From contig NZ_CP137891.1 of NCBI RefSeq assembly GCF_033547075.1, positions 3,038,001 through 3,102,000 of the forward strand: a stretch of 64,000 nt of DNA, in the 5' to 3' direction. Of this stretch, positions 1 through 64,000 are shown piece by piece; the first letter of the stretch is position 1; each line of letters starts with the position of its first letter. The notes beneath the pieces are model-generated. The model had not been told where the DNA came from. It saw nothing but the letters and a program-made list of their open reading frames with translations, and ran no database searches. Both the position numbers and the translations under genes were made by a program. This DNA comes from Flavobacterium ardleyense (GTDB lineage: Bacteria; Bacteroidota; Bacteroidia; Flavobacteriales; Flavobacteriaceae).

Positions 1-217
1 ATGCTGCTAATTGATATGACAGTGTTATCAGTCCAATTTGGGTAAAAGAAAGGTCTAAATTTTCTTTTAAAATTGGATAAACAGCTGGAATTACTGCCTG
101 AATTAAGTCGTTGAGTAAATGGGCAAAAGCAATAGCGAAAAGAATGGGATAAGCAGTTTTCTGAATATCGGTGGTGTCTGCTACTTTTTCAGATGCGGAA
201 AAACCTGATTTTATCAC
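1..217 (-). CDS. MFS transporter, fosmidomycin-resistance (Fsr)-like, 3' truncated by window edge
   Basis: The reverse strand reads as an open frame of 72 codons that runs off the left edge. The visible N-terminus has a short polar leader, then a segment containing FAHLLNDLIQAVIPAVYP and later SFTQIGLITLSYQL, which is the start of the first two helices of Fsr-like major facilitator exporters. The start is placed at GTG (215-217), because a stop codon lies two codons further upstream and no ATG fits. It follows the Bcr-type gene by only 11 bases, so the two exporters are probably cotranscribed. The family exports small drugs across the inner membrane; the substrate here is unknown. Confidence 0.75.
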   Translation of the reverse strand, partial: MIKSGFSASEKVADTTDIQKTAYPILFAIAFAHLLNDLIQAVIPAVYPILKENLDLSFTQIGLITLSYQLAA

Positions 218-228
218 TTGAAATTATT

Positions 229-1446
229 TTATTTTTTTAGATAGGCGTGTTGAACGATTCCACTTTTCACTTTTGAATTGAGCATCAAAATTACGATAAA
301 TGCGCCGCAACCAGAGAATGCCATTCCTAAAATCATTGGCAAAATTGTTTCGTTGTGCATAAAACTTACTATTCCCGAAAGAGAAGCGCCAAACACCATT
401 TGGATAAAACCAATTAAAGCAGATGCACTACCTGCGGTTGCTTTAAAAGGTGCAAGAGCCATTGCGGTTGTATTGGGAACTAACAATCCTAACGAGAATA
501 AGAATGTTATTAACAGTCCTACTAAAATTGGCAAAGTAATAATTGACAAAGAATACGTTAATAACATTAAGCCAGAAACGCTGACTAAAATGATGGAAGC
601 AAAAGTAATAATTTGCAGCGATGAATATTTATTAAGTAATAATCTATTAAGTTGGCTTCCGGCAATAAATCCCGCAGCATTGGCGCTAAAAACGTAGCCA
701 AAAGTAGATTCACTTAATCCAAAATAGGACATAAATACAAAAGAGGATCCGCTAATATAGGCAAACATTCCGCCCATTCCGATGCTTGAAGCTAATGCAA
801 AATACATAAAACTTTTTTCTGAAAATACTGTTTTGTAATCCCTGACAATTGTTTTTAATTTTAGCGGAAGCTTATTATTAATACTTCCACTTTCTGGCAA
901 AAAGAAATAAACTGACAAAATAAGGATTAAACTAAATCCTGAGAGCACATAAAAAATAGTTCTCCAAGTAGAAACGGTTAAGATATAACTTCCAACAGAT
1001 GGCGCAATTATGGGCGCCACTCCCACAATAAGCATCAATGTCGAAAATATTTTTGCTGTTTCGCTAACTGGAAAGACGTCTCTCACCACTGCCCTACTCA
1101 CCACCATGCCGACGCAACCTCCGAGCGCCATAATCACCCGCATATAAATTAACCAATCTATAGTCGGTGACAAAGCACAAGCGATAGATGCTAGGAAAAA
1201 CACTCCAAGTCCAAATAACAAAGGTTTTCTACGTCCATACTTATCGGTAATTGGACCATAAAAAAGTTGTCCAACGCTGATTCCTATAAAATAACTTGTG
1301 AGCGAAAAAGCAACTTGCGAAATATTGGTTCCCAAGCCCGTAGCAATTGCCGGAAATGCGGGCAAATACATATCGATGCTAAAAGGTGCAAGGGCTGAAA
1401 GTCCACCTAAGATAAATAATAAGGAGTATTTTTGTTTATTAGTCAT
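229..1446 (-). CDS. Bcr/CflA family multidrug efflux MFS transporter
   Basis: This is an inner-membrane proton-driven drug exporter with about 12 hydrophobic helices. The N-terminus shows the DHA1/Bcr signature: APFSIDMYLPAFPAIA in helix 1, and the loop 2-3 motif YGPITDKYGRRKPLL. The open frame extends 11 codons further upstream, but I start at MTNKQKY (ATG at 1444-1446), which directly precedes helix 1 as in the family. Length (405 residues) is normal. The next gene downstream is another MFS exporter. A second Bcr-like protein is encoded at 46060-47319. Substrate is not predictable from sequence. Confidence 0.9.
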   Translation of the reverse strand: MTNKQKYSLLFILGGLSALAPFSIDMYLPAFPAIATGLGTNISQVAFSLTSYFIGISVGQLFYGPITDKYGRRKPLLFGLGVFFLASIACALSPTIDWLIYMRVIMALGGCVGMVVSRAVVRDVFPVSETAKIFSTLMLIVGVAPIIAPSVGSYILTVSTWRTIFYVLSGFSLILILSVYFFLPESGSINNKLPLKLKTIVRDYKTVFSEKSFMYFALASSIGMGGMFAYISGSSFVFMSYFGLSESTFGYVFSANAAGFIAGSQLNRLLLNKYSSLQIITFASIILVSVSGLMLLTYSLSIITLPILVGLLITFLFSLGLLVPNTTAMALAPFKATAGSASALIGFIQMVFGASLSGIVSFMHNETILPMILGMAFSGCGAFIVILMLNSKVKSGIVQHAYLKK

Positions 1447-1603
1447 AAATATTGCGTGCTCAATAATAAAGATTGGCAAATTTACGCCTCAGGTTTAGAC
1501 TTCTAATCAGATGCAATCTTAAAGTAAAGCCAAAAAAGAGAGATCTATAGGTTTTTTCTGCTGAAATTGTTTCCTTACTTTTACTAAATCAAACAAACAC
1601 AAA

Positions 1604-2716
1604 GTGGCAACTGATTCAAATAAAAATACTTCTCAATCTGCATTAACTGAAAAGGCGGGTATCACACGACCAGAAATCAGTAGTCTAGCTGTTGCTCAGC
1701 AGATTATCAAGAGCCGAAGCAAAGACATTTCGTCGGAACAGATTACAAATGGAATTTTGCAGGGCGATATATCATTACTAAGTCGGGGAATTACAATGAT
1801 TGAAAGTTCGAATCCCAAGCATTTGGAAAAGGCCGCTGCAATAATTTCGACTTGCCTACCACATTCGGGCAAATCAATTCGGATAGGAATTACGGGAGTT
1901 CCAGGAGTTGGGAAAAGTAGTTTTATCGAATCTTTCGGAACTTTTTTAACTGCATTAGGTCATAAAGTCGCTGTTTTGGCAGTAGATCCGAGTAGTACAA
2001 TTTCGCACGGAAGTATTCTAGGCGATAAAACACGAATGGAAGAATTGGTAAAAGATAAAAATGCCTATATCAGACCTTCGGCATCGGGAAGTGCGCTTGG
2101 TGGAGTTGCTCGAAAAACTCGTGAAAGTATTACGCTATGCGAAGCTTTTGGTTTTGATATTATAATTATCGAAACCGTCGGTGTTGGTCAAAGTGAAACT
2201 GCCGTACACAGTATGGTCGATTTCTTTTTGCTGCTAAAGATTACTGGAGCGGGCGATGAACTGCAAGGTATCAAACGGGGCATTATGGAAATGGCAGATG
2301 CAATTGCGATCAATAAAGCCGACGGAGAAAATTTGCAGAAAGCAAAATCTGCCAAAGTTGAATTCAATCGAGCTTTGCATTTATTTCCAGCCAAAGCTTC
2401 GGGGTGGATGCCAAAAGTGACCACTTGTAGCGCCATTACGAAGGAAGGAATTGATAGTGTTTGGGAGATAATTTCGAATTTTATGACCCTCACCAAAGAG
2501 AATTCATCTTTTGAGCAGAGGCGAAAAGAGCAAAATCAATATTGGATGATCGAAACAATTGAGGAGCAGTTAAAATCTCGATTTTATCAAAATTCAGTAA
2601 TCAAATCATTGTTAGAGGAGAATAAAAAAGCGGTGCTAAACAATGAAATATCACCATTTGCAGCCGCTCAATTAATTTTGGAAAAATATTTCGGCGAAAG
2701 TCAAACTCCCAATTAG
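1604..2716 (+). CDS. meaB: Methylmalonyl-CoA mutase-associated GTPase MeaB
   Basis: MeaB is a G3E-type GTPase that loads and protects the adenosylcobalamin cofactor of methylmalonyl-CoA mutase. The P-loop GVPGVGKS lies at about residues 98-105, AVDPSS follows near 127-131, then the switch segment ETVGVGQSE, and NKADG is the base-recognition motif. The start is a GTG at 1604; the first 25 or so residues are a polar extension with no motif. Its client enzyme is encoded about 51 kb away (mutA 52862, mutB 55400), so the chaperone is in the same window but not in the same operon. It converges with the small acidic gene at 2724. Confidence 0.95.
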   Translation: MATDSNKNTSQSALTEKAGITRPEISSLAVAQQIIKSRSKDISSEQITNGILQGDISLLSRGITMIESSNPKHLEKAAAIISTCLPHSGKSIRIGITGVPGVGKSSFIESFGTFLTALGHKVAVLAVDPSSTISHGSILGDKTRMEELVKDKNAYIRPSASGSALGGVARKTRESITLCEAFGFDIIIIETVGVGQSETAVHSMVDFFLLLKITGAGDELQGIKRGIMEMADAIAINKADGENLQKAKSAKVEFNRALHLFPAKASGWMPKVTTCSAITKEGIDSVWEIISNFMTLTKENSSFEQRRKEQNQYWMIETIEEQLKSRFYQNSVIKSLLEENKKAVLNNEISPFAAAQLILEKYFGESQTPN

Positions 2717-2723
2717 TCTTGGA

Positions 2724-2951
2724 TTATTCTTCGTATAACTTCACTTCACGATCGTAAAAATCATTTGCAAGTGAAATTAGCATTTCCATTTCTTCATTTA
2801 ATTCTCCTTCGTCAAGATCTTCTGCTTCTTCAAGAAATTCCACTTCGTCATCTTTTAGATTGATGATAAATCGTGGATAATCAAGGTGAATAACAAAAAT
2901 ATCATCTGGAAAATCTGTATTGTCTGCAAGTAAAAATTTAGGTAAATCCAT
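2724..2951 (-). CDS. Small acidic hypothetical protein
   Basis: A 75-residue cytoplasmic protein with no signal peptide or membrane segment. The middle and end are strongly acidic (for example KDDEVEFLEEAEDLDEGE), while the N-terminus is mixed hydrophobic. I do not recognise a named domain; similar short acidic proteins are common as conserved hypotheticals in flavobacteria. It begins 7 bases after the MATE exporter stop on the same strand, so it is probably cotranscribed with that gene. Function unknown. Confidence 0.7.
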   Translation of the reverse strand: MDLPKFLLADNTDFPDDIFVIHLDYPRFIINLKDDEVEFLEEAEDLDEGELNEEMEMLISLANDFYDREVKLYEE

Positions 2952-2958
2952 AGTATTA

Positions 2959-4356
2959 TTAAGAATTAAGTATAGGTTGAATTGTGTTTCTTAAGATCAA
3001 TTTTTTGGTCAGTTTTGTAAAGCGAATATACAAAAATATTGCCGCCGCTGTTAGTCCAACTAGAAGTCCTATCCAAACTCCTACGGCTCCCAAATCTGTA
3101 TAAATTCCCAAGTAAAACGAAATCGGAAATCCTAAAACCCAGTAAGCAACAAAGGTCATATACATCGGAACTTTCACGTCTTGCAATCCGCGCAAAGCAC
3201 CCAAAACTACCACTTGAATTCCGTCCGAGATTTGGAAAATCGCCGCAATGATCAATAATTTGGAAGCAATTCCCACCACTTCGGCGTTGGTCAGTCCTTC
3301 CTGTAAGTCGTTTGGATTTAGGAATAAAATTGGTAATACTTTGTGGAATGCGATAAAAAGTCCCGCGAACAGAAATTCAATCATTATTGCGAGTAAAAAT
3401 ATTGATCGAGAAACAATTAGCAGTTTTTTATAATCACCAAGTCCCTTCTGATTGCTCACGCGAATCATCGCGGTTACACTCAATCCCATCGCAAACATAA
3501 ATGTCAATGATGCCAAGCTTAAAGCCACCTGATTTGCCGCCTGACTACTTGCGCCAATTGTTCCACAGAGCCAAACCGATGCAGTAAACAATGCCACTTC
3601 AAATAGCATTTGCATTGCCGAAGGCGCTCCAATACTGGCGATTTTTCTGAAAAGTTCCTTACTAATAGTTGATATTTTGAAGCCAGTAAAATATTCTTTG
3701 AGTTTTGGATTTTTGGAAAGAATCACGTGCATAAAAATTACCATTAAGATTCGCGAGATTACCGTACCAACCGCGGCACCGAGAATTCCCATTTTTGGAA
3801 AAATCCAAATTCCATAAATTAATAAGTAGTTCAAGATTACGTGAATCACATTCGCCATAATCATCGCATACATCGAATATTTTGTTAGCGATAATCCATC
3901 GGCAAATTGTTTATATCCTTGATAAATCACAAGAGGAATCAACGAAAATCCTACCAAATCTAGATATGGCATCGCCATAGCAGTCACTTCTTCGGGCTGA
4001 TTTAGTAATCCCATCAGAGGTTTTGCAAGAAGCATAATTGCAAAAAGTCCAAAACCTAGCGCGATACAAAGCATCATTCCGTGGTGGAAAGCAGCTCTTA
4101 CTTTACTGGTGTTTTTGGCAGCATCCGCTTCGGCAATTATCGGAGTAATCGCAGTGGAAAAACCAATCCCTACAGACATCGCTATAAATACCATACTATT
4201 TCCGAGCGAGACCGCGGCAAGTTCATTACTTCCTAGGCTTCCCACCATTATATTATCCACTATCCCAATAAGTGTATGCCCAAGCATTCCTAATATTATA
4301 GGATACGCAAGTTTAAGATTATAGGAGAACTCTTTTGTGTATGTTTTAAAATTCAA
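2959..4356 (-). CDS. MATE family efflux transporter (NorM-like)
   Basis: A 465-residue inner-membrane protein with about 12 transmembrane helices, the size expected for MATE cation-coupled drug exporters. Family features seen include the N-terminal YPIILGMLGHTLIGIVDNIM, where helix 1 carries the diagnostic DNIMVG segment, and the equivalent LFEVALFTASVW in the second half. It is probably the first gene of a two-gene unit with the acidic protein at 2724-2951. A -7 box lies just upstream at 4376-4383. It is divergent from the outer-membrane barrel gene at 4590. Transported compounds are unknown. Confidence 0.93.
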   Translation of the reverse strand: MNFKTYTKEFSYNLKLAYPIILGMLGHTLIGIVDNIMVGSLGSNELAAVSLGNSMVFIAMSVGIGFSTAITPIIAEADAAKNTSKVRAAFHHGMMLCIALGFGLFAIMLLAKPLMGLLNQPEEVTAMAMPYLDLVGFSLIPLVIYQGYKQFADGLSLTKYSMYAMIMANVIHVILNYLLIYGIWIFPKMGILGAAVGTVISRILMVIFMHVILSKNPKLKEYFTGFKISTISKELFRKIASIGAPSAMQMLFEVALFTASVWLCGTIGASSQAANQVALSLASLTFMFAMGLSVTAMIRVSNQKGLGDYKKLLIVSRSIFLLAIMIEFLFAGLFIAFHKVLPILFLNPNDLQEGLTNAEVVGIASKLLIIAAIFQISDGIQVVVLGALRGLQDVKVPMYMTFVAYWVLGFPISFYLGIYTDLGAVGVWIGLLVGLTAAAIFLYIRFTKLTKKLILRNTIQPILNS

Positions 4357-4375
4357 AGTCCAAATTTTTAGCGTG

Positions 4376-4383
4376 CAAAGGTA
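4376..4383 (-). promoter_or_regulatory. Predicted -7 box of the MATE gene
   Basis: The reverse strand reads TACCTTTG, an exact match to the Bacteroidota -7 consensus TAnnTTTG, about 20 bases before the MATE start codon. No convincing -33 TTTG was found at the usual spacing. Confidence 0.55.
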
Positions 4384-4542
4384 CAGAAGCCGCGAGAAAA
4401 ATTTTACGCTAAAATCACAAATATTCAGATATATTTGATATTCAAGCTCTTGGCCGTTCAGCCCCCGTATTTACTGAAAAAAATAGTATTTAAATGTAAA
4501 CGAATCGACGAATAACGTAAAAAAATGAATGTATTGGTTGTA

Positions 4543-4550
4543 TATATTTG
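4543..4550 (+). promoter_or_regulatory. Predicted -7 box of the barrel protein gene
   Basis: TATATTTG matches TAnnTTTG and lies 39 bases upstream of the ATG at 4590, a normal distance for flavobacterial promoters. The -33 region is not clear. Confidence 0.55.
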
Positions 4551-4589
4551 CATCAAATTAAACGAACAAATAACAAACATTCATTCCCT

Positions 4590-5162
4590 ATGAAATTTAC
4601 AGCAAAATTAAAAGGTGCTTTATTAGCAATAGCAGCAGTTGCAATTGGCGGAACTGCACAAGCTCAAGAATCAACTTATAATCAAAACTTCAAACTTGGA
4701 GTTGGTGTTAACGCTGGAATAATGACAGATGACGCTTACGATTTCGCTCTTGGAGCAGATGTTCGTTTGCAGTACAATTTTTCTAGAAGAACATCACTTA
4801 CACTTACAACTGGTTTTACAAATCTATTTGTAGACAAATTTGAGCGTTTTGATAACCAAAATTTACCTGCAAATGCCGAATTTAAAGACCTTGGCTTCAT
4901 CCCAGTAAAAGGTGGATTCAAAATTTTCTGGTGGGAAGATCAGTGGTACGCAATGGCCGAAGCTGGAATCGCAATTCCTGTAACAAATGATTACAGTGAT
5001 AGAGTAGGAAATAGTTTGATCCTTTCTCCATCTATTGGACACGCAACAAAATATGTAGATTTATCATTAAGATATGAGCACTACACAGATTTCCCAACTA
5101 GAGATGGTGGAAATGGTGTAGGACAAGTAGCACTAAGATTAGCTTACGGTTTCAAACTATAA
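4590..5162 (+). CDS. Outer-membrane beta-barrel protein
   Basis: A 190-residue exported protein. The start is set at ATG 4590 because it gives a clean signal peptide (MKFTAKLKGALLAIAA then cleavage after AQA). The frame extends 14 codons upstream, but that part overlaps the predicted promoter. The mature part alternates hydrophobic and polar residues in strand-like runs (RTSLTLTTGFTNLF, YVDLSLRYEHYTDF) and ends LRLAYGFKL, a typical barrel C-terminus with aromatic residues. A strong hairpin terminator follows. It is monocistronic. It probably sits in the outer membrane; no specific function is evident. Confidence 0.8.
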   Translation: MKFTAKLKGALLAIAAVAIGGTAQAQESTYNQNFKLGVGVNAGIMTDDAYDFALGADVRLQYNFSRRTSLTLTTGFTNLFVDKFERFDNQNLPANAEFKDLGFIPVKGGFKIFWWEDQWYAMAEAGIAIPVTNDYSDRVGNSLILSPSIGHATKYVDLSLRYEHYTDFPTRDGGNGVGQVALRLAYGFKL

Positions 5163-5239
5163 GCACAATAAAACCAAATAACCAACCGATTACAACCAAA
5201 ACCAAATAGATTACTCTAACCAAATAATCTAAAACCCAA

Positions 5240-5275
5240 AACGCCACTTAACTTTTTGCTAAGTGGCGTTTTTTA
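5240..5275 (+). terminator. Rho-independent terminator after the barrel gene
   Basis: An 11-bp perfect stem, AACGCCACTTA pairing with TAAGTGGCGTT, with a 9-base loop, followed by TTTTATTATT. It lies between two convergent genes and may also slow transcription from the ppk2 side. Confidence 0.85.
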
Positions 5276-6157
5276 TTATTCCTCACTTTCCAGTTGCCTT
5301 CTGTACATAGCGATATTATCCTGAACTTTCTCGTCCAACTCCGGATATTCCATATCCTTATATTTCTTCAATTCCTCCAAAATCACCTTCCCTACAATAT
5401 ACCTGCTCATTTCCTTATCGTCTGCCGGAATGGCATACCATGGCGCAGATTCAGTGGTGGTTTTGTTAATTGCATCTTCATAGCAGTGCATATATTCATC
5501 CCATAATTTGCGTTCTTTAAGATCGCCAGTAGAGAATTTCCAATTGTGTTTCTGTTTCTCAAGCCTACGCAAAAGCCTTTGTCGCTGCTCCTCCTTGCTC
5601 AAATTCATATAAAACTTAAGAATAATCATCCCGCTATTTTTCAGATGATTTTCAAAACTATTAATATCTGCCATCCGCCTTTCCCAAAAATTGGCATCCA
5701 CATCATCCACCGACAAAATAGTTGGCAAATTTTCATTGAGCAAATACTCCGGATGCACGCGCGTTACCAATACATTTTCATAGTGCGACCTATTAAAAAC
5801 CGCAATTTTTCCCTTTTCAGGAAGTGCGATATAATGACGCCACAAATAGTCGTGCTCCAGCTCAGTACTAGTGGGCGTTTTAAAGCTTTCTACGATAACT
5901 CCACGCGGATTTGTTTCCTTAAAAACCTCTCGTATCAAGCTATCTTTGCCCGAAGTGTCCATTCCCTGCAGCACAATTAATACCGAATATTTGTTGTGCG
6001 CATACATTTGCTCCTGCAGCTTTTTAAGCTTATTTCGCACCTTATTGAGTGCTTTTTCCTTGTCGTCCGTATTTTTTTCCGATTCAATTAAAGTCGGATA
6101 ATCGACAAGTCTAAAAGGTAATTTTACCTTAAAATTTTCAATATTCACATCTTCCAT
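5276..6157 (-). CDS. ppk2: Polyphosphate kinase 2 family protein (PPK2)
   Basis: PPK2 enzymes transfer phosphate between polyphosphate and nucleotides, so this protein probably links polyphosphate to ADP/ATP or GTP pools in the cytosol. The 293-residue protein has the Walker A variant GMDTSGKD (about residues 65-72), the Walker B region AVFNRSHYENVL (119-130), and a basic lid segment RLEKQKHNWKFS. Single-domain length fits classes I or III rather than the fused class II. It converges on the barrel gene, and a 150-bp hairpin repeat sits upstream of it. Class and preferred nucleotide cannot be settled from sequence by eye. Confidence 0.93.
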   Translation of the reverse strand: MEDVNIENFKVKLPFRLVDYPTLIESEKNTDDKEKALNKVRNKLKKLQEQMYAHNKYSVLIVLQGMDTSGKDSLIREVFKETNPRGVIVESFKTPTSTELEHDYLWRHYIALPEKGKIAVFNRSHYENVLVTRVHPEYLLNENLPTILSVDDVDANFWERRMADINSFENHLKNSGMIILKFYMNLSKEEQRQRLLRRLEKQKHNWKFSTGDLKERKLWDEYMHCYEDAINKTTTESAPWYAIPADDKEMSRYIVGKVILEELKKYKDMEYPELDEKVQDNIAMYRRQLESEE

Positions 6158-6215
6158 AGAGTTGTTTTTTAATAAATGTATATATTTATCTGTTCAATAA
6201 CAATAATTATTTTCA

Positions 6216-6365
6216 GGAGCTATTTCCAGCTTTGCTCTTCAAGTCCTCGCAAAAAAAGCAGTAGTTGCAAAGCCGCAATAAGAGCTTCCGTTGGTCGCTT
6301 TATTGCGTCAGCAACTACAAAATGCTTTTTTAGCTCCGGGCTTTCCGTTGCAATCTGGGCTAAAA
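6216..6365 (-). repeat. Dispersed hairpin element, family A copy 1
   Basis: Read on the reverse strand, it begins TAGCCCAGATTGCAACGGAA and ends AAAGCTGGAAATAGCTCC, with the apex AGCGACC-NNN-GGAAGCTC. Between these conserved parts lie self-complementary arms (for example GTAGTTGC with GCAACTAC, CGCAATAA with TTATTGCG). The same frame with different arms is found at 36350-36500 and 45899-46048. A 90-codon open frame across it is judged spurious. Confidence 0.8.
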
Positions 6366-6384
6366 ATTCCCTAAATCCACCAAT

Positions 6385-7221
6385 ATGTCAAAATTCACCA
6401 TCGAGCTTCTACTCCACATCATCGGCATCGGCTCCGCATCAGGACTGATTTTCAAGAATGACACACTTTACATCATCTCCGATAATTCTAATGTACTTTT
6501 CGAATATTCCATCAAGAACATCAGTCTCACCCAAATTCCGCTGACCACAAATCCACCACAGCAGAATATGCCAAAACCACAAAAACCAGATTTCGAAGCC
6601 ATCACATTGCACAACGACACACTATACGTTTTCGGCTCCGGATCGACACCCAACAGAAATAAGTTAGTTACCGTTCCAGAAAAAGACAAAAGTAATTTGA
6701 AAGAAATTGATCTTTCAGATCTCTATTCTGTAATGCAGAGTTTCTCCCAAATAGATGCTGCCGAATTCAATATCGAAGGTGTTGTCCACGACGGCGAATC
6801 TTGGTATTTCTTTCAACGCGGCAATGGTCCATCGTCGCGCAACGGAATCTTCACCGTCAACGGCAATAATTTCACCGATGATTTCTCCATTTTATACAAC
6901 GAAGTAAAACTTCCAAAAATCAATGGTGTCCGAAGCACTTTCACCGATGCAGTTTTTACCAACAACACGCTCTACTTCCTCGCCACCGCCGAAGATTCAA
7001 AATCCGTTTACCACGACGGTGAAGTCAAAGGCAGCCTCATTGGCACATTCGATCTTGCCAAAATGAAAGTCAAAAAAACCAAAAAAATCAGCGACACCCA
7101 AAAGTTTGAAGGATTGACCGTTTTTAAAAACGACGGCAAAGAGATTGAGTTTTTATTGTGCGAGGACAATGATAATGACAATTTGAAAAGCGGGATTTAT
7201 ACGTTGAGGATGGGGAAATAG
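6385..7221 (+). CDS. DUF6929 family protein (predicted beta-propeller-like)
   Basis: A 278-residue protein without signal peptide or membrane segment. It consists of repeated short beta-type segments (GSASGLIFKNDTLYIISDNS, DFEAITLHNDTLYVFGSGS, NIEGVVHDGESWYFFQRGN, KFEGLTVFKNDGKEIEFLL), each pairing a hydrophobic strand with an acidic or glycine turn. This is the pattern of the DUF6929 proteins of Bacteroidota and suggests a propeller fold. No catalytic motif is visible. It stands alone between a hairpin repeat and the module array, so context gives no function. The family name is from memory. Confidence 0.75.
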   Translation: MSKFTIELLLHIIGIGSASGLIFKNDTLYIISDNSNVLFEYSIKNISLTQIPLTTNPPQQNMPKPQKPDFEAITLHNDTLYVFGSGSTPNRNKLVTVPEKDKSNLKEIDLSDLYSVMQSFSQIDAAEFNIEGVVHDGESWYFFQRGNGPSSRNGIFTVNGNNFTDDFSILYNEVKLPKINGVRSTFTDAVFTNNTLYFLATAEDSKSVYHDGEVKGSLIGTFDLAKMKVKKTKKISDTQKFEGLTVFKNDGKEIEFLLCEDNDNDNLKSGIYTLRMGK

Positions 7222-7382
7222 AAAATAATGTAAATATTTTCAGAGATTTAGGCTGGACTATATTTTTAAAAATTAATTTCGTCTAAATGAAAAGTCAGCA
7301 ATAAAATACTGTTCCGTCAGGTTTGACTTTATTATAATACAGAATTTCATTGCCGATTTAAAAGGACGATAATAATACATCA

Positions 7383-7647
7383 GAGCCGTAGGCTCGACTT
7401 TATTGTAGCGCAGGATTTTAATCCTGCGTAAATGGAACGATGCGTTGCACGAAAAGAGCCATAGGCTCGGCTTTATGATTTACGCGTAAATTCATCGCAG
7501 CAATAAACTGTTATTTTTAATATCAATTGTTGCCAAACATCCACATTAAAAATTTATAAAATCGTTCCTCTGGAACTTTTCAACTACATCATAATAATGG
7601 ACAACGGATTAAAATCCGTTGCTACAATAAGGCCATCCCTACGGGAT
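7383..7647 (+). repeat. BIME-like module 1
   Basis: Order of elements: mini-hairpin GAGCC-GTA-GGCTC (7383-7395); GTAG (7405-7408) followed by the hairpin CGCAGGAT-TTTA-ATCCTGCG (7409-7428); mini-hairpin GAGCC-ATA-GGCTC (7456-7468); a linker of about 95 bp; GTTCC-TCT-GGAAC (7564-7576); hairpin CAACGGAT-TAAA-ATCCGTTG followed by CTAC (7602-7625); and ATCCC-TAC-GGGAT (7635-7647). The right half is an inverted relative of the left half. Confidence 0.85.
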
Positions 7648-7798
7648 TGAGAAACAGCGCCATTATAACGAAATCATATAATTTGTTAATAGTAACCGTC
7701 GGATCAATTCTGAAATCCTACCACTTAATCAAAACTTTAGCGCAGCAAAACTTATAATGCAACATATAATTCGCGCAATAAGGCAAAATATAATCTCA

Positions 7799-8063
7799 GA
7801 GCCTTAGGCTCGACTTTATTGTAGCGCAGGATTTTAATCCTGCGTAAAAGGAACGGAACGTAGCACAAAAAAGAGCCGTAGGCTCGGCTTTATGATTTAC
7901 GCATAAATTCATCGCAGCAATAAAATATTATTTTTAAAATCAATTGTTGCCAAACAGGCACATTGAAAATTTATAAAGTCGTTCCTCTGGAACTTTCAAC
8001 TTCATCATAATAATGGACAACGGATTGAAATCCGTTGCTACAATAAAGCCATCCCTACGGGAT
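7799..8063 (+). repeat. BIME-like module 2
   Basis: Same order and length as module 1. The first mini-hairpin loop is TTA instead of GTA. The GTAG-hairpin is at 7821-7844, the inverted hairpin plus CTAC at 8018-8041, and the terminal ATCCC-TAC-GGGAT at 8051-8063. Confidence 0.85.
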
Positions 8064-8203
8064 TATTTGCACCGAATAAAATAATGAGATAAAATTGTAA
8101 TGTAGTTGAATAAATATCTCTCTAATAATCTTAAATCCGAATAAGACAATTGTATTTTATCAAATTACTACACCACAATAAAAGAAACTAAAGTGAAATA
8201 TCA

Positions 8204-9114
8204 GAGCCGTAGGCTCGACTTTATTGTAGCGCAGGATTTCAATCCTGCGTAATAGAGTTATTGTTTAGCACAAAAGAGCCGTAGGCTCGGCTTTATGATG
8301 AGCAAGTAATCTAAGATTAAAAACTTTTTTTCTTAATAGCCGAAGAAAAAATAAAATCCTCGTGTTATTTTTCCCCTCACAATTTACAATCCTAAATCAA
8401 ATCATCAAACAAATAACGTTCATCAAATTCAATCTCAAATTTTTCCAAAAGCTCTAAATATTCCTCTCTAAAAGTTTTTTTCGCGTGATGTTTTTCTTGA
8501 TTTTGTATATAAGAATATACATTTTGAATTTGCGACTGACTATAAGAAAAAGCACCATAACCTTCCTGCCACTCAAAACGATGCTCTAAAATTTTTTGAT
8601 CATTTATGAATTTGGAGGATTTGGCTTTCACCGTTTTCATCAATTCAGACATTGAGACAGTTGGTTTTAAAGAAAGAAAGCAATGAACGTGATCTTCAAC
8701 ACCATTTACAATAAGACTCTGACATCCCGTATTGTTAATAAATTTTGCAATAACAGAAAATACTTCGCTTCGCCATTCCTTGTTCAAGACTGCCTTCCGG
8801 TATTTCACAGCAAAAATAATTTGTACATAGACTTTATGATATGTATTTGCCATGATAATTTATTTGATTTGAAATTTCTCTGAAAGAAAATAAATTTATT
8901 AAATTCATAAAATATTATAAATACCTAATTAACAGATAAATATAAGGTATTTTATGTTTCTTCGGTATAATATTTATTCTAAAATTATCACGAGTAAAAT
9001 ATGTGTAGATTCTCTACCTGCAATTTATAAAATCGTTCCTCCGGAACTTCGGACAACGCACTTCTATCTGCAACGGATTAAACCGTTGCTACAATAAAGC
9101 CATCCCTACGGGTT
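8204..9114. mobile_element. Module 3: HUH transposase gene between the two halves of a BIME-like module
   Basis: The left half of the module (GAGCC-GTA-GGCTC, GTAG plus CGCAGGAT hairpin at 8226-8249, second GAGCC mini-hairpin to 8288) and the right half (GTTCC-TCC-GGAAC at 9035-9047, CAACGG hairpin plus CTAC at 9071-9092, ATCCC-TAC-GGG to about 9114) enclose the transposase gene at 8392-8853. In the other modules a 95-bp linker takes this place. It looks like the complete element, with the 265-bp modules as internally deleted forms. Confidence 0.7.
8392..8853 (-). CDS. IS200/IS605-type Y1 HUH transposase (RAYT-like)
   Basis: A 153-residue protein with the single-tyrosine HUH transposase fold that cuts and joins single-stranded hairpin DNA. 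The metal-binding HxH is in EDHVHCF (His55, His57), and the candidate nucleophile is the tyrosine in YSYIQNQE (Tyr115). The N-terminal strand TYHKVYVQIIFAVKYRK matches the IS200 family opening. Length is normal and the frame is intact, so it may be functional. No tnpB/iscB partner is present. It lies between the two halves of a hairpin module whose relatives flank it on both sides, the arrangement of REP-associated transposases and of IS200 with MITE-like derivatives. Confidence 0.88.
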   Translation of the reverse strand: MANTYHKVYVQIIFAVKYRKAVLNKEWRSEVFSVIAKFINNTGCQSLIVNGVEDHVHCFLSLKPTVSMSELMKTVKAKSSKFINDQKILEHRFEWQEGYGAFSYSQSQIQNVYSYIQNQEKHHAKKTFREEYLELLEKFEIEFDERYLFDDLI

Positions 9115-9261
9115 TAAAACGCATTGGAACGTGAATAAAATTATTTACATATCGTAATAGTCAACTAATCAATTCTAAAATCTCGAGAAATCTTAAAAGC
9201 TTTAGCGACGAACATTTATATTGCATGACAATGTTCGACCAGAGAGAGAAAATATAATTCA

Positions 9262-9526
9262 GAGCCGTAGGCTCGGCTTTATTGTAGCGCAGGATTTTAA
9301 TCCTGCGTAAAAGGAACGATGCGTTGCACGAAAAGAGCCGTAGACTCGGCTTTATGATTTACGCGTAAATTCATCTCAGCAACAAACTATTATTTTTAAA
9401 ATCAATTGCTGCCAAACATGTACATTGAAAATTTATAAAATCGTTCCTCTGGAACTTTTCAACTACATCATAATAATGTAAAACGGATTGAAATCCGTTG
9501 CTACAATAAAGCCATCCCTACGGGAT
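9262..9526 (+). repeat. BIME-like module 4
   Basis: The same 265-bp layout. GTAG-hairpin at 9284-9307, second mini-hairpin with one mismatch (GAGCC-GTA-GACTC, 9335-9347), inverted hairpin AAACGGAT-TGAA-ATCCGTTG plus CTAC at 9481-9504, terminal ATCCC-TAC-GGGAT at 9514-9526. Confidence 0.85.
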
Positions 9527-9672
9527 TAAAACGCATTGGAACGTTAATAAAATATATACATATCGGAATAGTCATCTAATCAATTCTGGAATTCAGAGAA
9601 ATCATTAAAATTTATGCGACGATTATTTATAGTGCATGACAACATTCGCCCAGAAATAGAAAATATAATTCA

Positions 9673-9937
9673 GAGCCGTAGGCTCGACTTTATTGTAGCG
9701 CAGGATTTTAATCCTGCGTAAAAGGAACGATGCATTGCACGAAAAGAGCCGTAGGCTCGGCTTTATGATTTACGCGTAAATTCATCGCAGCAATAAAATA
9801 TTATTTTTAAAATCAATTGTTGCCAAACATGCACATTGAAAATTTATAAAGTCGTTCCTATGGAACTTATCAGCTACACTATCTCAATATACGACGGATT
9901 AAAATCCGTTGCTACAATAAAGCCATCCCTACGGGAT
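9673..9937 (+). repeat. BIME-like module 5
   Basis: The same 265-bp layout. GTAG-hairpin at 9695-9718, GTTCC-TAT-GGAAC at 9854-9866, inverted hairpin with CGACGGAT (one G-T wobble) at 9892-9911, terminal ATCCC-TAC-GGGAT at 9925-9937. Confidence 0.85.
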
Positions 9938-10089
9938 TGAGACGCCCCACTTTTTTTTAAGCTTATAATAATTTAGAAAAAAATCTAATTGGAAACAAAT
10001 TTTAAGATCCTATTCAATAACTAACTTCTTCACATTTTATCTTTCCTCGTTAAAACCGTACCTTCGTTGCCTTAATTTTTATTACAATT

Positions 10090-11949
10090 ATGAATATTTC
10101 AAAAATCCTTCTCATTTTAACTTTACTCATTATGAGTAGCTGCAATCAAGATAAAAAAGAATCTAATTCTCAAGACAAATTTGCAGAGGAACCACATTCT
10201 TTTGCACAGCCAAACAAGGCTTATATAAAACATCTGAAACTAGATATTAAAGTAGATTTTGATACGCAAATTATCAGCGGAACCGCTACCTACGATATTG
10301 AGAACAATGATAGTGACGAAATTATTTTAGATTCGAAATACTTGGATATCGTATCGGTAACGGCAGATGGAAAAGATACTGAATTTTCATTAGGAAAGTT
10401 TGACCAGCAATTAGGTCAAGCGCTAAACATCAAAATTCAAAAAGGAACAAAACAAATTGCGGTTACCTATAATACAACCAAAGACACCGAGGCAGTGCAA
10501 TGGCTCAATCCACAGCAAACTGCCGATAAGAAATATCCGTTTCTTTTTACACAAGGGCAAGCGATCTTGACTAGATCGTGGATTCCAATTCAGGATAGTC
10601 CTCAAATTAAAATTACTTATGAAGCCAACGTTCAAGTTCCTAAACACTTGATGGCAGTAATGAGTGCCGAAAATCCTAAAACGAAAACTACGGATGGATT
10701 GTATCATTTTGCAATGAAACAATCGATTCCTGCCTACTTGATTGCTTTGGCAGTTGGCGATATTGAATATAAAGCAATCAGTAATCGAACTGGAGTTTAT
10801 GCCGAGAAGTCAATGTTGGACAAAGTGCACAACGAGTTTTCGGATATGGAGAAGATGGTTTCGGCAGCCGAAAAGCTGTACGGTCCTTACGCCTGGGAAC
10901 AATTTGATGTATTGGTGTTACCTCCAAGTTTCCCATTTGGTGGAATGGAAAATCCACGATTGACATTTGCAACTCCAACCGTAATTGCTGGTGATAAAAG
11001 CTTAACCTCATTAGTTGCGCACGAACTAGCGCATTCTTGGTCTGGAAACCTAGTGACAAATGCCACGTGGAATGACTTTTGGCTGAACGAAGGTTTTACG
11101 GTCTATTTTGAAATGCGAATTATGGAAGCTGTTTACGGAAAAGAGCGCGGAGATATGCTGGCGTTAATTAGCAGACAAGATCTAAATGACGAATTAGAAA
11201 ATTTAGAAGACACTCCAGATGCTACGAAACTTAAGCTAGACTTAAAAGGACATAATCCAGATGATAGTATGAATAGCATCGCTTATGATAAAGGTTATTT
11301 ATTCTTACGAACTCTCGAAGAAAAAGTAGGGCGAGAAAAGTTTGATGCTTTTATCAAAACATATTTTAAAGTACACGAATTTTCGACAATGACAACTGAG
11401 AAATTTGTGGATTATTTAAATAAGAACCTTTTAGAAAAAAACAATATCACGTTCAATACTGATGAATGGATTTACAAATCTGGAATTCCCGCAAATCAGG
11501 CAATCATCACTTCGGATAAATTTAAAAATGTAGAAAGCAAACTGGCGCAATTCATTTCCACGGGCAATTTTGATAAAGAAGTAACTAAGGATTGGACACC
11601 ACAGGAATGGGTACATTTTGTTCGGAATTTTCCAAAAACTATGACCGCTGACCAAATGCTAGTTTTGGATAAGGAGTTAAATTTGACAAATTCTACAAAT
11701 TCCTATATTCAGATGGTTTGGTATGAACAGGCGTTAAATCAAAACTACCACGGAAATAATGTTGACAAAAAGATTGAAGAATTTCTAACTCAGGTTGGTC
11801 GTCGTTGGTATGTGGAAACACTTTTTAAAGCTTTCAAAAGAAATAATAGAATGGATGATGCTCTAAAGGTTTACGAAAAAGCACGTCCTAATTATCATTC
11901 GGTAACTGTAAAAACGATTGATGATCTATTGGGTTATAAAGCGAAATAA
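10090..11949 (+). CDS. M1 family metallopeptidase (aminopeptidase N/LTA4H-like), lipoprotein
   Basis: A zinc aminopeptidase anchored by lipid. The N-terminus is a lipoprotein signal (hydrophobic run then MSSC). After a beta-rich N-domain come the substrate-binding GGMEN motif and the zinc site HELAH at residues 311-315 with NEGF carrying Glu334, exactly the HExxH-x18-E spacing of M1 peptidases. The C-terminal third is helical, as in leukotriene A4 hydrolase-type enzymes; total length is 619. It probably trims peptides at the cell envelope. A weak -7-like TACCTTCG lies at 10059-10066. It is monocistronic, lying between the module array and a hairpin repeat. Confidence 0.94.
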   Translation: MNISKILLILTLLIMSSCNQDKKESNSQDKFAEEPHSFAQPNKAYIKHLKLDIKVDFDTQIISGTATYDIENNDSDEIILDSKYLDIVSVTADGKDTEFSLGKFDQQLGQALNIKIQKGTKQIAVTYNTTKDTEAVQWLNPQQTADKKYPFLFTQGQAILTRSWIPIQDSPQIKITYEANVQVPKHLMAVMSAENPKTKTTDGLYHFAMKQSIPAYLIALAVGDIEYKAISNRTGVYAEKSMLDKVHNEFSDMEKMVSAAEKLYGPYAWEQFDVLVLPPSFPFGGMENPRLTFATPTVIAGDKSLTSLVAHELAHSWSGNLVTNATWNDFWLNEGFTVYFEMRIMEAVYGKERGDMLALISRQDLNDELENLEDTPDATKLKLDLKGHNPDDSMNSIAYDKGYLFLRTLEEKVGREKFDAFIKTYFKVHEFSTMTTEKFVDYLNKNLLEKNNITFNTDEWIYKSGIPANQAIITSDKFKNVESKLAQFISTGNFDKEVTKDWTPQEWVHFVRNFPKTMTADQMLVLDKELNLTNSTNSYIQMVWYEQALNQNYHGNNVDKKIEEFLTQVGRRWYVETLFKAFKRNNRMDDALKVYEKARPNYHSVTVKTIDDLLGYKAK

Positions 11950-11960
11950 GTATTGAAAAC

Positions 11961-12110
11961 GTTAGCCCGCGTGAGGGATGGTCGTGGAAATCCTTTGTTG
12001 TGGCTTTGCGAAGCAAAAGCTACGACAAAGATTGGGAACAGACAGCCCGACCTCCCCAAAAATATCATTTCAACTTTTGCACAATTTTTCTTTGGGGAGG
12101 GCACGCCCAA
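11961..12110 (+). repeat. Dispersed hairpin element, family B copy 1
   Basis: A conserved frame (GCGTGAGGGATGG, then GTGGAAATCC, then CAGACAGCCCG, and GGGCACGCCCAA at the end) encloses two variable hairpins: CTTTGTTGTGGCTTT against AAAGCTACGACAAAG, and CTCCCC-AAA against TTTGGGGAG. A second copy with different stems lies at 57623-57784. Confidence 0.75.
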
Positions 12111-12132
12111 AAAAACATAATTACAACCAAAA

Positions 12133-12165
12133 AAAATCCCTCTACCAAGACGGTAAAGGGATTTT
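12133..12165 (-). terminator. Terminator of the ABC-F gene
   Basis: AAAATCCC pairs with GGGATTTT, with an inner TACC/GGTA pair. On the reverse strand it is followed by eight T, so it fits best as the terminator of the minus-strand ABC-F gene. Confidence 0.75.
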
Positions 12166-12201
12166 GATAATATAAATATTACAGAATACTGTTTTACAAT
12201 T

Positions 12202-13836
12202 TTACTTTTCTATTTCGCTAAGACTCTCCATTTTCTTCATTGCCAAGAAGCCTTTGATATCTTCAAAATGCTCTTTTACTCGGTGATCTCCGAATTCGAA
12301 AACCTTGGTAGCCAAGCCGTCAAGGAAATCTCTATCGTGAGAAACGAGGATTAATGTACCGTCAAAATCGCGCAATGCGTCCTTGATAATATCTTTGGTT
12401 TTCATATCCAAATGGTTTGAAGGCTCATCGAGAATCAGTAAATTCACTGGTTCCAGCAACAATTTGATCATGGCAAGTCTGGTCTTTTCACCACCAGAAA
12501 GCACTTTTACTTTCTTGGTAATGTCGTCACCTTGAAACATAAATGCACCTAAAATATCTTTAATTTTTGTACGTACATCACCAACTGCGATATCGTCAAT
12601 TGTTGAAAATATCGTTCCGTTTTCGTCCAATAAAGCTGCTTGATTCTGAGCGAAATAGCCAATCTGAGCGTTGTGTCCTATTTCGACACTTCCACTATTG
12701 ATTTCGATTTGCTTCATAATCGCTTTAATCATAGTTGATTTTCCCTGTCCGTTTTTACCAACAAAAGCAACTTTATCGCCACGCTCAATAACCAAATTTG
12801 CATCCTTGAAAATCAAGTGATCGCCGTAGGATTTTGTCAAATCTTTGACCACCACAGGATATTGTCCCGAACGAACCGAAGCTGGAAACTTCAGTTTAAG
12901 GGCTGAATTATCAATCTCGTCAATTTCTACAGGCACAATTTTCTCCAGCATTTTTACACGAGATTGCACCGATAATGTTTTAGAAAACGTTCCTTTAAAG
13001 CGCTCGATGAATTCCATATTTTCGGCAATCATCTTTTGCTGCTCATCATAGGCTTTTTGCTGATGCACTCTTCTATCTTTTCGAAGCTCTAAATAATGAG
13101 AATATTTAGCTTTATAATCGTAAATACGACCCATTGTAACTTCAATTGTTCTATTGGTAATATTGTCTACAAATGCTCTATCGTGCGAAATTACCACTAC
13201 CGCTTTTGCTGAATTTATTAGAAAATCTTCCAACCACTGAATACTTTCGATATCCATGTGATTCGTTGGCTCATCCAGTAGAATAAGATCGGGCTTCTGC
13301 AATAATATTTTTGCAAGTTCGATTCGCATACGCCATCCACCAGAGAATTCACTTGTAGGTCTTGTGAAATCAGTGCGTTCAAAACCAAGTCCGATCAGAA
13401 TTTTTTCGACTTCCGCTTCGTAGTTTATTTCTTCGATTGCGTAGAATTTCTCACTTAGATCTGATACACGCTCAATTAATTTCATATAAGCATCCGACTC
13501 GTAATCGGTGCGTATTGTCAGTTGCTCGTTTAAATGATCAATTTCAGCTTTCATAGCGAAGATTTCACCAAAGGCTTTTGAAGTTTCCTCCATAACAGTG
13601 GCATCATCCGTAGTCAACAAATGCTGAGGAAGATAAGCGATAACAGCATCTTTTGGTGCCGAAATTCCACCAGTACTCGGCTTGCTTTGACCGGCAATTA
13701 TCTTTAATAATGTCGATTTTCCAGCACCGTTTTTACCCATCAAGGCAATTTTGTCATTTTCATTTATGGCAAATGAAACATCAGAGAATAAGGTAGTTCC
13801 GCCAAACTGAACGGATATATCGTTTACTGTTATCAT
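12202..13836 (-). CDS. ABC-F family ATPase (ribosome-associated type)
   Basis: ABC-F proteins have two ATPase domains and no membrane part; they act on ribosomes in translation or antibiotic protection. The first domain has GKNGAGKST near residues 34-42, the signature SGGWRMRIELA and Walker B LILLDEPTNHMD. The linker is helical and charged. The second domain has GKNGQGKST, LSGGEKTRLAM and LLILDEPSNHLD. Length (544) is that of the YbiT/EttA-like group. The start MITVNDISVQFGG is standard. It has its own -7 box and terminator, so it is monocistronic. Whether it gives drug resistance cannot be told. Confidence 0.93.
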   Translation of the reverse strand: MITVNDISVQFGGTTLFSDVSFAINENDKIALMGKNGAGKSTLLKIIAGQSKPSTGGISAPKDAVIAYLPQHLLTTDDATVMEETSKAFGEIFAMKAEIDHLNEQLTIRTDYESDAYMKLIERVSDLSEKFYAIEEINYEAEVEKILIGLGFERTDFTRPTSEFSGGWRMRIELAKILLQKPDLILLDEPTNHMDIESIQWLEDFLINSAKAVVVISHDRAFVDNITNRTIEVTMGRIYDYKAKYSHYLELRKDRRVHQQKAYDEQQKMIAENMEFIERFKGTFSKTLSVQSRVKMLEKIVPVEIDEIDNSALKLKFPASVRSGQYPVVVKDLTKSYGDHLIFKDANLVIERGDKVAFVGKNGQGKSTMIKAIMKQIEINSGSVEIGHNAQIGYFAQNQAALLDENGTIFSTIDDIAVGDVRTKIKDILGAFMFQGDDITKKVKVLSGGEKTRLAMIKLLLEPVNLLILDEPSNHLDMKTKDIIKDALRDFDGTLILVSHDRDFLDGLATKVFEFGDHRVKEHFEDIKGFLAMKKMESLSEIEK

Positions 13837-13865
13837 ATAGTTTTATGCTTATTTTTTTGAATTTG

Positions 13866-13873
13866 CAAAGGTA
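13866..13873 (-). promoter_or_regulatory. Predicted -7 box of the ABC-F gene
   Basis: The reverse strand reads TACCTTTG (TAnnTTTG) about 30 bases before the start codon of the ABC-F gene. Confidence 0.5.
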
Positions 13874-14060
13874 GTTTAAAAAAGTTTACAGTAAACAGTT
13901 GACGGTTAACAGCGCTTAGTTTGTGAGTAAGAAAGTTGATATAGTTTCAAATTCGATAAAATGAGTTTTCTATTTTAAATAAGAGATTGATACTATAAGT
14001 TCGGAAATAACAGAGAAGTTTATAAAAGAAACTTGACGTAAACCAAAACTATGAGAACAC

Positions 14061-14503
14061 AAACCGTAAACTGTCAACCGTTAACTAACAAAAAAGCAGC
14101 CGCAATAAAAATTCACAACTGCTATTTGATTTAATTTTCAATTTTAGTCCCACGTCCAAACTGTAAACCGTGAACTGCAATCCGTCAACTAAGAAAAAAG
14201 CAGCCGCAACAAAAAGTCACAACTGCTAATAAATCTAAATTTCAATTTTAGACTCACGACCAAACTGTAAACCGTTAACTGTAAACCGTTAACTTACAAA
14301 AAAGCAGCTGCAACAAAAAGTCACAACTGCTACTAAATATAATTTTCAATATTAGAGTCACGCCCAAACTGTAAACCGTAAACTGCAAACCGTTAACTAA
14401 CAAAAAAGCAGCTGCAACAAAAAGTCACAACTGCTACTAAATACAATTTTCAATTTTAGACTCACGTCCAAACTGTAAACCGTAAACTGTAAACCGTAAA
14501 CTT
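14061..14503. repeat. Tandem array, 104-bp period
   Basis: The anchor AAACCG recurs at 14061, 14165, 14269, 14373 and 14477, and GCAGC recurs at 14096, 14200, 14304 and 14408: a constant 104-bp step, four full copies and a partial. Each copy has an ACTGTAAACCGTTAACTG-like palindromic run and an AGCAG/CTGCT hairpin which, on the reverse strand, ends in a T-run. An inverted partial copy lies at about 13882-13912. The gap 13837-14511 holds no gene. Confidence 0.88.
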
Positions 14504-14511
14504 AAATTAAA

Positions 14512-14730
14512 TTAAATACTCATTCTAAAATCCTCAACAATAGGATCAGCTTTTCCGAAGTCCACTTCCTCAATAAAGAGTTCAACTGCCATTCCAGATG
14601 TCCCAAAACCAGCAAGTCTTCCTGACTGAATATTATTTTTAAGTAATGTATCGATCCCAGCGTCTTCCAATTTCGTTTGAAGTGCTGTTGCTAAAATTTC
14701 GCTTCCCGAAAATATTTTCATTAATGCCAT
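14512..14730 (-). CDS. DUF2007 domain protein
   Basis: A 72-residue protein matching the small DUF2007 fold (ferredoxin-like, described as putative signal-transducing). The core reads MKIFSGSEILATALQTKLED, followed by an exposed strand with a glycine turn (AGFGTSGMAVELFI). The true start may be the fourth residue. It follows the DEAD-domain gene by 57 bases on the same strand and ends just before the 104-bp array, whose hairpins may end its transcript. Biochemical role unknown. Confidence 0.8.
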   Translation of the reverse strand: MALMKIFSGSEILATALQTKLEDAGIDTLLKNNIQSGRLAGFGTSGMAVELFIEEVDFGKADPIVEDFRMSI

Positions 14731-14787
14731 AGTATATTTTTTTAATTTTTTAGTAAAGCTTTGCTTATTTTTTAAAGGTACAAATAA

Positions 14788-15405
14788 TTATTCCTCGGTG
14801 TAATCAAAAATTTCGGGCTCCAAAAGTAATTTGTCGGCAAACACCTCAACGCGCTCTGTATATTTGTCAGTAAATACAAGACGTTGGGTTTTTGTAATAC
14901 TGTTTGAAATCCGCATCATCTTGGTTTCATGACGCTGCTTTAACAAGGTATCTGCATCATCGACAATAAACATTTTAAGCCGGTTTACGTTGAAGCCCGC
15001 AGTACTAAACATATTTGCCAATTTTTCAGGCGTTCCTACAAGTACATCGATTCCGGTTGAAATATAATTTTTATCATATTCCATATCTCCTTTTTCGTGC
15101 ACTCCATAAACCTGCAGTTTATTGTATTGACCTAATTTGTCAAACATTGCTTCTACTTCTAGCACTTTGGCTTTGTCTTCAACAATAATTAATGCTCGGG
15201 GAGATTCTTCGCCTTCTGCAACTAATTGTTGTAAAACATTAATCACAATTGTTGACGTTTTTCCAGTGCCTTGCGGCGAAATAACCATACAGTCGGCACC
15301 ACTCTTAATAATTGAAAAAGTATCTTCTTGGATTTCGTTCGCCTCGTCCAAACCTGATTCAACAAGGCCTTTTTGCAAATTGGGATTTATTTTCTTTAAT
15401 TTCAT
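14788..15405 (-). CDS. Orphan DEAD-like helicase N-terminal domain
   Basis: A 205-residue protein equal to only the first RecA-like lobe of a DEAD-box RNA helicase. Motif I is PQGTGKT and a motif Ib-like VGTPEKLANM is present. Motif II is VDDAD rather than DEAD, and the segment where SAT (motif III) should stand reads VFTDK. The second helicase lobe is absent, and no further helicase frame is found downstream, so this is not a recent truncation. It may bind ATP or RNA without unwinding. It starts 12 bases after the response regulator gene, so the two are probably cotranscribed. Confidence 0.8.
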   Translation of the reverse strand: MKLKKINPNLQKGLVESGLDEANEIQEDTFSIIKSGADCMVISPQGTGKTSTIVINVLQQLVAEGEESPRALIIVEDKAKVLEVEAMFDKLGQYNKLQVYGVHEKGDMEYDKNYISTGIDVLVGTPEKLANMFSTAGFNVNRLKMFIVDDADTLLKQRHETKMMRISNSITKTQRLVFTDKYTERVEVFADKLLLEPEIFDYTEE

Positions 15406-15417
15406 TTTTTATTTTCT

Positions 15418-16581
15418 TTACTTGCTTGCAAATAGTTTGACGTCATTTTCTGTTACCTGCGGCTCTCCTAGAATGATTAGTCGCTCTACAACATTTCGCA
15501 ATTCTCTAATATTTCCTGTCCAATCGTACTGCTTTAATAATTCTATTGCCTCATCAGAGAACTTTTTGCACGTAGATCCGTGCTCGCCCGCAATTTTTTC
15601 GGCAAAATGGCATATTAACAATGGAATATCCTCACGACGATCGTTTAATGCCGGTACTTTTATCAAAATTACTGCTAGTCGGTGGTACAAATCTTCGCGA
15701 AAGCGTCCTTCTGCAATTTCCACCGTTAAATCTTTATTGGTAGCTGCTACAACTCGTACATCTACTTTGATTTCTTTTTCGGCTCCGACTCTACTAATTA
15801 CTGATTCTTGTAATACTCGTAAAACTTTGGCTTGCGCCGAAAGACTCATATCACCAATCTCATCCAAAAAAATTGTGCCTTTATGAGCTGCTTCAAATTT
15901 ACCAGCTCGATCTTTTACTGCCGAAGTAAAGGCGCCTTTTACGTGTCCAAAAAGTTCGCTTTCTATTAATTCTGAAGGTATCGCAGCACAGTTTACTTCA
16001 ATCATCGGTGCACCCGCCCTATCACTTTTCTCGTGAAGCTGATGTGCTACCAATTCTTTTCCGGTTCCGTTTGGTCCTGTAATTAAAACTCTAGCTTCGG
16101 TCATTGCGACCTTTTCTATCATTTCCTTGATATGATTGATGGCATCACTTTGACCAATCATTTCGTAATTTTTACTAACTTTCTTTTTTAAAATTCTATT
16201 TTCCGTAGCAAGTTGTTTTCTATCCAATGCGTGCCTAATGGTATTCAGCAATCGATTAAGATCTGGCGGTTTCGAAATATAATCAAACGCGCCCATCCTC
16301 ATGGTCTGAATTGCTGTTTCCATATCGCCGTGACCAGAAATCATTACGATTGGAATTTCAGGCTTCAAAGCTCTTGCAGCTTCCAAAACCTCAACACCAT
16401 CCATTTTGGGCATTTTTATATCACATAATACAAGATCGTACTCATTGTTTTTAATTTTTTCCAATCCTGCCACACCATCTTCGGCATCTTCAACAATATA
16501 TTGATCGTTTTCTTCTGAAATTATCTTGGATAAGACTCTACGAATTGACGCTTCGTCTTCTATAATTAGTATTCTGCTCAT
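15418..16581 (-). CDS. Sigma-54-type (NtrC family) response regulator lacking a DNA-binding domain
   Basis: Two domains are seen. The receiver (about 1-120) has phosphoacceptor Asp54 in LVLCDIKMPKMDG and the switch Lys in SKPP. The AAA+ domain has Walker A GPNGTGKE (169-176) and Walker B IFLDEIGD. The sigma-54 contact loop reads GAFTSA (216-221) in place of GAFTGA. The protein ends at residue 387 soon after the AAA+ lid, with no room for a Fis-type helix-turn-helix. It would therefore act in trans without its own DNA site, or through a partner. No histidine kinase is adjacent. It is flanked by ABC exporter genes and the DEAD domain gene. Confidence 0.9.
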   Translation of the reverse strand: MSRILIIEDEASIRRVLSKIISEENDQYIVEDAEDGVAGLEKIKNNEYDLVLCDIKMPKMDGVEVLEAARALKPEIPIVMISGHGDMETAIQTMRMGAFDYISKPPDLNRLLNTIRHALDRKQLATENRILKKKVSKNYEMIGQSDAINHIKEMIEKVAMTEARVLITGPNGTGKELVAHQLHEKSDRAGAPMIEVNCAAIPSELIESELFGHVKGAFTSAVKDRAGKFEAAHKGTIFLDEIGDMSLSAQAKVLRVLQESVISRVGAEKEIKVDVRVVAATNKDLTVEIAEGRFREDLYHRLAVILIKVPALNDRREDIPLLICHFAEKIAGEHGSTCKKFSDEAIELLKQYDWTGNIRELRNVVERLIILGEPQVTENDVKLFASK

Positions 16582-16625
16582 AATAAATTTTTAAAAATCA
16601 GACTGAAAATTAGGCCATTTCGATT

Positions 16626-17927
16626 TTAATATTTCAACCATTTGTACATCTCTTTCCAGGTTGGCTTTTTTCCATGCATCAAAATTCCCACTCTATAAAT
16701 TTTTGCCGCAACCCAAACCGTCAAAAAGAATGTTCCGAAAAGTAATGCTATCGAAAGTGCTAACTGCCAAAGCGGAACACCAAACGGAATTCTCATCATC
16801 ATAACGATTGGAGATGTGAGTGGAATTATTGAAAATGCCGTAGCGACCGTTCCATTTGGATCTTTCAAGACGGCAAAAAATCCAATGTAAATTGCCAACA
16901 TCAACGGCATAATGATTGGAATTAAAAATTGTTGCGCGTCAGTATCACTATCTACCGCAGCACCAATTGCGGCGTAAAATGAACTATAGAGAAAATATCC
17001 TCCAATAAAGTAAATCAAAAACATAATTAAGATTGTTGCAATTGGCAAATTCCACATTTCTGCAATATACAATTGTAATTTTCCAGCTTCGGCCTGTGCC
17101 GCTGCCATCATTTCTGGAGATCCACCCGCATTCTTGGTCACATCTACATCGAGAAACATGGAAATTCCAAATAATAATACAATTCCTATTACTGCCCAAA
17201 TTATAAATTGAAGCACTCCTGCCATCGATGTACCGATAATTTTCCCCATCATCAACTGAAATGGTTTTACCGAAGAAATTATGATTTCGACAATTCTGTT
17301 CGTTTTTTCTTCAATTACAGATCGCATTACCATATTCCCGTAGATAATAATAAACATCATAATAAGGTACCCAAAGGCACCACCTATGGCGACTTTTATT
17401 TCATTCAATCCTTTGACACTTTCGCCACCTGTAACTTTTACTAAATTTAAGTTGACTTTTGCCTGCGCCTTTGTAATCACTTCGAGATCTAAACCGTCAG
17501 CCGTCAGGTTCTGATTTGTAAGTTTTTGTTCAATTTTATCTTCAACAGAATTTATATAACTCGTTGCCGGACTATCATTCGAAATATATTCGATCGAATT
17601 TTCATGATTTCTAAGATTTGTTTCCTTGGGAATAAAGATAATTCCCTCGTAACGCTTTGCTGTCACGCTATCACGTAAAATCTGCATATCTACCGTAGAC
17701 AAATCCAAATAGTTGAAATCTGAATCGCTTTTAAATTCATTGACAAATAATCCAGACTGATCGTGAATAGCAATTGTTTTTGTGTCGGATTTCATTCCGC
17801 TCAAGTACGCGATGATTACTGCTATAGCCACCAATAATAGCGGACTTAAAAATGTCATTACGATAAAAGACTTATTTCGAACTTTAGAAATAAATTCTCG
17901 TTTAATTATTAGGGTTAAAATACTCAT
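16626..17927 (-). CDS. ABC-2 type exporter permease (NatB-like)
   Basis: A 433-residue membrane protein of the ABC-2 permease class. One helix near the N-terminus (LSPLLLVAIAVIIAYLSG) is followed by a large extracytoplasmic domain of about 130 residues, then a block of five or six helices starting at AFGYLIMMFIIIYGNMVM. The conserved amphipathic segment VIEEKTNRIVEIIISSVKPF is present; this is the NatB/YhaP signature. It lies 38 bases after its ATPase gene. Such pairs export sodium, drugs or peptides; the substrate here is unknown. Confidence 0.9.
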   Translation of the reverse strand: MSILTLIIKREFISKVRNKSFIVMTFLSPLLLVAIAVIIAYLSGMKSDTKTIAIHDQSGLFVNEFKSDSDFNYLDLSTVDMQILRDSVTAKRYEGIIFIPKETNLRNHENSIEYISNDSPATSYINSVEDKIEQKLTNQNLTADGLDLEVITKAQAKVNLNLVKVTGGESVKGLNEIKVAIGGAFGYLIMMFIIIYGNMVMRSVIEEKTNRIVEIIISSVKPFQLMMGKIIGTSMAGVLQFIIWAVIGIVLLFGISMFLDVDVTKNAGGSPEMMAAAQAEAGKLQLYIAEMWNLPIATILIMFLIYFIGGYFLYSSFYAAIGAAVDSDTDAQQFLIPIIMPLMLAIYIGFFAVLKDPNGTVATAFSIIPLTSPIVMMMRIPFGVPLWQLALSIALLFGTFFLTVWVAAKIYRVGILMHGKKPTWKEMYKWLKY

Positions 17928-17965
17928 ATATCGATATGCGATTTAATTTTTTTATAAATAGTCTC

Positions 17966-18889
17966 TTATTTCTCGCGAACACTTTCGATGAAGATATCGT
18001 TTACAGTTGGAATTTTTTCTACAAAATGGGTGACTTGGCCAGACTGGGTCAATAGATGCAACAATTCATTTGGAGAAGCATTTCCTAACTGAATATTAAA
18101 TTTCAATTCATCATTTAGCGACTTAAAATTTGTTTTGGTCAAGCTAAATTTTTGTGTGACATCATACAGTAGTTTCTCCACATTATCAGACATTATTCCC
18201 ACCTCGTAAGTATTGCTGCGGTACTTTCTTTTAACTTCATTGAGAGGCCCCTCAATCAGCTTGTTTGATTTATGTATTAAAGCAATATAATCGCAAAGCT
18301 CCTCGACGCTTTCCATTCTGTGGGTCGAAAATATAATCGTTGCACCACCTTCTTTCAAAGCTAGAATTTCATCTTTTATAATATTCGCATTCACGGGGTC
18401 GAATCCAGAAAAGGGTTCGTCAAAGATTAAAAGCTTTGGTTTGTGGAGAACAGTGACCACAAATTGAATTTTTTGAGCCATTCCTTTCGATAGTTCTTCA
18501 ATTTTTTTGTTCCACCAACCTGTAATATCTAGGCGATCAAACCAATAGTCCAACTGCTTTTTTGCTTCGGCTTTGCTCAAACCTTTCATCTGTGCAAGAT
18601 AGAGACATTGTTCCCCCACTTTCATCGATTTGTAAAGCCCACGCTCTTCTGGTAGGTAACCAATGTATTGAACATGCTTTGGCTGCAATTTCTCGCCATC
18701 GAGCAAAATCGTTCCGCTATCGGGTAGTGTGATTTGATTAATAATTCGGATCAGAGATGTTTTACCAGCTCCATTTGGACCGAGAAGTCCGTAAATACTG
18801 CCTTTGGGTACAGATAGTGATACTTCATTAAGCGCTACATAATCTCCATATTGCTTTACTACTCTATCAACTTCAAGAATATTTGCCAT
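17966..18889 (-). CDS. ABC transporter ATP-binding protein (NatA-like)
   Basis: A single ABC ATPase domain, with Walker A GPNGAGKTS, signature LSKGMAQKIQFV and Walker B LLIFDEPFSGFDP, then a C-terminal domain of about 80 residues of the DUF4162 type found on NatA-like exporters. Length is 307. It heads a probable minus-strand operon with the permease, the response regulator, the DEAD domain gene and DUF2007 (gaps of 38, 44, 12 and 57 bases). The dnaJ terminator lies upstream, so it needs its own promoter; none is obvious. Confidence 0.93.
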   Translation of the reverse strand: MANILEVDRVVKQYGDYVALNEVSLSVPKGSIYGLLGPNGAGKTSLIRIINQITLPDSGTILLDGEKLQPKHVQYIGYLPEERGLYKSMKVGEQCLYLAQMKGLSKAEAKKQLDYWFDRLDITGWWNKKIEELSKGMAQKIQFVVTVLHKPKLLIFDEPFSGFDPVNANIIKDEILALKEGGATIIFSTHRMESVEELCDYIALIHKSNKLIEGPLNEVKRKYRSNTYEVGIMSDNVEKLLYDVTQKFSLTKTNFKSLNDELKFNIQLGNASPNELLHLLTQSGQVTHFVEKIPTVNDIFIESVREK

Positions 18890-18948
18890 CTACTATTTTA
18901 ATTTAGGTAAAAGTATATAATTCATTGCAGAAAGACTTTCTTTTATAC

Positions 18949-18988
18949 AAAAAAACCCATCCGAAATTCTTGCGAATATAAGGATGGG
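18949..18988 (-). terminator. Terminator of the grpE-dnaJ operon
   Basis: CCCATCC and GGATGGG form a 7-bp stem. On the reverse strand it is followed by seven T, placing it about 70 bases after the dnaJ stop. Confidence 0.8.
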
Positions 18989-19058
18989 AAAAATTGCTAT
19001 GAAAAAGATTTTACCAGTTACCAACTAGTAATCCCCAAATATAAAAATATTTTTTAGT

Positions 19059-20183
19059 TTATGAAAACATATCTTTTACTTTCTCAAAAAAAGATTTATC
19101 AGACTTTTCAGGATGTGGTAAAAAATTCTCATCATCTACATACTTTTCGAAAAAATCTTTTTGCTCTCTGCTTAAGGTTTTTGGAGTCCAAACGTTTACA
19201 TGTACTAGCAAATCTCCAGTACCGTATCCGTTAATATTAGTGATACCTTTGCCTTTGAGCCTTAGAATTTTACCTGACTGAATTCCTTCCTCTAGCTTAA
19301 TTCTTACTTTACCATTTACAGCATCAATATCTTTAGACGCTCCAAGTACTGCTTCGCTAAAAGAAATATACAAATCAAGATGAAGGTTTTCGCCTTCACG
19401 TTTTAGAGTCTCATGCTCGATTTCTTCAATTGCAACAATAAGATCTCCAGGAATTCCATTTCCAGGAGCATCATTTCCTTTATTAGAAACTTTGAGTTGC
19501 ATTCCGTCAACAACTCCTGCAGGAATTTTTACCGAAACTGTTTCGTCCTGCAAAACCATTCCTTGAGCATCTGCCATTGTCGGCTTACTCTCAATTGTCT
19601 GACCTGATCCACCGCAATTAGGACAAGTGCTTGCAGATTGCATACGACCCAAAATAGTATTGGTTACGCGCATCACCTGACCTTGACCATTACAAGTTGT
19701 ACAAGTTTTATATTTTACGCCTTCGGCCTGAACCTTGCGTTTTACTTTTATTTTCTTTTCAACGCCATTAGCAATTTCTTCAAGAGTCAACTTTACTTTG
19801 ATACGCAAATTCGTCCCTTTTACGCGACGCTGACCTCCGCCACCGCCTCCAAAGCCACCGAAACCTCCAAAGCCGCCGCCACCGCCGCCAAAAATGTCAC
19901 CAAACTGACTAAAGATGTCGTCCATATTCATATGTCCGCCACCGTAGCCGCCTTGACCACCTTCAAAGGCTTGGTGACCATATTGGTCATACTTTGCTTT
20001 CTTCTGTGGATCACTTAAAATTTCGTACGCCTCTGCAGCAAGCTTAAATTTCTCCTCTGCGTCCTTATCACCTGGATTTTTGTCAGGGTGATGCGCAATT
20101 GCTTTTTTACGATATGCTTTTTTTATTTCCTCAGGAGAAGCACTTTTGGTGATTCCTAAGATTTCATAAAAGTCTTTTTTCAT
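19059..20183 (-). CDS. dnaJ: Chaperone DnaJ with a reduced zinc domain
   Basis: The DnaJ co-chaperone stimulates DnaK ATPase and delivers clients. The J-domain (1-70) has the HPD motif in [11 protein letters not shown] Gly/Phe-rich stretch follows ([13 protein letters not shown]). Then there are only two CxxCxGxG repeats, CTTCNGQG and CPNCGGSG, where most DnaJ proteins have four; the outer pair (zinc site I) is replaced by non-cysteine sequence. The C-terminal substrate domains are intact ([21 protein letters not shown]). Length 374. grpE precedes it by 21 bases. Losing the outer pair is, from memory, usual in flavobacteria. Confidence 0.95.
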
Positions 20184-20204
20184 TGTCTAGTGTGAATTTT
20201 TAGC

Positions 20205-20792
20205 CTACTGACCAGTGACTACTTGTGGGAAACGAATAATTTTGTCGCCCAATTTATATCCCTTTTGAATTACGTCTACAATCTTCCCTTTTAATTTTGG
20301 AGTCGGTGCAGGAATTTGTGTGATAGCTTCGGCAAAATCTGCATCAAAAGCATCTCCAGCTTTTACTTCAACTTCTTCCAGTCCTTTTGACGCGAGAGTA
20401 GTTAGTAATTTAGTTTGAATTAACTCAACCCCCACAATAAGCGGATTGTCATCTGACTTTTTAATTTCGGTAAGAGCTCTATCAAAATCATCCAATACAG
20501 GCAATAGGGAGTTCAGTACATCTTCATTTGCAGTTTTAAACAACTCTATGCGCTCCTTTGCAGTACGTCTTTTAAAGTTTTCGAATTCTGCAAAAAGTCT
20601 TAAAAATTTATCTTTCTCTTTGGCCAAATCCTGCGTCAGTTGCTCCTCTATAGAAATCTCTTCAACTTCTTCATTAAGAATTTGCTCGCCATTTGCATTT
20701 TGCTCCAATACAGAATCGTCAAACTCTTGCTCTTTTTCAGTGTTTTCAGTTGTCATACCAACAATATTTTTAAATATATTTTTAAAATTCAT
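20205..20792 (-). CDS. grpE: Nucleotide exchange factor GrpE
   Basis: GrpE releases ADP from DnaK. After an acidic N-terminal tail comes a long coiled coil (about residues 45-100) with FLRLFAEFENFKRRTAKER, then the C-terminal beta domain ending in KGYKLGDKIIRFPQVVV-like sequence (here KIIRFPQVVTGQ). The frame extends ten codons upstream, but MNFKNIFKNIVG is the better start; MTTENTEKE, 12 residues later, is also possible. It forms an operon with dnaJ. No CIRCE or other heat-shock operator was recognised upstream. Confidence 0.93.
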   Translation of the reverse strand: MNFKNIFKNIVGMTTENTEKEQEFDDSVLEQNANGEQILNEEVEEISIEEQLTQDLAKEKDKFLRLFAEFENFKRRTAKERIELFKTANEDVLNSLLPVLDDFDRALTEIKKSDDNPLIVGVELIQTKLLTTLASKGLEEVEVKAGDAFDADFAEAITQIPAPTPKLKGKIVDVIQKGYKLGDKIIRFPQVVTGQ

Positions 20793-20947
20793 TTGATTAC
20801 CGCAATGCAATAGTTTTGCCATTGTGCAATGCGTGCCAAATTGTCATTTAAATATAATTAGACTTCGCATTGTTGAGAATGCTTTGCTATATTGACAGAA
20901 AAATCAGAATGCTTTCGCTAAAAGAATTGCTCTAAACCGAATTTTAC

Positions 20948-21856
20948 TTATTTTGAAAGTAAATCTTTTAAGGCTTCATCCACTTCATTAAATCTGAATT
21001 TGTATCCTTCCGAAATTATTTTTGAAGCATCAACTTTCTGACTGTCATAAAGTAAAGTAGCCATTTCACCCACAAAAGGTGTTACCATAAATTGAGGAAT
21101 ATTTGGTAAAATGATGCGCTTGCCCAATTGTGAAGCAATTGAGTGTACAAGCATTGTATTTGTCACGGGTTGCGGTGCCACCACATTATAAATGCCGCTA
21201 AGTTTATTTGCCAAAGCAAAGTAATAAATTTTTACAGCGTCGTCAATATGAATCCAAGATTGCCACTGATTACCACTACCAAAGGCAGCGCCAGCTCCCA
21301 TCGAAATCGGTTTGAGAAGTTTTTGTAACGGAACACTTTCTTTTGCTAATACTAATCCTGTCCGAAGGTAGCAAGTTTCAATTCCTATCTTATTAAAAAG
21401 CCGGACGCTGTTTTCCCATTTCTCTACTACATTTCCTAAAAAGTCATCGGCATAATCTGTGAAATTTTCATCATAGTTTTCATCCATGCTTGAGGGATAG
21501 ACCGCGATACCAGAAGCCGAAATGATTTGCTTGACCTGATGCGGATTTTCTTTTAAAGTCTTGTAAAGCAAATTTCCCGACAACACTCTACTTTGTAAAA
21601 TTTCCTGTTTATAGCTAGATGACCATCTTTTGGCAATTGTTGCTCCAGCTAAATGTATGATTGCATCAACTCCAATAAATGCACTTTTATCAATGATGCA
21701 TTGCTCGGGATTCCAATAATAACCTTCAAAGCTGGGCAAACTTTTTATTTTGTCCTTATCGGTAGTAAAATAATTGATATGAATTCCGTGGGATAATAAT
21801 AGATTTGAAAGATGAGTTCCAATTAGGCCCGTCGCTCCAGTAATTAATACTTTCAT
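20948..21856 (-). CDS. TIGR01777 family SDR epimerase-like protein (paralog 1)
   Basis: An extended short-chain dehydrogenase fold of 302 residues with the NAD(P)-binding motif GATGLIGTHL at the N-terminus, DAIIHLAGATIAKRW in the middle and SWIHIDDAVKIYYFAL near residue 205. This is the YfcH/TIGR01777 group, whose substrate is unknown. A second member is encoded at 44730-45635 in the photoprotection cluster. It stands about 155 bases before grpE on the same strand and about 60 bases after the DUF4442 gene. Confidence 0.9.
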   Translation of the reverse strand: MKVLITGATGLIGTHLSNLLLSHGIHINYFTTDKDKIKSLPSFEGYYWNPEQCIIDKSAFIGVDAIIHLAGATIAKRWSSSYKQEILQSRVLSGNLLYKTLKENPHQVKQIISASGIAVYPSSMDENYDENFTDYADDFLGNVVEKWENSVRLFNKIGIETCYLRTGLVLAKESVPLQKLLKPISMGAGAAFGSGNQWQSWIHIDDAVKIYYFALANKLSGIYNVVAPQPVTNTMLVHSIASQLGKRIILPNIPQFMVTPFVGEMATLLYDSQKVDASKIISEGYKFRFNEVDEALKDLLSK

Positions 21857-21941
21857 ATTGATGTGATTTCCTAATTTATAATTTGTGGCAACCGCTAAGC
21901 TACGAACACTTCACATCAATAAAGCCACATTTACAGCATGT

Positions 21942-22421
21942 TTAACTTAAAAGTAATTTGTTATTTCGGTTTTTTGATTTTATGCTCCATTCAAACATCA
22001 TCTCCGACACAATATCTCCCTGTTCATTAATTCCTTGCGATTGTAATTTGAGAACTTGTCCTTCTTTGGTTTCAATTGCTGCCTTAACTGCGGTAGCGAC
22101 TTCTTGGCCCTGATTACAGCTAAAAAGTATTTCACCTTTCGCTTTTTTTATAAAATTCATCTCGCAATTTGTGACCAACATCGAAATATTGTGTCCACTT
22201 TTTTGCAATTCATTCATAATCAAGGCTCCGGTACTAAGTTCTGCCGCCATCGATTGTGCAGCAAAATAAATTGAGTTAAAAGGGTTCTTATTTATAAAAT
22301 TTTCCCGAATTCTAGCGATACAACTCATATCGTTTATATCCACTACTCGCACTCCGCATAGATAAGCAGAAGGAAGTTTGGCAAACAAGAACCAATTAAT
22401 ATTTGAATTGGACATTTTCAT
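21942..22421 (-). CDS. DUF4442 hot-dog fold protein (PaaI thioesterase-like)
   Basis: A protein of about 160 residues with a hot-dog fold pattern: FNSIYFAAQSMAAELSTGAL is the long central helix and ILFSCNQGQEV begins the sheet. DUF4442 proteins are related to acyl-CoA thioesterases, but their substrates are not established. The start is placed at MKMSNSN (22421); the frame runs 14 codons further upstream but towards the divergent gene promoter. It is divergent from the DUF4870 gene at 22561. Confidence 0.8.
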   Translation of the reverse strand: MKMSNSNINWFLFAKLPSAYLCGVRVVDINDMSCIARIRENFINKNPFNSIYFAAQSMAAELSTGALIMNELQKSGHNISMLVTNCEMNFIKKAKGEILFSCNQGQEVATAVKAAIETKEGQVLKLQSQGINEQGDIVSEMMFEWSIKSKNRNNKLLLS

Positions 22422-22524
22422 AGTCGAAATTTTCACCCAATGTAAACAAATATCCCACAACAAACTTTGTTAATTATTAGTTAAATTTCAGTACTCTGTA
22501 AAACACAGTACTATTCTTTAGCCA

Positions 22525-22532
22525 TATATTTG
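22525..22532 (+). promoter_or_regulatory. Predicted -7 box of the DUF4870-PadR-PspC cluster
   Basis: TATATTTG matches TAnnTTTG and lies 28 bases before the ATG at 22561. Confidence 0.55.
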
Positions 22533-22560
22533 CATAAGACAATATCAAACTATACCCACC

Positions 22561-23052
22561 ATGAAAAAAATTAATCAAAATATCGTAGCGTTCTTCACCC
22601 ATCTCAGTGCACTATTGCAATATGCGTTTCCGTTTTTCAGCATCATAGTTCCATTAATAATTTGGAGCACCGCCGAAAAAAAATTGATTGTCAGAAGACA
22701 TGCAGCCGAAGTTTTTAATTTTCAAGTAAGTATTTTAATTTACACCCTCATTTTGGCTGGATTGGCGATTCCATTTTTAATATATGGATTTGGCAGCTTT
22801 TTTACTTGGGACGAATTTATGGCCGGAGCAGATGTCAATTTTGCAAATTATTCTCAAGCTATCGCACCACTGACATTTGGATTTATCTTTATTGGCCTTT
22901 TATTTTTGGCGAAAGCCGCAGAATTCTTTTTAATAATTTATGGCGCTGTAACTGCGTCTCGAGGTGGATTCTTTAACTATCCCCTAAGTATTAAATTTAT
23001 AAAGTCAACCGAAATTGCAAATTTGGATGGCGAAATCATCCCCACTCACTAA
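22561..23052 (+). CDS. DUF4870 domain membrane protein
   Basis: A 163-residue membrane protein with about four helices. It has the DUF4870 pattern: an N-terminal FFTHLSALLQYAFPFFSIIV, then PLIIWSTAEKK and HAAEVFNFQVSILIY. Function is unknown. It is 28 bases upstream of a PadR regulator and the PspC gene, in the same direction, which suggests it belongs to an envelope-stress module. Confidence 0.88.
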   Translation: MKKINQNIVAFFTHLSALLQYAFPFFSIIVPLIIWSTAEKKLIVRRHAAEVFNFQVSILIYTLILAGLAIPFLIYGFGSFFTWDEFMAGADVNFANYSQAIAPLTFGFIFIGLLFLAKAAEFFLIIYGAVTASRGGFFNYPLSIKFIKSTEIANLDGEIIPTH

Positions 23053-23080
23053 AAAATATTAATATGATAATGCTAAAAAA

Positions 23081-23422
23081 ATGAATATAGAAAACACAAA
23101 AGCGCAAATGCGTAAGGGAGTTTTAGAGTTTTGCATTTTATCGGTTCTGAAAAAAAACGACGCCTACACCTCTGAAATACTTGAAACCTTAAAAAACGCA
23201 AAATTACTGGTGGTCGAGGGCACGATCTATCCCCTCCTAACACGATTGAAAAACGATGGACTACTCAACTATCGCTGGGAAGAATCATCTTCAGGACCAC
23301 CTCGAAAATATTACGGACTGACAGAAACAGGAGAAATCTTTCTTAAAGAATTAGGAAGTACTTGGACAGAATTATCAGATGCAGTAAATATTATAACCAC
23401 TCAAAATAACAATCATGAATAA
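23081..23422 (+). CDS. PadR family transcriptional regulator
   Basis: A 113-residue winged-helix regulator. The PadR core is clear: KGVLEFCILSVLKKNDAYTSEI for the first helices, VEGTIYPLLTRLKNDGLL for the recognition helix, and a wing with RKYYGLTETG. No ligand domain is added. The stop codon overlaps the PspC start by 8 bases (23415-23422), so the two are translationally coupled. It probably represses its own operon. Confidence 0.93.
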   Translation: MNIENTKAQMRKGVLEFCILSVLKKNDAYTSEILETLKNAKLLVVEGTIYPLLTRLKNDGLLNYRWEESSSGPPRKYYGLTETGEIFLKELGSTWTELSDAVNIITTQNNNHE

Positions 23423-25100
23423 AACAATTAACATCAACCTAGGCGGACTATCTTTTCATATAGATGAAGATGCTTACCAAAAATTGTCTCGTTATTTTGA
23501 GGCTATAAAATTATCGCTCTCAAAATCTGGCAGTCAAGATGAAATAATAAGAGACATTGAGCTGCGAATTGCTGAATTATTTACAGAATGGCAGACCGCA
23601 CAAAATCAAGTGATTACTCTCTCACAGGTAGATCAGATGATTGGAATAATGGGGCAACCTGAGGATTACAAGATAGATGACGAGCCAGAAGAACCACACA
23701 CCACTTTTCAGTCGGCAAAGCCATACAGAAAATTGTATCGAGATACCGAAAAAGGAATGATTGGCGGAGTCTCCTCAGGCCTATCGCATTATTTTGGAAT
23801 TGACACTGTCTGGATTCGTATTCTCTTTGCGCTAGTCGTTTTTTTAGGATTTGGAACTGGAATCATCATCTATCTTATCTTATGGATCGTAACTCCGGCT
23901 GCTGTCACTACGGCTGAAAAATTGGAAATGACTGGTCAGGCGGTTAATATTTCTAATATCGAGCGCAAAGTGCGTGAGGAGTTTGACAACGTTTCTAATA
24001 GACTGAAAAACATTGACTATGATGAGATGGGAAAGCAGTTCAAAACTGGTGGTACCCGCGTAGCAGATAATTTTGGCGGAGCTATGCTGAGTATTATTGG
24101 TGTGCTGGCAAAAGTTTTGGGAGCATTTATCCTTTTTATTGCAGCATCTACTATAATTGGTTTACTAATAGGATTAATTACAATGGGTAGTAGCAGCTTT
24201 GTAAATTTCCCCTGGTATGAGTATGCCGAAGTTGCAAATTACACTAGCTTTCCTCTTTGGACAATTAGTATTCTCACCTTTCTAGCAGTAGGAATTCCAT
24301 TTATTTTTCTATTTATCTTGGGAATCAAATTAGTTGCTCCCACCGTAAGAGCAATGAATGCTGTCTTAAAATACGTACTTATAACAATCTGGCTTTTTGC
24401 AGTTGCGGCCTTAATTTTTATGGGAGTTCAGCAAAGTTCTGCGGTAGCTTATGATGCTAAAACCTCAACAAAAGAAATTTTGAATATTGCAACTACTGAT
24501 ACCCTAAAAGTAAAGTTTAGATACAATGATTTCTATACAAGCGATTTGGATACTTCTTCTGATTTTAAAATAATTAGAAATGAGCAGAATCAGAAAGTAA
24601 TTTACTCAAATAGTGTCGAAATTATTGTTGCAACTACAGATCAGCCTCAAGCATATTTGCAAATTGAAAAAAATGCTGACGGTTCGTCCTATCAAGAAGC
24701 CAGAAATGCTGCCGAAAAAATTCTCTACAAATATGAGCTGCAAAATAACACTTTGCTACTTGATAATTATTTCATTTACAATGCGGCAAATAAGTTTCGA
24801 AATGAGAAAGTGAAATTATATCTTTACTTGCCTGAAAATCAAATCATACAACCTGACAGCTCATTAAAATATTATGACAACTCAGATAGTAGTGTGTGGA
24901 ATGCAGATTATTCGCAATCTTTGATATACAGGGCAAAAAACAACTCTTTTCAATGTATAAGTTGTGATGAATTTAGAGTAGGTGCAAAATCTTCAACATT
25001 AATTGACACGAACGATGTAAAAAACATAGATTCGCTAGAGACGACAAACAGCGAAAAGAAACGCACCCGTAAGTTTTCATACCGATATAATTCTAACTAA
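23415..25100 (+). CDS. PspC domain membrane protein
   Basis: A 561-residue protein. Residues 1-90 are a soluble region rich in charged helices. The PspC domain follows (about 105-165) with LYRDTEKGMIGGVSSGLSHYF and the helix IRILFALVVFLGFGTGIIIY. Three or four more helices occupy about 220-340, and the last 200 residues are a probable extracytoplasmic beta domain (SDLDTSSDFKIIRNEQNQKV). PspC proteins belong to phage-shock envelope responses, but no pspA is nearby. Large PspC fusions beside PadR and GIN genes are usual in Bacteroidota. Confidence 0.9.
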   Translation: MNKTININLGGLSFHIDEDAYQKLSRYFEAIKLSLSKSGSQDEIIRDIELRIAELFTEWQTAQNQVITLSQVDQMIGIMGQPEDYKIDDEPEEPHTTFQSAKPYRKLYRDTEKGMIGGVSSGLSHYFGIDTVWIRILFALVVFLGFGTGIIIYLILWIVTPAAVTTAEKLEMTGQAVNISNIERKVREEFDNVSNRLKNIDYDEMGKQFKTGGTRVADNFGGAMLSIIGVLAKVLGAFILFIAASTIIGLLIGLITMGSSSFVNFPWYEYAEVANYTSFPLWTISILTFLAVGIPFIFLFILGIKLVAPTVRAMNAVLKYVLITIWLFAVAALIFMGVQQSSAVAYDAKTSTKEILNIATTDTLKVKFRYNDFYTSDLDTSSDFKIIRNEQNQKVIYSNSVEIIVATTDQPQAYLQIEKNADGSSYQEARNAAEKILYKYELQNNTLLLDNYFIYNAANKFRNEKVKLYLYLPENQIIQPDSSLKYYDNSDSSVWNADYSQSLIYRAKNNSFQCISCDEFRVGAKSSTLIDTNDVKNIDSLETTNSEKKRTRKFSYRYNSN

Positions 25101-25114
25101 AAAAAGCACAATTT

Positions 25115-25852
25115 ATGCAACGTATTCTATTACAACTATCTATAATCATTTTGCTGGCCACAGCTTCTATTATGCAATCCTGTGGAAATACTCAAATTCT
25201 AGAAAGCATTACTCCTTCTGAGAAAACTACAGAACAGGTTGATGTTACTGCAGATTTTGATAAAATTAGAGTCAGCCAAGATATCGAGGTCGAACTCAGT
25301 CAAGGCATTAATAAATCCTTTGAAATCATTGCAAGCGATGAAGCTCGTGAAAATTTGAAAATTGAGGTTGAGGATGGTGAACTATCAATTGGTTTTAAGA
25401 AGCAGTCCCTCTTTAGAAATAATTCAAACGTAAAAATTTTAATTACTACACCAATAATTTCAAATCTGACTACATCGAGCAGTGCAAAAATAATAGGCAT
25501 GAATACATTCAAGAGCAAAAACCTAACTTTAATAAGTAGTAGTGGCTCTGAGTTGCAAGTCACTGTAGATGCGGGCGAATTGTTTATTACAGCAAGTAGC
25601 GGAAGTAGTATTGAAGTAAAAGGACAGTCAAATATAATTACAGCCGCTAGTTCTAGCGGAAGTAGTATCGAAGCATTGGCTCTTACTGGTGAAACAGCGA
25701 TTGCAAAATCAAGCAGTGGAAGTTCAATTGAGCTGGGACTAATAAAAAGTCTGGATGCAATTTCTTCAAGCGGAAGCTCAATTAATTATAAAGGTACTCC
25801 TCAAATAGTCCAACAGAAGGCAACCTCTGGAAGTTCTATTAATAAGAATTAA
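25115..25852 (+). CDS. Head GIN domain (DUF2807) lipoprotein
   Basis: A 245-residue lipoprotein with lipobox MQSC near residue 23. The body is a right-handed beta-helix-like GIN domain: FDKIRVSQDIEVELSQG, then a long series of short Ser/Gly-rich rungs (SSGSSIE repeated five or six times). It lies 14 bases after the PspC gene and is probably cotranscribed. It should be on the outer side of the envelope. Function unknown; the domain is widespread in Bacteroidota. Confidence 0.9.
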   Translation: MQRILLQLSIIILLATASIMQSCGNTQILESITPSEKTTEQVDVTADFDKIRVSQDIEVELSQGINKSFEIIASDEARENLKIEVEDGELSIGFKKQSLFRNNSNVKILITTPIISNLTTSSSAKIIGMNTFKSKNLTLISSSGSELQVTVDAGELFITASSGSSIEVKGQSNIITAASSSGSSIEALALTGETAIAKSSSGSSIELGLIKSLDAISSSGSSINYKGTPQIVQQKATSGSSINKN

Positions 25853-25940
25853 TTTTTTAAATAAAATGTACTTTTAAAAGAAAAGCAGAAGGAAGTGGAA
25901 TTATAATAAATAAATAACTAATTTCATTTCCAATTAACAA

Positions 25941-26774
25941 TTGTTACTTCCAAAAAAAAAAGAAAGTGTATTGACTTTGGAACAAGTGAAAAATAAAATC
26001 AGGTGGGCACTTCGAAGGCATCCAATCCTTTATTATATGAGGTTTGCAATGATCTGCGAAAATATTTCAGCAGAGGTTGACGATGAAAATTGTTTTAATA
26101 CGCTGAACGATCGGAAAGATATTGCGCCATTATTTGAAAGTACCTTTAATAAAATAGAGCTTGGTGGCAAATCAGACTTAGCAAAGGCATTAATGATTGC
26201 AAATTTTCTTAATAAAAAAATCATCGGCGGACCAGGTTTAGGCCTCTCTTCCGATGTTGCATTATATAAAATGTTGAATGAAAATGCGGGCGTCTGTAGC
26301 GATTTCTCGCAAATTTATAATGTTTTTTGTCTGATGGCAGATATAAAAGTTCGAGAATATGGCGTGGTAGAAAAATTCTACAATCCTCAATTTGGACACA
26401 CATTTAATGAAATTTACTGTGGTAATTTGCAAAAATGGATCATGCTTGATGTGGGCAAAGGAGTATATTATACTGACAAAGTAACGGAACAGCCCCTCTC
26501 GGCAAACGAATTGTTTGTACAACTGCGCAGTCAAGAAAATCCTCAAGTATATAGCTTTTTTGAGAAAAAAGATGATGACAGGCGACTTGACAAAATATAT
26601 AACTCAGATAGCATTCCGTTTCTTATTACCAACTATAGCAATAAGACATATGATCTATACTTTAACAAATATCAAAATAAGGTACCAGGTTTTTTGATAA
26701 ACTTTTGGCTCATTTTAGTGCGAAAGAATTTTAAATTCTCATTTATACTTGATGATTACAAGAAGTTTTTCTAA
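25941..26774 (+). CDS. Transglutaminase-like cysteine protein
   Basis: A protein of up to 278 residues with a papain/transglutaminase-type triad: Cys in NAGVCSDFSQIYNVF, His in FGHTFNEIYC and Asp in WIMLDVGKG, in the usual order. No signal peptide is seen. The frame opens right after a stop, with TTG at 25941 as the earliest start; the first ATG (26036) would cut part of the N-terminal helix, so the start is uncertain. It sits between two GIN-domain genes. It could cleave or modify envelope peptides; the family also contains non-catalytic members. Confidence 0.7.
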   Translation: MLLPKKKESVLTLEQVKNKIRWALRRHPILYYMRFAMICENISAEVDDENCFNTLNDRKDIAPLFESTFNKIELGGKSDLAKALMIANFLNKKIIGGPGLGLSSDVALYKMLNENAGVCSDFSQIYNVFCLMADIKVREYGVVEKFYNPQFGHTFNEIYCGNLQKWIMLDVGKGVYYTDKVTEQPLSANELFVQLRSQENPQVYSFFEKKDDDRRLDKIYNSDSIPFLITNYSNKTYDLYFNKYQNKVPGFLINFWLILVRKNFKFSFILDDYKKFF

Positions 26775-26797
26775 CGTAAATGTCCACAAATAAATGA

Positions 26798-26805
26798 TAT
26801 ATTTG
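26798..26805 (+). promoter_or_regulatory. Predicted -7 box of the second GIN gene
   Basis: TATATTTG matches TAnnTTTG, 20 bases before the ATG at 26825. The second GIN gene may therefore be transcribed apart from the PspC operon. Confidence 0.5.
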
Positions 26806-26824
26806 TACTAAACCCCTTAGACCT

Positions 26825-27649
26825 ATGACTAAAATTTGCTCAACCTTTATTTTTCTACTCTTTATAACAACTATTTTTGCACAGAAAGTAAAGGGATCTC
26901 GAGCTGTAACAATTGCTCCCAGGGAAATTGCTTCCTTCGAAACGATAGAAGTGGATAGTAGTTTTGATATTTTTCTAACCTTTGGCGATCAGTGTGCAAT
27001 AGAAGTTGAAGCAGACGATAATTTGCACGAGTTTATAAAAACTGATATTGCTAATGGAAATCTCCGTATATCTACCTCACAAGAATTTAGCAGTTATAAA
27101 AAACTTAGTCTAAAAATCACCTACACTAGCGACCTTAAGATAGTAACATGCAGCGATGATAGCTCAGTTACAGGATTGCAAGACATAGTTTTGGCAGATT
27201 TTACTTTTAAAAATTCGGGCTCATCAAAAATTTATGCGGTAGTACGAGCACCGGTTTTTAATATGATTAGCAGTGGAAAGTCGAAAGCTGAACTAAATTT
27301 AACATCTGAGAAATCCTCCATTCAGTTATCAAAAAATGCAAATCTCAAAGCCCTAATCTCTTCCAAATCTTTAGTGTTTGATATGTATGATAAATCGGTT
27401 GCGGAGATTGAAGGTGATGCTACTAATCTTACACTTAGGCTAGACCATAATTCGAGATTTATCGGGAAAAATTTAACTGCTGTAAATGCGACCATTGTCG
27501 CCGAAGGATATTCCTCATCAAGCCTTCAAGTTACTACCAAAGCAAAAATTGAGGCTTCCGCCAAATCAGAAATCGAGTTTTATGGTAATCCGCAGTTTGA
27601 AATTATCAAGTTTCTAGATTCAGCGAAACTTAGTAGAAAACCATTATAA
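26825..27649 (+). CDS. Secreted GIN domain (DUF2807) protein
   Basis: A 274-residue protein with a signal peptide (hydrophobic run ending TTIFAQ). The mature part is a GIN domain: FETIEVDSSFDIFLTFGD is the head strand and repeated short rungs follow (LTSEKSSIQLSKNANLKAL). Unlike the lipoprotein at 25115 it has no lipobox and fewer Ser-Gly repeats. It closes the envelope module and is followed by a strong terminator. Function unknown. Confidence 0.85.
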   Translation: MTKICSTFIFLLFITTIFAQKVKGSRAVTIAPREIASFETIEVDSSFDIFLTFGDQCAIEVEADDNLHEFIKTDIANGNLRISTSQEFSSYKKLSLKITYTSDLKIVTCSDDSSVTGLQDIVLADFTFKNSGSSKIYAVVRAPVFNMISSGKSKAELNLTSEKSSIQLSKNANLKALISSKSLVFDMYDKSVAEIEGDATNLTLRLDHNSRFIGKNLTAVNATIVAEGYSSSSLQVTTKAKIEASAKSEIEFYGNPQFEIIKFLDSAKLSRKPL

Positions 27650-27669
27650 ATTTAAAATTATAAAAAAAT

Positions 27670-27710
27670 AAGCCACTCACAAATTCTTGTAAGTGGCTTG
27701 TTTTTTTTTA
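27670..27710 (+). terminator. Terminator after the second GIN gene
   Basis: AAGCCACT pairs with AGTGGCTT, with a weaker inner AC/GT extension, followed by a run of T. The neighbouring trxB gene ends at 27724 on the other strand. Confidence 0.85.
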
Positions 27711-27723
27711 AATATAATTATTT

Positions 27724-28674
27724 TTATGATTCCATCATTGTTAGGTATCGCTCGGCGTCTAGAGCAGCCATACAACCACTTCCCGCAGCAGTGATAGCTT
27801 GACGGTAATCTTTGTCCTGCACATCACCAGCAGCAAAAACCCCTGGTAAGTTGGTCTTGGCAGTTTTTGCATCAGTTATTAAATAACCTGTTTCATCCAT
27901 AGTCAATTGATCTGCAAATATATCTGTATTTGGTTTGTGACCAATTGCGATAAATAAACCTGTGATTGCTATTTCCGAAGTCTCCTGAGTAAAATTATTA
28001 ATCATTCTCAAGCCTTCCACAACATCGCCACCTAGAACTTCTTCGACTTCGGTATTGTAAAGAACCCTTAGATTTGGAGTATTTGCAACCTTATGCTGCA
28101 TTGCTTTCGATGCTCTCATTTTATCTTTACGAACAAGCATAGTGACGCTTTTGCAAATATTAGAAAGGTAGGTAGCTTCTTCGGCGGCAGTATCTCCGGC
28201 ACCTACAATTGCTACGTCCTGATTTCTGTAGAAAAACCCGTCGCATACTGCACAAGCACTTACACCTCCACCTCGAAGTCTTTGCTCACTTGGCAGGCCA
28301 AGATATTTTGCAGTAGCTCCAGTTGAAATAATTACGGTTTTAGCGTAAATAACTTTATTTCCATCGATGGTAATTTTGTGAATACCACCTTCTTCTTCAC
28401 TAAACTCAGCTTTGGTCGCCATTCCAATGTGCACTTTAGTTCCAAAACGCTCCGCTTGTGCTTGTAATTGTAGCATCATTGTAGGACCGTCAATCCCTTC
28501 AGGGTACCCAGGAAAGTTATCAACTTCTGTCGTAGTTGTCAACTGTCCACCTGGTTCCATACCAGTATATAAAACTGGATGCATATCTGCTCTTGCTGCA
28601 TAAATTGCTGCAGTATATCCTGCAGGTCCTGAACCTATAATTAGGCATTTTATAACTTCTGATATTTCTGACAT
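27724..28674 (-). CDS. trxB: Thioredoxin-disulfide reductase
   Basis: TrxB passes electrons from NADPH through FAD to thioredoxin. The FAD motif GSGPAGYTAAIYAAR is near residue 15, the redox CAVC is at 141-144 in SACAVCDGFFYR, the NADPH motif GAGDTAAEEATYL follows, and GVFAAGDVQDKDYRQ is near the C-terminus. Length 316 is standard. A -7 box TACCTTTG on the reverse strand (28697-28704) precedes it. It is monocistronic, next to tRNA-Pro. Confidence 0.96.
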   Translation of the reverse strand: MSEISEVIKCLIIGSGPAGYTAAIYAARADMHPVLYTGMEPGGQLTTTTEVDNFPGYPEGIDGPTMMLQLQAQAERFGTKVHIGMATKAEFSEEEGGIHKITIDGNKVIYAKTVIISTGATAKYLGLPSEQRLRGGGVSACAVCDGFFYRNQDVAIVGAGDTAAEEATYLSNICKSVTMLVRKDKMRASKAMQHKVANTPNLRVLYNTEVEEVLGGDVVEGLRMINNFTQETSEIAITGLFIAIGHKPNTDIFADQLTMDETGYLITDAKTAKTNLPGVFAAGDVQDKDYRQAITAAGSGCMAALDAERYLTMMES

Positions 28675-28696
28675 AAATTTTTGACTTTAATGTCTG

Positions 28697-28704
28697 CAAA
28701 GGTA
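28697..28704 (-). promoter_or_regulatory. Predicted -7 box of trxB
   Basis: The reverse strand reads TACCTTTG, 22 bases before the trxB start codon. Confidence 0.5.
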
Positions 28705-28828
28705 GCTTTTATATGAAACACTGGAAAGCCAAATTTTACCGTTTTTGACTGTTCTAAAATTTTTCTTGATTTCTTAATTTTCTAGTTGTACAATTCGAAT
28801 AAAATTATATCTTTGCAGCAGAATTTTA

Positions 28829-28903
28829 CGGGGTGTAGCGTAGCCCGGTTATCGCGCCTGCTTTGGGAGCAGGAGGTCGCAGGTTCGAATCCTGCCACCC
28901 CGA
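28829..28903 (+). tRNA. tRNA-Pro (anticodon TGG)
   Basis: The acceptor stem CGGGGTG pairs with CACCCCG (28896-28902). The D-arm region is TAGCGTAGCCCGGTTATCGCG. The anticodon stem CCTGC/GCAGG encloses the loop TTTGGGA with anticodon TGG. The T-arm is CAGG-TTCGAAT-CCTG. The gene ends with discriminator A and no encoded CCA. The 3' quarter of the gene is repeated three times downstream. Confidence 0.95.
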
Positions 28904-29570
28904 CGAACAAATCCTTTCTGCATTGCAGAAGGGATTTTTTGTTTATTACAGATCCGAGCTTGCTCGAAGATTTGTAATAAATGAAAAAGACCTAGCAGTT
29001 TGAAAAACTGCCCAAAGGATTTGGACGTCTCTTAATACCCTAATCCCAGGATCATTCTTTAATAATCCTGCCACCCCGACGAACAAATCCTTTCTGGTTT
29101 CAGAAGGGATTTTTTGTATAAAATAAAGCCGAGCTTGCTCGTAGATTTATTTTATACAAAAAAGACCTAGCAGTTTGAAAAATTGCCCAAAGGGCTTGGA
29201 CGTCTCTTAATACCCTAATACCAGGATCATTCTTTAATAATCCTGCCACCCCGACGAACAAATCCTTTCTGCATTGCAGAAGGGATTTTTTGTTTATTAC
29301 AGATCCGAGCTTGCTCGAAGATCTATTTTATACAAAAAATCCCTAGCAGTTTGCAAAACTGCTGAAAGGATTTGTTTGTCTCTAATAACCAAAATTTAGG
29401 ATCACGGAGTAATCCTGCCACCCCCGACTAAAAAATCCTTTCTGGTTTCAGAAAGGATTTTTTGTTTTATAAAAAACCGAGCTCGCTCGAAGTTTTATAG
29501 AAAAGAAAAAATACTTAGCAGTTTGCAAAACTGCTATAAGGATTTATATGTCTCTAAAATCTCTACAAAA
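28888..29570 (+). repeat. Tandem array built on the tRNA-Pro 3' end, about 175-bp period
   Basis: The 16 bases AATCCTGCCACCCCGA occur at 28888 (in the tRNA), 29064 and 29239, and with one extra C at 29411: steps of 176, 175 and 172. After each comes a terminator hairpin (AATCCTTTCTG with CAGAAGGGATT or a variant), a CGAGCTTGCTCG palindrome (one copy CGAGCTCGCTCG), an AGCAGTTTGCAAAACTGCT-like palindrome, then GTCTCTTAATA-like sequence. Before each repeated tail an AGGAT/ATCCT pair recreates a T-arm-like hairpin. No integrase gene is nearby. Confidence 0.85.
28909..28941 (+). terminator. Terminator of tRNA-Pro
   Basis: AATCCTTTCTGC pairs with GCAGAAGGGATT (one mismatch) around a 3-base loop and runs into TTTT. 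Copies recur in the array downstream. Confidence 0.8.
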
Positions 29571-29861
29571 GAATCATGTACTAATTGTGCTATTCAATTC
29601 ATATGATTTTAGCAAAATAATAGCTACTTTAGATGGTGTTCTCTAATAAACGTCTTGCGCGAGATCCTGATATCGAACTCGATTTACAATATAGCTTAAA
29701 TGAGTCCTTTTGTAAAGAGCGGACTGAGTAAAATTAATATCCGAAGTTATTATAAAGCTATAACCTGAGAGAGCATTTATAGACTTACTTAAGAAAATAA
29801 GGGTCGTTTGCATTTTTACTACCCGACTCCATAAGCTTCTGAGGTTTTATATAATTATTTA
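29571..29861. other. Intergenic stretch without recognised feature
   Basis: AT-rich sequence between the tRNA-Pro array and the SDR gene. Only a 32-codon open frame (29633-29731) is present and I could not link it to any family. Confidence 0.5.
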
Positions 29862-30635
29862 TTACTCCAAAGTCTGCTCACCACCACCGTTTACAAAAAT
29901 AGTCTGACCACTCACCCACTCCGAAATCGGAGAAGCAAAATACAGCATCGCTCCTGCAATATCCTCTGCTGTTCCCAGTCGTTTAATTGGTGTGTGAGCC
30001 AGCATCGTTTTTTCGATTTCGGGTGTCAAAACACTTTCCAGTGCAGCAGTACGTGTAGCTCCTGGACCAACAGCGTTAATTCGAACTTCCGGTCCAAAAT
30101 CGTGTGCTAAATTTGCCACTGTATGGTTTACCGCCGCTTTTGACCCACCGTAACCACTCATGTTTGGACTTTTATTTATGCTAGACATCGAGGTGGTGAA
30201 AACAATAGATCCGTATCCCTCTTTTTTCATGTATGGAACAACCAACTGGCATAGCTTCCAACCACTAAAAACGTTTAGTTCATAATCTCGTTTAATATCT
30301 TCAATTGAGATTTTAAATGGATTTTCTCGTCCACCGCCACCACCGCCGGCATTATTTATCAAAATATGCACCCCTCCAAATTCCTTTACAGTCGTCTCTA
30401 CCAAATTTACCAAGTCACCATCCTTCAATACATTGCAAGAAACGGCAAGTACCTTTACCCCTAGCGCCTCGATTTCTTTGGCAGTATTTTGAGCATCCTC
30501 TAAGTTAAAATCACCGATTGAAATGTTTGCGCCGTGTTTGGCCAACATTATCGCCGTAGCTTTCCCAATTCCGTTTGCCCCACCAGTCACGATGGCAACT
30601 TTTCCTTTTAAATTAAACAATTCTGAAGCATTCAT
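29862..30635 (-). CDS. SDR family oxidoreductase (7-alpha-hydroxysteroid dehydrogenase-like)
   Basis: A classical 257-residue short-chain dehydrogenase. The coenzyme motif TGGANGIGKA is near residue 18, with NNAGG in the middle. The catalytic Ser and Tyr-x3-Lys lie in FTTSMSSINKSPNMSGYGGSKAA. An acidic residue after beta-2 (IGDFN) suggests NAD(H). It is the last gene of a minus-strand run that includes an amidohydrolase, DUF308, an NDH-2-like protein and another SDR. The substrate is unknown; hydroxysteroid dehydrogenase is only the nearest style. Confidence 0.88.
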   Translation of the reverse strand: MNASELFNLKGKVAIVTGGANGIGKATAIMLAKHGANISIGDFNLEDAQNTAKEIEALGVKVLAVSCNVLKDGDLVNLVETTVKEFGGVHILINNAGGGGGGRENPFKISIEDIKRDYELNVFSGWKLCQLVVPYMKKEGYGSIVFTTSMSSINKSPNMSGYGGSKAAVNHTVANLAHDFGPEVRINAVGPGATRTAALESVLTPEIEKTMLAHTPIKRLGTAEDIAGAMLYFASPISEWVSGQTIFVNGGGEQTLE

Positions 30636-30668
30636 ATATTTTTAGTTTTAAGTTTAAATTAATTGAGT

Positions 30669-32393
30669 CTATTTCAATTTTAAATACACTGATTTTCCGC
30701 TTTTGATAGTTTCAAGAATAGATATATTTCTAATTTCCATCGGATTCACCGTTAGTGGATTTTTGTCTAGAATTACAAAGTCTGCAATTTTTCCAGCCGA
30801 AATACTGCCTTTTGAATCTTCTTCAAAAAACTCATAAGCAGAATTAATTGTGATTGCTTTAATGGCATCGTAGGGAGTTGTTCTTTCGCCTTTTCCGATA
30901 ATAGCACCAGATCTTGACACTCTGTTAACTGCGGTCCATATTGAGAAAATTGGATTTATCGGGGTTACTGTCGCATCCGAATGATTGGTTGGCTTTAATC
31001 CCAAGCGGGCAGCAGAAACCATCGGGCTCAGAAAATCGGCTCTATCTTTTCCTAAGTTTTTTACGTGTACATCACCCCAGAAATAAGCGTGATTCGTAAA
31101 AAATGAGGGCTGCATTTTATATTTTACAAAGGTTTCCAATTGATCTTGACGCGCAAACTGAGCGTGGATAATAATTGTTCTACGATCTTTATCCAACGCC
31201 TGCTTCAAACTTTGACAAGCATATACGTGTGCTTGGATAATCATATCTACAGTGGCATCACCATTGCAGTGAATAAATAACTGATTCTCTTTCTCATAAG
31301 CCACAAGAAATAATTTGTTGATGGCGTCCTGAGTCAGACTTGGCAATCCGCGACAATCGTGCACGCAACCCGGAACTTGAGTTAAGAATGGTTTACTAAA
31401 AAAAGCCGTTTTCCCTTGTGGAGATCCGTCAGCAACAATCTTAGTCCCTTGAACTTTAAAACCATTTTTATAGTTCTTAAATTTTAACCCATTATCTCTT
31501 AAATTGATTTCTAATTCGTCGTAACCTGCTAGAGCGATCAAATCTATCTTAAACTTTCCTGCATCTGCCTGCGACTGAAAAAATTGGATAGCGTCCCGTG
31601 TTGTCATTCCATCTTGTGCGGTGGTGATTCCGTTGGACGCATAATATTCTTGAGTCTTATCAAAAAATTGGCCCTGCTTAGACGCTAGTTTTTCAAGCAT
31701 TATTCGCATAGCTGGATACATTGCTGTTTCTTGCAACAATCCACTCAACTCATTTGTATTCGTAAATCTATCAATTGTACCTCCCTGAGGACTGGTACTT
31801 TTCTCGTCTAATTTTAATTCTTTCAGTGCTAGACTATTTGCCACGCCCATATGGCCACTTGTGTGCTGAAGGTACACCGGATTATTGCGCAAAACTTTGT
31901 CAATATCATTTTTGGATGGATGTCTTTTTTCCAACAATTGGCTTTCATCATATCCCCACCCGTAAATCCATTCGCCCTCTGCGATTTTATTTTCTTCCTT
32001 AAAATTTTTTAATTTCTGAAGAATGTCATCAATATTTTTGACTTCCCCAACTGGTTCCGGGTTTAAATCTACTTGACCCATCGTATTTGAAACCATTCCA
32101 AAATGGCTATGCGGATCAATAAATCCTGGTAGTAATGTATGCCCTTTTAAATCAATTTCTTCCGCATTTGCATATTGAGACTGCGCTTCATTTTGTTTTC
32201 CTACAAACACAATTTTCCCTTTTTCAACAACGACTGCTTCAACATATTCTGGCTTTTCTGAATGCATTGTTAAAATCTCACCATTAAAATAAAGCTGAGT
32301 GTCAGATTTGCTAGAAACTTTAGATTGCGCTTTTTTAGAAACACAACTAAGTACAGCAGCAGATAAAGTTATTAGTAGGAAAATCTTCTTCAT
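30669..32393 (-). CDS. Amidohydrolase family lipoprotein (YtcJ/N-acyl amidase-like)
   Basis: A metal-dependent hydrolase of 574 residues with a lipoprotein signal (LSAAVLSC, Cys17). The amidohydrolase entry motif is LLPGFIDPHSHFG. Later metal or catalytic segments are FIHCNGDATVDMI, IIHAQFARQ and TNHSDATVTPINP, and the C-terminus returns to GSISAGKIADFVILDKNPL, the composite domain. This is the YtcJ-like group (amidohydrolase 3). It is 33 bases upstream of the SDR gene. It probably acts at the envelope on an amide or ester; substrate unknown. Confidence 0.9.
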   Translation of the reverse strand: MKKIFLLITLSAAVLSCVSKKAQSKVSSKSDTQLYFNGEILTMHSEKPEYVEAVVVEKGKIVFVGKQNEAQSQYANAEEIDLKGHTLLPGFIDPHSHFGMVSNTMGQVDLNPEPVGEVKNIDDILQKLKNFKEENKIAEGEWIYGWGYDESQLLEKRHPSKNDIDKVLRNNPVYLQHTSGHMGVANSLALKELKLDEKSTSPQGGTIDRFTNTNELSGLLQETAMYPAMRIMLEKLASKQGQFFDKTQEYYASNGITTAQDGMTTRDAIQFFQSQADAGKFKIDLIALAGYDELEINLRDNGLKFKNYKNGFKVQGTKIVADGSPQGKTAFFSKPFLTQVPGCVHDCRGLPSLTQDAINKLFLVAYEKENQLFIHCNGDATVDMIIQAHVYACQSLKQALDKDRRTIIIHAQFARQDQLETFVKYKMQPSFFTNHAYFWGDVHVKNLGKDRADFLSPMVSAARLGLKPTNHSDATVTPINPIFSIWTAVNRVSRSGAIIGKGERTTPYDAIKAITINSAYEFFEEDSKGSISAGKIADFVILDKNPLTVNPMEIRNISILETIKSGKSVYLKLK

Positions 32394-32427
32394 AATAATT
32401 GATTTAAAAAAAATTTATTGCCGAGAA

Positions 32428-33066
32428 TTATCTATGCCATTCCGAATCTATGTCGCGCAATATTCCTTCATAGCGGTCCTTCAACTCAGCAGAAATTTGT
32501 TTAGAAGAGGTGTGAATTTTTCTTAATTGAAGGCTCAAAAATATACCGAACAGACCAGCAAACAAGAAACTCATTGCAATTAATACTACCACACTAAGAC
32601 CTGCAAATAGCGGATTCCAAATTAAAAAGAACGAAGCAATTGCGCCAAGAATACCAAAAATTAGCAACGGCATCCAATTTCTACTTCCATATCTTTTCAT
32701 GTCTAAGGAAAAGCTGATGGATGAAATAGATCTAAATAACAGTAAAAAACCAACATAGAAAGCTAGAATACTTATTGATAAGGCAGGGTGTGTAAACATC
32801 GAAATACCTACAACTAAAGTAATAATACCAAAGGCAAGCGACCAGCCCCAATTATCAAGTTCATCTTTATTGGCTACCGAAAATATTATTTCTGACAAAC
32901 CTCCAAAAACAAATGACAGGGAAAATAATAGTGATAAAGTTAGTAGAGAACTCAGTGGAGCACTAAAAGCGATGATACTAATAATGATAAACAGTATGCC
33001 GACAATTAAAGGAACATACCAATATTTGACCGAGTTTTTGATTGAATTTAAAAATGCTGATTTCAT
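32428..33066 (-). CDS. HdeD/DUF308 family membrane protein
   Basis: A 212-residue membrane protein with six helices in three pairs, the HdeD pattern: WYVPLIVGILFIIISIIAF, WGWSLAFGIITLVVGISMF and LIFGILGAIASFFLIWNP. A basic tail (LKDRYEGILRDIDSEWHR) follows. In enterobacteria HdeD is linked to acid resistance; the role here is not established. It lies 34 bases before the amidohydrolase start and 60 after the NDH-2-like gene. Confidence 0.88.
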   Translation of the reverse strand: MKSAFLNSIKNSVKYWYVPLIVGILFIIISIIAFSAPLSSLLTLSLLFSLSFVFGGLSEIIFSVANKDELDNWGWSLAFGIITLVVGISMFTHPALSISILAFYVGFLLLFRSISSISFSLDMKRYGSRNWMPLLIFGILGAIASFFLIWNPLFAGLSVVVLIAMSFLFAGLFGIFLSLQLRKIHTSSKQISAELKDRYEGILRDIDSEWHR

Positions 33067-33126
33067 GGGAATGTATGTATTAAAATGTTATTTATTAGTC
33101 TTTAATCTATCTTAAGCGTTAATATT

Positions 33127-34437
33127 CTAAGTTTTTTTCTGCTCCGTTTCCAAAATGGATAAGGCATTCTCTCCCACCATCATTCCCTGCGATTGACCGC
33201 CTAAAATGTATGCTCCAATCCAGTTGAAAAGTGTTCGGAAACGATTTCGGTAATTTACCAGCAATAACAAGTGCACAAAAAACCACGAAAACCATGCTAA
33301 CCATCCGGTGAGGGTGGTTTTAGGAAAAGTAAGATCGGCAACAGCTTTATTTTTACCTATTACCGCCATCGAGCCTTTGTCAGTATATTTAAAAGATGCT
33401 TTAGTTTTGCCTGTGCTCTGTATAATTATTTCTAAATTTTTTGCCAGTTGTTTCCCTTGCTGCATTGCTACGCTGCCCAGTTGCGGATGTCCTTTTGGCC
33501 AATCAGGATCGGTGGTTTGTATACAGGCATCGCCTATTGCAAAAATATTCGCCGACCCTATCAACATATTATACTCATCAACTTTTAATCGATTTCCTCT
33601 ATCGTAGAATTCATCCGGAATACCATTAAATTTCATGGCAGTGACGCCCGCGGTCCAAATCAGGGTTTTAGTTTCTATGAATTCGCCATCTTTAAAGAAT
33701 ACTTTATCATCTTTATAATCAGCGACAAACTTTCCTAAAATTAATTTTACACCAAAATCTTCCAAGCTCTTTTTTGAATATTGTTGCGATTCTTCGCTCA
33801 TTGGCGGAAGTACAACTTCCGCGCCATCTACCAAATAAATATTTAGTGGCTCATTTGCTAATTCTGGATAAATTTCGTGCAAAACTCGCATCTTCATTTC
33901 GGCAATCATTCCCGCAATTTCTACTCCCGAAGGGCCAGCGCCAGAAATGACAATATTTCGCATTTTGCGACGCTCTACTTCATCTTTTTCGTAAGTATAT
34001 TTTTCGCCTTGAGCAATCAAATAATTCCGAAGTACGACCGCGTCATCAACTGTTTTCATTGGTAAAGAATGCTTTTGAATGTTTTCCATTCCAAAGTAAT
34101 TGGCTTTGGTACCCGTTGCAATTACCAAATAGTCGTACTCTAATTCGCCAGAAGATAGCACAACTTTGTTTGCGCCTGGAACCACTTCTAAAAGTTCTCC
34201 CAAGCGAAAATTTAAATTTTTTTCTCCCCTCAATAAAGTTCTAAAAGGAATTGAGATACTAGAAACATCCAGCATTCCTGTGGCTACTTGATATAATAAT
34301 GGCGGAAAAAAATTGTAATTGTTTCTATCCACTAGCGTTACCTGAATTCCCTTTGTGCCACCCAACTTTTTCGCAAGATTTACTCCCGCAAAACCTCCAC
34401 CTATTATTACTACTTTTTTATCTTTCATCAATTTCAT
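33127..34437 (-). CDS. NAD(P)/FAD-dependent oxidoreductase, NDH-2-like
   Basis: A type II NADH dehydrogenase-like flavoprotein of 436 residues. The FAD site VVIIGGGFAGVNLAKKL is near residue 9; the second dinucleotide fold has VISGAGPSGVEIAG; and NIFAIGDACIQT binds FAD again. The C-terminus has a hydrophobic helix pair (LAWFSWFFVHLLLLVNYRNR) typical of membrane-docked NDH-2. A start at the fourth residue (MKDKK) is equally possible. In the cell it would oxidise NADH and reduce quinone at the inner face of the membrane. Confidence 0.9.
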   Translation of the reverse strand: MKLMKDKKVVIIGGGFAGVNLAKKLGGTKGIQVTLVDRNNYNFFPPLLYQVATGMLDVSSISIPFRTLLRGEKNLNFRLGELLEVVPGANKVVLSSGELEYDYLVIATGTKANYFGMENIQKHSLPMKTVDDAVVLRNYLIAQGEKYTYEKDEVERRKMRNIVISGAGPSGVEIAGMIAEMKMRVLHEIYPELANEPLNIYLVDGAEVVLPPMSEESQQYSKKSLEDFGVKLILGKFVADYKDDKVFFKDGEFIETKTLIWTAGVTAMKFNGIPDEFYDRGNRLKVDEYNMLIGSANIFAIGDACIQTTDPDWPKGHPQLGSVAMQQGKQLAKNLEIIIQSTGKTKASFKYTDKGSMAVIGKNKAVADLTFPKTTLTGWLAWFSWFFVHLLLLVNYRNRFRTLFNWIGAYILGGQSQGMMVGENALSILETEQKKT

Positions 34438-34494
34438 TTTAGGTTAAAATACCGCAACTTCAAGGTGAGAAATTGCGAAAGAAGTTGCTAGTTT

Positions 34495-35241
34495 TTATCT
34501 TAACTTGATGTCACCACCATCTGCCATCAAAGTTTGTCCGGTCATATATTGACTGTCATCACTTAGTAAAAATGCTACGACTGGTGCTATATCGTCTTTA
34601 GGATCGCCAAAGTGACCCAATGGAATATGTTTTGCAATTTCATCATATTGAGCGGGACTGCTTTCTTTCCATTTCACAACTCCTTCAGTCATTGCCAACG
34701 GACTTACAACATTAACTCTAATTTTATCCTTACCCCATTCATTGGCCGCTACACGGCTTAATCCTCGAATTGCTTCTTTGGCAGCAGCGTAGCTAGCCTG
34801 ACCTATCTGCCCATTGAGTGCAGCGCCCGAACCAAAGTTTACTACTGATCCTTGGTTTTTTTTAAGCTCCTGATATGCGGCTTTCATAAAATTTAAAGTA
34901 GCATTAAAACCTGTCCCAAATGATAAAGACCAATCTTCTTGAGTCAATTCAAGCAATGGTTTTTGTCTTGATGCATGGGCATTATTTACAAGGCCTGTTA
35001 ATTTTCCAAATTTGGCTATAGCCAATTCTACTGCTTCCTGGGCCACAGATTCTTTGGAAACATCTCCTTTTAGAAAAACAATTTTACTTGAGTTTTCTTC
35101 AACTTTCTTTTTACCAGCTTCCTCATTTATATCAACTGCTACTACCGAAGCACCTCTAGCAACTAGTACCGATGTTAATGCTCCCCCAATTCCAGCTGCT
35201 CCGCCGGTTACGATTATTACGTGACCTTTTAAATTTTCCAT
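34495..35241 (-). CDS. SDR family oxidoreductase
   Basis: A 248-residue classical SDR: VTGGAAGIGGALTSVL for the coenzyme, an Asp after beta-2 (VAVDIN) pointing to NAD(H), NNAHA, a catalytic Ser in NFGSGAALNGQIGQASYAAAK with Tyr-x3-Lys, and a standard C-terminus (YMTGQTLMADGG). NNAHA replaces the common NNAG. It heads the minus-strand operon, with a -7 box about 80 bases upstream. Substrate unknown. Confidence 0.88.
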   Translation of the reverse strand: MENLKGHVIIVTGGAAGIGGALTSVLVARGASVVAVDINEEAGKKKVEENSSKIVFLKGDVSKESVAQEAVELAIAKFGKLTGLVNNAHASRQKPLLELTQEDWSLSFGTGFNATLNFMKAAYQELKKNQGSVVNFGSGAALNGQIGQASYAAAKEAIRGLSRVAANEWGKDKIRVNVVSPLAMTEGVVKWKESSPAQYDEIAKHIPLGHFGDPKDDIAPVVAFLLSDDSQYMTGQTLMADGGDIKLR

Positions 35242-35318
35242 ATTTTTTAATTTTAGTTTAAATGTCTAATTGGTAATAACTTCAGTTTTGTTCGTGAGCT
35301 ACGCCAATTAAAGAATAG

Positions 35319-35326
35319 CAAAGATA
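35319..35326 (-). promoter_or_regulatory. Predicted -7 box of the SDR/NDH-2 operon
   Basis: The reverse strand reads TATCTTTG (TAnnTTTG), 78 bases upstream of the SDR start and downstream of the AraC-type gene. It suggests the operon is transcribed separately from its probable regulator. Confidence 0.5.
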
Positions 35327-35458
35327 CCACTGCTTCGAGAAGAATATTTTGTTCACAACGTTTAGAAAAATGTCCAAATAGTGTATTTAACAAAATTTAA
35401 CTTGCTGAAATTGAAGTATTCTAAAACTACAAAATATTATTTAAATGTCTAATAAACT

Positions 35459-36286
35459 TTATTGCAACAACTTCCTAAATTTTCCTGGACTGAAGCCACT
35501 ATGTTTCTTAAAAAACTTTCCGAAACTATAGACATCACTAAAATGTAAACTTTCGGAAATTTGTTCGATACTTTCTGCTGTCTGGGTTAATTGATTTTTG
35601 GCAAATGTCATTGTAGTTGCTGCAATTAGATCACGTGGAGCAGAGCCAGTAGTTTCTCGAACACAATTGCTGATGTATTTTAGAGATAAATTAAGTTTGT
35701 CAGCATAATATTGAAGCTCCCGCTGCGATTTAAAATCTTTTTCAATGGCATTCAGAAATTCGATGGTTATACTTTCTTTGCGATTATTTTTACTAGGAAC
35801 TCTATTTTTACTATCAAAAATTTCTTCGACTACCATATAAATAAGTGCCATATATAAACTTTGGAGGATGCGATCTCTGAAACCTGATCCCACTTCCTTT
35901 TGATAATAATGATTAATTGTCTGAAGGTGTTTCCAAATGACATCAAATTCTACACCATCTAATTTTAACCCTTTGTCAAGTTGCTGCTGATTTTGGTAGG
36001 CTTCGTATTTATTAAAACCTAGCAACAAATCCGAATTTAGTTTTGAATCAACTTCCAACATAAAAAGCTGAATACTTTCAAAGCTGCTCACACTATATAC
36101 CGCACCCTTATTTAAAAAAAACAGTGTGTTAGGCCAAATCTGATAATCTTTTCCGTTTACTTGTATATCCAATTGTCCTTCTTTTAGATAAATAGAGACA
36201 TTTTCTTTAGGAGTATATTTCCTATTGATTTTGATGGTCTCTTTAAAATCTACTTCTGTGATTATAACTAAGGACTTATTATCCAT
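35459..36286 (-). CDS. AraC family transcriptional regulator
   Basis: A 275-residue protein. The N-terminal half is a cupin-type sensing domain (VSIYLKEGQLDIQVNGKDY). The C-terminal AraC/XylS double helix-turn-helix follows, with LNLSLKYISNCVRETTGSAP and the conserved ESLHFSDVYSFGKFFKKHSGFSPGKFR-type second motif. It lies 217 bases upstream of the SDR/NDH-2/amidohydrolase operon on the same strand, so it is the obvious candidate regulator. The inducer is unknown. Confidence 0.92.
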   Translation of the reverse strand: MDNKSLVIITEVDFKETIKINRKYTPKENVSIYLKEGQLDIQVNGKDYQIWPNTLFFLNKGAVYSVSSFESIQLFMLEVDSKLNSDLLLGFNKYEAYQNQQQLDKGLKLDGVEFDVIWKHLQTINHYYQKEVGSGFRDRILQSLYMALIYMVVEEIFDSKNRVPSKNNRKESITIEFLNAIEKDFKSQRELQYYADKLNLSLKYISNCVRETTGSAPRDLIAATTMTFAKNQLTQTAESIEQISESLHFSDVYSFGKFFKKHSGFSPGKFRKLLQ

Positions 36287-36349
36287 TTGAGAGCTTTTTC
36301 TAAATGATTTATGATTTTAAAATTACAATTTTATTTTGGTAGAATTTCC

Positions 36350-36500
36350 CCTAGCCCAGATTGTAGCGGAAAACCCGGAGTCTAAAAAAGCCTTTTTTCT
36401 TAACTTCTGGACACACAAGAGCGACCGGCGGAAGCTCCTTGTGTGGCTTAGAAGTTGGCTTTTTTTGCGAGGATTTGTAGAGAAAAGCTGGATTAGCTCC
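36350..36500 (+). repeat. Dispersed hairpin element, family A copy 2
   Basis: Begins CTAGCCCAGATTGTAGCGGA and ends AAAGCTGGATTAGCTCC, with the apex GAGCGACCGGCGGAAGCTC. The arms pair CACACAAG with CTTGTGTG and AACTTCT with AGAAGTT. The ends match copy 1 (6216-6365) closely while the arms differ. Confidence 0.82.
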
Positions 36501-36535
36501 AAATAAAAAAGCTGATCATCAAAATAATCAGCTTT
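36501..36535 (-). terminator. Terminator of the HIU hydrolase/GlcG-like pair
   Basis: AAAGCTGAT pairs with ATCAGCTTT around a 10-base loop. On the reverse strand TTTTTTATTT follows. It lies 25 bases after the stop of the GlcG-like gene. Confidence 0.75.
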
Positions 36536-36559
36536 GCATGGTTTAAAAAAAGAGTGTAG

Positions 36560-37087
36560 CTACTTTGTACTAATATTATATTCTGGCAAGACCGCAGCTT
36601 TAGCAAATGCATCGTCGGCCTGAGCACCACCACCGCCAGCAACTCCTACAGCGCCAATTAATTGGTCTTTGTAATATAACGGCACCCCACCGCCGAGCAA
36701 TAAAAGTTCTGGAAGATTTGCTAAATTTTGCATGTCAGAATTTGCTTTTGCATCGCGATCCAACTTTAATGTCGCAGTCTTTGTCGAGGCCGAAGTAAAT
36801 GCTTTTCTACGTGCTGCTTCGGTGTTATGAGGGCCAATTCCATCGCCTTTGGATACCACAATTGTTTGTCCCGCCACATCTACAATGGCTACAGTAACTT
36901 CTTTTCCGGCGGCATTTGCGGCTTTCCTTACCTGCTCAACCAATTGGAATGCGATATCAGAAGTTAGCTGAGCAGTAAAATTTAGTTGAGACTTTTGGGT
37001 TTTTGCAGGTCTCATAGACTGTGCATAAGATGTAATTGAGGTTATCATTACTATAAAAATGAATGCACTATTTATATAATTTTTCAT
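36560..37087 (-). CDS. Secreted GlcG/HbpS-family heme-binding-like protein
   Basis: A protein of about 175 residues with a signal peptide (SAFIFIVMITSITSYAQ), then a GlcG/HbpS (DUF336) domain: AANAAGKEVTVAIVDVAGQ, ARRKAFTSASTKTAT and LLLLGGGVPLYYKDQLIGAVGVAGG. I start at MKNYINS, since the ten codons upstream overlap the preceding stop. The family includes heme-binding HbpS, but many members have no known ligand. It follows the HIU hydrolase-like gene immediately (one intervening base), so both are one transcript and both are exported. Confidence 0.85.
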   Translation of the reverse strand: MKNYINSAFIFIVMITSITSYAQSMRPAKTQKSQLNFTAQLTSDIAFQLVEQVRKAANAAGKEVTVAIVDVAGQTIVVSKGDGIGPHNTEAARRKAFTSASTKTATLKLDRDAKANSDMQNLANLPELLLLGGGVPLYYKDQLIGAVGVAGGGGAQADDAFAKAAVLPEYNISTK

Positions 37088-37088
37088 C

Positions 37089-37493
37089 TTAATTTCCTCG
37101 ATAAGTTGAGTAACCAAAAGGTGAAAGTGTAATTGGCACGTGATAGTGATTTTGGTCTTCTATTTGAAATACGACCTCGATAAAGGGATAAAATGACCCT
37201 ATGTTTTTCGCTTTAAAATAATTGGCTGTAAGAAAAGTCAGTCTATAAATTCCTTGATTATCTGCCTTAGAATCTAAAAAATCTGGGATGCGCCCATTTT
37301 TATCGGTTATTTTCTGATCGATGGCCACCCAAGTTTTTTGGTCTTTGGCCCTTTTTTCTAGCATTACTGGCACACCCACCGCAGGTTGTCCTAGACCAAT
37401 ATCTAATATATGACTAGAAAGTTGGAAATTTGAGGATTGAGCAAAGAATAAAGAACTAAATAATAATAGTATTACCAAGAAGAAATTTTTCAT
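37089..37493 (-). CDS. uraH: Exported hydroxyisourate hydrolase-like (transthyretin family) protein
   Basis: HIU hydrolase converts 5-hydroxyisourate to OHCU after urate oxidation. The 134-residue protein has a signal peptide (FLVILLLFSSLFFAQ), then the family's catalytic segments LSSHILDIGLGQPA and HYHVPITLSPFGYSTYRGN. The C-terminal tetrapeptide is YRGN where the enzyme usually has YRGS. The His residues in SHILD and HYHVP are kept. Export to periplasm is known for some bacterial transthyretin-like proteins. No other urate genes are in the window, so activity is inferred only. Confidence 0.85.
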   Translation of the reverse strand: MKNFFLVILLLFSSLFFAQSSNFQLSSHILDIGLGQPAVGVPVMLEKRAKDQKTWVAIDQKITDKNGRIPDFLDSKADNQGIYRLTFLTANYFKAKNIGSFYPFIEVVFQIEDQNHYHVPITLSPFGYSTYRGN

Positions 37494-37590
37494 AAATGTT
37501 AACTTTAATTTAATTTATTTTAAAAATCAGGACAATAGTTACTGTTTTTATAACTATCTTTTAAAACTTAAGCAAAGGAACAAAAAAATG

Positions 37591-37621
37591 TTTGCGAATC
37601 ATTTTTGTTTAAGTATATTTG
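37591..37621 (+). promoter_or_regulatory. Promoter of the MerR/B12 regulator gene
   Basis: TTTG (37591-37594), 19 bases, then TATATTTG (37614-37621): an exact match to the flavobacterial TTTG-N19-TAnnTTTG arrangement. The start codon at 37638 is 17 bases beyond the -7 box. Confidence 0.75.
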
Positions 37622-37634
37622 TGAAAACTTAAAC
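37607..37634 (+). promoter_or_regulatory. Inverted repeat flanking the -7 box, candidate autoregulatory operator
   Basis: GTTTAAGT (37607-37614) and ACTTAAAC (37627-37634) are perfect inverted arms 12 bases apart with the -7 box between them. A third half-site ACTTAAGC is at 37566-37573. A protein bound here would block transcription of the regulator gene directly downstream. Confidence 0.6.
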
Positions 37635-37637
37635 AGA

Positions 37638-38501
37638 ATGAATCGGCTTAGTATTGCACAGTTAGCTCAATTCTCAGGAATTAAACCGCATACCATTCGG
37701 ATTTGGGAGCAGCGCTATAATGCACTATCACCTGAAAGGACGGAAGGAAATACCAGGTCGTATTCGGGCAATGATTTGCGCAGACTCCTTAATATAGTAG
37801 GGCTTTTGGATAGCAAATATAAAGTTTCTGACCTTTGTGTTATGACCGATGAGCATTTGCACCATCTTATCCAACAGCAATATAACGAGGAAGTTGATAC
37901 AGATTTTCAGAAATATGTGTTGCAACTTATCGCGGCGGGAATTGACTTTAACCAAGCGCAGTTTGAAGAAACATTGGATTATTGTCTGGAAAAAATAGGA
38001 GTTATCGCGACTTTCAAAAAAGTGATTTATCCGCTGCTTCAGAGGCTCGGCATGATGTGGGCGGCAGATTTAATGCCACCTGCTCAAGAACATTTTATGA
38101 GCAATATTATTAGACAAAAATTGCTTGTTGCTCTTGATACAATTCCACCGGCAAAAGATACTGCAAAAAAATGGCTGCTTTTTCTGGCCGAAGATGAATT
38201 TCACGAAATAGCACTGCTTTTTGCACATTATCTGTTAAGACTTCGCGGAGAAAATGTTATTTACTTAGGAACAAATGTTCCTTTAAGTACGCTACAACAA
38301 GCCGTGGACACTGTTGTCCCTGATGCTGTGCTGACCTTTTTTGTAAAAAGCAATTTTACCGAAGATCAGCAACTGTATCTTAACTCAGTAAGAAATTGTT
38401 TTCCCAATGGAAATATTTATATTAGTGGGAACGAAAAATTGATATCTACTTTAGAATTAGATAGTAATACGACTTGGCTTCAAAATATCGATGATTTATA
38501 G
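37638..38501 (+). CDS. MerR family regulator with B12-binding domain (CarH/LitR-like)
   Basis: The N-terminal MerR helix-turn-helix reads LSIAQLAQFSGIKPHTIRIWEQRY with wing RTEGNTRSYS. The rest matches the helical plus Rossmann-type cobalamin-binding modules of CarH: MWAADLMPPAQEHFMSNIIR in the helical cap and AEDEFHEIALLFAHYLLRLR for the His loop. Such proteins hold adenosylcobalamin, repress in the dark and release DNA on light. The 288-residue length fits. The start ATG 37638 follows a clear promoter. Carotenoid and photolyase genes lie directly downstream. Light response here is inferred from family and context. Confidence 0.87.
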   Translation: MNRLSIAQLAQFSGIKPHTIRIWEQRYNALSPERTEGNTRSYSGNDLRRLLNIVGLLDSKYKVSDLCVMTDEHLHHLIQQQYNEEVDTDFQKYVLQLIAAGIDFNQAQFEETLDYCLEKIGVIATFKKVIYPLLQRLGMMWAADLMPPAQEHFMSNIIRQKLLVALDTIPPAKDTAKKWLLFLAEDEFHEIALLFAHYLLRLRGENVIYLGTNVPLSTLQQAVDTVVPDAVLTFFVKSNFTEDQQLYLNSVRNCFPNGNIYISGNEKLISTLELDSNTTWLQNIDDL

Positions 38502-38555
38502 AAATACTGTAAAGTGGGATTCAATATAAATAACAACTAAATAATTACAAAATTT

Positions 38556-40049
38556 ATGGCTCGCATTGCAATTATTGGTTCTGGTTTTTCTGGTTTAAGT
38601 GCTGCTTGTTATTTAAGCAAGGCAGGGCACGAAGTGCATATTTTTGAGAAAAATGCGTCCATTGGCGGACGTGCGCGTCAGATGAATACAGACGAAGGCT
38701 ATATTTTTGATATGGGTCCGAGTTGGTATTGGATGCCAGATGTTTTTGAACGTTTTTTTGCAGATTTCGGACATAAACCTTCCGATTTCTATTCGCTTCG
38801 TCTTTTAAATCCTTCTTTTGATATTGTTTTTCCCGAAAACGAAACTATGCACGTTCCGGCAAATTTTGAAGAACTTTGCGCGATGTTCGAATCTATCGAA
38901 AATGGCAGCGCTGTGAAGTTGCAGAAGTTTATGGACGATGCAAAATTTAAGTACGATGTTGGAATGTCAAAATTAATTTACAAACCAGGTTTATCTCTCT
39001 TAGAATTTGCCGATTACGAGGTAATTTCGGGTGCATTAAGATTAGAATTGTTTTCTTCCTTTAGCAAACATGTTCATAAATATTTTACGCATCCAAAGCT
39101 GATTGCATTAATGGAATTCCCGGTATTATTTCTGGGTGCTATGCCACAAGACACACCTGCTTTGTATTCGTTAATGAACTACGCTGGGCTTAAATTAGGA
39201 ACATGGTATCCCAACGGAGGTTTTGGAAAAGTGATAGAAGGAATGGCAAAGGTTGCAACCAACTCTGGCACAAAATTTCATTTGAATGCAGCAGTGACCA
39301 AAATCAATCATCAAGATGGAAAAGCTACTGGAGTAACGGTCAGTGGAGAAAATTTAAATTTTGACTCCGTGGTTTCATCGGCAGATTATCATCATACCGA
39401 AAGCAAACTATTGCAAGAGGAAGATCGAAATTATTCGGAGAAATATTGGGACAAAAAAACCTTTGCTCCTTCTTCATTAATCTATTATTTAGGATTAAAT
39501 AAGCGTCTAAAGAATATTGAACATCATACCTTATTTTTTGAAGAAGATTTAGATGTCCATTCTAGGGAAATATACAAGCAGCCGCAATGGCCTACAAAAC
39601 CGTTATTTTATGTTTGTTGCCCTTCCAAAACTGATAATACTGTTGCTCCTGCTGGACATGAGAATATTTTTATGCTGATGCCAATTGCAACAGACCTTGA
39701 CGATAGCGAGGAAATGCGAGAAAAGTATTTCAAATTAATGATTGAGCGATTAGAAAAGCAAACTGGCGATTCTGTTCTTGAGCACATTGATTATAAAAAG
39801 AGTTATTGTGTGGACGATTTTAAATTAGATTACAATTCATACAAAGGCAATGCTTATGGATTGGCAAACACGCTTATGCAAACTGCCAATTTGAAACCAA
39901 AAATAAAAAACAAAAAGATTAAGAATCTTTTCTATACCGGCCAACTTACCGTTCCTGGACCTGGAGTACCGCCCTCGTTAATATCTGGAAAAATCGTTGC
40001 AGAGCAAGTAGAAAAAAATTTAAAAAAAGCATATGAAAAAGCTATATGA
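38556..40049 (+). CDS. crtI: Phytoene desaturase
   Basis: CrtI desaturates phytoene towards lycopene. The 497-residue flavoprotein has the N-terminal dinucleotide motif IIGSGFSGLSAACYL, FEKNASIGGRARQ, the conserved FDMGPSWYWMP segment, and the C-terminal FYTGQLTVPGPGVPPSLISG signature of carotenoid desaturases. It begins 54 bases after the regulator gene and overlaps crtB by 17 bases, so translation of the two is probably coupled. Confidence 0.95.
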   Translation: MARIAIIGSGFSGLSAACYLSKAGHEVHIFEKNASIGGRARQMNTDEGYIFDMGPSWYWMPDVFERFFADFGHKPSDFYSLRLLNPSFDIVFPENETMHVPANFEELCAMFESIENGSAVKLQKFMDDAKFKYDVGMSKLIYKPGLSLLEFADYEVISGALRLELFSSFSKHVHKYFTHPKLIALMEFPVLFLGAMPQDTPALYSLMNYAGLKLGTWYPNGGFGKVIEGMAKVATNSGTKFHLNAAVTKINHQDGKATGVTVSGENLNFDSVVSSADYHHTESKLLQEEDRNYSEKYWDKKTFAPSSLIYYLGLNKRLKNIEHHTLFFEEDLDVHSREIYKQPQWPTKPLFYVCCPSKTDNTVAPAGHENIFMLMPIATDLDDSEEMREKYFKLMIERLEKQTGDSVLEHIDYKKSYCVDDFKLDYNSYKGNAYGLANTLMQTANLKPKIKNKKIKNLFYTGQLTVPGPGVPPSLISGKIVAEQVEKNLKKAYEKAI

Positions 40050-40869
40050 TAATTTGTCCGTAGAGGTCAGCAAAATGACTACGCGTAGCTATAGCACGAG
40101 CTTTTCTCTTGGAATCTACTTTTTGAGTCCTGCAATTCGAAATTCAATTTATTCCATTTATGGTTTTGTACGAGTGGCCGACGAAATTGTGGATAGCTTT
40201 GAAGGCTACGATCGTGAAGGCTTGTTGGCAAAGTTTCGCGCCGACACCTTTGAGGCAATCGAGCAGGGAATTTCTACCAATCCTATTTTGCATTCGTTCC
40301 AACACGTAGTTAGAGAATACGATATTGATCTTAGTTGGATTACGATTTTCCTTGACAGTATGGCGATGGATTTGCAAACTGTTGAGTACAATAGAGAGAA
40401 ATTTAATTTGTATATTTTAGGTTCCGCAGAAGTAGTTGGTTTGATGTGTCTACACGTTTTTGTCCAAGGAGATAAGAAGCAATTTGATGACCTTAAACCG
40501 TATGCAATGAAGCTGGGTGCGGCATTCCAAAAGGTGAATTTCCTACGAGATATGAAAGATGATTACGAAGTTTTGGGTCGAAACTACTTTCCGCATATCG
40601 ATTTCAATGATTTTACAACTGATTTAAAAGCTACTATTGAGAAAGAGATTGAAGCCGATTTTGCCGAGGGTCTTGCTGGGATAAAGCTACTTCCGGCTTG
40701 CTGCAAAGGCGGCGTTTACTTAGCTTATGTTTATTATTACTCACTTTTTAAAAAAATTAAAAGATTACCTGCATCGCGAATCATGGAAGAGCGAGTGCGC
40801 ATCAATAACACTCATAAATTTGGCTTGATGGTCAATAGTATGGTGCAGTACAAGATGAATTTGCTTTAA
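40033..40869 (+). CDS. crtB: Phytoene synthase
   Basis: CrtB condenses two geranylgeranyl diphosphates to phytoene. The 278-residue protein has the first Asp-rich site in VRVADEIVDSFEGYD and the second in NFLRDMKDDYEVLGRNYFP, the usual squalene/phytoene synthase pair. It starts inside the last 17 bases of crtI. It supplies the substrate of CrtI encoded just upstream. Then comes a 161-base gap with a hairpin before the next gene. Confidence 0.95.
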   Translation: MKKLYDNLSVEVSKMTTRSYSTSFSLGIYFLSPAIRNSIYSIYGFVRVADEIVDSFEGYDREGLLAKFRADTFEAIEQGISTNPILHSFQHVVREYDIDLSWITIFLDSMAMDLQTVEYNREKFNLYILGSAEVVGLMCLHVFVQGDKKQFDDLKPYAMKLGAAFQKVNFLRDMKDDYEVLGRNYFPHIDFNDFTTDLKATIEKEIEADFAEGLAGIKLLPACCKGGVYLAYVYYYSLFKKIKRLPASRIMEERVRINNTHKFGLMVNSMVQYKMNLL

Positions 40870-40936
40870 TATCTGATGCCACTTTTGGCTTTCGCCGAAT
40901 GTATATAGATTAACAAGAAGCTATAAATTTCTTAAG

Positions 40937-41017
40937 AATGTTGGAGGTTTTAACTTCGATTTTTGGGGCACTTCGGCAACTACCGAAGTCATAAAATCAT
41001 CCAACTCCTTAGAATAC
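40937..41017 (+). other. Hairpin between crtB and the SRPBCC gene
   Basis: An inner stem ACTTCGG/CCGAAGT (40970-40991) sits inside a longer interrupted stem, TTGGA and TTTTA on the left with TAAAA and TCCAA on the right. There is no T-run, so it could stabilise the crtIB part of the transcript or pause transcription rather than end it. Confidence 0.45.
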
Positions 41018-41030
41018 AAAAAAAACAAAA

Positions 41031-41495
41031 ATGAAAACCTATCAATATAAGGCGGAGCAGTTTATCCCAATAGATTTAGAGCACGCTTGGGACTTTTTTT
41101 CGAATCCTAGAAACCTTTCAACCTTGACGCCAAAAGAAATGGATTTCACGGTTTTGACTGAGTTACCTGCAGCAATCTACGAGAATATGCTCATTGATTA
41201 TACTGTAAAACCATTGTTTGGTATTCCGTTAAAATGGCAAACAGAAATTATCGAAGTAGAGCACAAAAAGCACTTCACCGATATTCAAAGCAAAGGACCT
41301 TTCAAGCTATGGAGACATAAACACGAGTTTGAAGCTGTTGAAGGTGGAGTTTTGATGAATGATACCGTTGATTACCAAATGCCTTTTGGAATTTTAGGAA
41401 CCTTGGGTCACTCACTTTTGGTAAAAAAACGAATAGAAGGTATCTTTACCTATAGGAAAAAAGTATTGGACAAATTATACAAAAATAAAAAATAA
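41031..41495 (+). CDS. SRPBCC family lipid-binding-like protein
   Basis: A 154-residue START/Bet v1-type fold. It opens YQYKAEQFIPIDLEHAWDFF, has SNPRNLSTLTPKEMDF, then the usual beta-strands (HKHEFEAVEGGVLMNDTVDY), and ends with a long helix. No signal peptide. Proteins like this often sit in flavobacterial crt operons; they may bind a hydrophobic ligand such as a carotenoid, but this is not proven. Its TAA overlaps the ATG of crtZ (TAATG), so the two are coupled. Confidence 0.85.
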   Translation: MKTYQYKAEQFIPIDLEHAWDFFSNPRNLSTLTPKEMDFTVLTELPAAIYENMLIDYTVKPLFGIPLKWQTEIIEVEHKKHFTDIQSKGPFKLWRHKHEFEAVEGGVLMNDTVDYQMPFGILGTLGHSLLVKKRIEGIFTYRKKVLDKLYKNKK

Positions 41496-41983
41496 TGGTA
41501 CTTACAAATATACTAATTACGCTAGGAGCATTCGTTGGGATGGAAGCCGTTGCTTGGCTTGCTCACAAATATCTGATGCATGGATTTCTTTGGACTTTAC
41601 ACGCCGATCATCATAAAAAAGAAACTACAGATTTTCTAGAACGCAATGATTCCTTCTTTTTAATCTTTGCAACGCCTGGAATTATTTGTCTTTTCATAGG
41701 AATGCAAAATGATTTTAATCCGTTATTTTTCATCGGCTTGGGAATCACGCTTTACGGAATGGCTTACTTCTTTATTCATGATATTTTTATTCACCAACGC
41801 TTTAAAGTACTTCGTAATTCAGATAATGCCTATTTCAAAGCCTTAAGACGTGCTCACAAAATGCACCACAAACATCTTGGCAAGGAGCACGGAGAATGTT
41901 TTGGCATGCTATGGGTTCCTATAAAATACTTCAAGCAAAGTATGGATAAGAAAAAATCTGCTACTACTAAAGTCAGTTCTTAA
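41495..41983 (+). CDS. crtZ: Beta-carotene hydroxylase CrtZ (fatty acid hydroxylase superfamily)
   Basis: CrtZ adds 3-hydroxyls to beta-carotene rings to give zeaxanthin. The 162-residue membrane protein has the histidine clusters of the di-iron family: HKYLMH, HADHH, FFIHDIFIHQRF and RRAHKMHHKH, set among four hydrophobic helices. It begins at the last base of the preceding stop. A lycopene cyclase (crtY) would be needed to make its substrate and is not present in this window. Confidence 0.93.
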   Translation: MVLTNILITLGAFVGMEAVAWLAHKYLMHGFLWTLHADHHKKETTDFLERNDSFFLIFATPGIICLFIGMQNDFNPLFFIGLGITLYGMAYFFIHDIFIHQRFKVLRNSDNAYFKALRRAHKMHHKHLGKEHGECFGMLWVPIKYFKQSMDKKKSATTKVSS

Positions 41984-42021
41984 TATAAAACGAAATTTTT
42001 TAATCTTTGAAAAATTTAGAT

Positions 42022-42804
42022 ATGAAAAAAACTTTACAGATTGCAAACGGTATAGCATTAGTCTTTACAATCGTGATGAGCTATGTTTCTAATACTGGCG
42101 TTTTTGATGGTAATACTATGAAAACCGTCTCGGATTCTTATTGGAATCTCTTCACTCCTGCTGGCTACGCATTTTCAATTTGGGGAGTTATTTATCTCGG
42201 ATTACTCGGATTCGTTTTATACACTGGCCGTTCACTATTTACCAAGAAAGAAGAAAATGACACTATTATACTCGAAGTAGGATGGTGGTTTGTCATTTCG
42301 TGCATCGGAAATTCGCTGTGGGTTGTGGCGTGGCTTTACAACTACACTTTAGTTGCAGCAATTATAATGTTCATCGTACTAATTTCATTAATCAAAATAA
42401 TTATTAATACTAGAATGGAGCTCGACTTCCAGCCTTTGCATAGATACTTGCTTATTTATTGGCCATTTGCTTTCTACAGCGGATGGATTTCGGTTGCATT
42501 TATTGCAAATATTTCGGCTTTGTTGACCAAAAATAATTGGGATGGGTTCGGAATTTCCGAGGTTACGTGGACTATTATAATGATTGCAATTGTAGGACTT
42601 CTAAATATTGCAATTGTTCTAACGCGAAATTTACGAGAATTTGCCCTTGTGGGGATTTGGGCACTTATTGCAATTGCGGTTTCCAATAGCGACAAAGGTT
42701 CAGCAGATGTGGTGATGGCTGCTTATATTATGGCTGGAATTATTTTTATAACAATTGGGTATAGTGGCTTTAAAAATAGAGAAAATACGATTTCTAAAAT
42801 GTAA
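42022..42804 (+). CDS. TspO/tryptophan-rich sensory protein-like membrane protein
   Basis: A 260-residue protein with seven or so hydrophobic helices. The segment FTPAGYAFSIWGVIYLGLLGF resembles the helix-1/2 region of TspO-like proteins, and other Trp-rich helices follow (WWFVISCIGNSLWVVAWLYNY). It is longer than true TspO (about 160). The open frame starts five codons earlier at a TTG, but ATG 42022 is preferred. It lies between crtZ and the photolyase gene (3-base gap). TspO proteins bind porphyrins and affect light-linked carotenoid genes in phototrophs; role here inferred. Confidence 0.8.
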   Translation: MKKTLQIANGIALVFTIVMSYVSNTGVFDGNTMKTVSDSYWNLFTPAGYAFSIWGVIYLGLLGFVLYTGRSLFTKKEENDTIILEVGWWFVISCIGNSLWVVAWLYNYTLVAAIIMFIVLISLIKIIINTRMELDFQPLHRYLLIYWPFAFYSGWISVAFIANISALLTKNNWDGFGISEVTWTIIMIAIVGLLNIAIVLTRNLREFALVGIWALIAIAVSNSDKGSADVVMAAYIMAGIIFITIGYSGFKNRENTISKM

Positions 42805-42807
42805 TTC

Positions 42808-44112
42808 ATGAAAGAATCAATAAGTATTTGCTGGTTTAGACGTGATTTGCGTATTCATGATAATCATGCTTTTTTTCAGGCATTACAAAGCGAAAACCGA
42901 GTTTTACCTTTGTTTATTTACGATTCAGATATTTTAGATAAACTTTCAAATAAAGAAGATACTCGTTTAGCATTTATTCACGAGCAACTCTCGGCGATGA
43001 ATAATATTCTGAATAAAAATGGTTCGTCAATGTACACCGCGTATGGCAAACCACTCGAAGTCTTTAAGAAATTGAAAGAGAAATTCAATATTAAAGCTAT
43101 TTTTTGTAACAAAGATTACGAACCGTATGCTAGTGAGCGAGATGCAGAAATTTTGGCTTTCGCCGAAAGAAACCAGGTAGAATTTATGTCTTTTAAAGAT
43201 CAAGTCATCTTCGAAGAATTAGAGATTATGAAGGCTGACGGAACGCCATACACCATTTTCACACCTTATTCTAAAATGTGGAAACAAAGCTTTTTCTCTC
43301 AAGAAATTCCGAAGTTTCCTTCCGAAGATAATTTAGACAAAGCAATTCAAAACCAACAATTCCCATTTCTAAAAATTGAGGACGTTGGATTTAAGAATAT
43401 TCCCAGCGGAATTGACGCACCTTCTGTTGACAAGGCAATCATAAAAGATTACCATAATACTCGAAATATTCCTTCAATCGAAGGAACAACAAGACTCAGT
43501 ATTCACCTTCGTTTCGGGACTGTCAGCGTTCGCGAGTTGGCGAAAGTGACTCAAGATTTAAATGAAACTTGGCTGAATGAATTAATTTGGCGTGAGTTTT
43601 TTATGATGATTCTCTATCATTTTCCGAAAGTAGTAACCAATTCCTTTAAAGCAAAATACGACCGAATAGAATGGAGAAATAACGAGGAGGAATTTGCAGC
43701 TTGGTGTTCTGGAAATACGGGCTATCCGATGGTAGATGCCGGAATGCGTCAACTCAATGAAACCGGATGGATGCACAACCGAGTGCGAATGGTAACCGCT
43801 AGTTTTTTAATTAAACATTTGTTGGTCGATTGGCGTTGGGGGGAAGCATATTTTGCCGAAAAACTTATAGATTACGATCTTTCGGCAAATAACGGAAACT
43901 GGCAATGGGCCGCAGGATCAGGATGTGATTCAGCACCTTATTTTCGAGTTTTTAATCCAACTTTACAAACCAAGCGATTTGATCCCGAATTAAAATACAT
44001 TCGAAAATGGATTCCAAATTATGATAGTCAAATTGTACCCGAAATTGTCGAGCATAAATTCGCAAGAGAACGAGTGCTTCAAACATTTAAGAAGGCATTA
44101 GCAGATGCATAA
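42808..44112 (+). CDS. phrB: Deoxyribodipyrimidine photolyase
   Basis: Photolyase repairs UV-induced pyrimidine dimers with FAD and light. The N-terminal antenna domain opens ISICWFRRDLRIHDNHAF. The FAD domain has RLSIHLRFGTVSVRELAK, ELIWREFFMMILYHFP, the GYPMVDAGMRQLNETGWMHN region and NGNWQWAAGSGCDSAPYFR, the class I CPD signature. Length 434 is normal. It starts 3 bases after the TspO-like gene. Its place behind a CarH-like regulator parallels the LitR-controlled photolyase of Thermus. Confidence 0.95.
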   Translation: MKESISICWFRRDLRIHDNHAFFQALQSENRVLPLFIYDSDILDKLSNKEDTRLAFIHEQLSAMNNILNKNGSSMYTAYGKPLEVFKKLKEKFNIKAIFCNKDYEPYASERDAEILAFAERNQVEFMSFKDQVIFEELEIMKADGTPYTIFTPYSKMWKQSFFSQEIPKFPSEDNLDKAIQNQQFPFLKIEDVGFKNIPSGIDAPSVDKAIIKDYHNTRNIPSIEGTTRLSIHLRFGTVSVRELAKVTQDLNETWLNELIWREFFMMILYHFPKVVTNSFKAKYDRIEWRNNEEEFAAWCSGNTGYPMVDAGMRQLNETGWMHNRVRMVTASFLIKHLLVDWRWGEAYFAEKLIDYDLSANNGNWQWAAGSGCDSAPYFRVFNPTLQTKRFDPELKYIRKWIPNYDSQIVPEIVEHKFARERVLQTFKKALADA

Positions 44113-44171
44113 TTAACAATTGCTGGAAATCTTTGTATCTTTTTACTTTCTAATCGAAAAAGATAAAAGCT

Positions 44172-44717
44172 ATGAAAAATTCAAAAATAATACTAATCGC
44201 CGCAGCCGGAATAACTGCGGGTCTTCTATTTTCGTCCTGTAGCGTTTCAATTCCAAAGAAAGCCAATGCTGTCAAGCCTTTTAAAGAAAATAGATACTTA
44301 GGAACTTGGTACGAAATCGCGAGACTTCCGATGAAATTCGAAAAGAACCTCAACAATGTTACTGCAACTTATACTGCCTATTCTGATGGAACTTTAAAAG
44401 TTGAAAACAGGGGATATAATTACAAAAAAAATGAGTGGAGTGAGGCTATTGGAAAAGCAAAATTCATTGGACCTCGTGACGAAGCGAGACTAAAAGTCTC
44501 ATTTTTTGGTCCTTTTTATGGAGGGTATAATGTAATTGCAATTAGCGATGATTATCAAGAGGCATTGGTTGCAGGCGATAATCTCAAATATCTATGGATT
44601 CTATCACGCTCTACTTCTATTTCACAATCTACAAAAGATAAATTTCTAGCTGAAGCTAAAAGAATCGGCTATGATACCGACAATTTAATTTGGGTAGAAC
44701 ATACAAAAGACAGATAA
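44172..44717 (+). CDS. blc: Lipocalin family lipoprotein (Blc-like)
   Basis: A 181-residue lipoprotein (LLFSSC, Cys23) of the bacterial lipocalin group. The N-terminal GTWYEIARLP (GxW motif), NNVTATYT, KAKFIGPRDEARLKVSFFG and YLWILSRS segments match outer-membrane lipocalin Blc, which binds fatty acids or lysophospholipids. It is in the photoprotection cluster, 59 bases after the photolyase gene and 12 before the epimerase gene. Confidence 0.92.
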   Translation: MKNSKIILIAAAGITAGLLFSSCSVSIPKKANAVKPFKENRYLGTWYEIARLPMKFEKNLNNVTATYTAYSDGTLKVENRGYNYKKNEWSEAIGKAKFIGPRDEARLKVSFFGPFYGGYNVIAISDDYQEALVAGDNLKYLWILSRSTSISQSTKDKFLAEAKRIGYDTDNLIWVEHTKDR

Positions 44718-44729
44718 GTTTATATTATT

Positions 44730-45635
44730 ATGGCAAAGAAAATATTGGTTACCGGCGGGACTGGTCTTGTAGGGAACATGCTCACAAAAAAACTTCAAGA
44801 TCAAGGGTATGAAGTTAGTATAATGACTCGCAGTCCAGAGAAAGTAAAAAACTTAAAAGCTTTTTATTGGGATATCAAAAAGCAAGAAATTGACGAAAAA
44901 TGTCTTGACGGAGTTGAAACTATTATCCATCTTGCCGGCGAAAATATCGCCGATGGCCGATGGACTGATGAGCGTAAAAAAGCGTTGGTTTCTAGCCGTA
45001 CCGAATCAATTGGACTTATTTACGATTTGATGAAACGCAAGGAGCATCAGGTGAAAACGGTATTATCTGCTTCCGCAGTTGGTATTTATGGAGATCGTGG
45101 AGAAGAAATCTTGGACGAAACTAGTAAACCTGGAACAGGATTTCTAGCCCATTGCTGTGAAGAATGGGAAAAAGCAGTTGAACAAGGTACCGATTTAGGA
45201 CTTCGCGTGGCTAAATTCAGAATTGGATTATTGCTTACGCCAAAAGGTGGAGTTTTGGATATTTTTAAATTGATGGTCAAAACCTTTACCGCAAGCAAAC
45301 TCGGCTCTGGCGAACAGTGGTTTCCATGGATTCATTCTGATGATCTAATTGGAATGTTTTTATGGGCGGTAGAAAACGAAGATGCGAAAGGAGTTTACAA
45401 TGCTACTGCACCAAATCCTGTCCGAAATAAAGAATTTACCAAAACACTTTCTGATGTATTGCACAGACCTTTCTGGCCGTTCGCAATTCCAAAAGCGATG
45501 TTCAAATTATTAATGGGAGAGAAAAGTGAGTTGGTTTTGATGAGCACGCATACCAAAGCGGATAAGATTATAAAAGCTGGATACACATTTAAATTTTTGT
45601 CTTTGAAAACTGCTTTGGAGGATTTGACAAGATAA
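44730..45635 (+). CDS. TIGR01777 family SDR epimerase-like protein (paralog 2)
   Basis: A 301-residue extended SDR: VTGGTGLVGNMLTKKL at the N-terminus, ETIIHLAGENIADGRW, SASAVGIYGDRGEE with the active-site Tyr, and WFPWIHSDDLIGMFLWAV. It resembles the protein encoded at 20948-21856 along its whole length, so the window carries two paralogs. It ends the photoprotection cluster, 12 bases after the lipocalin gene. Substrate unknown. Confidence 0.9.
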   Translation: MAKKILVTGGTGLVGNMLTKKLQDQGYEVSIMTRSPEKVKNLKAFYWDIKKQEIDEKCLDGVETIIHLAGENIADGRWTDERKKALVSSRTESIGLIYDLMKRKEHQVKTVLSASAVGIYGDRGEEILDETSKPGTGFLAHCCEEWEKAVEQGTDLGLRVAKFRIGLLLTPKGGVLDIFKLMVKTFTASKLGSGEQWFPWIHSDDLIGMFLWAVENEDAKGVYNATAPNPVRNKEFTKTLSDVLHRPFWPFAIPKAMFKLLMGEKSELVLMSTHTKADKIIKAGYTFKFLSLKTALEDLTR

Positions 45636-45898
45636 AATTGGATTCTCAATCAAATAATATCTGCAAATAGAATGCAAAATTTTGTTCGACCCTGATGGGG
45701 TTGTGAAAAATCGGTCTATTGATATTAAACGAAACGTGATATTGCATTTTATCTTCAAAATTCAAGAATGATCTTAGAGCAAAAACTAAGTATTGCTAGA
45801 AAATTAAATATCTGATGACTTATTCTCCAATTTTATTTCCACAATGCTGATTTATAAAAACAATCTCTCCTTCTCTCCTCGACCTTTCATACGGCGAA
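45636..45898. other. Intergenic stretch without recognised gene
   Basis: AT-rich sequence after the epimerase gene. I see no convincing terminator or gene; the family A hairpin element begins at 45899. Confidence 0.5.
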
Positions 45899-46048
45899 GC
45901 TAGCCCCGATAGAAACGAAAATCCCTGCTTAGGGCATTTGCCTTTTGGTAGCAGCGGCGGGAAAGAGCGACCAAAGGAAGCTCCTTTGCCGCCGACTGCT
46001 ACGGCAAATGCCCAAGCAGGATTGAAGAGAATAGCGGGATTTAGCTCC
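45899..46048 (+). repeat. Dispersed hairpin element, family A copy 3
   Basis: Begins GCTAGCCCCGAT and ends ATAGCGGGATTTAGCTCC. The arms are GGGCATTTGCC/GGCAAATGCCC, GTAGCAG/CTGCTAC and CGGCGG/CCGCCG, around the apex GAGCGACCAAAGGAAGCTC. Almost the whole 150 bases can fold on itself. It ends 12 bases before the stop of the MFS gene. Confidence 0.82.
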
Positions 46049-46059
46049 TGAAAAATATA

Positions 46060-47319
46060 TTAAACAAAATCTGAAGTTGGATTTTTATCTTCAAAATTCT
46101 GAATATTCTTGGCGTTGAAGATTTTTAATTCCTTATTTCGATTGTAATTCCACGCGATTACGCCAATAGAAAGCAGCAGCGACATTGTGAGGTACCGCCA
46201 ACCGAGGTCGATTTGGGTATTTATTTCGCCACTTGTAGAAATAACAAAACTTAAAATCGAGGTCAAAATATAAATCGCTCCACCTAAAAGTCCACCGGAA
46301 GCTCCAGCATTTTTAGGGAAAGCCATTAATCCTGCCGTGAAATACACATTGAAAATAAAGCCCGAACAGATGTGAATGAGGAATGCAAAACCGACTAAGG
46401 TGAAGATGTTTTGCTGAAAAAGTCCTGAGAAAATCATTATTCCAATGAAGATTAATTGGAAAACTGAGAATGCAAAAACCTTGTATTTATATTCCCAATT
46501 AATTAATTGTTTGCCCAACAATCCGCCAATCATCCAAGAAACGCCCAGCAATAGCGCGCAATATCCAATTGTTACCGCCGAATAATGCAGCGTATGTTCA
46601 ATGATAAATGGGCCTGACATACTGAAAACCATCACGACTGAGTAGGCTAAACCAAGAATGAAAATTCCTAAAATGAAATTGGCATTGCTCAACATCATTT
46701 TATACACTTTTAGGACAGAACGAAGTTTAAAAGGTTGCTTTTCGGCAAGTGTTTCGCCGCTATAAATCATTTCGAGCACTAACATTAGCAATCCGTAAGC
46801 GGCAAGAAAATAGAAGTTTGACTGCCATCCGAAGTGTTTTTCAAGAAATCCTCCAAGGAAAGGAGCGATAATTGGCCCTGAAGACCAGACCACGGTAAAA
46901 TAACTTAAATAATTTTTAAGCTTTTCGCCGCTGTACATATCCACAAATAGCGCACGTTTTGAAACGACAATAGTTGCCACCGAAAATCCTTGAATGATGC
47001 GCAGTCCACAAATAACGTAGATATCTCTTGAAAAGCCAATAAGCAATGAAGAGATTACCGCAATTGCCAGTGCATATAATCCAATTTTATACCTTCCGAG
47101 GCTATCAAGAATACTTCCTACAAATAATTGCCCCAAACCGTAACTCAACAGAAAGCACGAAAGAGTCAGCTGAATTTGACTTTCGGCAACTCCCAAATCG
47201 CGCGACATTGCAGGGAACGATGGCAGGTAAATATCTGTAAGCAATCCCGATAATGGAATAAGCATAAATGCGAGAAATGTCGCAATTTTGAGGCGTTTTG
47301 GATCTGCCGCTGTGAGCAT
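46060..47319 (-). CDS. Bcr/CflA-like MFS multidrug transporter
   Basis: A 419-residue inner-membrane exporter with about 12 helices: LIPLSGLLTDIYLPSFPAMS in helix 1 and VGSILDSLGRYKIGLYAL in loop 2-3. The conserved basic residue after GR is present. It resembles the protein at 229-1446 but is not close. It is divergent from the Crp/Fnr regulator gene 135 bases away and has a -7 box in that gap, so the regulator might also act on it. Confidence 0.9.
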   Translation of the reverse strand: MLTAADPKRLKIATFLAFMLIPLSGLLTDIYLPSFPAMSRDLGVAESQIQLTLSCFLLSYGLGQLFVGSILDSLGRYKIGLYALAIAVISSLLIGFSRDIYVICGLRIIQGFSVATIVVSKRALFVDMYSGEKLKNYLSYFTVVWSSGPIIAPFLGGFLEKHFGWQSNFYFLAAYGLLMLVLEMIYSGETLAEKQPFKLRSVLKVYKMMLSNANFILGIFILGLAYSVVMVFSMSGPFIIEHTLHYSAVTIGYCALLLGVSWMIGGLLGKQLINWEYKYKVFAFSVFQLIFIGIMIFSGLFQQNIFTLVGFAFLIHICSGFIFNVYFTAGLMAFPKNAGASGGLLGGAIYILTSILSFVISTSGEINTQIDLGWRYLTMSLLLSIGVIAWNYNRNKELKIFNAKNIQNFEDKNPTSDFV

Positions 47320-47347
47320 AAAGTTGGTGTGTTTTTCTTATGAGCGG

Positions 47348-47355
47348 CAAATTTA
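47348..47355 (-). promoter_or_regulatory. Predicted -7 box of the MFS gene
   Basis: The reverse strand reads TAAATTTG (TAnnTTTG), 28 bases before the MFS start codon. Confidence 0.5.
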
Positions 47356-47454
47356 AGCCTATTGTGGCAGACCCTACTTTATTATACAACTAATTGGAAT
47401 AAATTTAGCATTTTGTCACTAGGGCACTATTTTTAATAATCGTAATTTTAACCA

Positions 47455-48078
47455 ATGGAAACTCTCGATACAATTACTGAATTACAATCGTCCCCAGATT
47501 TAATTGCGAAATTAAAAAAACACAGTTTGCAAAAGCAGTACAATCAAGGTGAAATTATTTTGAATGAAAATTCGAATATTTATGCCATTCCGATTGTGAT
47601 AAAAGGCAGTATCAAAGTTATCCGAACCGATGAGGATGGCCGAGAAATTTTACTGTATTATATCAAAGCTGGCGAAAGTTGTATTATGTCATTTCTTGGC
47701 GGAATGCATCAGGAGACGAGTAAGGTAAAGGCTGAAGTTGAAGAAGATGCGGAGATTTTGTTTCTTCCAATGGACAAAGTCGTACTCTTTATCAAAGAAT
47801 ATCCGCAGTGGCTGGACTATATTTTCAAATTGTACCATAAACGCTTTGAAGAATTACTTGAAATTGTAAATGCCATTGCTTTTAAGAAAGTAGATGAGCG
47901 GCTTTTAAATTTACTCGAAAAGAAAAAAGAATTATCTGGGTCCAAAATCATCAACACTACCCACGAACAACTCGCAAACGAGCTTGGTACTGCAAGAGTT
48001 GTGGTTTCACGATTATTAAAACAGTTGGAAGAAAATGGAATATTGTTGCTTTCCAGAAACAAAATAACCCTTCTGTAA
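47455..48078 (+). CDS. Crp/Fnr family transcriptional regulator
   Basis: A 207-residue regulator. The cyclic-nucleotide-type beta barrel fills residues 10-115 (KQYNQGEIILNENSNIYAIP, LLYYIKAGESCIMSFLGGMH). A dimer helix follows, then the winged helix with THEQLANELGTARVVVSRLL as recognition region. No N-terminal Fe-S cysteine cluster is present; two Cys positions would not suffice. A palindrome of Crp/Fnr type overlaps its own stop codon, just upstream of the persulfide-processing genes, which are its probable targets. Confidence 0.92.
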   Translation: METLDTITELQSSPDLIAKLKKHSLQKQYNQGEIILNENSNIYAIPIVIKGSIKVIRTDEDGREILLYYIKAGESCIMSFLGGMHQETSKVKAEVEEDAEILFLPMDKVVLFIKEYPQWLDYIFKLYHKRFEELLEIVNAIAFKKVDERLLNLLEKKKELSGSKIINTTHEQLANELGTARVVVSRLLKQLEENGILLLSRNKITLL

Positions 48079-48088
48079 CAATTGTTAC
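48075..48088 (+). promoter_or_regulatory. Candidate Crp/Fnr operator
   Basis: GTAAC-AATT-GTTAC is a perfect 14-bp palindrome in the 5-4-5 layout of Crp/Fnr boxes. It overlaps the stop codon of the regulator gene and lies about 23 bases upstream of a -7-like GATATTTG (48111-48118) that precedes the MBL-rhodanese gene. Confidence 0.6.
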
Positions 48089-48189
48089 CAAAAAAAGCAA
48101 TTCAATTTCAGATATTTGCATTATTAATTTTAGAACATCAAAAGAAACTCTAGTTTCCATTAAATATAAATCTTAAAAAAAAATACGGT

Positions 48190-49587
48190 ATGTTTTTTAG
48201 ACAAGTTTACGACAAGACACTTTCTCACGCTAGTTATGTAATAGGTTGCCAAGTTGCAGGTACAGCACTTGTAATTGACCCGCAACGTGATGTGGATGTT
48301 TATTTGCAAATTGCAACAGAAAATAATTTGAAAATTACCGCTGTTGCCGAAACTCATATTCACGCAGATTTCCTTTGTGGATCACGTGAACTTGCCGCTT
48401 TGACAGGAGCTACAATGTATCTTTCTGATGAAGGCGGACTAGACTGGCAATATAATTTTGACCACGTTGGATTGAAGCACGGATCTATCATCAAATTAGG
48501 CAATCTAACTTTTGAAGTAGTTCATACTCCTGGTCATACTCCAGAAAGTATTACGTATCTATTAAGGGATCACCCTGCAACAGATGCTATTGTTATGGCA
48601 TTTACCGGAGATTTCGTTTTTGTAGGCGATGTCGGAAGACCTGACTTACTAGAAGTTGCGGCAGGAATTAAGAATACTAAAGTTTTGGGTGCGCAGCAGA
48701 TGTATGATTCTATCAGCAAATTTGCAAAACTTCCAGAATACATCCAGGTTTGGCCTGCTCACGGCGCTGGATCTGCTTGCGGAAAAGCATTAGGTGCTGT
48801 TCCAAGTTCGACTGTTGGATATGAGAAAATTCGTAACTGGGCTTTCCAATACGAAGATGATAAAGAAGGATTTGTGGATACTCTTCTTGATGGTCAGCCG
48901 GAGCCACCGAAGTATTTTGCAATGATGAAACACCTTAATAAGGAAGACCGCCATTTATTAACTTCTGTGCCGAAGCATCCAATATTAACAACTTCTGAAT
49001 TTGATATTGCTAGGGGAAAAAACTTGACGATTATTGACACTCGTAATAAGGTTGATTTTGCAAGATCACACTTACCTGGAGCAATAAATATTCAGAATGA
49101 CAACTCTTTTGCAACTTGGGCTGGTTGGTTTCTAAATTACACTGAGCAATTTATTCTGATCGCACCAGAAAATAAAATGGAAGATTTGACTCGCAAATTA
49201 ATGCGAATTGGTCTTGATAATATTTTCGGATTCATGACCGACTTGCCTGACTCTAAAGGGAATTTTGAAATCGTTGATAATGTTCCTGCCGAAGAATTAA
49301 AAGCTGCAATTGGAAATGATGCGATTCAGATTGTAGATGTTCGAAATAGTACCGAATTTAAGGATGGACATATAGAAGGTGCAGTGAATGCTTTCGTCGG
49401 AACATTGCCAGACAATTTAGAATTGGTTGATAGAGACAGAGAAGTAATTATTCACTGTCAAGCAGGAGATCGATCTTCTATTGCTTATTCTATTTTGCAA
49501 GCAAATGGATTTAAAAATATTAAGAATTACCCAGGTGGAATGAAAGAATGGAAAGAGCTTGGAAATACTGTTGTTACAGAAAACTAA
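48190..49587 (+). CDS. MBL-fold persulfide dioxygenase-like protein fused to two rhodanese domains
   Basis: The N-terminal metallo-beta-lactamase domain (1-250) is like ETHE1 persulfide dioxygenase: THIHAD with His56, VHTPGHT with His116, and FTGD with Asp141 are the expected iron ligands. THIHADFLCG lacks the usual second-metal His (Phe61), which fits a one-iron enzyme. Two rhodanese domains follow. The first (about 270-360) has no active Cys. The second has Cys423 in HCQAGDRS. The 465-residue fusion probably oxidises glutathione- or protein-bound persulfide and moves sulfane sulfur. It leads an operon with rhodanese, methyltransferase and a membrane protein. Confidence 0.9.
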   Translation: MFFRQVYDKTLSHASYVIGCQVAGTALVIDPQRDVDVYLQIATENNLKITAVAETHIHADFLCGSRELAALTGATMYLSDEGGLDWQYNFDHVGLKHGSIIKLGNLTFEVVHTPGHTPESITYLLRDHPATDAIVMAFTGDFVFVGDVGRPDLLEVAAGIKNTKVLGAQQMYDSISKFAKLPEYIQVWPAHGAGSACGKALGAVPSSTVGYEKIRNWAFQYEDDKEGFVDTLLDGQPEPPKYFAMMKHLNKEDRHLLTSVPKHPILTTSEFDIARGKNLTIIDTRNKVDFARSHLPGAINIQNDNSFATWAGWFLNYTEQFILIAPENKMEDLTRKLMRIGLDNIFGFMTDLPDSKGNFEIVDNVPAEELKAAIGNDAIQIVDVRNSTEFKDGHIEGAVNAFVGTLPDNLELVDRDREVIIHCQAGDRSSIAYSILQANGFKNIKNYPGGMKEWKELGNTVVTEN

Positions 49588-49599
49588 TAAATTAGAATT

Positions 49600-49914
49600 A
49601 TGGGATTACTTTCAATGATATTTGGAAAAAAAGATAATTCCGAGCTTAAAGATGCTATTGCAAACAAAGCTTTTGTAGTAGATGTTCGGAGTCCGGGAGA
49701 ATTTAATGGTGGATCTGTGAAAGGTGCTGTAAATATTCCTTTGGATCAGATTAATAATAATATCGCGAAATTTAAAGGCAAGAAGCAAGTAGTTGTTTTT
49801 TGCCGAAGCGGAATGCGAAGCGGTCAAGCTAAATCTATCTTGGAACGCAACGGAATAGAAAATGTGATTAATGGTGGCGGAATAAATAATATGTATACTG
49901 CATTGAGTTCGTAA
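49600..49914 (+). CDS. Single-domain rhodanese
   Basis: A 104-residue sulfurtransferase with the active loop FCRSGMRSGQ (Cys68), preceded by FVVDVRSPGEFNGGSVKGAVN. No signal peptide; a cytosolic carrier of sulfane sulfur is likely. It lies 12 bases after the MBL-rhodanese gene and 6 bases before the methyltransferase gene. Confidence 0.92.
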   Translation: MGLLSMIFGKKDNSELKDAIANKAFVVDVRSPGEFNGGSVKGAVNIPLDQINNNIAKFKGKKQVVVFCRSGMRSGQAKSILERNGIENVINGGGINNMYTALSS

Positions 49915-49920
49915 AAAACT

Positions 49921-50496
49921 ATGGACAAATCATTTTGGGAATCGCGATGGCAGGAAAAAAATACCGGTTGGGATATAGGATATGCAAATCCTGCCATTTC
50001 CAATTTTATGGAGCAGTATCCAAATAAAGGCGCTGCCATTTTAATAGCAGGTTGTGGAAATGCATACGAAGCGGAGTTTTTACTCAAGAACGGATTTACG
50101 AATATTACTCTTATCGATATTGCCGAAACTGCAGTTAAAAATCTTCAAGAGAAATTTAAAGTAGAAAAATCCATTCGTATTCTCTGCGAGGATTATTTTG
50201 AGCACAATGATACTTACGATGTTTTGATAGAGCAAACATTTTTCTGCGCAATCAATCCAATTCAAAGAGCTGATTATGCTCAGAAAGCGCATTCATTATT
50301 AAATGACAACGGCATTTTGATGGGAGTTCTCTTCAATCGAGAATTTGATAAAGCAGGCCCACCTTTTGGAGGTACAGCAGAGGAATATCTCGAATACTTC
50401 AAACCGTATTTTGACTTAAAAATATTCGAAACTTGCCACAGTAGTGTTCCACAACGTCAAGGATCGGAATTGTTTATCCACTTGATCAAAAAATAA
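49921..50496 (+). CDS. TPMT-family SAM-dependent methyltransferase
   Basis: A 191-residue class I methyltransferase. The opening FWESRWQEKNTGWDIGYANP is the thiopurine methyltransferase signature; the SAM motif is ILIAGCGNAYEAEFLLKNGF, with LIDIAE for the acidic ribose contact. Within this operon it might methylate sulfide or small thiols, as some TPMT relatives do, but this is inferred. Gaps on both sides are short (6 and 26 bases). Confidence 0.88.
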   Translation: MDKSFWESRWQEKNTGWDIGYANPAISNFMEQYPNKGAAILIAGCGNAYEAEFLLKNGFTNITLIDIAETAVKNLQEKFKVEKSIRILCEDYFEHNDTYDVLIEQTFFCAINPIQRADYAQKAHSLLNDNGILMGVLFNREFDKAGPPFGGTAEEYLEYFKPYFDLKIFETCHSSVPQRQGSELFIHLIKK

Positions 50497-50522
50497 TTAC
50501 AGAATTTTAAAAAAATCATATT

Positions 50523-50735
50523 ATGAAAAAGGTACTTTTTACAAATTGGAATTTAATGAGAATTGCACGATTTGCCTTAGGCCTTTTTGTGATTCAACAA
50601 GGTTATGAAACAGATCAGCCAATTATGCTGGGTCTTGGAATTCTACTGGCCGTTTTGCCATTATTGAATTTAGGATGTAATGGAAATAATTGTGCGGTAC
50701 CTCAGAAGAGAAGTTTTTTTCAGAGGAATAAGTAG
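50523..50735 (+). CDS. Small membrane protein with Cys-rich tail (YgaP-like membrane domain style)
   Basis: A 70-residue protein with two hydrophobic helices (IARFALGLFVIQQGYETD, then IMLGLGILLAVLPLLNLG), followed by GCNGNNCAVP and a basic tail. Small two-helix domains of this sort are found fused to or next to rhodaneses. The CNGNNC pair could bind metal or sulfur; this is a guess. It ends the sulfur module. Confidence 0.75.
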   Translation: MKKVLFTNWNLMRIARFALGLFVIQQGYETDQPIMLGLGILLAVLPLLNLGCNGNNCAVPQKRSFFQRNK

Positions 50736-50826
50736 GTTGACAGAGTAAAGAAAATCAAAACCTCAAAAATCGTTGTTTCTTAAAAAGGAAACTATTATAT
50801 TTACTCAACATTAAGCTTTGAGATAA

Positions 50827-51165
50827 ATGGATTATAAATTTAAAGTTGTTTTCCTTAAGCCAGTTTTAGATTTTCTGGAAAACCTGGATCCTAAATCTAG
50901 GGAAAAGGTAATTTATAATATTTGGAAATCTCGAAGCGTAAATGATAATGATATTTTCAAAAAACTCAATGACGAAATATGGGAATTCAGAACCTTATAC
51001 AATAAACAGTACATAAGACTTTTTGCTTTTTGGGATAAATCAGACAAAAAAGACACCATCGTTATTTCAACTCACGGACTAATAAAGAAAACCGAAAAAA
51101 TTCCAAAGGGAGAAATTGAAAAAGCGGAAATACTAAGGCAAAAATATTTTAACAGCAAAAGATAA
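50827..51165 (+). CDS. RelE/HigB-like (Gp49 family) toxin
   Basis: A 112-residue protein of the phage-derived Gp49-like branch of RelE/ParE toxins: FLENLDPKSREKVIYNIW, then the core strand IWEFRTLYNKQYIRLFAFWD, IVISTHGLIKKTEKIP and a basic helix ELEKAEILRQKYF-like end. These toxins cleave mRNA at the ribosome. The toxin gene precedes the antitoxin gene by 4 bases, the HigBA order. Confidence 0.88.
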   Translation: MDYKFKVVFLKPVLDFLENLDPKSREKVIYNIWKSRSVNDNDIFKKLNDEIWEFRTLYNKQYIRLFAFWDKSDKKDTIVISTHGLIKKTEKIPKGEIEKAEILRQKYFNSKR

Positions 51166-51169
51166 CAAT

Positions 51170-51463
51170 ATGAAAACATACAGTCTAGATGAAATAACTG
51201 ATAAATTCATCGGTGAAAAAGGAACAAAAAATCGAGAAAATTTTGAAAATGAATTAAAACTTGATTTGATTGGTCAGACGATTAAACAAATTCGAAAAGA
51301 AAGAAATTTGACACAAGAGCAATTGGGAGCAATAGTTGGTGTAAAAAAAGCTCAGATTTCAAAGATTGAAAACAGTTTAAATGATGCAAGATTTGAAACT
51401 ATTATCAAAGTTTTCAAAGCGCTTAACGCGAAAATTAATTTCAATGTAGAATTACTAAATTAA
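51170..51463 (+). CDS. HigA-like XRE antitoxin
   Basis: A 97-residue helix-turn-helix protein: IKQIRKERNLTQEQLGAIVG followed by KKAQISKIENSLNDARFETI, and a short C-terminal strand. The N-terminal 35 residues probably wrap the toxin. It should neutralise the toxin encoded 4 bases upstream and repress the pair. Confidence 0.9.
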   Translation: MKTYSLDEITDKFIGEKGTKNRENFENELKLDLIGQTIKQIRKERNLTQEQLGAIVGVKKAQISKIENSLNDARFETIIKVFKALNAKINFNVELLN

Positions 51464-51786
51464 AATTTCTATATTATTTAAAATTCCTCATAGCTACTTA
51501 ATTCTTTTCAAAAGTAAAAAATTCGCACAATTGATCAATATTATTTCAATATAAAATTCTGCGAAACAATTTATTTGAAACTGTTCATTCGTAATTGGAG
51601 CAATCTCATAGAAAGCTATTATTTACTAATAAAATCTTCCTCCCTTTACGCTGATTGCTAATCGCTGAAAGCTAATTTCTTTTACCTCCTTCCCCAACGT
51701 TTATAAATTTTGCCGAGAGGCAGACAACAACTCTCTCTACTTCCGCAATTTTCTAGCAAAAGCAAAATCACTCAAGATTAAATGAT
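51464..51786. other. Intergenic stretch without gene
   Basis: About 320 bases with no open frame of note. A run GCTGATTGCTAATCGCTGAAAGC (51649-51671 approx.) is a low-complexity palindromic string similar in style to the core of the 104-bp array. Confidence 0.45.
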
Positions 51787-51794
51787 TATTTTTG
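51787..51794 (+). promoter_or_regulatory. Predicted -7 box of udk
   Basis: TATTTTTG matches TAnnTTTG, 22 bases before the udk ATG. Confidence 0.5.
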
Positions 51795-51816
51795 CCAAAT
51801 AAATAGAAGAAATATT

Positions 51817-52425
51817 ATGCTAATCATTGGAATTGCAGGTGGAACGGGAAGTGGAAAAACAACCGTAGTACATCAGATAATGAACGAATTGCCTGAGACT
51901 GAAGTTGGAATTATATCGCAAGATTCTTATTATAAAGAGACAACTGAACTTAGCTTTGATGAACGTGCACTGATAAATTTTGACCATCCTCGTGCCATTG
52001 ACTTTGAACTTTTGGTAGATCATCTTAAAGAACTAAAAGCTGGTAATGTAATTGAGCAACCAATTTATTCGTTTGTAACTCACAATCGTACCACCGATAC
52101 TATCATTACGCATCCCAGAAAAGTGATGATCGTAGAGGGGATTTTGATTTTGGCTAATGCCGAATTAAGAGAAATGTGTGACATCAAAATTTTTGTTCAC
52201 GCCGATCCTGACGAGAGACTTATCCGAAGATTAAAACGTGATATCGCCGAGCGAGGGCGCGATCTTGACGAGGTTTTAAACAGGTATCAAACTACTTTAA
52301 AACCAATGCACGAGCAGTTTATCGAGCCTACGAAAGCTTTTGCAGATATTATTATTCCAAACGACAAATACAATACTGTGGCAATTGATGTGGTGCGAGC
52401 GGTAATTACACAGCGATTAGTGTAA
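51817..52425 (+). CDS. udk: Uridine kinase
   Basis: Udk phosphorylates uridine and cytidine to UMP/CMP in pyrimidine salvage. The P-loop GIAGGTGSGKTTVV is at the N-terminus, QDSYYKE binds substrate, FDHPRAIDFELL is conserved, and the lid has RRLKRDIAERGRD. Length 202 is normal. It is followed by the FtsB-like gene 82 bases on, and then by mutA, a gene order common in flavobacteria. Confidence 0.95.
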   Translation: MLIIGIAGGTGSGKTTVVHQIMNELPETEVGIISQDSYYKETTELSFDERALINFDHPRAIDFELLVDHLKELKAGNVIEQPIYSFVTHNRTTDTIITHPRKVMIVEGILILANAELREMCDIKIFVHADPDERLIRRLKRDIAERGRDLDEVLNRYQTTLKPMHEQFIEPTKAFADIIIPNDKYNTVAIDVVRAVITQRLV

Positions 52426-52507
52426 AATAAGTTGTATTTTTAATGGTACATTTACCAATTGATACTAATAAATTATTTTCAACTATAAGTATCTCCATTT
52501 TTGAGCA

Positions 52508-52837
52508 ATGAAAAATCCCTATAAAGACAGAAACTGGTTCAAATTCATAAGCAATAAGTACATTTGGGTACTTTTGTTTTTTGTGAGTTGGATGCTTTTT
52601 TTGGACAACTATTCATATCTGGATCACAGGCTTTTGAATAAGCAAATTCAGGAGTTGGAAGATAATAAAGAGTATTATAAAGAAGAGATTAATCAGGATT
52701 TGAAAAGTATAAAATCTTTTAAGAATCCAGATCAAATCGAAAAATACGCAAGAGAAAAATATTATATGAAGCGGGAGAATGAAGACATTTACATCATCGA
52801 ATTTGAAGATGAAAATGGCGAGAAAGTCGAACGTTGA
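52508..52837 (+). CDS. FtsB/DivIC-like septum formation initiator protein
   Basis: A 109-residue bitopic membrane protein: one helix (IWVLLFFVSWMLFLDNYSYL, about 18-37), then a coiled coil (NKQIQELEDNKEYYKEEINQ) and the family motif NPDQIEKYAREKYYMKRENE. It would join the FtsQBL complex in division. It ends 24 bases before mutA. Confidence 0.9.
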   Translation: MKNPYKDRNWFKFISNKYIWVLLFFVSWMLFLDNYSYLDHRLLNKQIQELEDNKEYYKEEINQDLKSIKSFKNPDQIEKYAREKYYMKRENEDIYIIEFEDENGEKVER

Positions 52838-52861
52838 TTTTAAATAAAATAGCTACATCTA

Positions 52862-54232
52862 ATGTCAGAGCCAGTATACAGCAATTTCGATCCTATAAGT
52901 TCGAAGCAGTGGAAACAACAAATACAATTTGACCTCAAAGGCGCAGATTACAATGAGACGCTTATTTGGGAAAGCCTTGAAAATATTAAGGTAAAACCAT
53001 TTTACCATGGAGACGAAGACAATTCTGTACTTCAAACCAGAAAAAAATCAGACGGATTTTTAGTTTGCCAAGACATATTTGTATATGATTTGGAGAAATC
53101 AATTTTTCGCGCCAACGACAGTTTAAATCGCGGTGCCGAAAGTTTGTATTTCATTATCGAAGACAAAAATCTTGATATCAGTCGACTTATTAAGGAAGTT
53201 GCAATCGACAACACAACCATTTATTTTGAACTGCGTTTCCTTTCTGCCGAATTTACGAAAGATTTAGATTTAGCTGTGGCTAATAGAAATGCGACAGTTT
53301 TCGTATTATTAGATCCGATTCACAATTTGGCCAAAGACGGGAATTGGTTTGAAAGTACTCCAACTGATAATTTGGAATTCTTGAAATTGCAGACAGAAAC
53401 TCTAAAATCTGCTTCTGCCCTTTCAGTTGATGCAAGTCTTTATCAAAATGCGGGAGCAAATATTGTTCAGCAATTGGCTTATACACTTGCGCACGCAAAC
53501 GAATATTTGAATACGGTTGAATCAACTGATAAGCCGATGCTTTTGCAAATGGCAATTGGTTCGAACTACTTTTTCGAAATTGCCAAATTCCGAGCAATGC
53601 GGGTTCTTTATGAAACGCTTGCAAAAGAGTATAACAGCAATATTGAATGTCATATTTTGGCAAAGCCAAGCAAGCGCAACAAAACTATTTATGATTACAA
53701 CGTAAATTTATTACGCTCTACGACCGAATGTATGAGCGCAATTTTGGGCGGAGCTGATTCAGTTTCAAATATGCCTTACGATGTGCTTTACCATAAAAGC
53801 AATGAATTTGGGGAGCGTATTTCTCGAAATCAATTGCTGATTATGAAAGAGGAAAGTTATCTAGACAAAGTTGGGAATCCTGCAGACGGAAGCTATTATA
53901 TCGAATCGCTGACTAAGCAACTTGCAGAAAAGGCACTTGCATTGTTTAAAGATATCGAAGCAAACGGAGGATTTTTGAAACAATTGAAAGAAGGAACTAT
54001 CCAAAGAAAAATTATGGAGAATGCTGAAAAAGAGCAGGCTTTATTTGATTCTGGAAAAGAAGTTTTGATTGGTACAAATAAGCATCCGAACAAGAATGAT
54101 AGAATGTCTGGCGATATGGAATTATTTCCTTTTCAGAAATTCAAATCCAAGAAAACAATATTACAACCTATTGTAGAAAAGCGACTTTCGGAGAAATCTG
54201 AACAAGAAAGACTCGATAGCGAAAAAGAATAG
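52862..54232 (+). CDS. mutA: Methylmalonyl-CoA mutase small subunit
   Basis: MutA pairs with MutB to interconvert succinyl-CoA and methylmalonyl-CoA. This 456-residue chain has the mutase-barrel part only (SSKQWKQQIQFDLKGADYNE, YNVNLLRSTTECMSAILGGA, NPADGSYYIESLTKQLAEKA) and no C-terminal cobalamin domain, as in short flavobacterial small subunits. In most relatives mutB follows directly; here two orphan genes lie between, and the last 21 bases before the final stop base recur at 55325-55345. Confidence 0.93.
   Translation: MSEPVYSNFDPISSKQWKQQIQFDLKGADYNETLIWESLENIKVKPFYHGDEDNSVLQTRKKSDGFLVCQDIFVYDLEKSIFRANDSLNRGAESLYFIIEDKNLDISRLIKEVAIDNTTIYFELRFLSAEFTKDLDLAVANRNATVFVLLDPIHNLAKDGNWFESTPTDNLEFLKLQTETLKSASALSVDASLYQNAGANIVQQLAYTLAHANEYLNTVESTDKPMLLQMAIGSNYFFEIAKFRAMRVLYETLAKEYNSNIECHILAKPSKRNKTIYDYNVNLLRSTTECMSAILGGADSVSNMPYDVLYHKSNEFGERISRNQLLIMKEESYLDKVGNPADGSYYIESLTKQLAEKALALFKDIEANGGFLKQLKEGTIQRKIMENAEKEQALFDSGKEVLIGTNKHPNKNDRMSGDMELFPFQKFKSKKTILQPIVEKRLSEKSEQERLDSEKE
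54211..54231 (+). repeat. 21-bp direct repeat at the mutA 3' end, copy 1
   Basis: ACTCGATAGCGAAAAAGAATA lies in the last codons of mutA and is identical to 55325-55345. The two copies bracket the orphan gene pair. Confidence 0.85.
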
Positions 54233-54307
54233 GATTTCCCTATCATAAGTCTCAATACATTTATTAAAATCAAACCACATTAGAAATACAGTTTTAAATA
54301 ACACATT

Positions 54308-54811
54308 ATGGAATTAAAACAAACTATAGAAAATTTAAATTTTCCAAATAAATATCAAGATGTAATTAATAAAATCGATTTAAATAAAACAAATGATTTT
54401 GTCAAGGCGATGCTTAATACAATAGTAAAAAAATATGGCATTTCAAATGTTGGTAGCGAAATTAGATTTGATAATTCAAATTCAAAAGTAAGCACACATC
54501 TTACACATATAATTGAAGTTGGAGGATTAAAAATCATTTCAGACAACAATCTAAATATTGATGATAAAAATAATTTTCAAAACATAATTGTTGCTGTGGC
54601 GCTTGTGTTAAATTGTAGTTTAGCAATTGAGCTTAAAAATTTGAAAATATACGATGGAAGGAGCTCGAATTATTATAACAATGATGCCCTTCTTACAATT
54701 GTCCAAAGATTAGCTAATCACACAATTAGCGGAATGTCATATTCTAATGGCTTTGAACATCACGCAACTTTAATGATTATGAATAACTTAGTAAGTCAAT
54801 TGACAGATTAG
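54308..54811 (+). CDS. Hypothetical protein between mutA and mutB
   Basis: A 167-residue protein I do not recognise. It is rich in Asn, Ile and Lys and more AT-rich than mutA and mutB. Secondary pattern: an N-terminal helix, a strand pair (THLTHIIEVGGLKIISDN), a hydrophobic helix (NFQNIIVAVALVLNCSLAIE), and a C-terminal helix with FEHHATLMIMNNLV. No signal peptide. It lies 15 bases upstream of the second orphan gene and inside an insertion flanked by direct repeats, so horizontal gain is likely. Confidence 0.65.
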   Translation: MELKQTIENLNFPNKYQDVINKIDLNKTNDFVKAMLNTIVKKYGISNVGSEIRFDNSNSKVSTHLTHIIEVGGLKIISDNNLNIDDKNNFQNIIVAVALVLNCSLAIELKNLKIYDGRSSNYYNNDALLTIVQRLANHTISGMSYSNGFEHHATLMIMNNLVSQLTD

Positions 54812-54825
54812 ATTATGTTGGAATT

Positions 54826-55215
54826 ATGAATTTAGTTGAACTTGAAGAATGTAAGGCAGGTTTTATTCTTAAAGGTATTATAAACCATAGATCCAGAGGA
54901 CATTTCATAATATTTCTTGAACATTACTATTTTCCTGATTTCATTGGTGCGATGATTTCGACTAAAAATACTGGAAACCAAAATATATTGATGTCAGAGG
55001 GTCATTTTGAAGAAACCTTTGAAGATGGCACAGTTTGCAAAGTCAAGTTTAAAGATTCATATCTTGTTCCAGCAAAACTTCATAAATTTTTTGACATGGG
55101 TCCTTTTGAATTATGTGGAGTTTTAACAAACGATGGAATCAGATTTATCACCAAGAATTTAGAAAATTTCAAAGTAGAAAGTTGGGCTAATTACTTAGAA
55201 AAGGAAAAGTTTTAA
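54826..55215 (+). CDS. Hypothetical protein, second orphan between mutA and mutB
   Basis: A 129-residue protein of unknown family. It has mixed beta structure (KAGFILKGIINHRSRGHFII, CKVKFKDSYLVPAKLHKFF) and ends in a short charged helix. No signal peptide or membrane segment. It starts 14 bases after the first orphan gene and is probably cotranscribed. The pair could act together (for example as an immunity or effector couple), but nothing in the sequence proves it. Confidence 0.62.
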   Translation: MNLVELEECKAGFILKGIINHRSRGHFIIFLEHYYFPDFIGAMISTKNTGNQNILMSEGHFEETFEDGTVCKVKFKDSYLVPAKLHKFFDMGPFELCGVLTNDGIRFITKNLENFKVESWANYLEKEKF

Positions 55216-55324
55216 GATATATTACGAAATATAATTTTACAAACTCGGAAAGGGATGGCTTCTTAATATAATTCATTAAGCGATTTAAATATTAAGAAAT
55301 TATTCTTGACTAAAAGAAAGAAAA

Positions 55325-55345
55325 ACTCGATAGCGAAAAAGAATA
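55325..55345 (+). repeat. 21-bp direct repeat, copy 2 (displaced mutA 3' end)
   Basis: Identical to 54211-54231. Read in the mutA frame from GAAAAACTCG it would give KLDSEKE then TAA, so it looks like the end of an ancestral mutA that the insertion separated from the gene. Confidence 0.8.
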
Positions 55346-55399
55346 AGACTAAGCCGATTTCAAAGTAATAGCAAAGTCGAATGTATTTTAGTACATATT

Positions 55400-57529
55400 A
55401 TGAAAAGAAAAAATCTTGAAAATCTTCAATTAAAAGAAACGAACTCGGTACAAGAGAAGTCGAATAAACTTTTTATGACTGCCGAGGACATCGAATTGAA
55501 GTCTCATTATACAAAGGAGGATACAGACCATTTGACTCACTTAGATTATGGAGCTGGCTTTGCGCCAAATTTGCGCGGACCCTATTCTACAATGTACGTG
55601 CGTCGTCCGTGGACAATTCGTCAATATGCAGGTTTTAGTACTGCCGAGGAAAGTAATGCTTTTTACAAACGAAATCTTGCTGCGGGACAAAAAGGTCTTT
55701 CGATAGCATTTGATCTACCTACGCATCGCGGTTACGATAGTGATCACGAGCGTGTGGTTGGAGATGTCGGAAAAGCTGGAGTTGCCATTGATTCTGTCGA
55801 AGATATGAAAGTATTATTCGATCAGATTCCACTGGACGAAATGTCGGTTTCGATGACCATGAATGGCGCGGTACTTCCTATTATGGCGTTTTATATTGTG
55901 GCTGCCGAAGAGCAAGGTGTGCCGTTAGTAAAATTGTCTGGAACGATTCAGAATGATATTTTGAAGGAGTTTATGGTTCGAAATACATACATCTATCCTC
56001 CAAAACCTTCGATGCAGATTATTGCGGATATTTTTGAATATACTTCTAATAAAATGCCGAAGTTCAACTCGATTTCTATTTCGGGTTATCACATGCAAGA
56101 AGCGGGTGCAACGGCAGATATTGAACTTGCCTATACCCTCGCCGATGGTTTGGAATATATCCGAACTGGACTTGCCACCGGAATGAAAATTGACGAATTC
56201 GCACCTAGACTTTCATTTTTCTGGGCAATTGGAATGAATCACTTTATGGAAATTGCCAAGATGCGTGCGGCTAGAATGTTATGGGCAAAAATCGTATCGC
56301 AGTTTAATCCAACCGATCAAAAATCTTTGGCTTTGCGTACGCATTGTCAGACTTCCGGATGGAGCCTTACTGAGCAAGATCCTTTTAATAATGTGGCGCG
56401 AACTACGATCGAAGCAGCTGCGGCGGCTTTTGGAGGTACTCAATCGCTACATACAAATGCACTAGACGAGGCGATTGCCTTGCCAACTGATTTCTCTGCG
56501 AGAATTGCTAGAAATACTCAGATTTTCTTGCAGGAAGAGACAAAAATCACTAAAACTGTCGATCCTTGGGGAGGCAGTTATTACGTAGAATCTTTGACGA
56601 ATGAACTTGCCGAAAGTGCTTGGAAACTGATCGAAGAAGTTGAAGAGCTCGGTGGAATGACCAAAGCGATTGAAGCTGGAATTCCAAAACTTCGTATTGA
56701 AGAAGCAGCAGCAAGAAAGCAGGCTCGTATTGATAGCACTCAAGATGTGATTGTCGGGATTAATAAATACCGACTTCAGAAAGAAGATCCACTTCAGATT
56801 CTTGATGTCGATAATCAGATGGTGCGAAGACAACAACTAGAATTGTTGGCAAAAATAAAATCAGAACGCGATTCTGCCAAAGTGCAAGAAGCGTTAAACG
56901 ACCTTATAGAATGTGCTAAAACTGGTAAAGGAAATTTACTAGAATTAGCCGTGATTGCAGCTAGATACAGAGCAACTTTAGGTGAAATTAGCGATGCTCT
57001 GGAAACAGTTTTCGGAAGATATAAAGCACAAATTAAATCTTTTAGCGGCGTGTATAGCAAAGAAATTAAAGACGACAAAAGCTTTGAAGAGGCAAAACAA
57101 TTAGCCAATAAATTTGCCGAAATGGAAGGGCGACGACCACGAATTATGGTTGCCAAAATGGGACAAGACGGTCACGATCGAGGTGCGAAAGTCGTTTCGA
57201 CTGGTTATGCCGATGTAGGATTTGACGTGGATATTGGCCCATTATTCCAAACTCCGGCGGAGGCTGCGAAGCAAGCGGTAGAAAATGACGTGCATATTTT
57301 GGGCGTATCATCTCTCGCGGCGGGGCACAAAACACTAGTTCCGCAGGTAATTGAGGAGCTTAAAAAGTACGGGCGCGAAGACATTATGGTTATTGTGGGC
57401 GGCGTGATTCCGTCTCAGGATTATCAATATTTGTTTGATGCGGGCGCGGCGGCGGTTTTTGGTCCAGGTACAAAAATTAGCGAAGCAGCGATTTTATTAC
57501 TTAAAATTTTGATGGACGAAGAGGTTTAA
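55400..57529 (+). CDS. mutB: Methylmalonyl-CoA mutase large subunit
   Basis: The catalytic, B12-binding subunit (709 residues). The barrel contains [33 protein letters not shown] and [15 protein letters not shown]. The C-terminal cobalamin domain carries [12 protein letters not shown], the DxHxxG ligand loop with the lower-ligand His, and GGVIPSQDY. With MutA it moves carbon between propionate and the TCA cycle. Its GTPase chaperone gene meaB lies at 1604-2716. A terminator follows at 57551. Confidence 0.97.
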
Positions 57530-57550
57530 GTACTTCTAAAATATATGTTG

Positions 57551-57589
57551 AAAATCCTTCTTTCCTATTGTAGAAAGAAGGATTTTTTT
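57551..57589 (+). terminator. Terminator after mutB
   Basis: AAATCCTTCTTTC pairs with GAAAGAAGGATTT (13 bp) around an 8-base loop, followed by TTTTG. Confidence 0.9.
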
Positions 57590-57622
57590 GTTGGATTAAT
57601 TTCACAATGTCTTGTATGGCGG

Positions 57623-57784
57623 GGTTTTGCGCAAGGGATGGGAGTGGCATCCTTTGCTGCCTTCCGAAAATTTTATTGCTTGAAAATAATAATTTCTGGC
57701 AGCAAAGATACAGCGGACAGCCCGGCCCGAGCCACCTTTTGGCTCAATGCTAAGATGTACGTTGTGGCTCGGGATGCGCCCAAA
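57623..57784 (+). repeat. Dispersed hairpin element, family B copy 2
   Basis: Frame GCGCAAGGGATGG, GTGGCATCC, ACAGCGGACAGCCCG, GGGATGCGCCCAA. The first arms are TTTGCTGCC/GGCAGCAAA, the second CCCGAGCCAC/GTGGCTCGGG. The arms differ wholly from copy 1 at 11961-12110 but pair as well. Confidence 0.75.
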
Positions 57785-57820
57785 AAATAATCATCGTTGT
57801 TATCATAATTTGAATTATTT

Positions 57821-57904
57821 GGAGCTTTTTCCCGCTGTCCGTTATAGCTTTGCCGCCCAAAAGAGGGCCGGCAAAGGCTGCCACTGCCATCAGGGCTAGG
57901 GCAC
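57821..57904 (-). repeat. Short family A-like hairpin element
   Basis: On the reverse strand it runs from GTGCCCTAGCCCTGATGGCA to GCGGGAAAAAGCTCC, with stem TTTGCCGGCCC/GGGCGGCAAA. It keeps the family A end sequences but has a single short arm and no AGCGACC apex. It lies 36 bases beyond the family B copy; together they fill most of the gap 57590-58024. Confidence 0.65.
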
Positions 57905-58024
57905 TTTTGCTATCAAGACAATTCGTTATAAGTTTCCCAAAAAGCATCCTTATCAGAGGGAAAACCTCAGCAAATACAGAACTAATTACTATCTTTAGCA
58001 ACTTCAAAAATATAAAAAACTCAA

Positions 58025-60139
58025 ATGAAAAAGTCTCTTTGTATTCTGTCAGTCTTTATGCTTGCACCAATTGTGACCCACGCTCAGAAAAAAATTGTCT
58101 ATCCAAAAACGGATACCGTTGAACAATCTGATGATTATTTTGGAACCAAAATTAGCGATCCATATCGTTGGCTTGAGGACGATACTTCGAATAAAACTGC
58201 AAGATGGGTGGTTGCTCAAAATGCGGTAACTAATGCTTATTTGGACGCAATTCCGTATCGTGATAAGCTGAAAAACAGAATTGCAGAGTTGATGAACTAC
58301 CCAAAATACGGGGCGCCAAGCAAAAAAGGTGAGTTCTATACTTTCTTTAAAAATGATGGTTTGCAAAATCAAGCTGTACTGTACGTACAAAAAGGTCTTG
58401 ATGGAACCGCAGAAGTTTTGCTAGATCCAAACAAATTATCCAATGATGGAACGGTGGCACTACAAGCGGTAGAAGTTTCGAAAAATCAGAAATATATGGC
58501 CTACACTGTTTCTGCTTCAGGAAGTGACTGGCAGACTGGATATGTGATGGATTTTAAAACCAAAAAACTAATTTCTGACAAATTAGAAAATCTAAAATTC
58601 TCAAGTATTTCTTGGAATGGAGATGATGGTTTTTACTATAACGGACACTCAAAACCAACGGATGAAGCAACAAAGTTTAGCGCTTCGACTGAATATCAAA
58701 AGGTTTTCTATCATAAAATAGGAACGCCGCAAACTAGCGATGTTTTAATTTATGAGGATAAAATTAATGCTCGCCGATTTGTTTCGGCAAAATTAACCAA
58801 AGACGCTCGCTATTTAATTTTGAATATTTCTGAAGGTACAGACGGAAATGAATTGAAGGTTAAAAATTTGAAAAATCCAAAGGGTGAATTTCAGACTCTG
58901 ATCAAAGGTTTTAATACAAATGCATCGATAATTGAGACTTCTGACGACAAATTATTGCTGCTTACCAATCAAGATGCGCCAAACTATAAATTGGTTTTGA
59001 TTGATCCAAAGATGCCCGCAAAAGAAAATTGGAAAACGATAATTCCGGAAGAAAAGGAAAAATTACAAAACGTAACGACAGCTGGAGGAAAATTATTTGC
59101 CTCTTACCTAAAGGACGCTTCAACTCAAATGAAGCAATTTGATTACGCTGGAAAATTTGAATACGATGTGAAATTCCCAGTAGTAGGAACAGCTTCAGGA
59201 TTTTCGGCAGATAAAAAAGAAACTACTTTGTTGTATTCTTTTACTTCGTTTATCTACCCCACAACGATTTTCAAGTACGATATCGCAAAAGGAACATCGG
59301 AAATTTACAGAAAATCCGAAGCGAAGTTTAATTCAGAAAACTTTATCACTAAACAAATTTTTTACACAAGTACAGATGGAACAAAAGTCCCGATGTTTAT
59401 CACTCATAAAAAGGGTGTGAAGCTTGACGGAACGAATCCGACTTTGCTTTATGCTTATGGAGGATTTAATATCAGCCTTACTCCTTCTTTCTCTGAATCG
59501 AATATTGCATTTATCGAAAATGGTGGAATCTACTGCGTTGCTTCCCTTCGTGGTGGCGGCGAATATGGCGAAGAATGGCATAAAGGTGGAATGTTAGACA
59601 AAAAACAAAATGTTTTTGACGACTTTATCACCGCTGCAGAATATTTAATTTCAGAGAAATATACTTCAAGCGAACGTCTTGCAATTCGTGGTGGAAGTAA
59701 CGGCGGACTACTTGTAGGAGCGGTTATGACTCAAAGACCAGAACTTTTTAAAGTTGCAATTCCTCAAGTTGGAGTGTTGGATATGCTGCGTTTCCACAAA
59801 TTTACTGTTGGTTGGGGTTGGGTTGTAGAATATGGAAGTAGTGAGAATGAAAAAGATTTTAATAATTTGATCAAATATTCACCGTTACACAATCTGAAAG
59901 CAAATGTTTGCTATCCTGCAACGTTGATAACTACGGCCGATCACGATGATAGAGTTGTGCCTGCGCACTCTTTTAAATTTGCTGCCGAACTACAAAAGGT
60001 GCAATCTTGCAACAACCCAGCGCTTATCAGAATTGATACAAATGCGGGACACGGTGCAGGAAAACCAACTTCTAAAGTAATTGCCGAAGCTGCTGATATC
60101 TGGAGTTTTATATTTTATAATATGGGAGTAAAAATCTAA
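58025..60139 (+). CDS. Prolyl oligopeptidase family serine peptidase (S9)
   Basis: An exported endopeptidase that cuts short peptides after proline. The signal peptide ends in THAQ. Then comes a seven-bladed propeller (about 80-420) and the hydrolase domain with Ser558 in RGGSNGGLL, the Asp in ADHDDRVVPAHS and His676 in AGHGAGKPT. Length 704 is standard. It is monocistronic, with a strong terminator after the stop. It is probably periplasmic and helps peptide use, as the M1 lipoprotein at 10090 would. Confidence 0.95.
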   Translation: MKKSLCILSVFMLAPIVTHAQKKIVYPKTDTVEQSDDYFGTKISDPYRWLEDDTSNKTARWVVAQNAVTNAYLDAIPYRDKLKNRIAELMNYPKYGAPSKKGEFYTFFKNDGLQNQAVLYVQKGLDGTAEVLLDPNKLSNDGTVALQAVEVSKNQKYMAYTVSASGSDWQTGYVMDFKTKKLISDKLENLKFSSISWNGDDGFYYNGHSKPTDEATKFSASTEYQKVFYHKIGTPQTSDVLIYEDKINARRFVSAKLTKDARYLILNISEGTDGNELKVKNLKNPKGEFQTLIKGFNTNASIIETSDDKLLLLTNQDAPNYKLVLIDPKMPAKENWKTIIPEEKEKLQNVTTAGGKLFASYLKDASTQMKQFDYAGKFEYDVKFPVVGTASGFSADKKETTLLYSFTSFIYPTTIFKYDIAKGTSEIYRKSEAKFNSENFITKQIFYTSTDGTKVPMFITHKKGVKLDGTNPTLLYAYGGFNISLTPSFSESNIAFIENGGIYCVASLRGGGEYGEEWHKGGMLDKKQNVFDDFITAAEYLISEKYTSSERLAIRGGSNGGLLVGAVMTQRPELFKVAIPQVGVLDMLRFHKFTVGWGWVVEYGSSENEKDFNNLIKYSPLHNLKANVCYPATLITTADHDDRVVPAHSFKFAAELQKVQSCNNPALIRIDTNAGHGAGKPTSKVIAEAADIWSFIFYNMGVKI

Positions 60140-60160
60140 GAAGATTTTATAAATTTTTAA

Positions 60161-60203
60161 AAAGCCGGAAGCCATGTTAAAGACATTACTTCCGGCTTTT
60201 TTT
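60161..60203 (+). terminator. Terminator of the S9 peptidase gene
   Basis: AAAGCCGGAAG pairs perfectly with CTTCCGGCTTT (11 bp) around a 17-base loop, followed by a T-run. Confidence 0.9.
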
Positions 60204-60361
60204 ATTATTATTTTCCAATTTAATCTTTCATTATAAAAAAAAATGTCATCATATAGATGTCAGATGCAACTAATGCATATATTTATCATAACAAACAAAC
60301 TTGAATAGGAATATTTAAGTAAATAATTTCATGAATCTCACATTATAAAAATACATTAATT

Positions 60362-61153
60362 ATGAAAAAAGTAATTTGGCTTTTAGCCCTAATCGTTTCT
60401 GTTACAGCTTGCTCTAAGGACGAAATAAATCCCACACCTGGCGACTCATCTGTCGATTATTACCCGCTAAAAACAGGAAATACTTGGAAATATTCGGCAG
60501 TAAATGATCAAGCAACAACTCAAGATGTTCTTTCTGTGAGCGGACAAACAACTATTGCTGGAAAAAATTATTTTACAATGCAGGCAGAAAATATTCCTAC
60601 AGGTTTTTATACGTCATCAGTAAATGGACAATCTTTGAGAAGTGAAAATAATACCATATATATGACGGGCACTTTAGATTTTAATTTAGGAGAATTTCTT
60701 CCAATAAATCTTAATTTAAACGATTTTATTCTTGTAAAGAGTGGCGCGGCAAATTCTCAATTGCTTTCGACGGTTTCAGGAAGTATGAGCCAAACTTTCG
60801 AAAACATTCCACTTAGTGCAAATTATACGCTCTCTACAATAAATCAAAATTCATTGCCGTCATATACGTCGCAGGGCGTTGTATATAATGATGTAAAAGT
60901 AGTGAAGTTTGCATTGAATATGAAAGTTACTGCAACGGTAAATTTGGGAGGCTTTCCTCTAAATTTTACCATCCTTGAAAGTCAGGATGTAATTTCCTCT
61001 ATTCAATACTATGCTAGAAACGTTGGAATGGTTCATGCAGAAACCATATTAAGTTATAATTTGCAAGATTTATCAAATTTTCCCATAGAATTGCCAATAC
61101 CTCAATCCGAGACAATGCTTTCTAATGAATTCTTGATTGACTTTTCGGAGTAA
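60362..61153 (+). CDS. Hypothetical lipoprotein
   Basis: A 263-residue lipoprotein (VTAC, Cys17) with no family I can name. After an Asp/Pro-rich linker comes YYPLKTGNTWKYSAVNDQ, a motif common at the start of secreted Bacteroidota beta-proteins, and the rest is predicted beta-strand rich in Ser, Thr and Asn. It stands alone between two terminator-bounded genes. A weak TATATTTA (about 60268-60275) may be its -7 box. Surface exposure is possible. Confidence 0.75.
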   Translation: MKKVIWLLALIVSVTACSKDEINPTPGDSSVDYYPLKTGNTWKYSAVNDQATTQDVLSVSGQTTIAGKNYFTMQAENIPTGFYTSSVNGQSLRSENNTIYMTGTLDFNLGEFLPINLNLNDFILVKSGAANSQLLSTVSGSMSQTFENIPLSANYTLSTINQNSLPSYTSQGVVYNDVKVVKFALNMKVTATVNLGGFPLNFTILESQDVISSIQYYARNVGMVHAETILSYNLQDLSNFPIELPIPQSETMLSNEFLIDFSE

Positions 61154-61224
61154 TTACGTTTTAAATTTATGTTTTCCGTTGTTAATATTTGCACAATTTT
61201 GAATTTCTCAACATTGCAAAGTGT

Positions 61225-61232
61225 TAAATTTG
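61225..61232 (+). promoter_or_regulatory. Predicted -7 box of the barrel protein at 61258
   Basis: TAAATTTG matches TAnnTTTG, 25 bases before the ATG. A TTTG at 61198-61201 is 23 bases upstream, slightly long for a -33 box. Confidence 0.55.
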
Positions 61233-61257
61233 CGCCACTAACTAAATTAAATCAATT

Positions 61258-61761
61258 ATGAAAAAATTAATTCTGTCAGCTTGTATGATTGTTGCTGTTG
61301 CCTTTTCGGCAAATGCACAAGAAATAAGTCAAAATGCATTGGGTCTTCGTATTGGAGACAACGATGGTTTTGGTGGAGAACTTTCTTACCAAAGAGCGTT
61401 GGGTTCAAACAACCGTTTAGAGCTTGACTTAGGATGGAGAAATAGCGAGCACTATGACGCCTTAAAGATTACTGGTCTTTACCAATGGGTTTGGAATATT
61501 GACGGAGGTTTTAACTGGTATGCTGGATTAGGTGCTGGATTAGGAACCTTTGATGGTGACAAAAAATATTTCTACGACGAGAAATACGATAAGAACAGTG
61601 GAACTTTTGCATTACTTGCTGGGGATATTGGTATCGAATATTTATTTGACTTTCCATTGCAAATTTCTCTTGATTTACGTCCAGAGCTTTACTTTGGTGG
61701 AAAATACAGAACAGATAATTTTGCGCCAGATATAGCTTTAGGTCTACGTTACAGATTCTAA
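61258..61761 (+). CDS. Outer-membrane beta-barrel protein
   Basis: A 167-residue exported protein with signal peptide (ending SANAQ). The mature chain has short amphipathic strands (NRLELDLGWRNSEHYDALKI, FNWYAGLGAGLGTFDGD, FPLQISLDLRPELYFGG) and ends IALGLRYRF, an outer-membrane barrel terminus with final Phe. It is probably an eight-stranded barrel. It shows no close likeness to the protein encoded at 4590. Promoter and terminator make it monocistronic. Function unknown. Confidence 0.82.
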   Translation: MKKLILSACMIVAVAFSANAQEISQNALGLRIGDNDGFGGELSYQRALGSNNRLELDLGWRNSEHYDALKITGLYQWVWNIDGGFNWYAGLGAGLGTFDGDKKYFYDEKYDKNSGTFALLAGDIGIEYLFDFPLQISLDLRPELYFGGKYRTDNFAPDIALGLRYRF

Positions 61762-61780
61762 AATATAAAATGAAAATGCT

Positions 61781-61807
61781 AAAAATCCCGATTCGTCGGG
61801 ATTTTTT
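61781..61807 (+). terminator. Terminator of the 61258 barrel gene
   Basis: AAAAATCCCGA pairs with TCGGGATTTTT around the tetraloop TTCG, with one further T. Confidence 0.88.
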
Positions 61808-61888
61808 GTTTTGGTTACTTTCGTAATATAATGGTCTTTTTTTAATAATAAAAATGAAGCACTGTACGCATTAATGCTCTTTTTGGCT

Positions 61889-61896
61889 TACTTTTG
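61889..61896 (+). promoter_or_regulatory. Predicted -7 box of the antiporter gene
   Basis: TACTTTTG matches TAnnTTTG, 62 bases upstream of the start codon at 61959. Confidence 0.45.
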
Positions 61897-61958
61897 AGGG
61901 TTCATTCTGCTCTCAATCTACTTCAAACTTTTGAAGGGAGTATTAACAGAATTTATTT

Positions 61959-64000
61959 ATGGAAAAATATTTCGCGCATTTTATACACGAGTTCAAAACT
62001 CCACTAGATAATCCAGTACTAATTTTTTCGCTTATCCTGTTTATAATTTTGCTATCGCCAATATTATTGCGCAAAATTAAAATTCCTGGAATTATTGGAC
62101 TTATTGTTTCAGGCGTCGTAATCGGGCCTTTTGGTCTAAATATCCTAGAACAAAATTCTGCAATTGATCTTTTTTCAACTATTGGTCTTTTGTATATTAT
62201 GTTTATCGCAGGTCTAGAACTTGATCTACAAGAGTTTAAAGCTCATAGAAATAAAAGTTTAATTTTCGGATTTCTTACCTTTATTATTCCACTTTCAATC
62301 GGATTTCCAGTGTGCTATTATCTGTTAGAATATAATGCTATGGCTAGTATTTTGACTGCGTCAATGTTTGCAACTCATACGCTCGTGGCCTACCCAATCG
62401 TGAGCAGTTTGGGAATTTCGAAAAATCCAGCAGTAGCTGTTACAGTCGGCGGAACAATTTTAACCGACACTGCAGTTCTGATTATTTTGGCTGTAGTTAT
62501 GGGAAGTTCGCAGGGAAGTTTGGACCAAGAATTCTGGATCAGATTGGTACTTTCTCTAATTGCTTTTACTGCAATAATGTTTTTGATAATTCCGAGGATT
62601 GCAAAATGGTTTTTCGAAAAACTAGAAAGCGAGAAGCACGCCCATTATATTTTTGTGCTTTCGGTAGTGTTTTTTGCCGCGTTTTTGGCAGAGGCTGCCG
62701 GTGTTGAACCTATTATAGGTGCCTTCTTCGCCGGACTTGCGCTCAATCCATTAATACCAAATTCGTCAGCCTTAATGAACCGAATTGAATTTTTAGGTAA
62801 CTCTCTGTTTATTCCGTTTTTTCTTATTTCGGTGGGAATGCTGGTCAATACGCGAGTAATTTTCTCCGGACCGTCAGCTTTGATTATTGCCGGAACGTTA
62901 ACCATTGTCGCAATTAGTGCCAAATGGTTTGCAGCCTACTTTACCCAGCTTATTTTTAAATTTTCAGGGCCTCAGCGCCAACTTATTTTTGGATTAAGTA
63001 GTGCGCACGCTGCGGCAACCTTAGCAGTTATTCTCGTTGGTTACAAAGCTCAAATATTAGATGAAAATATTCTCAACGGAACAATTATCTTGATTCTAGT
63101 TACTTGTATTGTCGCCTCATTTGCAACTGAAAAAGCCGCTAGAAAAATTATTATTAGTGATGAAATGGAAGATGAAGATATTGATCAGATATCTACAAGC
63201 GCCAATGAACACATCCTAATACCATTTGTGGACATTGAAAACGTGCACAAACTTTTAGAATTTGCGACGATGATCAAAGAAAAGAAATCTCCAAAACCTA
63301 TCACAATGCTATCGATCGTCCCCAATAACGAAGAGGCAGAGATCAATATTGCAAAATCACGCAAAAAATTGGACGAGTATGTACTTCAAGCCGCTGCATC
63401 GGAGATAAAGGTCAATACAATGGTAACGATTGACCACAATCCGGCCAGTGGAATTGTGCGAACTGCCAAAGAGCTTACCGCAGACATTATTATTATTGGC
63501 TGGCCTACAAAAGTTGGTTTTATCGAGAAGATTTTTGGTGACAAGGCTACTTCAATAATTAATAACACTCACAAAATGTTATTTATATCGAGATTTCAAA
63601 AACCAGTAGCATTTAATAACAAATTAATCATGATTTCTCCTGCATTTACTGAGCGGGAGGTTGGTTTTGAACAACTAATTCAAAAAATCGCGCGAATAGC
63701 TCAAGAGTTCAATATGCCAATTATTAGCTATAGTGATGAGCGGACTAATGATGCTCTCAATAAACTTCTTATTGACAAAAAAATTAGTATTAGACCAATC
63801 TTTAAACGATTTGAAGATTGGGAAAAATTTTCTAAGTTAAGTGAGGAAATAACCGAAAAGGATTTGATTATCTTCAACTCAGCCCGACAGGGATCTATTT
63901 CGTACGAAACTATTTTAGACCGGATTCCCTACAAATTAGAAAAATATTTTAAAAATAATAACCTATTAATTACCTACGCACAGCAGAGCAAAACTTTAGA
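61959..64000 (+). CDS. CPA2-type cation:proton antiporter with C-terminal USP-like domain, 3' truncated by window edge
   Basis: The frame runs from ATG 61959 off the right edge (680 codons seen). The first 400 residues hold about 12 helices with family segments KIPGIIGLIVSGVVIGPFG, LLYIMFIAGLELDLQEFK, FATHTLVAYPIV and GGTILTDTAVLIILAVV. From about residue 410 a soluble part begins (EHILIPFVDIENVHKLLEFA, ADIIIIGWPTK), resembling two universal-stress-protein-like domains. These proteins exchange Na+ or K+ for H+ at the inner membrane. The USP part may sense nucleotides. Confidence 0.92.
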   Translation, partial: MEKYFAHFIHEFKTPLDNPVLIFSLILFIILLSPILLRKIKIPGIIGLIVSGVVIGPFGLNILEQNSAIDLFSTIGLLYIMFIAGLELDLQEFKAHRNKSLIFGFLTFIIPLSIGFPVCYYLLEYNAMASILTASMFATHTLVAYPIVSSLGISKNPAVAVTVGGTILTDTAVLIILAVVMGSSQGSLDQEFWIRLVLSLIAFTAIMFLIIPRIAKWFFEKLESEKHAHYIFVLSVVFFAAFLAEAAGVEPIIGAFFAGLALNPLIPNSSALMNRIEFLGNSLFIPFFLISVGMLVNTRVIFSGPSALIIAGTLTIVAISAKWFAAYFTQLIFKFSGPQRQLIFGLSSAHAAATLAVILVGYKAQILDENILNGTIILILVTCIVASFATEKAARKIIISDEMEDEDIDQISTSANEHILIPFVDIENVHKLLEFATMIKEKKSPKPITMLSIVPNNEEAEINIAKSRKKLDEYVLQAAASEIKVNTMVTIDHNPASGIVRTAKELTADIIIIGWPTKVGFIEKIFGDKATSIINNTHKMLFISRFQKPVAFNNKLIMISPAFTEREVGFEQLIQKIARIAQEFNMPIISYSDERTNDALNKLLIDKKISIRPIFKRFEDWEKFSKLSEEITEKDLIIFNSARQGSISYETILDRIPYKLEKYFKNNNLLITYAQQSKTL

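What the first reader, a model, noticed from the sequence alone, without database searches (positions are those of the whole stretch)
7383..9937. Transposase-linked hairpin modules of fixed 265-bp length (a REPtron-like locus)
Five modules lie in a row. Four are exactly 265 bp; one is split by an intact HUH transposase gene (8392-8853). Each module has two GTAG-plus-hairpin units in inverted orientation: GTAG followed by CGCAGGAT-TTTA-ATCCTGCG, and, on the other strand, GTAG followed by CAACGGAT-TTTA-ATCCGTTG. A GTAG guide 5' of a hairpin is the established layout of REP sequences bound by RAYT transposases in gammaproteobacteria; here it appears in a Bacteroidota-type genome. The link between this protein and these hairpins is inferred from position.
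Basis: partly seen in the sequence, partly recalled or inferred. Interest (0 to 1): 0.78.

Follow-up and report, generated by a model that had tools for sequence, protein, structure and literature searches.

The report
Hairpin repeats tied to a transposase
Many bacteria of the phylum Bacteroidota keep a stay-at-home relative of a jumping-gene enzyme together with small DNA hairpins scattered between their genes, and the enzyme probably copies or moves those hairpins, a partnership known so far mainly from a different branch of the enzyme family.

Summary
In detail: five modules, four of exactly 265 bp, the fifth (911 bp) holding an intact Y1 HUH transposase gene. The basic unit is smaller, 46-47 nt: a 5-bp hairpin, 9-10 nt, GTAR, then an 8-bp hairpin with a TTYA loop; each module is an inverted pair of these. 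The protein link no longer rests on position alone. Such hairpins lie within 500 bp of the gene in 77 of 80 related Bacteroidota loci, about 240-fold denser than in distant flanks, and the stems covary. In one genus sample, nine genomes with the gene (one copy each) carry 3-101 pattern hits, 52 without it 0-8. One dispersed unit is present in 3 (degenerate in one) and absent from 6 orthologous intergenic regions. The protein is not a typical RAYT: it has the signature of TnpAY1 subclass 1.2, on the IS200 side, published as lacking REPs. Best reading: a REPtron-like system built on a different, IS200-type transposase. Units of this genome also match Rfam 'Acido-Lenti-1 RNA' (function unknown), so that family may be such DNA repeats. 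Binding, cleavage and movement are untested.

The parts
8392..8853 (-). Y1 HUH transposase gene, 153 aa, TnpAY1 subclass 1.2 signature (DHVH, WQ, YIQNQEKHH)
8204..9114 (.). gene-bearing module: inverted pair of units bracketing the transposase gene (911 bp)
7383..7647 (.). gene-less module, 265 bp, inverted pair of units
7799..8063 (.). gene-less module, 265 bp
9262..9526 (.). gene-less module, 265 bp
9673..9937 (.). gene-less module, 265 bp
7383..7428 (+). elementary unit, 46 nt: A hairpin 7383-7395, 9-nt linker, GTAG 7405-7408, B hairpin 7409-7428
   Evidence: Rfam RF01687 on the other strand at 7382-7428
7799..7844 (+). elementary unit A-GTAG-B
8204..8249 (+). elementary unit A-GTAG-B downstream of the gene, on the strand opposite to it
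9262..9307 (+). elementary unit A-GTAG-B
9673..9718 (+). elementary unit A-GTAG-B
7602..7647 (-). inverted unit, B stem CAACGGAT
8018..8063 (-). inverted unit, B stem CAACGGAT
9071..9114 (-). inverted unit upstream of the gene on the gene's strand; B hairpin shortened (GTAG plus hairpin 22 nt)
9481..9526 (-). inverted unit, B stem with one foot mismatch
9892..9937 (-). inverted unit, B stem with one mismatch
7456..7468 (+). second A-type hairpin (A2), 27 nt after B; equivalents start at 7873, 8276, 9335 and 9746
   Evidence: family D4; one search finds A-type hairpins within 60 nt downstream of 64 of 134 units in relatives
7564..7576 (-). inverted A2 hairpin (plus-strand letters GTTCC-TCT-GGAAC); equivalents start at 7981, 9035, 9443 and 9854
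   Evidence: family D7

Best explanation
This is a REPtron-like system of Bacteroidota. A Y1 HUH transposase of subclass 1.2, one copy of this clade per genome and probably retained by the host lineage, sits between two inverted copies of a 46-47-nt DNA unit (A hairpin, 9-10 nt, GTAR guide, 8-bp B hairpin with TTYA loop). Most likely the protein binds the B hairpin in single-stranded DNA and uses the GTAR as a guide to choose where its tyrosine cuts and rejoins, as IS608 TnpA and TnpAREP do, so spreading units and inverted pairs to intergenic sites while the gene itself stays in place. The 265-bp modules are inverted unit pairs without the gene, multiplied locally as a tandem array. Shown here: the anatomy, the specific association, covariation, dispersal, a presence/absence polymorphism, single copy in one genus sample, and conserved neighbours in some genera. 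Inferred: binding, the guide role of GTAR, cleavage, and transposition or copying by this protein.
For: Guide-agnostic hairpins (8-bp stem, at most 1 mismatch, TTYA loop) within 500 bp of the gene in 77 of 80 loci, 3.87/kb, against 6 in 380.6 kb of flanks 2 kb or more away (0.016/kb); 0 of 17 other high-scoring subclass 1.2 loci and 0 of 3 IS200 loci. Strict GTAR form: 54 of 80 loci within 1 kb, 0.933 against 0.0079/kb. GTAR-N8-TTYA sites taken without demanding pairing: 83.8% of B pairs formed near the gene against about 31% far away; partner-shuffled maximum 62.2%. A hairpin upstream in 109 of 134 units against 3.4 for shuffled flanks, its 3' end most often (94 counts) exactly 10 nt before GTAR. 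Nearest upstream unit on the gene's strand in 40 of 44 loci that have one, nearest downstream unit inverted in 31 of 40. Genus sample of 61: nine genomes with the gene, one copy each, 3-101 pattern hits; 52 without, 0-8; p 6.5e-6. In G406, 15 of 24 distant hits carry its own gene's flanking stems, none those of five other genomes. Dispersed unit present in 3, absent in 6 orthologous intergenic regions. Conserved neighbours: ten loci of Flavobacterium and its family, six of the Chryseobacterium group. Catalytic H55, H57 and Y115 invariant in 30 of 30.
Against: No binding, cleavage or movement was observed. The hairpin is not confined to this clade: 10 of 19 more distant subclass 1.2 loci have TTYA hairpins too, with other guides, and the guide is not GTAR throughout clade A. 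Six of 13 clade-A genomes in the phylum sample have no hit to the narrow pattern, and seven genomes with 3 or more hits lack clade A; G104 has 8 hits but no Y1 gene found. The empty-site comparison covers one site, does not fix unit boundaries or tell gain from loss, and the unit is degenerate in G406. The 15-locus synteny group is not collinear, and the window's own neighbours match none of the 80 loci. Co-occurrence tests are not corrected for relatedness; reversed-pattern controls average about 2 hits a genome with the looser pattern.
Confidence: 0.72

Rival explanations
1. An ordinary IS200-type insertion sequence: the flanking hairpins are its ends, and the 265-bp modules are MITE-like deletion derivatives of it.
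For: Nearest solved folds are ISDra2, IS608 and IS200 TnpA; the NCBIfam IS200 cut-off is passed; gene-bearing and gene-less modules share both ends.
Against: One gene copy in each of nine clade-A genomes; conserved neighbours in several genera; flanking units are mostly inverted, whereas IS200/IS605 ends carry both hairpins on one strand (recalled); single ~50-bp units occur without a second end.
Confidence: 0.15
2. The transposase merely inserts into, or sits by chance among, repeats made by another system.
For: REPs have been reported as targets of some insertion sequences (PMC1525189, title and start of abstract in the listing); hairpins exist in genomes without this gene.
Against: 77 of 80 loci; genus-level co-occurrence and stem matching in G406; orientation relative to the gene largely fixed.
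Confidence: 0.06
3. The units are structured RNAs (Rfam Acido-Lenti-1), regulatory RNA rather than DNA substrates.
For: Five units of two other arrays in this genome match RF01687 over its gathering score; the window's five forward units match full length just below it.
Against: Found in both orientations, in tandem arrays and bracketing a single-strand DNA transposase; presence/absence at an orthologous site; guide plus hairpin layout of HUH substrates.
Confidence: 0.07

Closest known systems
REPtrons: TnpAREP/RAYT (TnpAY1 class 2) with REP sequences and BIMEs
   Same: Y1 HUH protein with low copy number, flanked by GTAG-tagged hairpins in inverted pairs, copies dispersed between genes. The Marinomonas REP loop is TTTA too (passages of PMC8266576).
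   Different: Protein from subclass 1.2 on the IS200 side; an extra A hairpin at a near-fixed 9-10-nt spacing; GTAR and, by clade, other guides; modest copy numbers (3-101 pattern hits in nine gene-bearing genomes).
TnpAY1 subclass 1.2 (Quentin et al. 2018, PMC6006769; passages seen)
   Same: Motifs DH[IV]H, WQ, Y---Q--HH, length about 150 aa, Bacteroidetes, low copy number.
   Different: That paper's table gives 'no' for REPs in this subclass; the clade here, and several other 1.2 rows, have hairpins of one design.
IS200/IS605 TnpA (IS608, ISDra2)
   Different: No multicopy element with defined ends was seen; hairpins disperse separately and bracket the gene in inverted orientation.
Rfam RF01687 Acido-Lenti-1 RNA (Weinberg et al. 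2010, PMC2864571; Table 1 passage only)
   Same: Same architecture end to end: 8-bp stem with 4-nt loop, CTA, linker, 5-bp stem with 3-nt loop.
   Different: Filed as a probable structured RNA of Acidobacteria and Lentisphaerae; 15 other clade-A loci gave no match (13 at gathering; 13 at E 0.01).

Membership tests
TnpAY1 subclass 1.2 | DH[IV]H, WQ and Y---Q--HH motifs | tested here: met
   window DHVH, WQ, YIQNQEKHH; 80 of 80 related loci have DH[VI]H and Y---Q--HH; WQ invariant in 30 of 30
TnpAY1 subclass 1.2 | low genomic copy number | tested here: met
   3 Y---Q--HH genes in the window's genome, one of clade A
TnpAY1 subclass 1.2 | no REPs, generally no typical IS200 terminal structures (as published) | tested here: not met
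   77 of 80 loci have specific hairpins. This is a published description of the subclass rather than what defines it; the assignment rests on the protein features
RAYT / TnpAREP (class 2) | match to the RAYT family model over its cut-off | tested here: not met
   26.1 bits against a cut-off of 80
RAYT / TnpAREP (class 2) | class 2 position in the protein tree | tested here: inconclusive
   Best trees put three class 2 rows apart from all class 1 rows; clade A plus class 2 not rejected, p-AU 0.207
RAYT / TnpAREP (class 2) | Tyr motif ending in NP (as in the table of PMC6006769) | tested here: not met
   YIQNQEKHH
REPtron-like system (by organisation) | GTAG-tagged hairpins within 1 kb of a TnpAY1 gene | tested here: met
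   window; GTAR form in 54 of 80 relatives
REPtron-like system (by organisation) | hairpin copies dispersed between genes | tested here: met
   G206: 26 pattern hits over the chromosome; 21 are true units, 1 of them under an ORF of 100 aa or more, random positions 978 of 1300; window genome 5 of 31
REPtron-like system (by organisation) | sequence-specific single-strand binding and cleavage | not testable with these tools
   needs purified protein
IS200/IS605 insertion sequence | multiple copies of the gene with common ends | tested here: not met
   one clade-A copy in each of 9 genomes, one in the window genome; G266 has two matches of 230 bits or more. An IS can be single-copy, so this lowers rather than excludes
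Rfam RF01687 | score at or above gathering (37 bits) | tested here: inconclusive
   window units 28.3-36.5 bits, full length; five units of two other arrays in the same genome 39.3-45.6 bits

The most novel reading that the evidence does not exclude
A second, independently evolved REP/RAYT-type partnership, made from the IS200 side of the Y1 HUH family, is spread across Bacteroidota; its guide varies by clade, and the 'Acido-Lenti-1 RNA' of Rfam is not an RNA but the DNA hairpin substrate of such enzymes.
Probability: 0.35. Interest if true: 0.85.

Novelty: new variant of a known kind. Interest (0 to 1): 0.72.

Why it matters
RAYT/REP is described as the domesticated transposase with dispersed palindromes, and the GTAG contact is said to set TnpAREP apart from single-strand transposases (passage of PMC8266576). 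If an IS200-side subclass does the same with GTAR hairpins, that contrast weakens, and there is a second system in which to ask how such repeats spread and why hosts keep the enzyme. It gives part of subclass 1.2 a candidate substrate, predicts guide and loop rules that can be tested in vitro, and offers a concrete, falsifiable answer to what Acido-Lenti-1 is.

Tried and rejected
Rejected: (a) RAYT membership, for the reasons in Membership tests. (b) The 265-bp module as the mobile unit: in G206 single units and inverted pairs about 80 bp apart occur. (c) A terminator or cis-regulator of the gene only: copies are dispersed, and the window's B hairpins are not followed by a T run. (d) A claim that all subclass 1.2 genes have hairpins: 0 of 17 loci L166-L182. 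(e) A claim that Acido-Lenti-1 covers the whole family: 15 other clade-A loci gave no match. (f) Broad synteny for the 15-locus group: in the pairs looked at, the shared neighbours are one family of large paralogues at differing places.

Rows dropped and subsets. One search dropped eight loci without a central ORF call (L165, L209, L210, L213, L217, L223, L236, L238) and left L226, the window's own gene, out of its group; L210, L213 and L223 were called later and used in the tree (86 rows, 39 of clade A). One search used 43 of these 86. One search used the ten best of the loci fetched; one (L279) could not be anchored. The stem-matching test used the distant hits of two genomes (29 of G406's 33 hits and 23 of G206's 26); for G440 and G431 the listing was cut. 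One search examined six of the seven cluster loci fetched (L048 not given). One search scored at most nine candidates a genome, so the single-copy statement rests, where all were scored.

Paper searches on REPs, RAYTs, Bacteroidetes, Flavobacterium and Acido-Lenti-1. Their listings (capped) showed no report of hairpin repeats for subclass 1.2; most subscription papers are not held. Bertels et al. 2017 (PMC5581495) is not held; its groups are known here only through passages of PMC6006769.
Full report
CHECK. The window holds five modules between the ORFs 6385-7221 and 10090-11949. Four are exactly 265 bp; the fifth, 8204-9114, carries the transposase ORF 8392-8853 on the minus strand. Forward units have GTAG followed by a perfect 8-bp, 4-nt-loop hairpin (CGCAGGAT); reverse units have CAACGGAT, two of them perfect, two with one mismatch and one shortened. 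The array has a period of 405-416 bp apart from the module with the gene.

ANATOMY. Reading copies in relatives shows the real unit: hairpin A (5-bp stem, 3-nt loop, often C-GTA-G), a linker of about 10 nt (9 in the window), GTAR, hairpin B (8-bp stem, TTYA loop). A second A-type hairpin often follows 21-27 nt later. A window module is A1-B-A2 ... A2'-B'-A1'. Across the 80 related loci, an A-type hairpin lies within 60 nt upstream of 109 of 134 units (shuffled flanks: 3.4), its 3' end most often (94 counts) exactly 10 nt before GTAR; downstream it is found for 64 of 134.

ASSOCIATION. The search for related loci gave 80 loci (the best of 160 relatives), by their titles in Bacteroidota genomes; all 80 proteins carry DH[VI]H and Y---Q--HH. 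In a first scan, perfect hairpins were about 15 times denser within 1.5 kb of the gene than 2 kb or more away, and 94 of 348 near hairpin sides had GTAG or GTAA at the foot against 0 of 34 far ones. GTAR plus a perfect stem of at least 7: 44 of 80 loci, 102 near, 5 far; a reversed guide gave 3 near and the reverse-complement guide 17. With the geometry fixed (GTAR, 8 bp, TTYA, at most 1 mismatch): 54 of 80 loci, 0.933/kb within 1 kb and 0.0079/kb far. Dropping the guide: 77 of 80 loci, 296 hairpins within 500 bp (3.87/kb), 6 in 380.6 kb far (0.0158/kb); the three without are L100, L144 and L145, two of which have only 126 bp of downstream flank. A second set of clade-A loci, L154-L165, has them in 9 of 11. 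So clades without GTAR have the same hairpin with another foot, for example ATAA or ATAG, and AAAG or CAAA in the Chryseobacterium group. Controls: 0 of 17 for other high-scoring subclass 1.2 loci and 0 of 3 for IS200 loci; but 10 of 19 more distant subclass 1.2 loci do have TTYA hairpins, with other guides. The trait is therefore wider than this clade and absent from part of the subclass.

COVARIATION. Sites taken as GTAR-N8-TTYA without demanding pairing: near the gene 177 distinct sequences from 59 loci, B pairs formed in 83.8% of cells (partner-shuffled mean 59.5%, maximum 62.2%), A pairs 73.7% (shuffled mean 44.0%, maximum 47.5%). Far sites (97) pair in roughly a third of cells for both. 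One sequence per locus gives 84.5% and 72.5%. Shuffling ignores relatedness, so this supports a structure rather than proving it; the far sites are the better control.

ARRANGEMENT. The nearest upstream unit within 500 bp is on the gene's strand in 40 of 44 loci that have one (median 91.5 bp), the nearest downstream unit on the other strand in 31 of 40 (median 67.5 bp). The gene thus mostly sits inside an inverted pair, as in the window.

DISPERSAL. Window genome: 34 hits to GTARCNNNGGNYTTNARNCCNNNG, 0 for the reversed pattern, in clusters along the chromosome. G206, same genus, one 5.5-Mb contig: 26 hits, 0 controls; 21 of these are true units and 1 of the 21 lies under an ORF of 100 aa or more, against 978 of 1300 random positions in the same loci; in the window's genome 5 of 31.

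CO-OCCURRENCE. Phylum sample of 392 genomes: 69 have a pattern hit; the protein profile reaches 230 bits or more in 13. Seven of these 13 have pattern hits (G000 33, G206 26, G245 16, G382 6, G203 5, G320 3, G305 2) and six have none; seven other genomes have 3 or more hits without clade A. Inside the window's genus (26 genomes) the five with clade A have 33, 26, 16, 6 and 3 hits and the other 21 at most 1 (p 1.2e-4). Second draw from the genus, 61 genomes, looser pattern: nine with clade A (255 bits or more; the next match has 221), one copy each, 3, 7, 9, 10, 25, 33, 38, 60 and 101 hits; 52 without, 0-8, mean 2.6; reversed-pattern controls average about 2 in both groups; p 6.5e-6. The two draws share five genomes and relatedness was not modelled. 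In G406, 15 of 24 distant hits carry the stems that flank its own gene and 0 of 24 those of five other genomes; in G206, 8 of 21 do, but that stem is shared by several genomes.

MOVEMENT. The orthologous intergenic region around one G206 unit has the unit in G206, G406 (degenerate) and G440 and lacks it in G397, G222, G441, G431, G442 and G395 (L279 could not be anchored and was left out). The three with it all have clade A; of the six without, only G431 does. The flanks are too AT-rich to fix boundaries, and gain against loss is open.

STAYING IN PLACE. Ten loci of Flavobacterium and its family share two or more flanking genes, at matching positions in the pairs compared with L074 and at 73-94% identity in most; six loci of the Chryseobacterium group (Chryseobacterium, Cloacibacterium, Cruoricaptor and one Flavobacteriales MAG) share genes downstream in the same way; smaller groups exist. 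The window's own neighbours matched none of the 80 loci.

RFAM. Five units of two other arrays in this genome reach Acido-Lenti-1 (RF01687) at 39.3-45.6 bits (gathering 37), on the strand opposite to GTAG (six loci examined). The window's five forward units match full length at 28.3-36.5 bits, E 5e-6 to 9e-4. Fifteen other clade-A loci gave none (13 at gathering; 13 at E 0.01). The family is listed in 2010 for Acidobacteria and Lentisphaerae as a probable RNA, not cis-regulatory (PMC2864571, Table 1 passage), and a 2026 paper still says that little is known of its function (PMC13298647, passage). Identical architecture makes a shared nature plausible; whether RF01687 copies elsewhere lie near such genes was not tested.

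VERDICT. A REPtron-like system on a subclass 1.2 transposase. The association, covariation, dispersal and single copy are computed; guide use, cleavage and transposition are inferred from IS608 and TnpAREP. PMC8266576 (passages) reports that the GTAG guide takes part in choosing cleavage sites in one RAYT (Marinomonas) and that its REP loop is TTTA, which matches the loop here and makes the mechanism easy to test.

Noticed in passing
window 11960-12056, 45898-46045, 57624-57731 (+), 57824-57901 (-): Four Flavo-1 RNAs (Rfam RF01705) in one 64-kb window; more in other cluster loci of this genome (L042, L045).
   Followed up: no
L046 and L047 (genome 2743-2746 kb and 1596-1598.5 kb): Arrays of GTAG-CCCAGGGT hairpins that reach Rfam Acido-Lenti-1 at gathering level, with none of the genome's six Y1_Tnp genes nearby; the L047 array ends about 700 bp from a 16S rRNA gene.
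   Followed up: partly
L225, L218, L215, L222, L231, L237: More distant subclass 1.2 genes flanked by TTYA hairpins with quite different feet (for example GCGA, CAAG, CCAG, TGAG), up to 13 within 500 bp (L225).
   Followed up: partly
L114, L116, L133 (Dyadobacter loci): Arrays upstream of the gene combine GGTCAGGA or GGCCAGGA hairpins with CCCGGGAT or ACCGGGAT hairpins on the other strand, without a GTAR foot: a different unit design.
   Followed up: no
L089, L093, L094, L108, L118-L121, L123, L126, L127, L128, L135, L144, L147: These loci share flanking genes of a family of large paralogues; by eye on L123 they look like histidine kinases (not run against a library).
   Followed up: partly
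genome handle G104: Eight pattern hits of the hairpin but no Y1_Tnp match in an assembly rated 100% complete: repeats may outlive the gene, or belong to another system.
   Followed up: partly
L036 and L038 (genome 387 kb and 2137 kb): Two further Y---Q--HH genes of the window's genome with no TTYA hairpin within 500 bp; their substrate is unknown.
   Followed up: no
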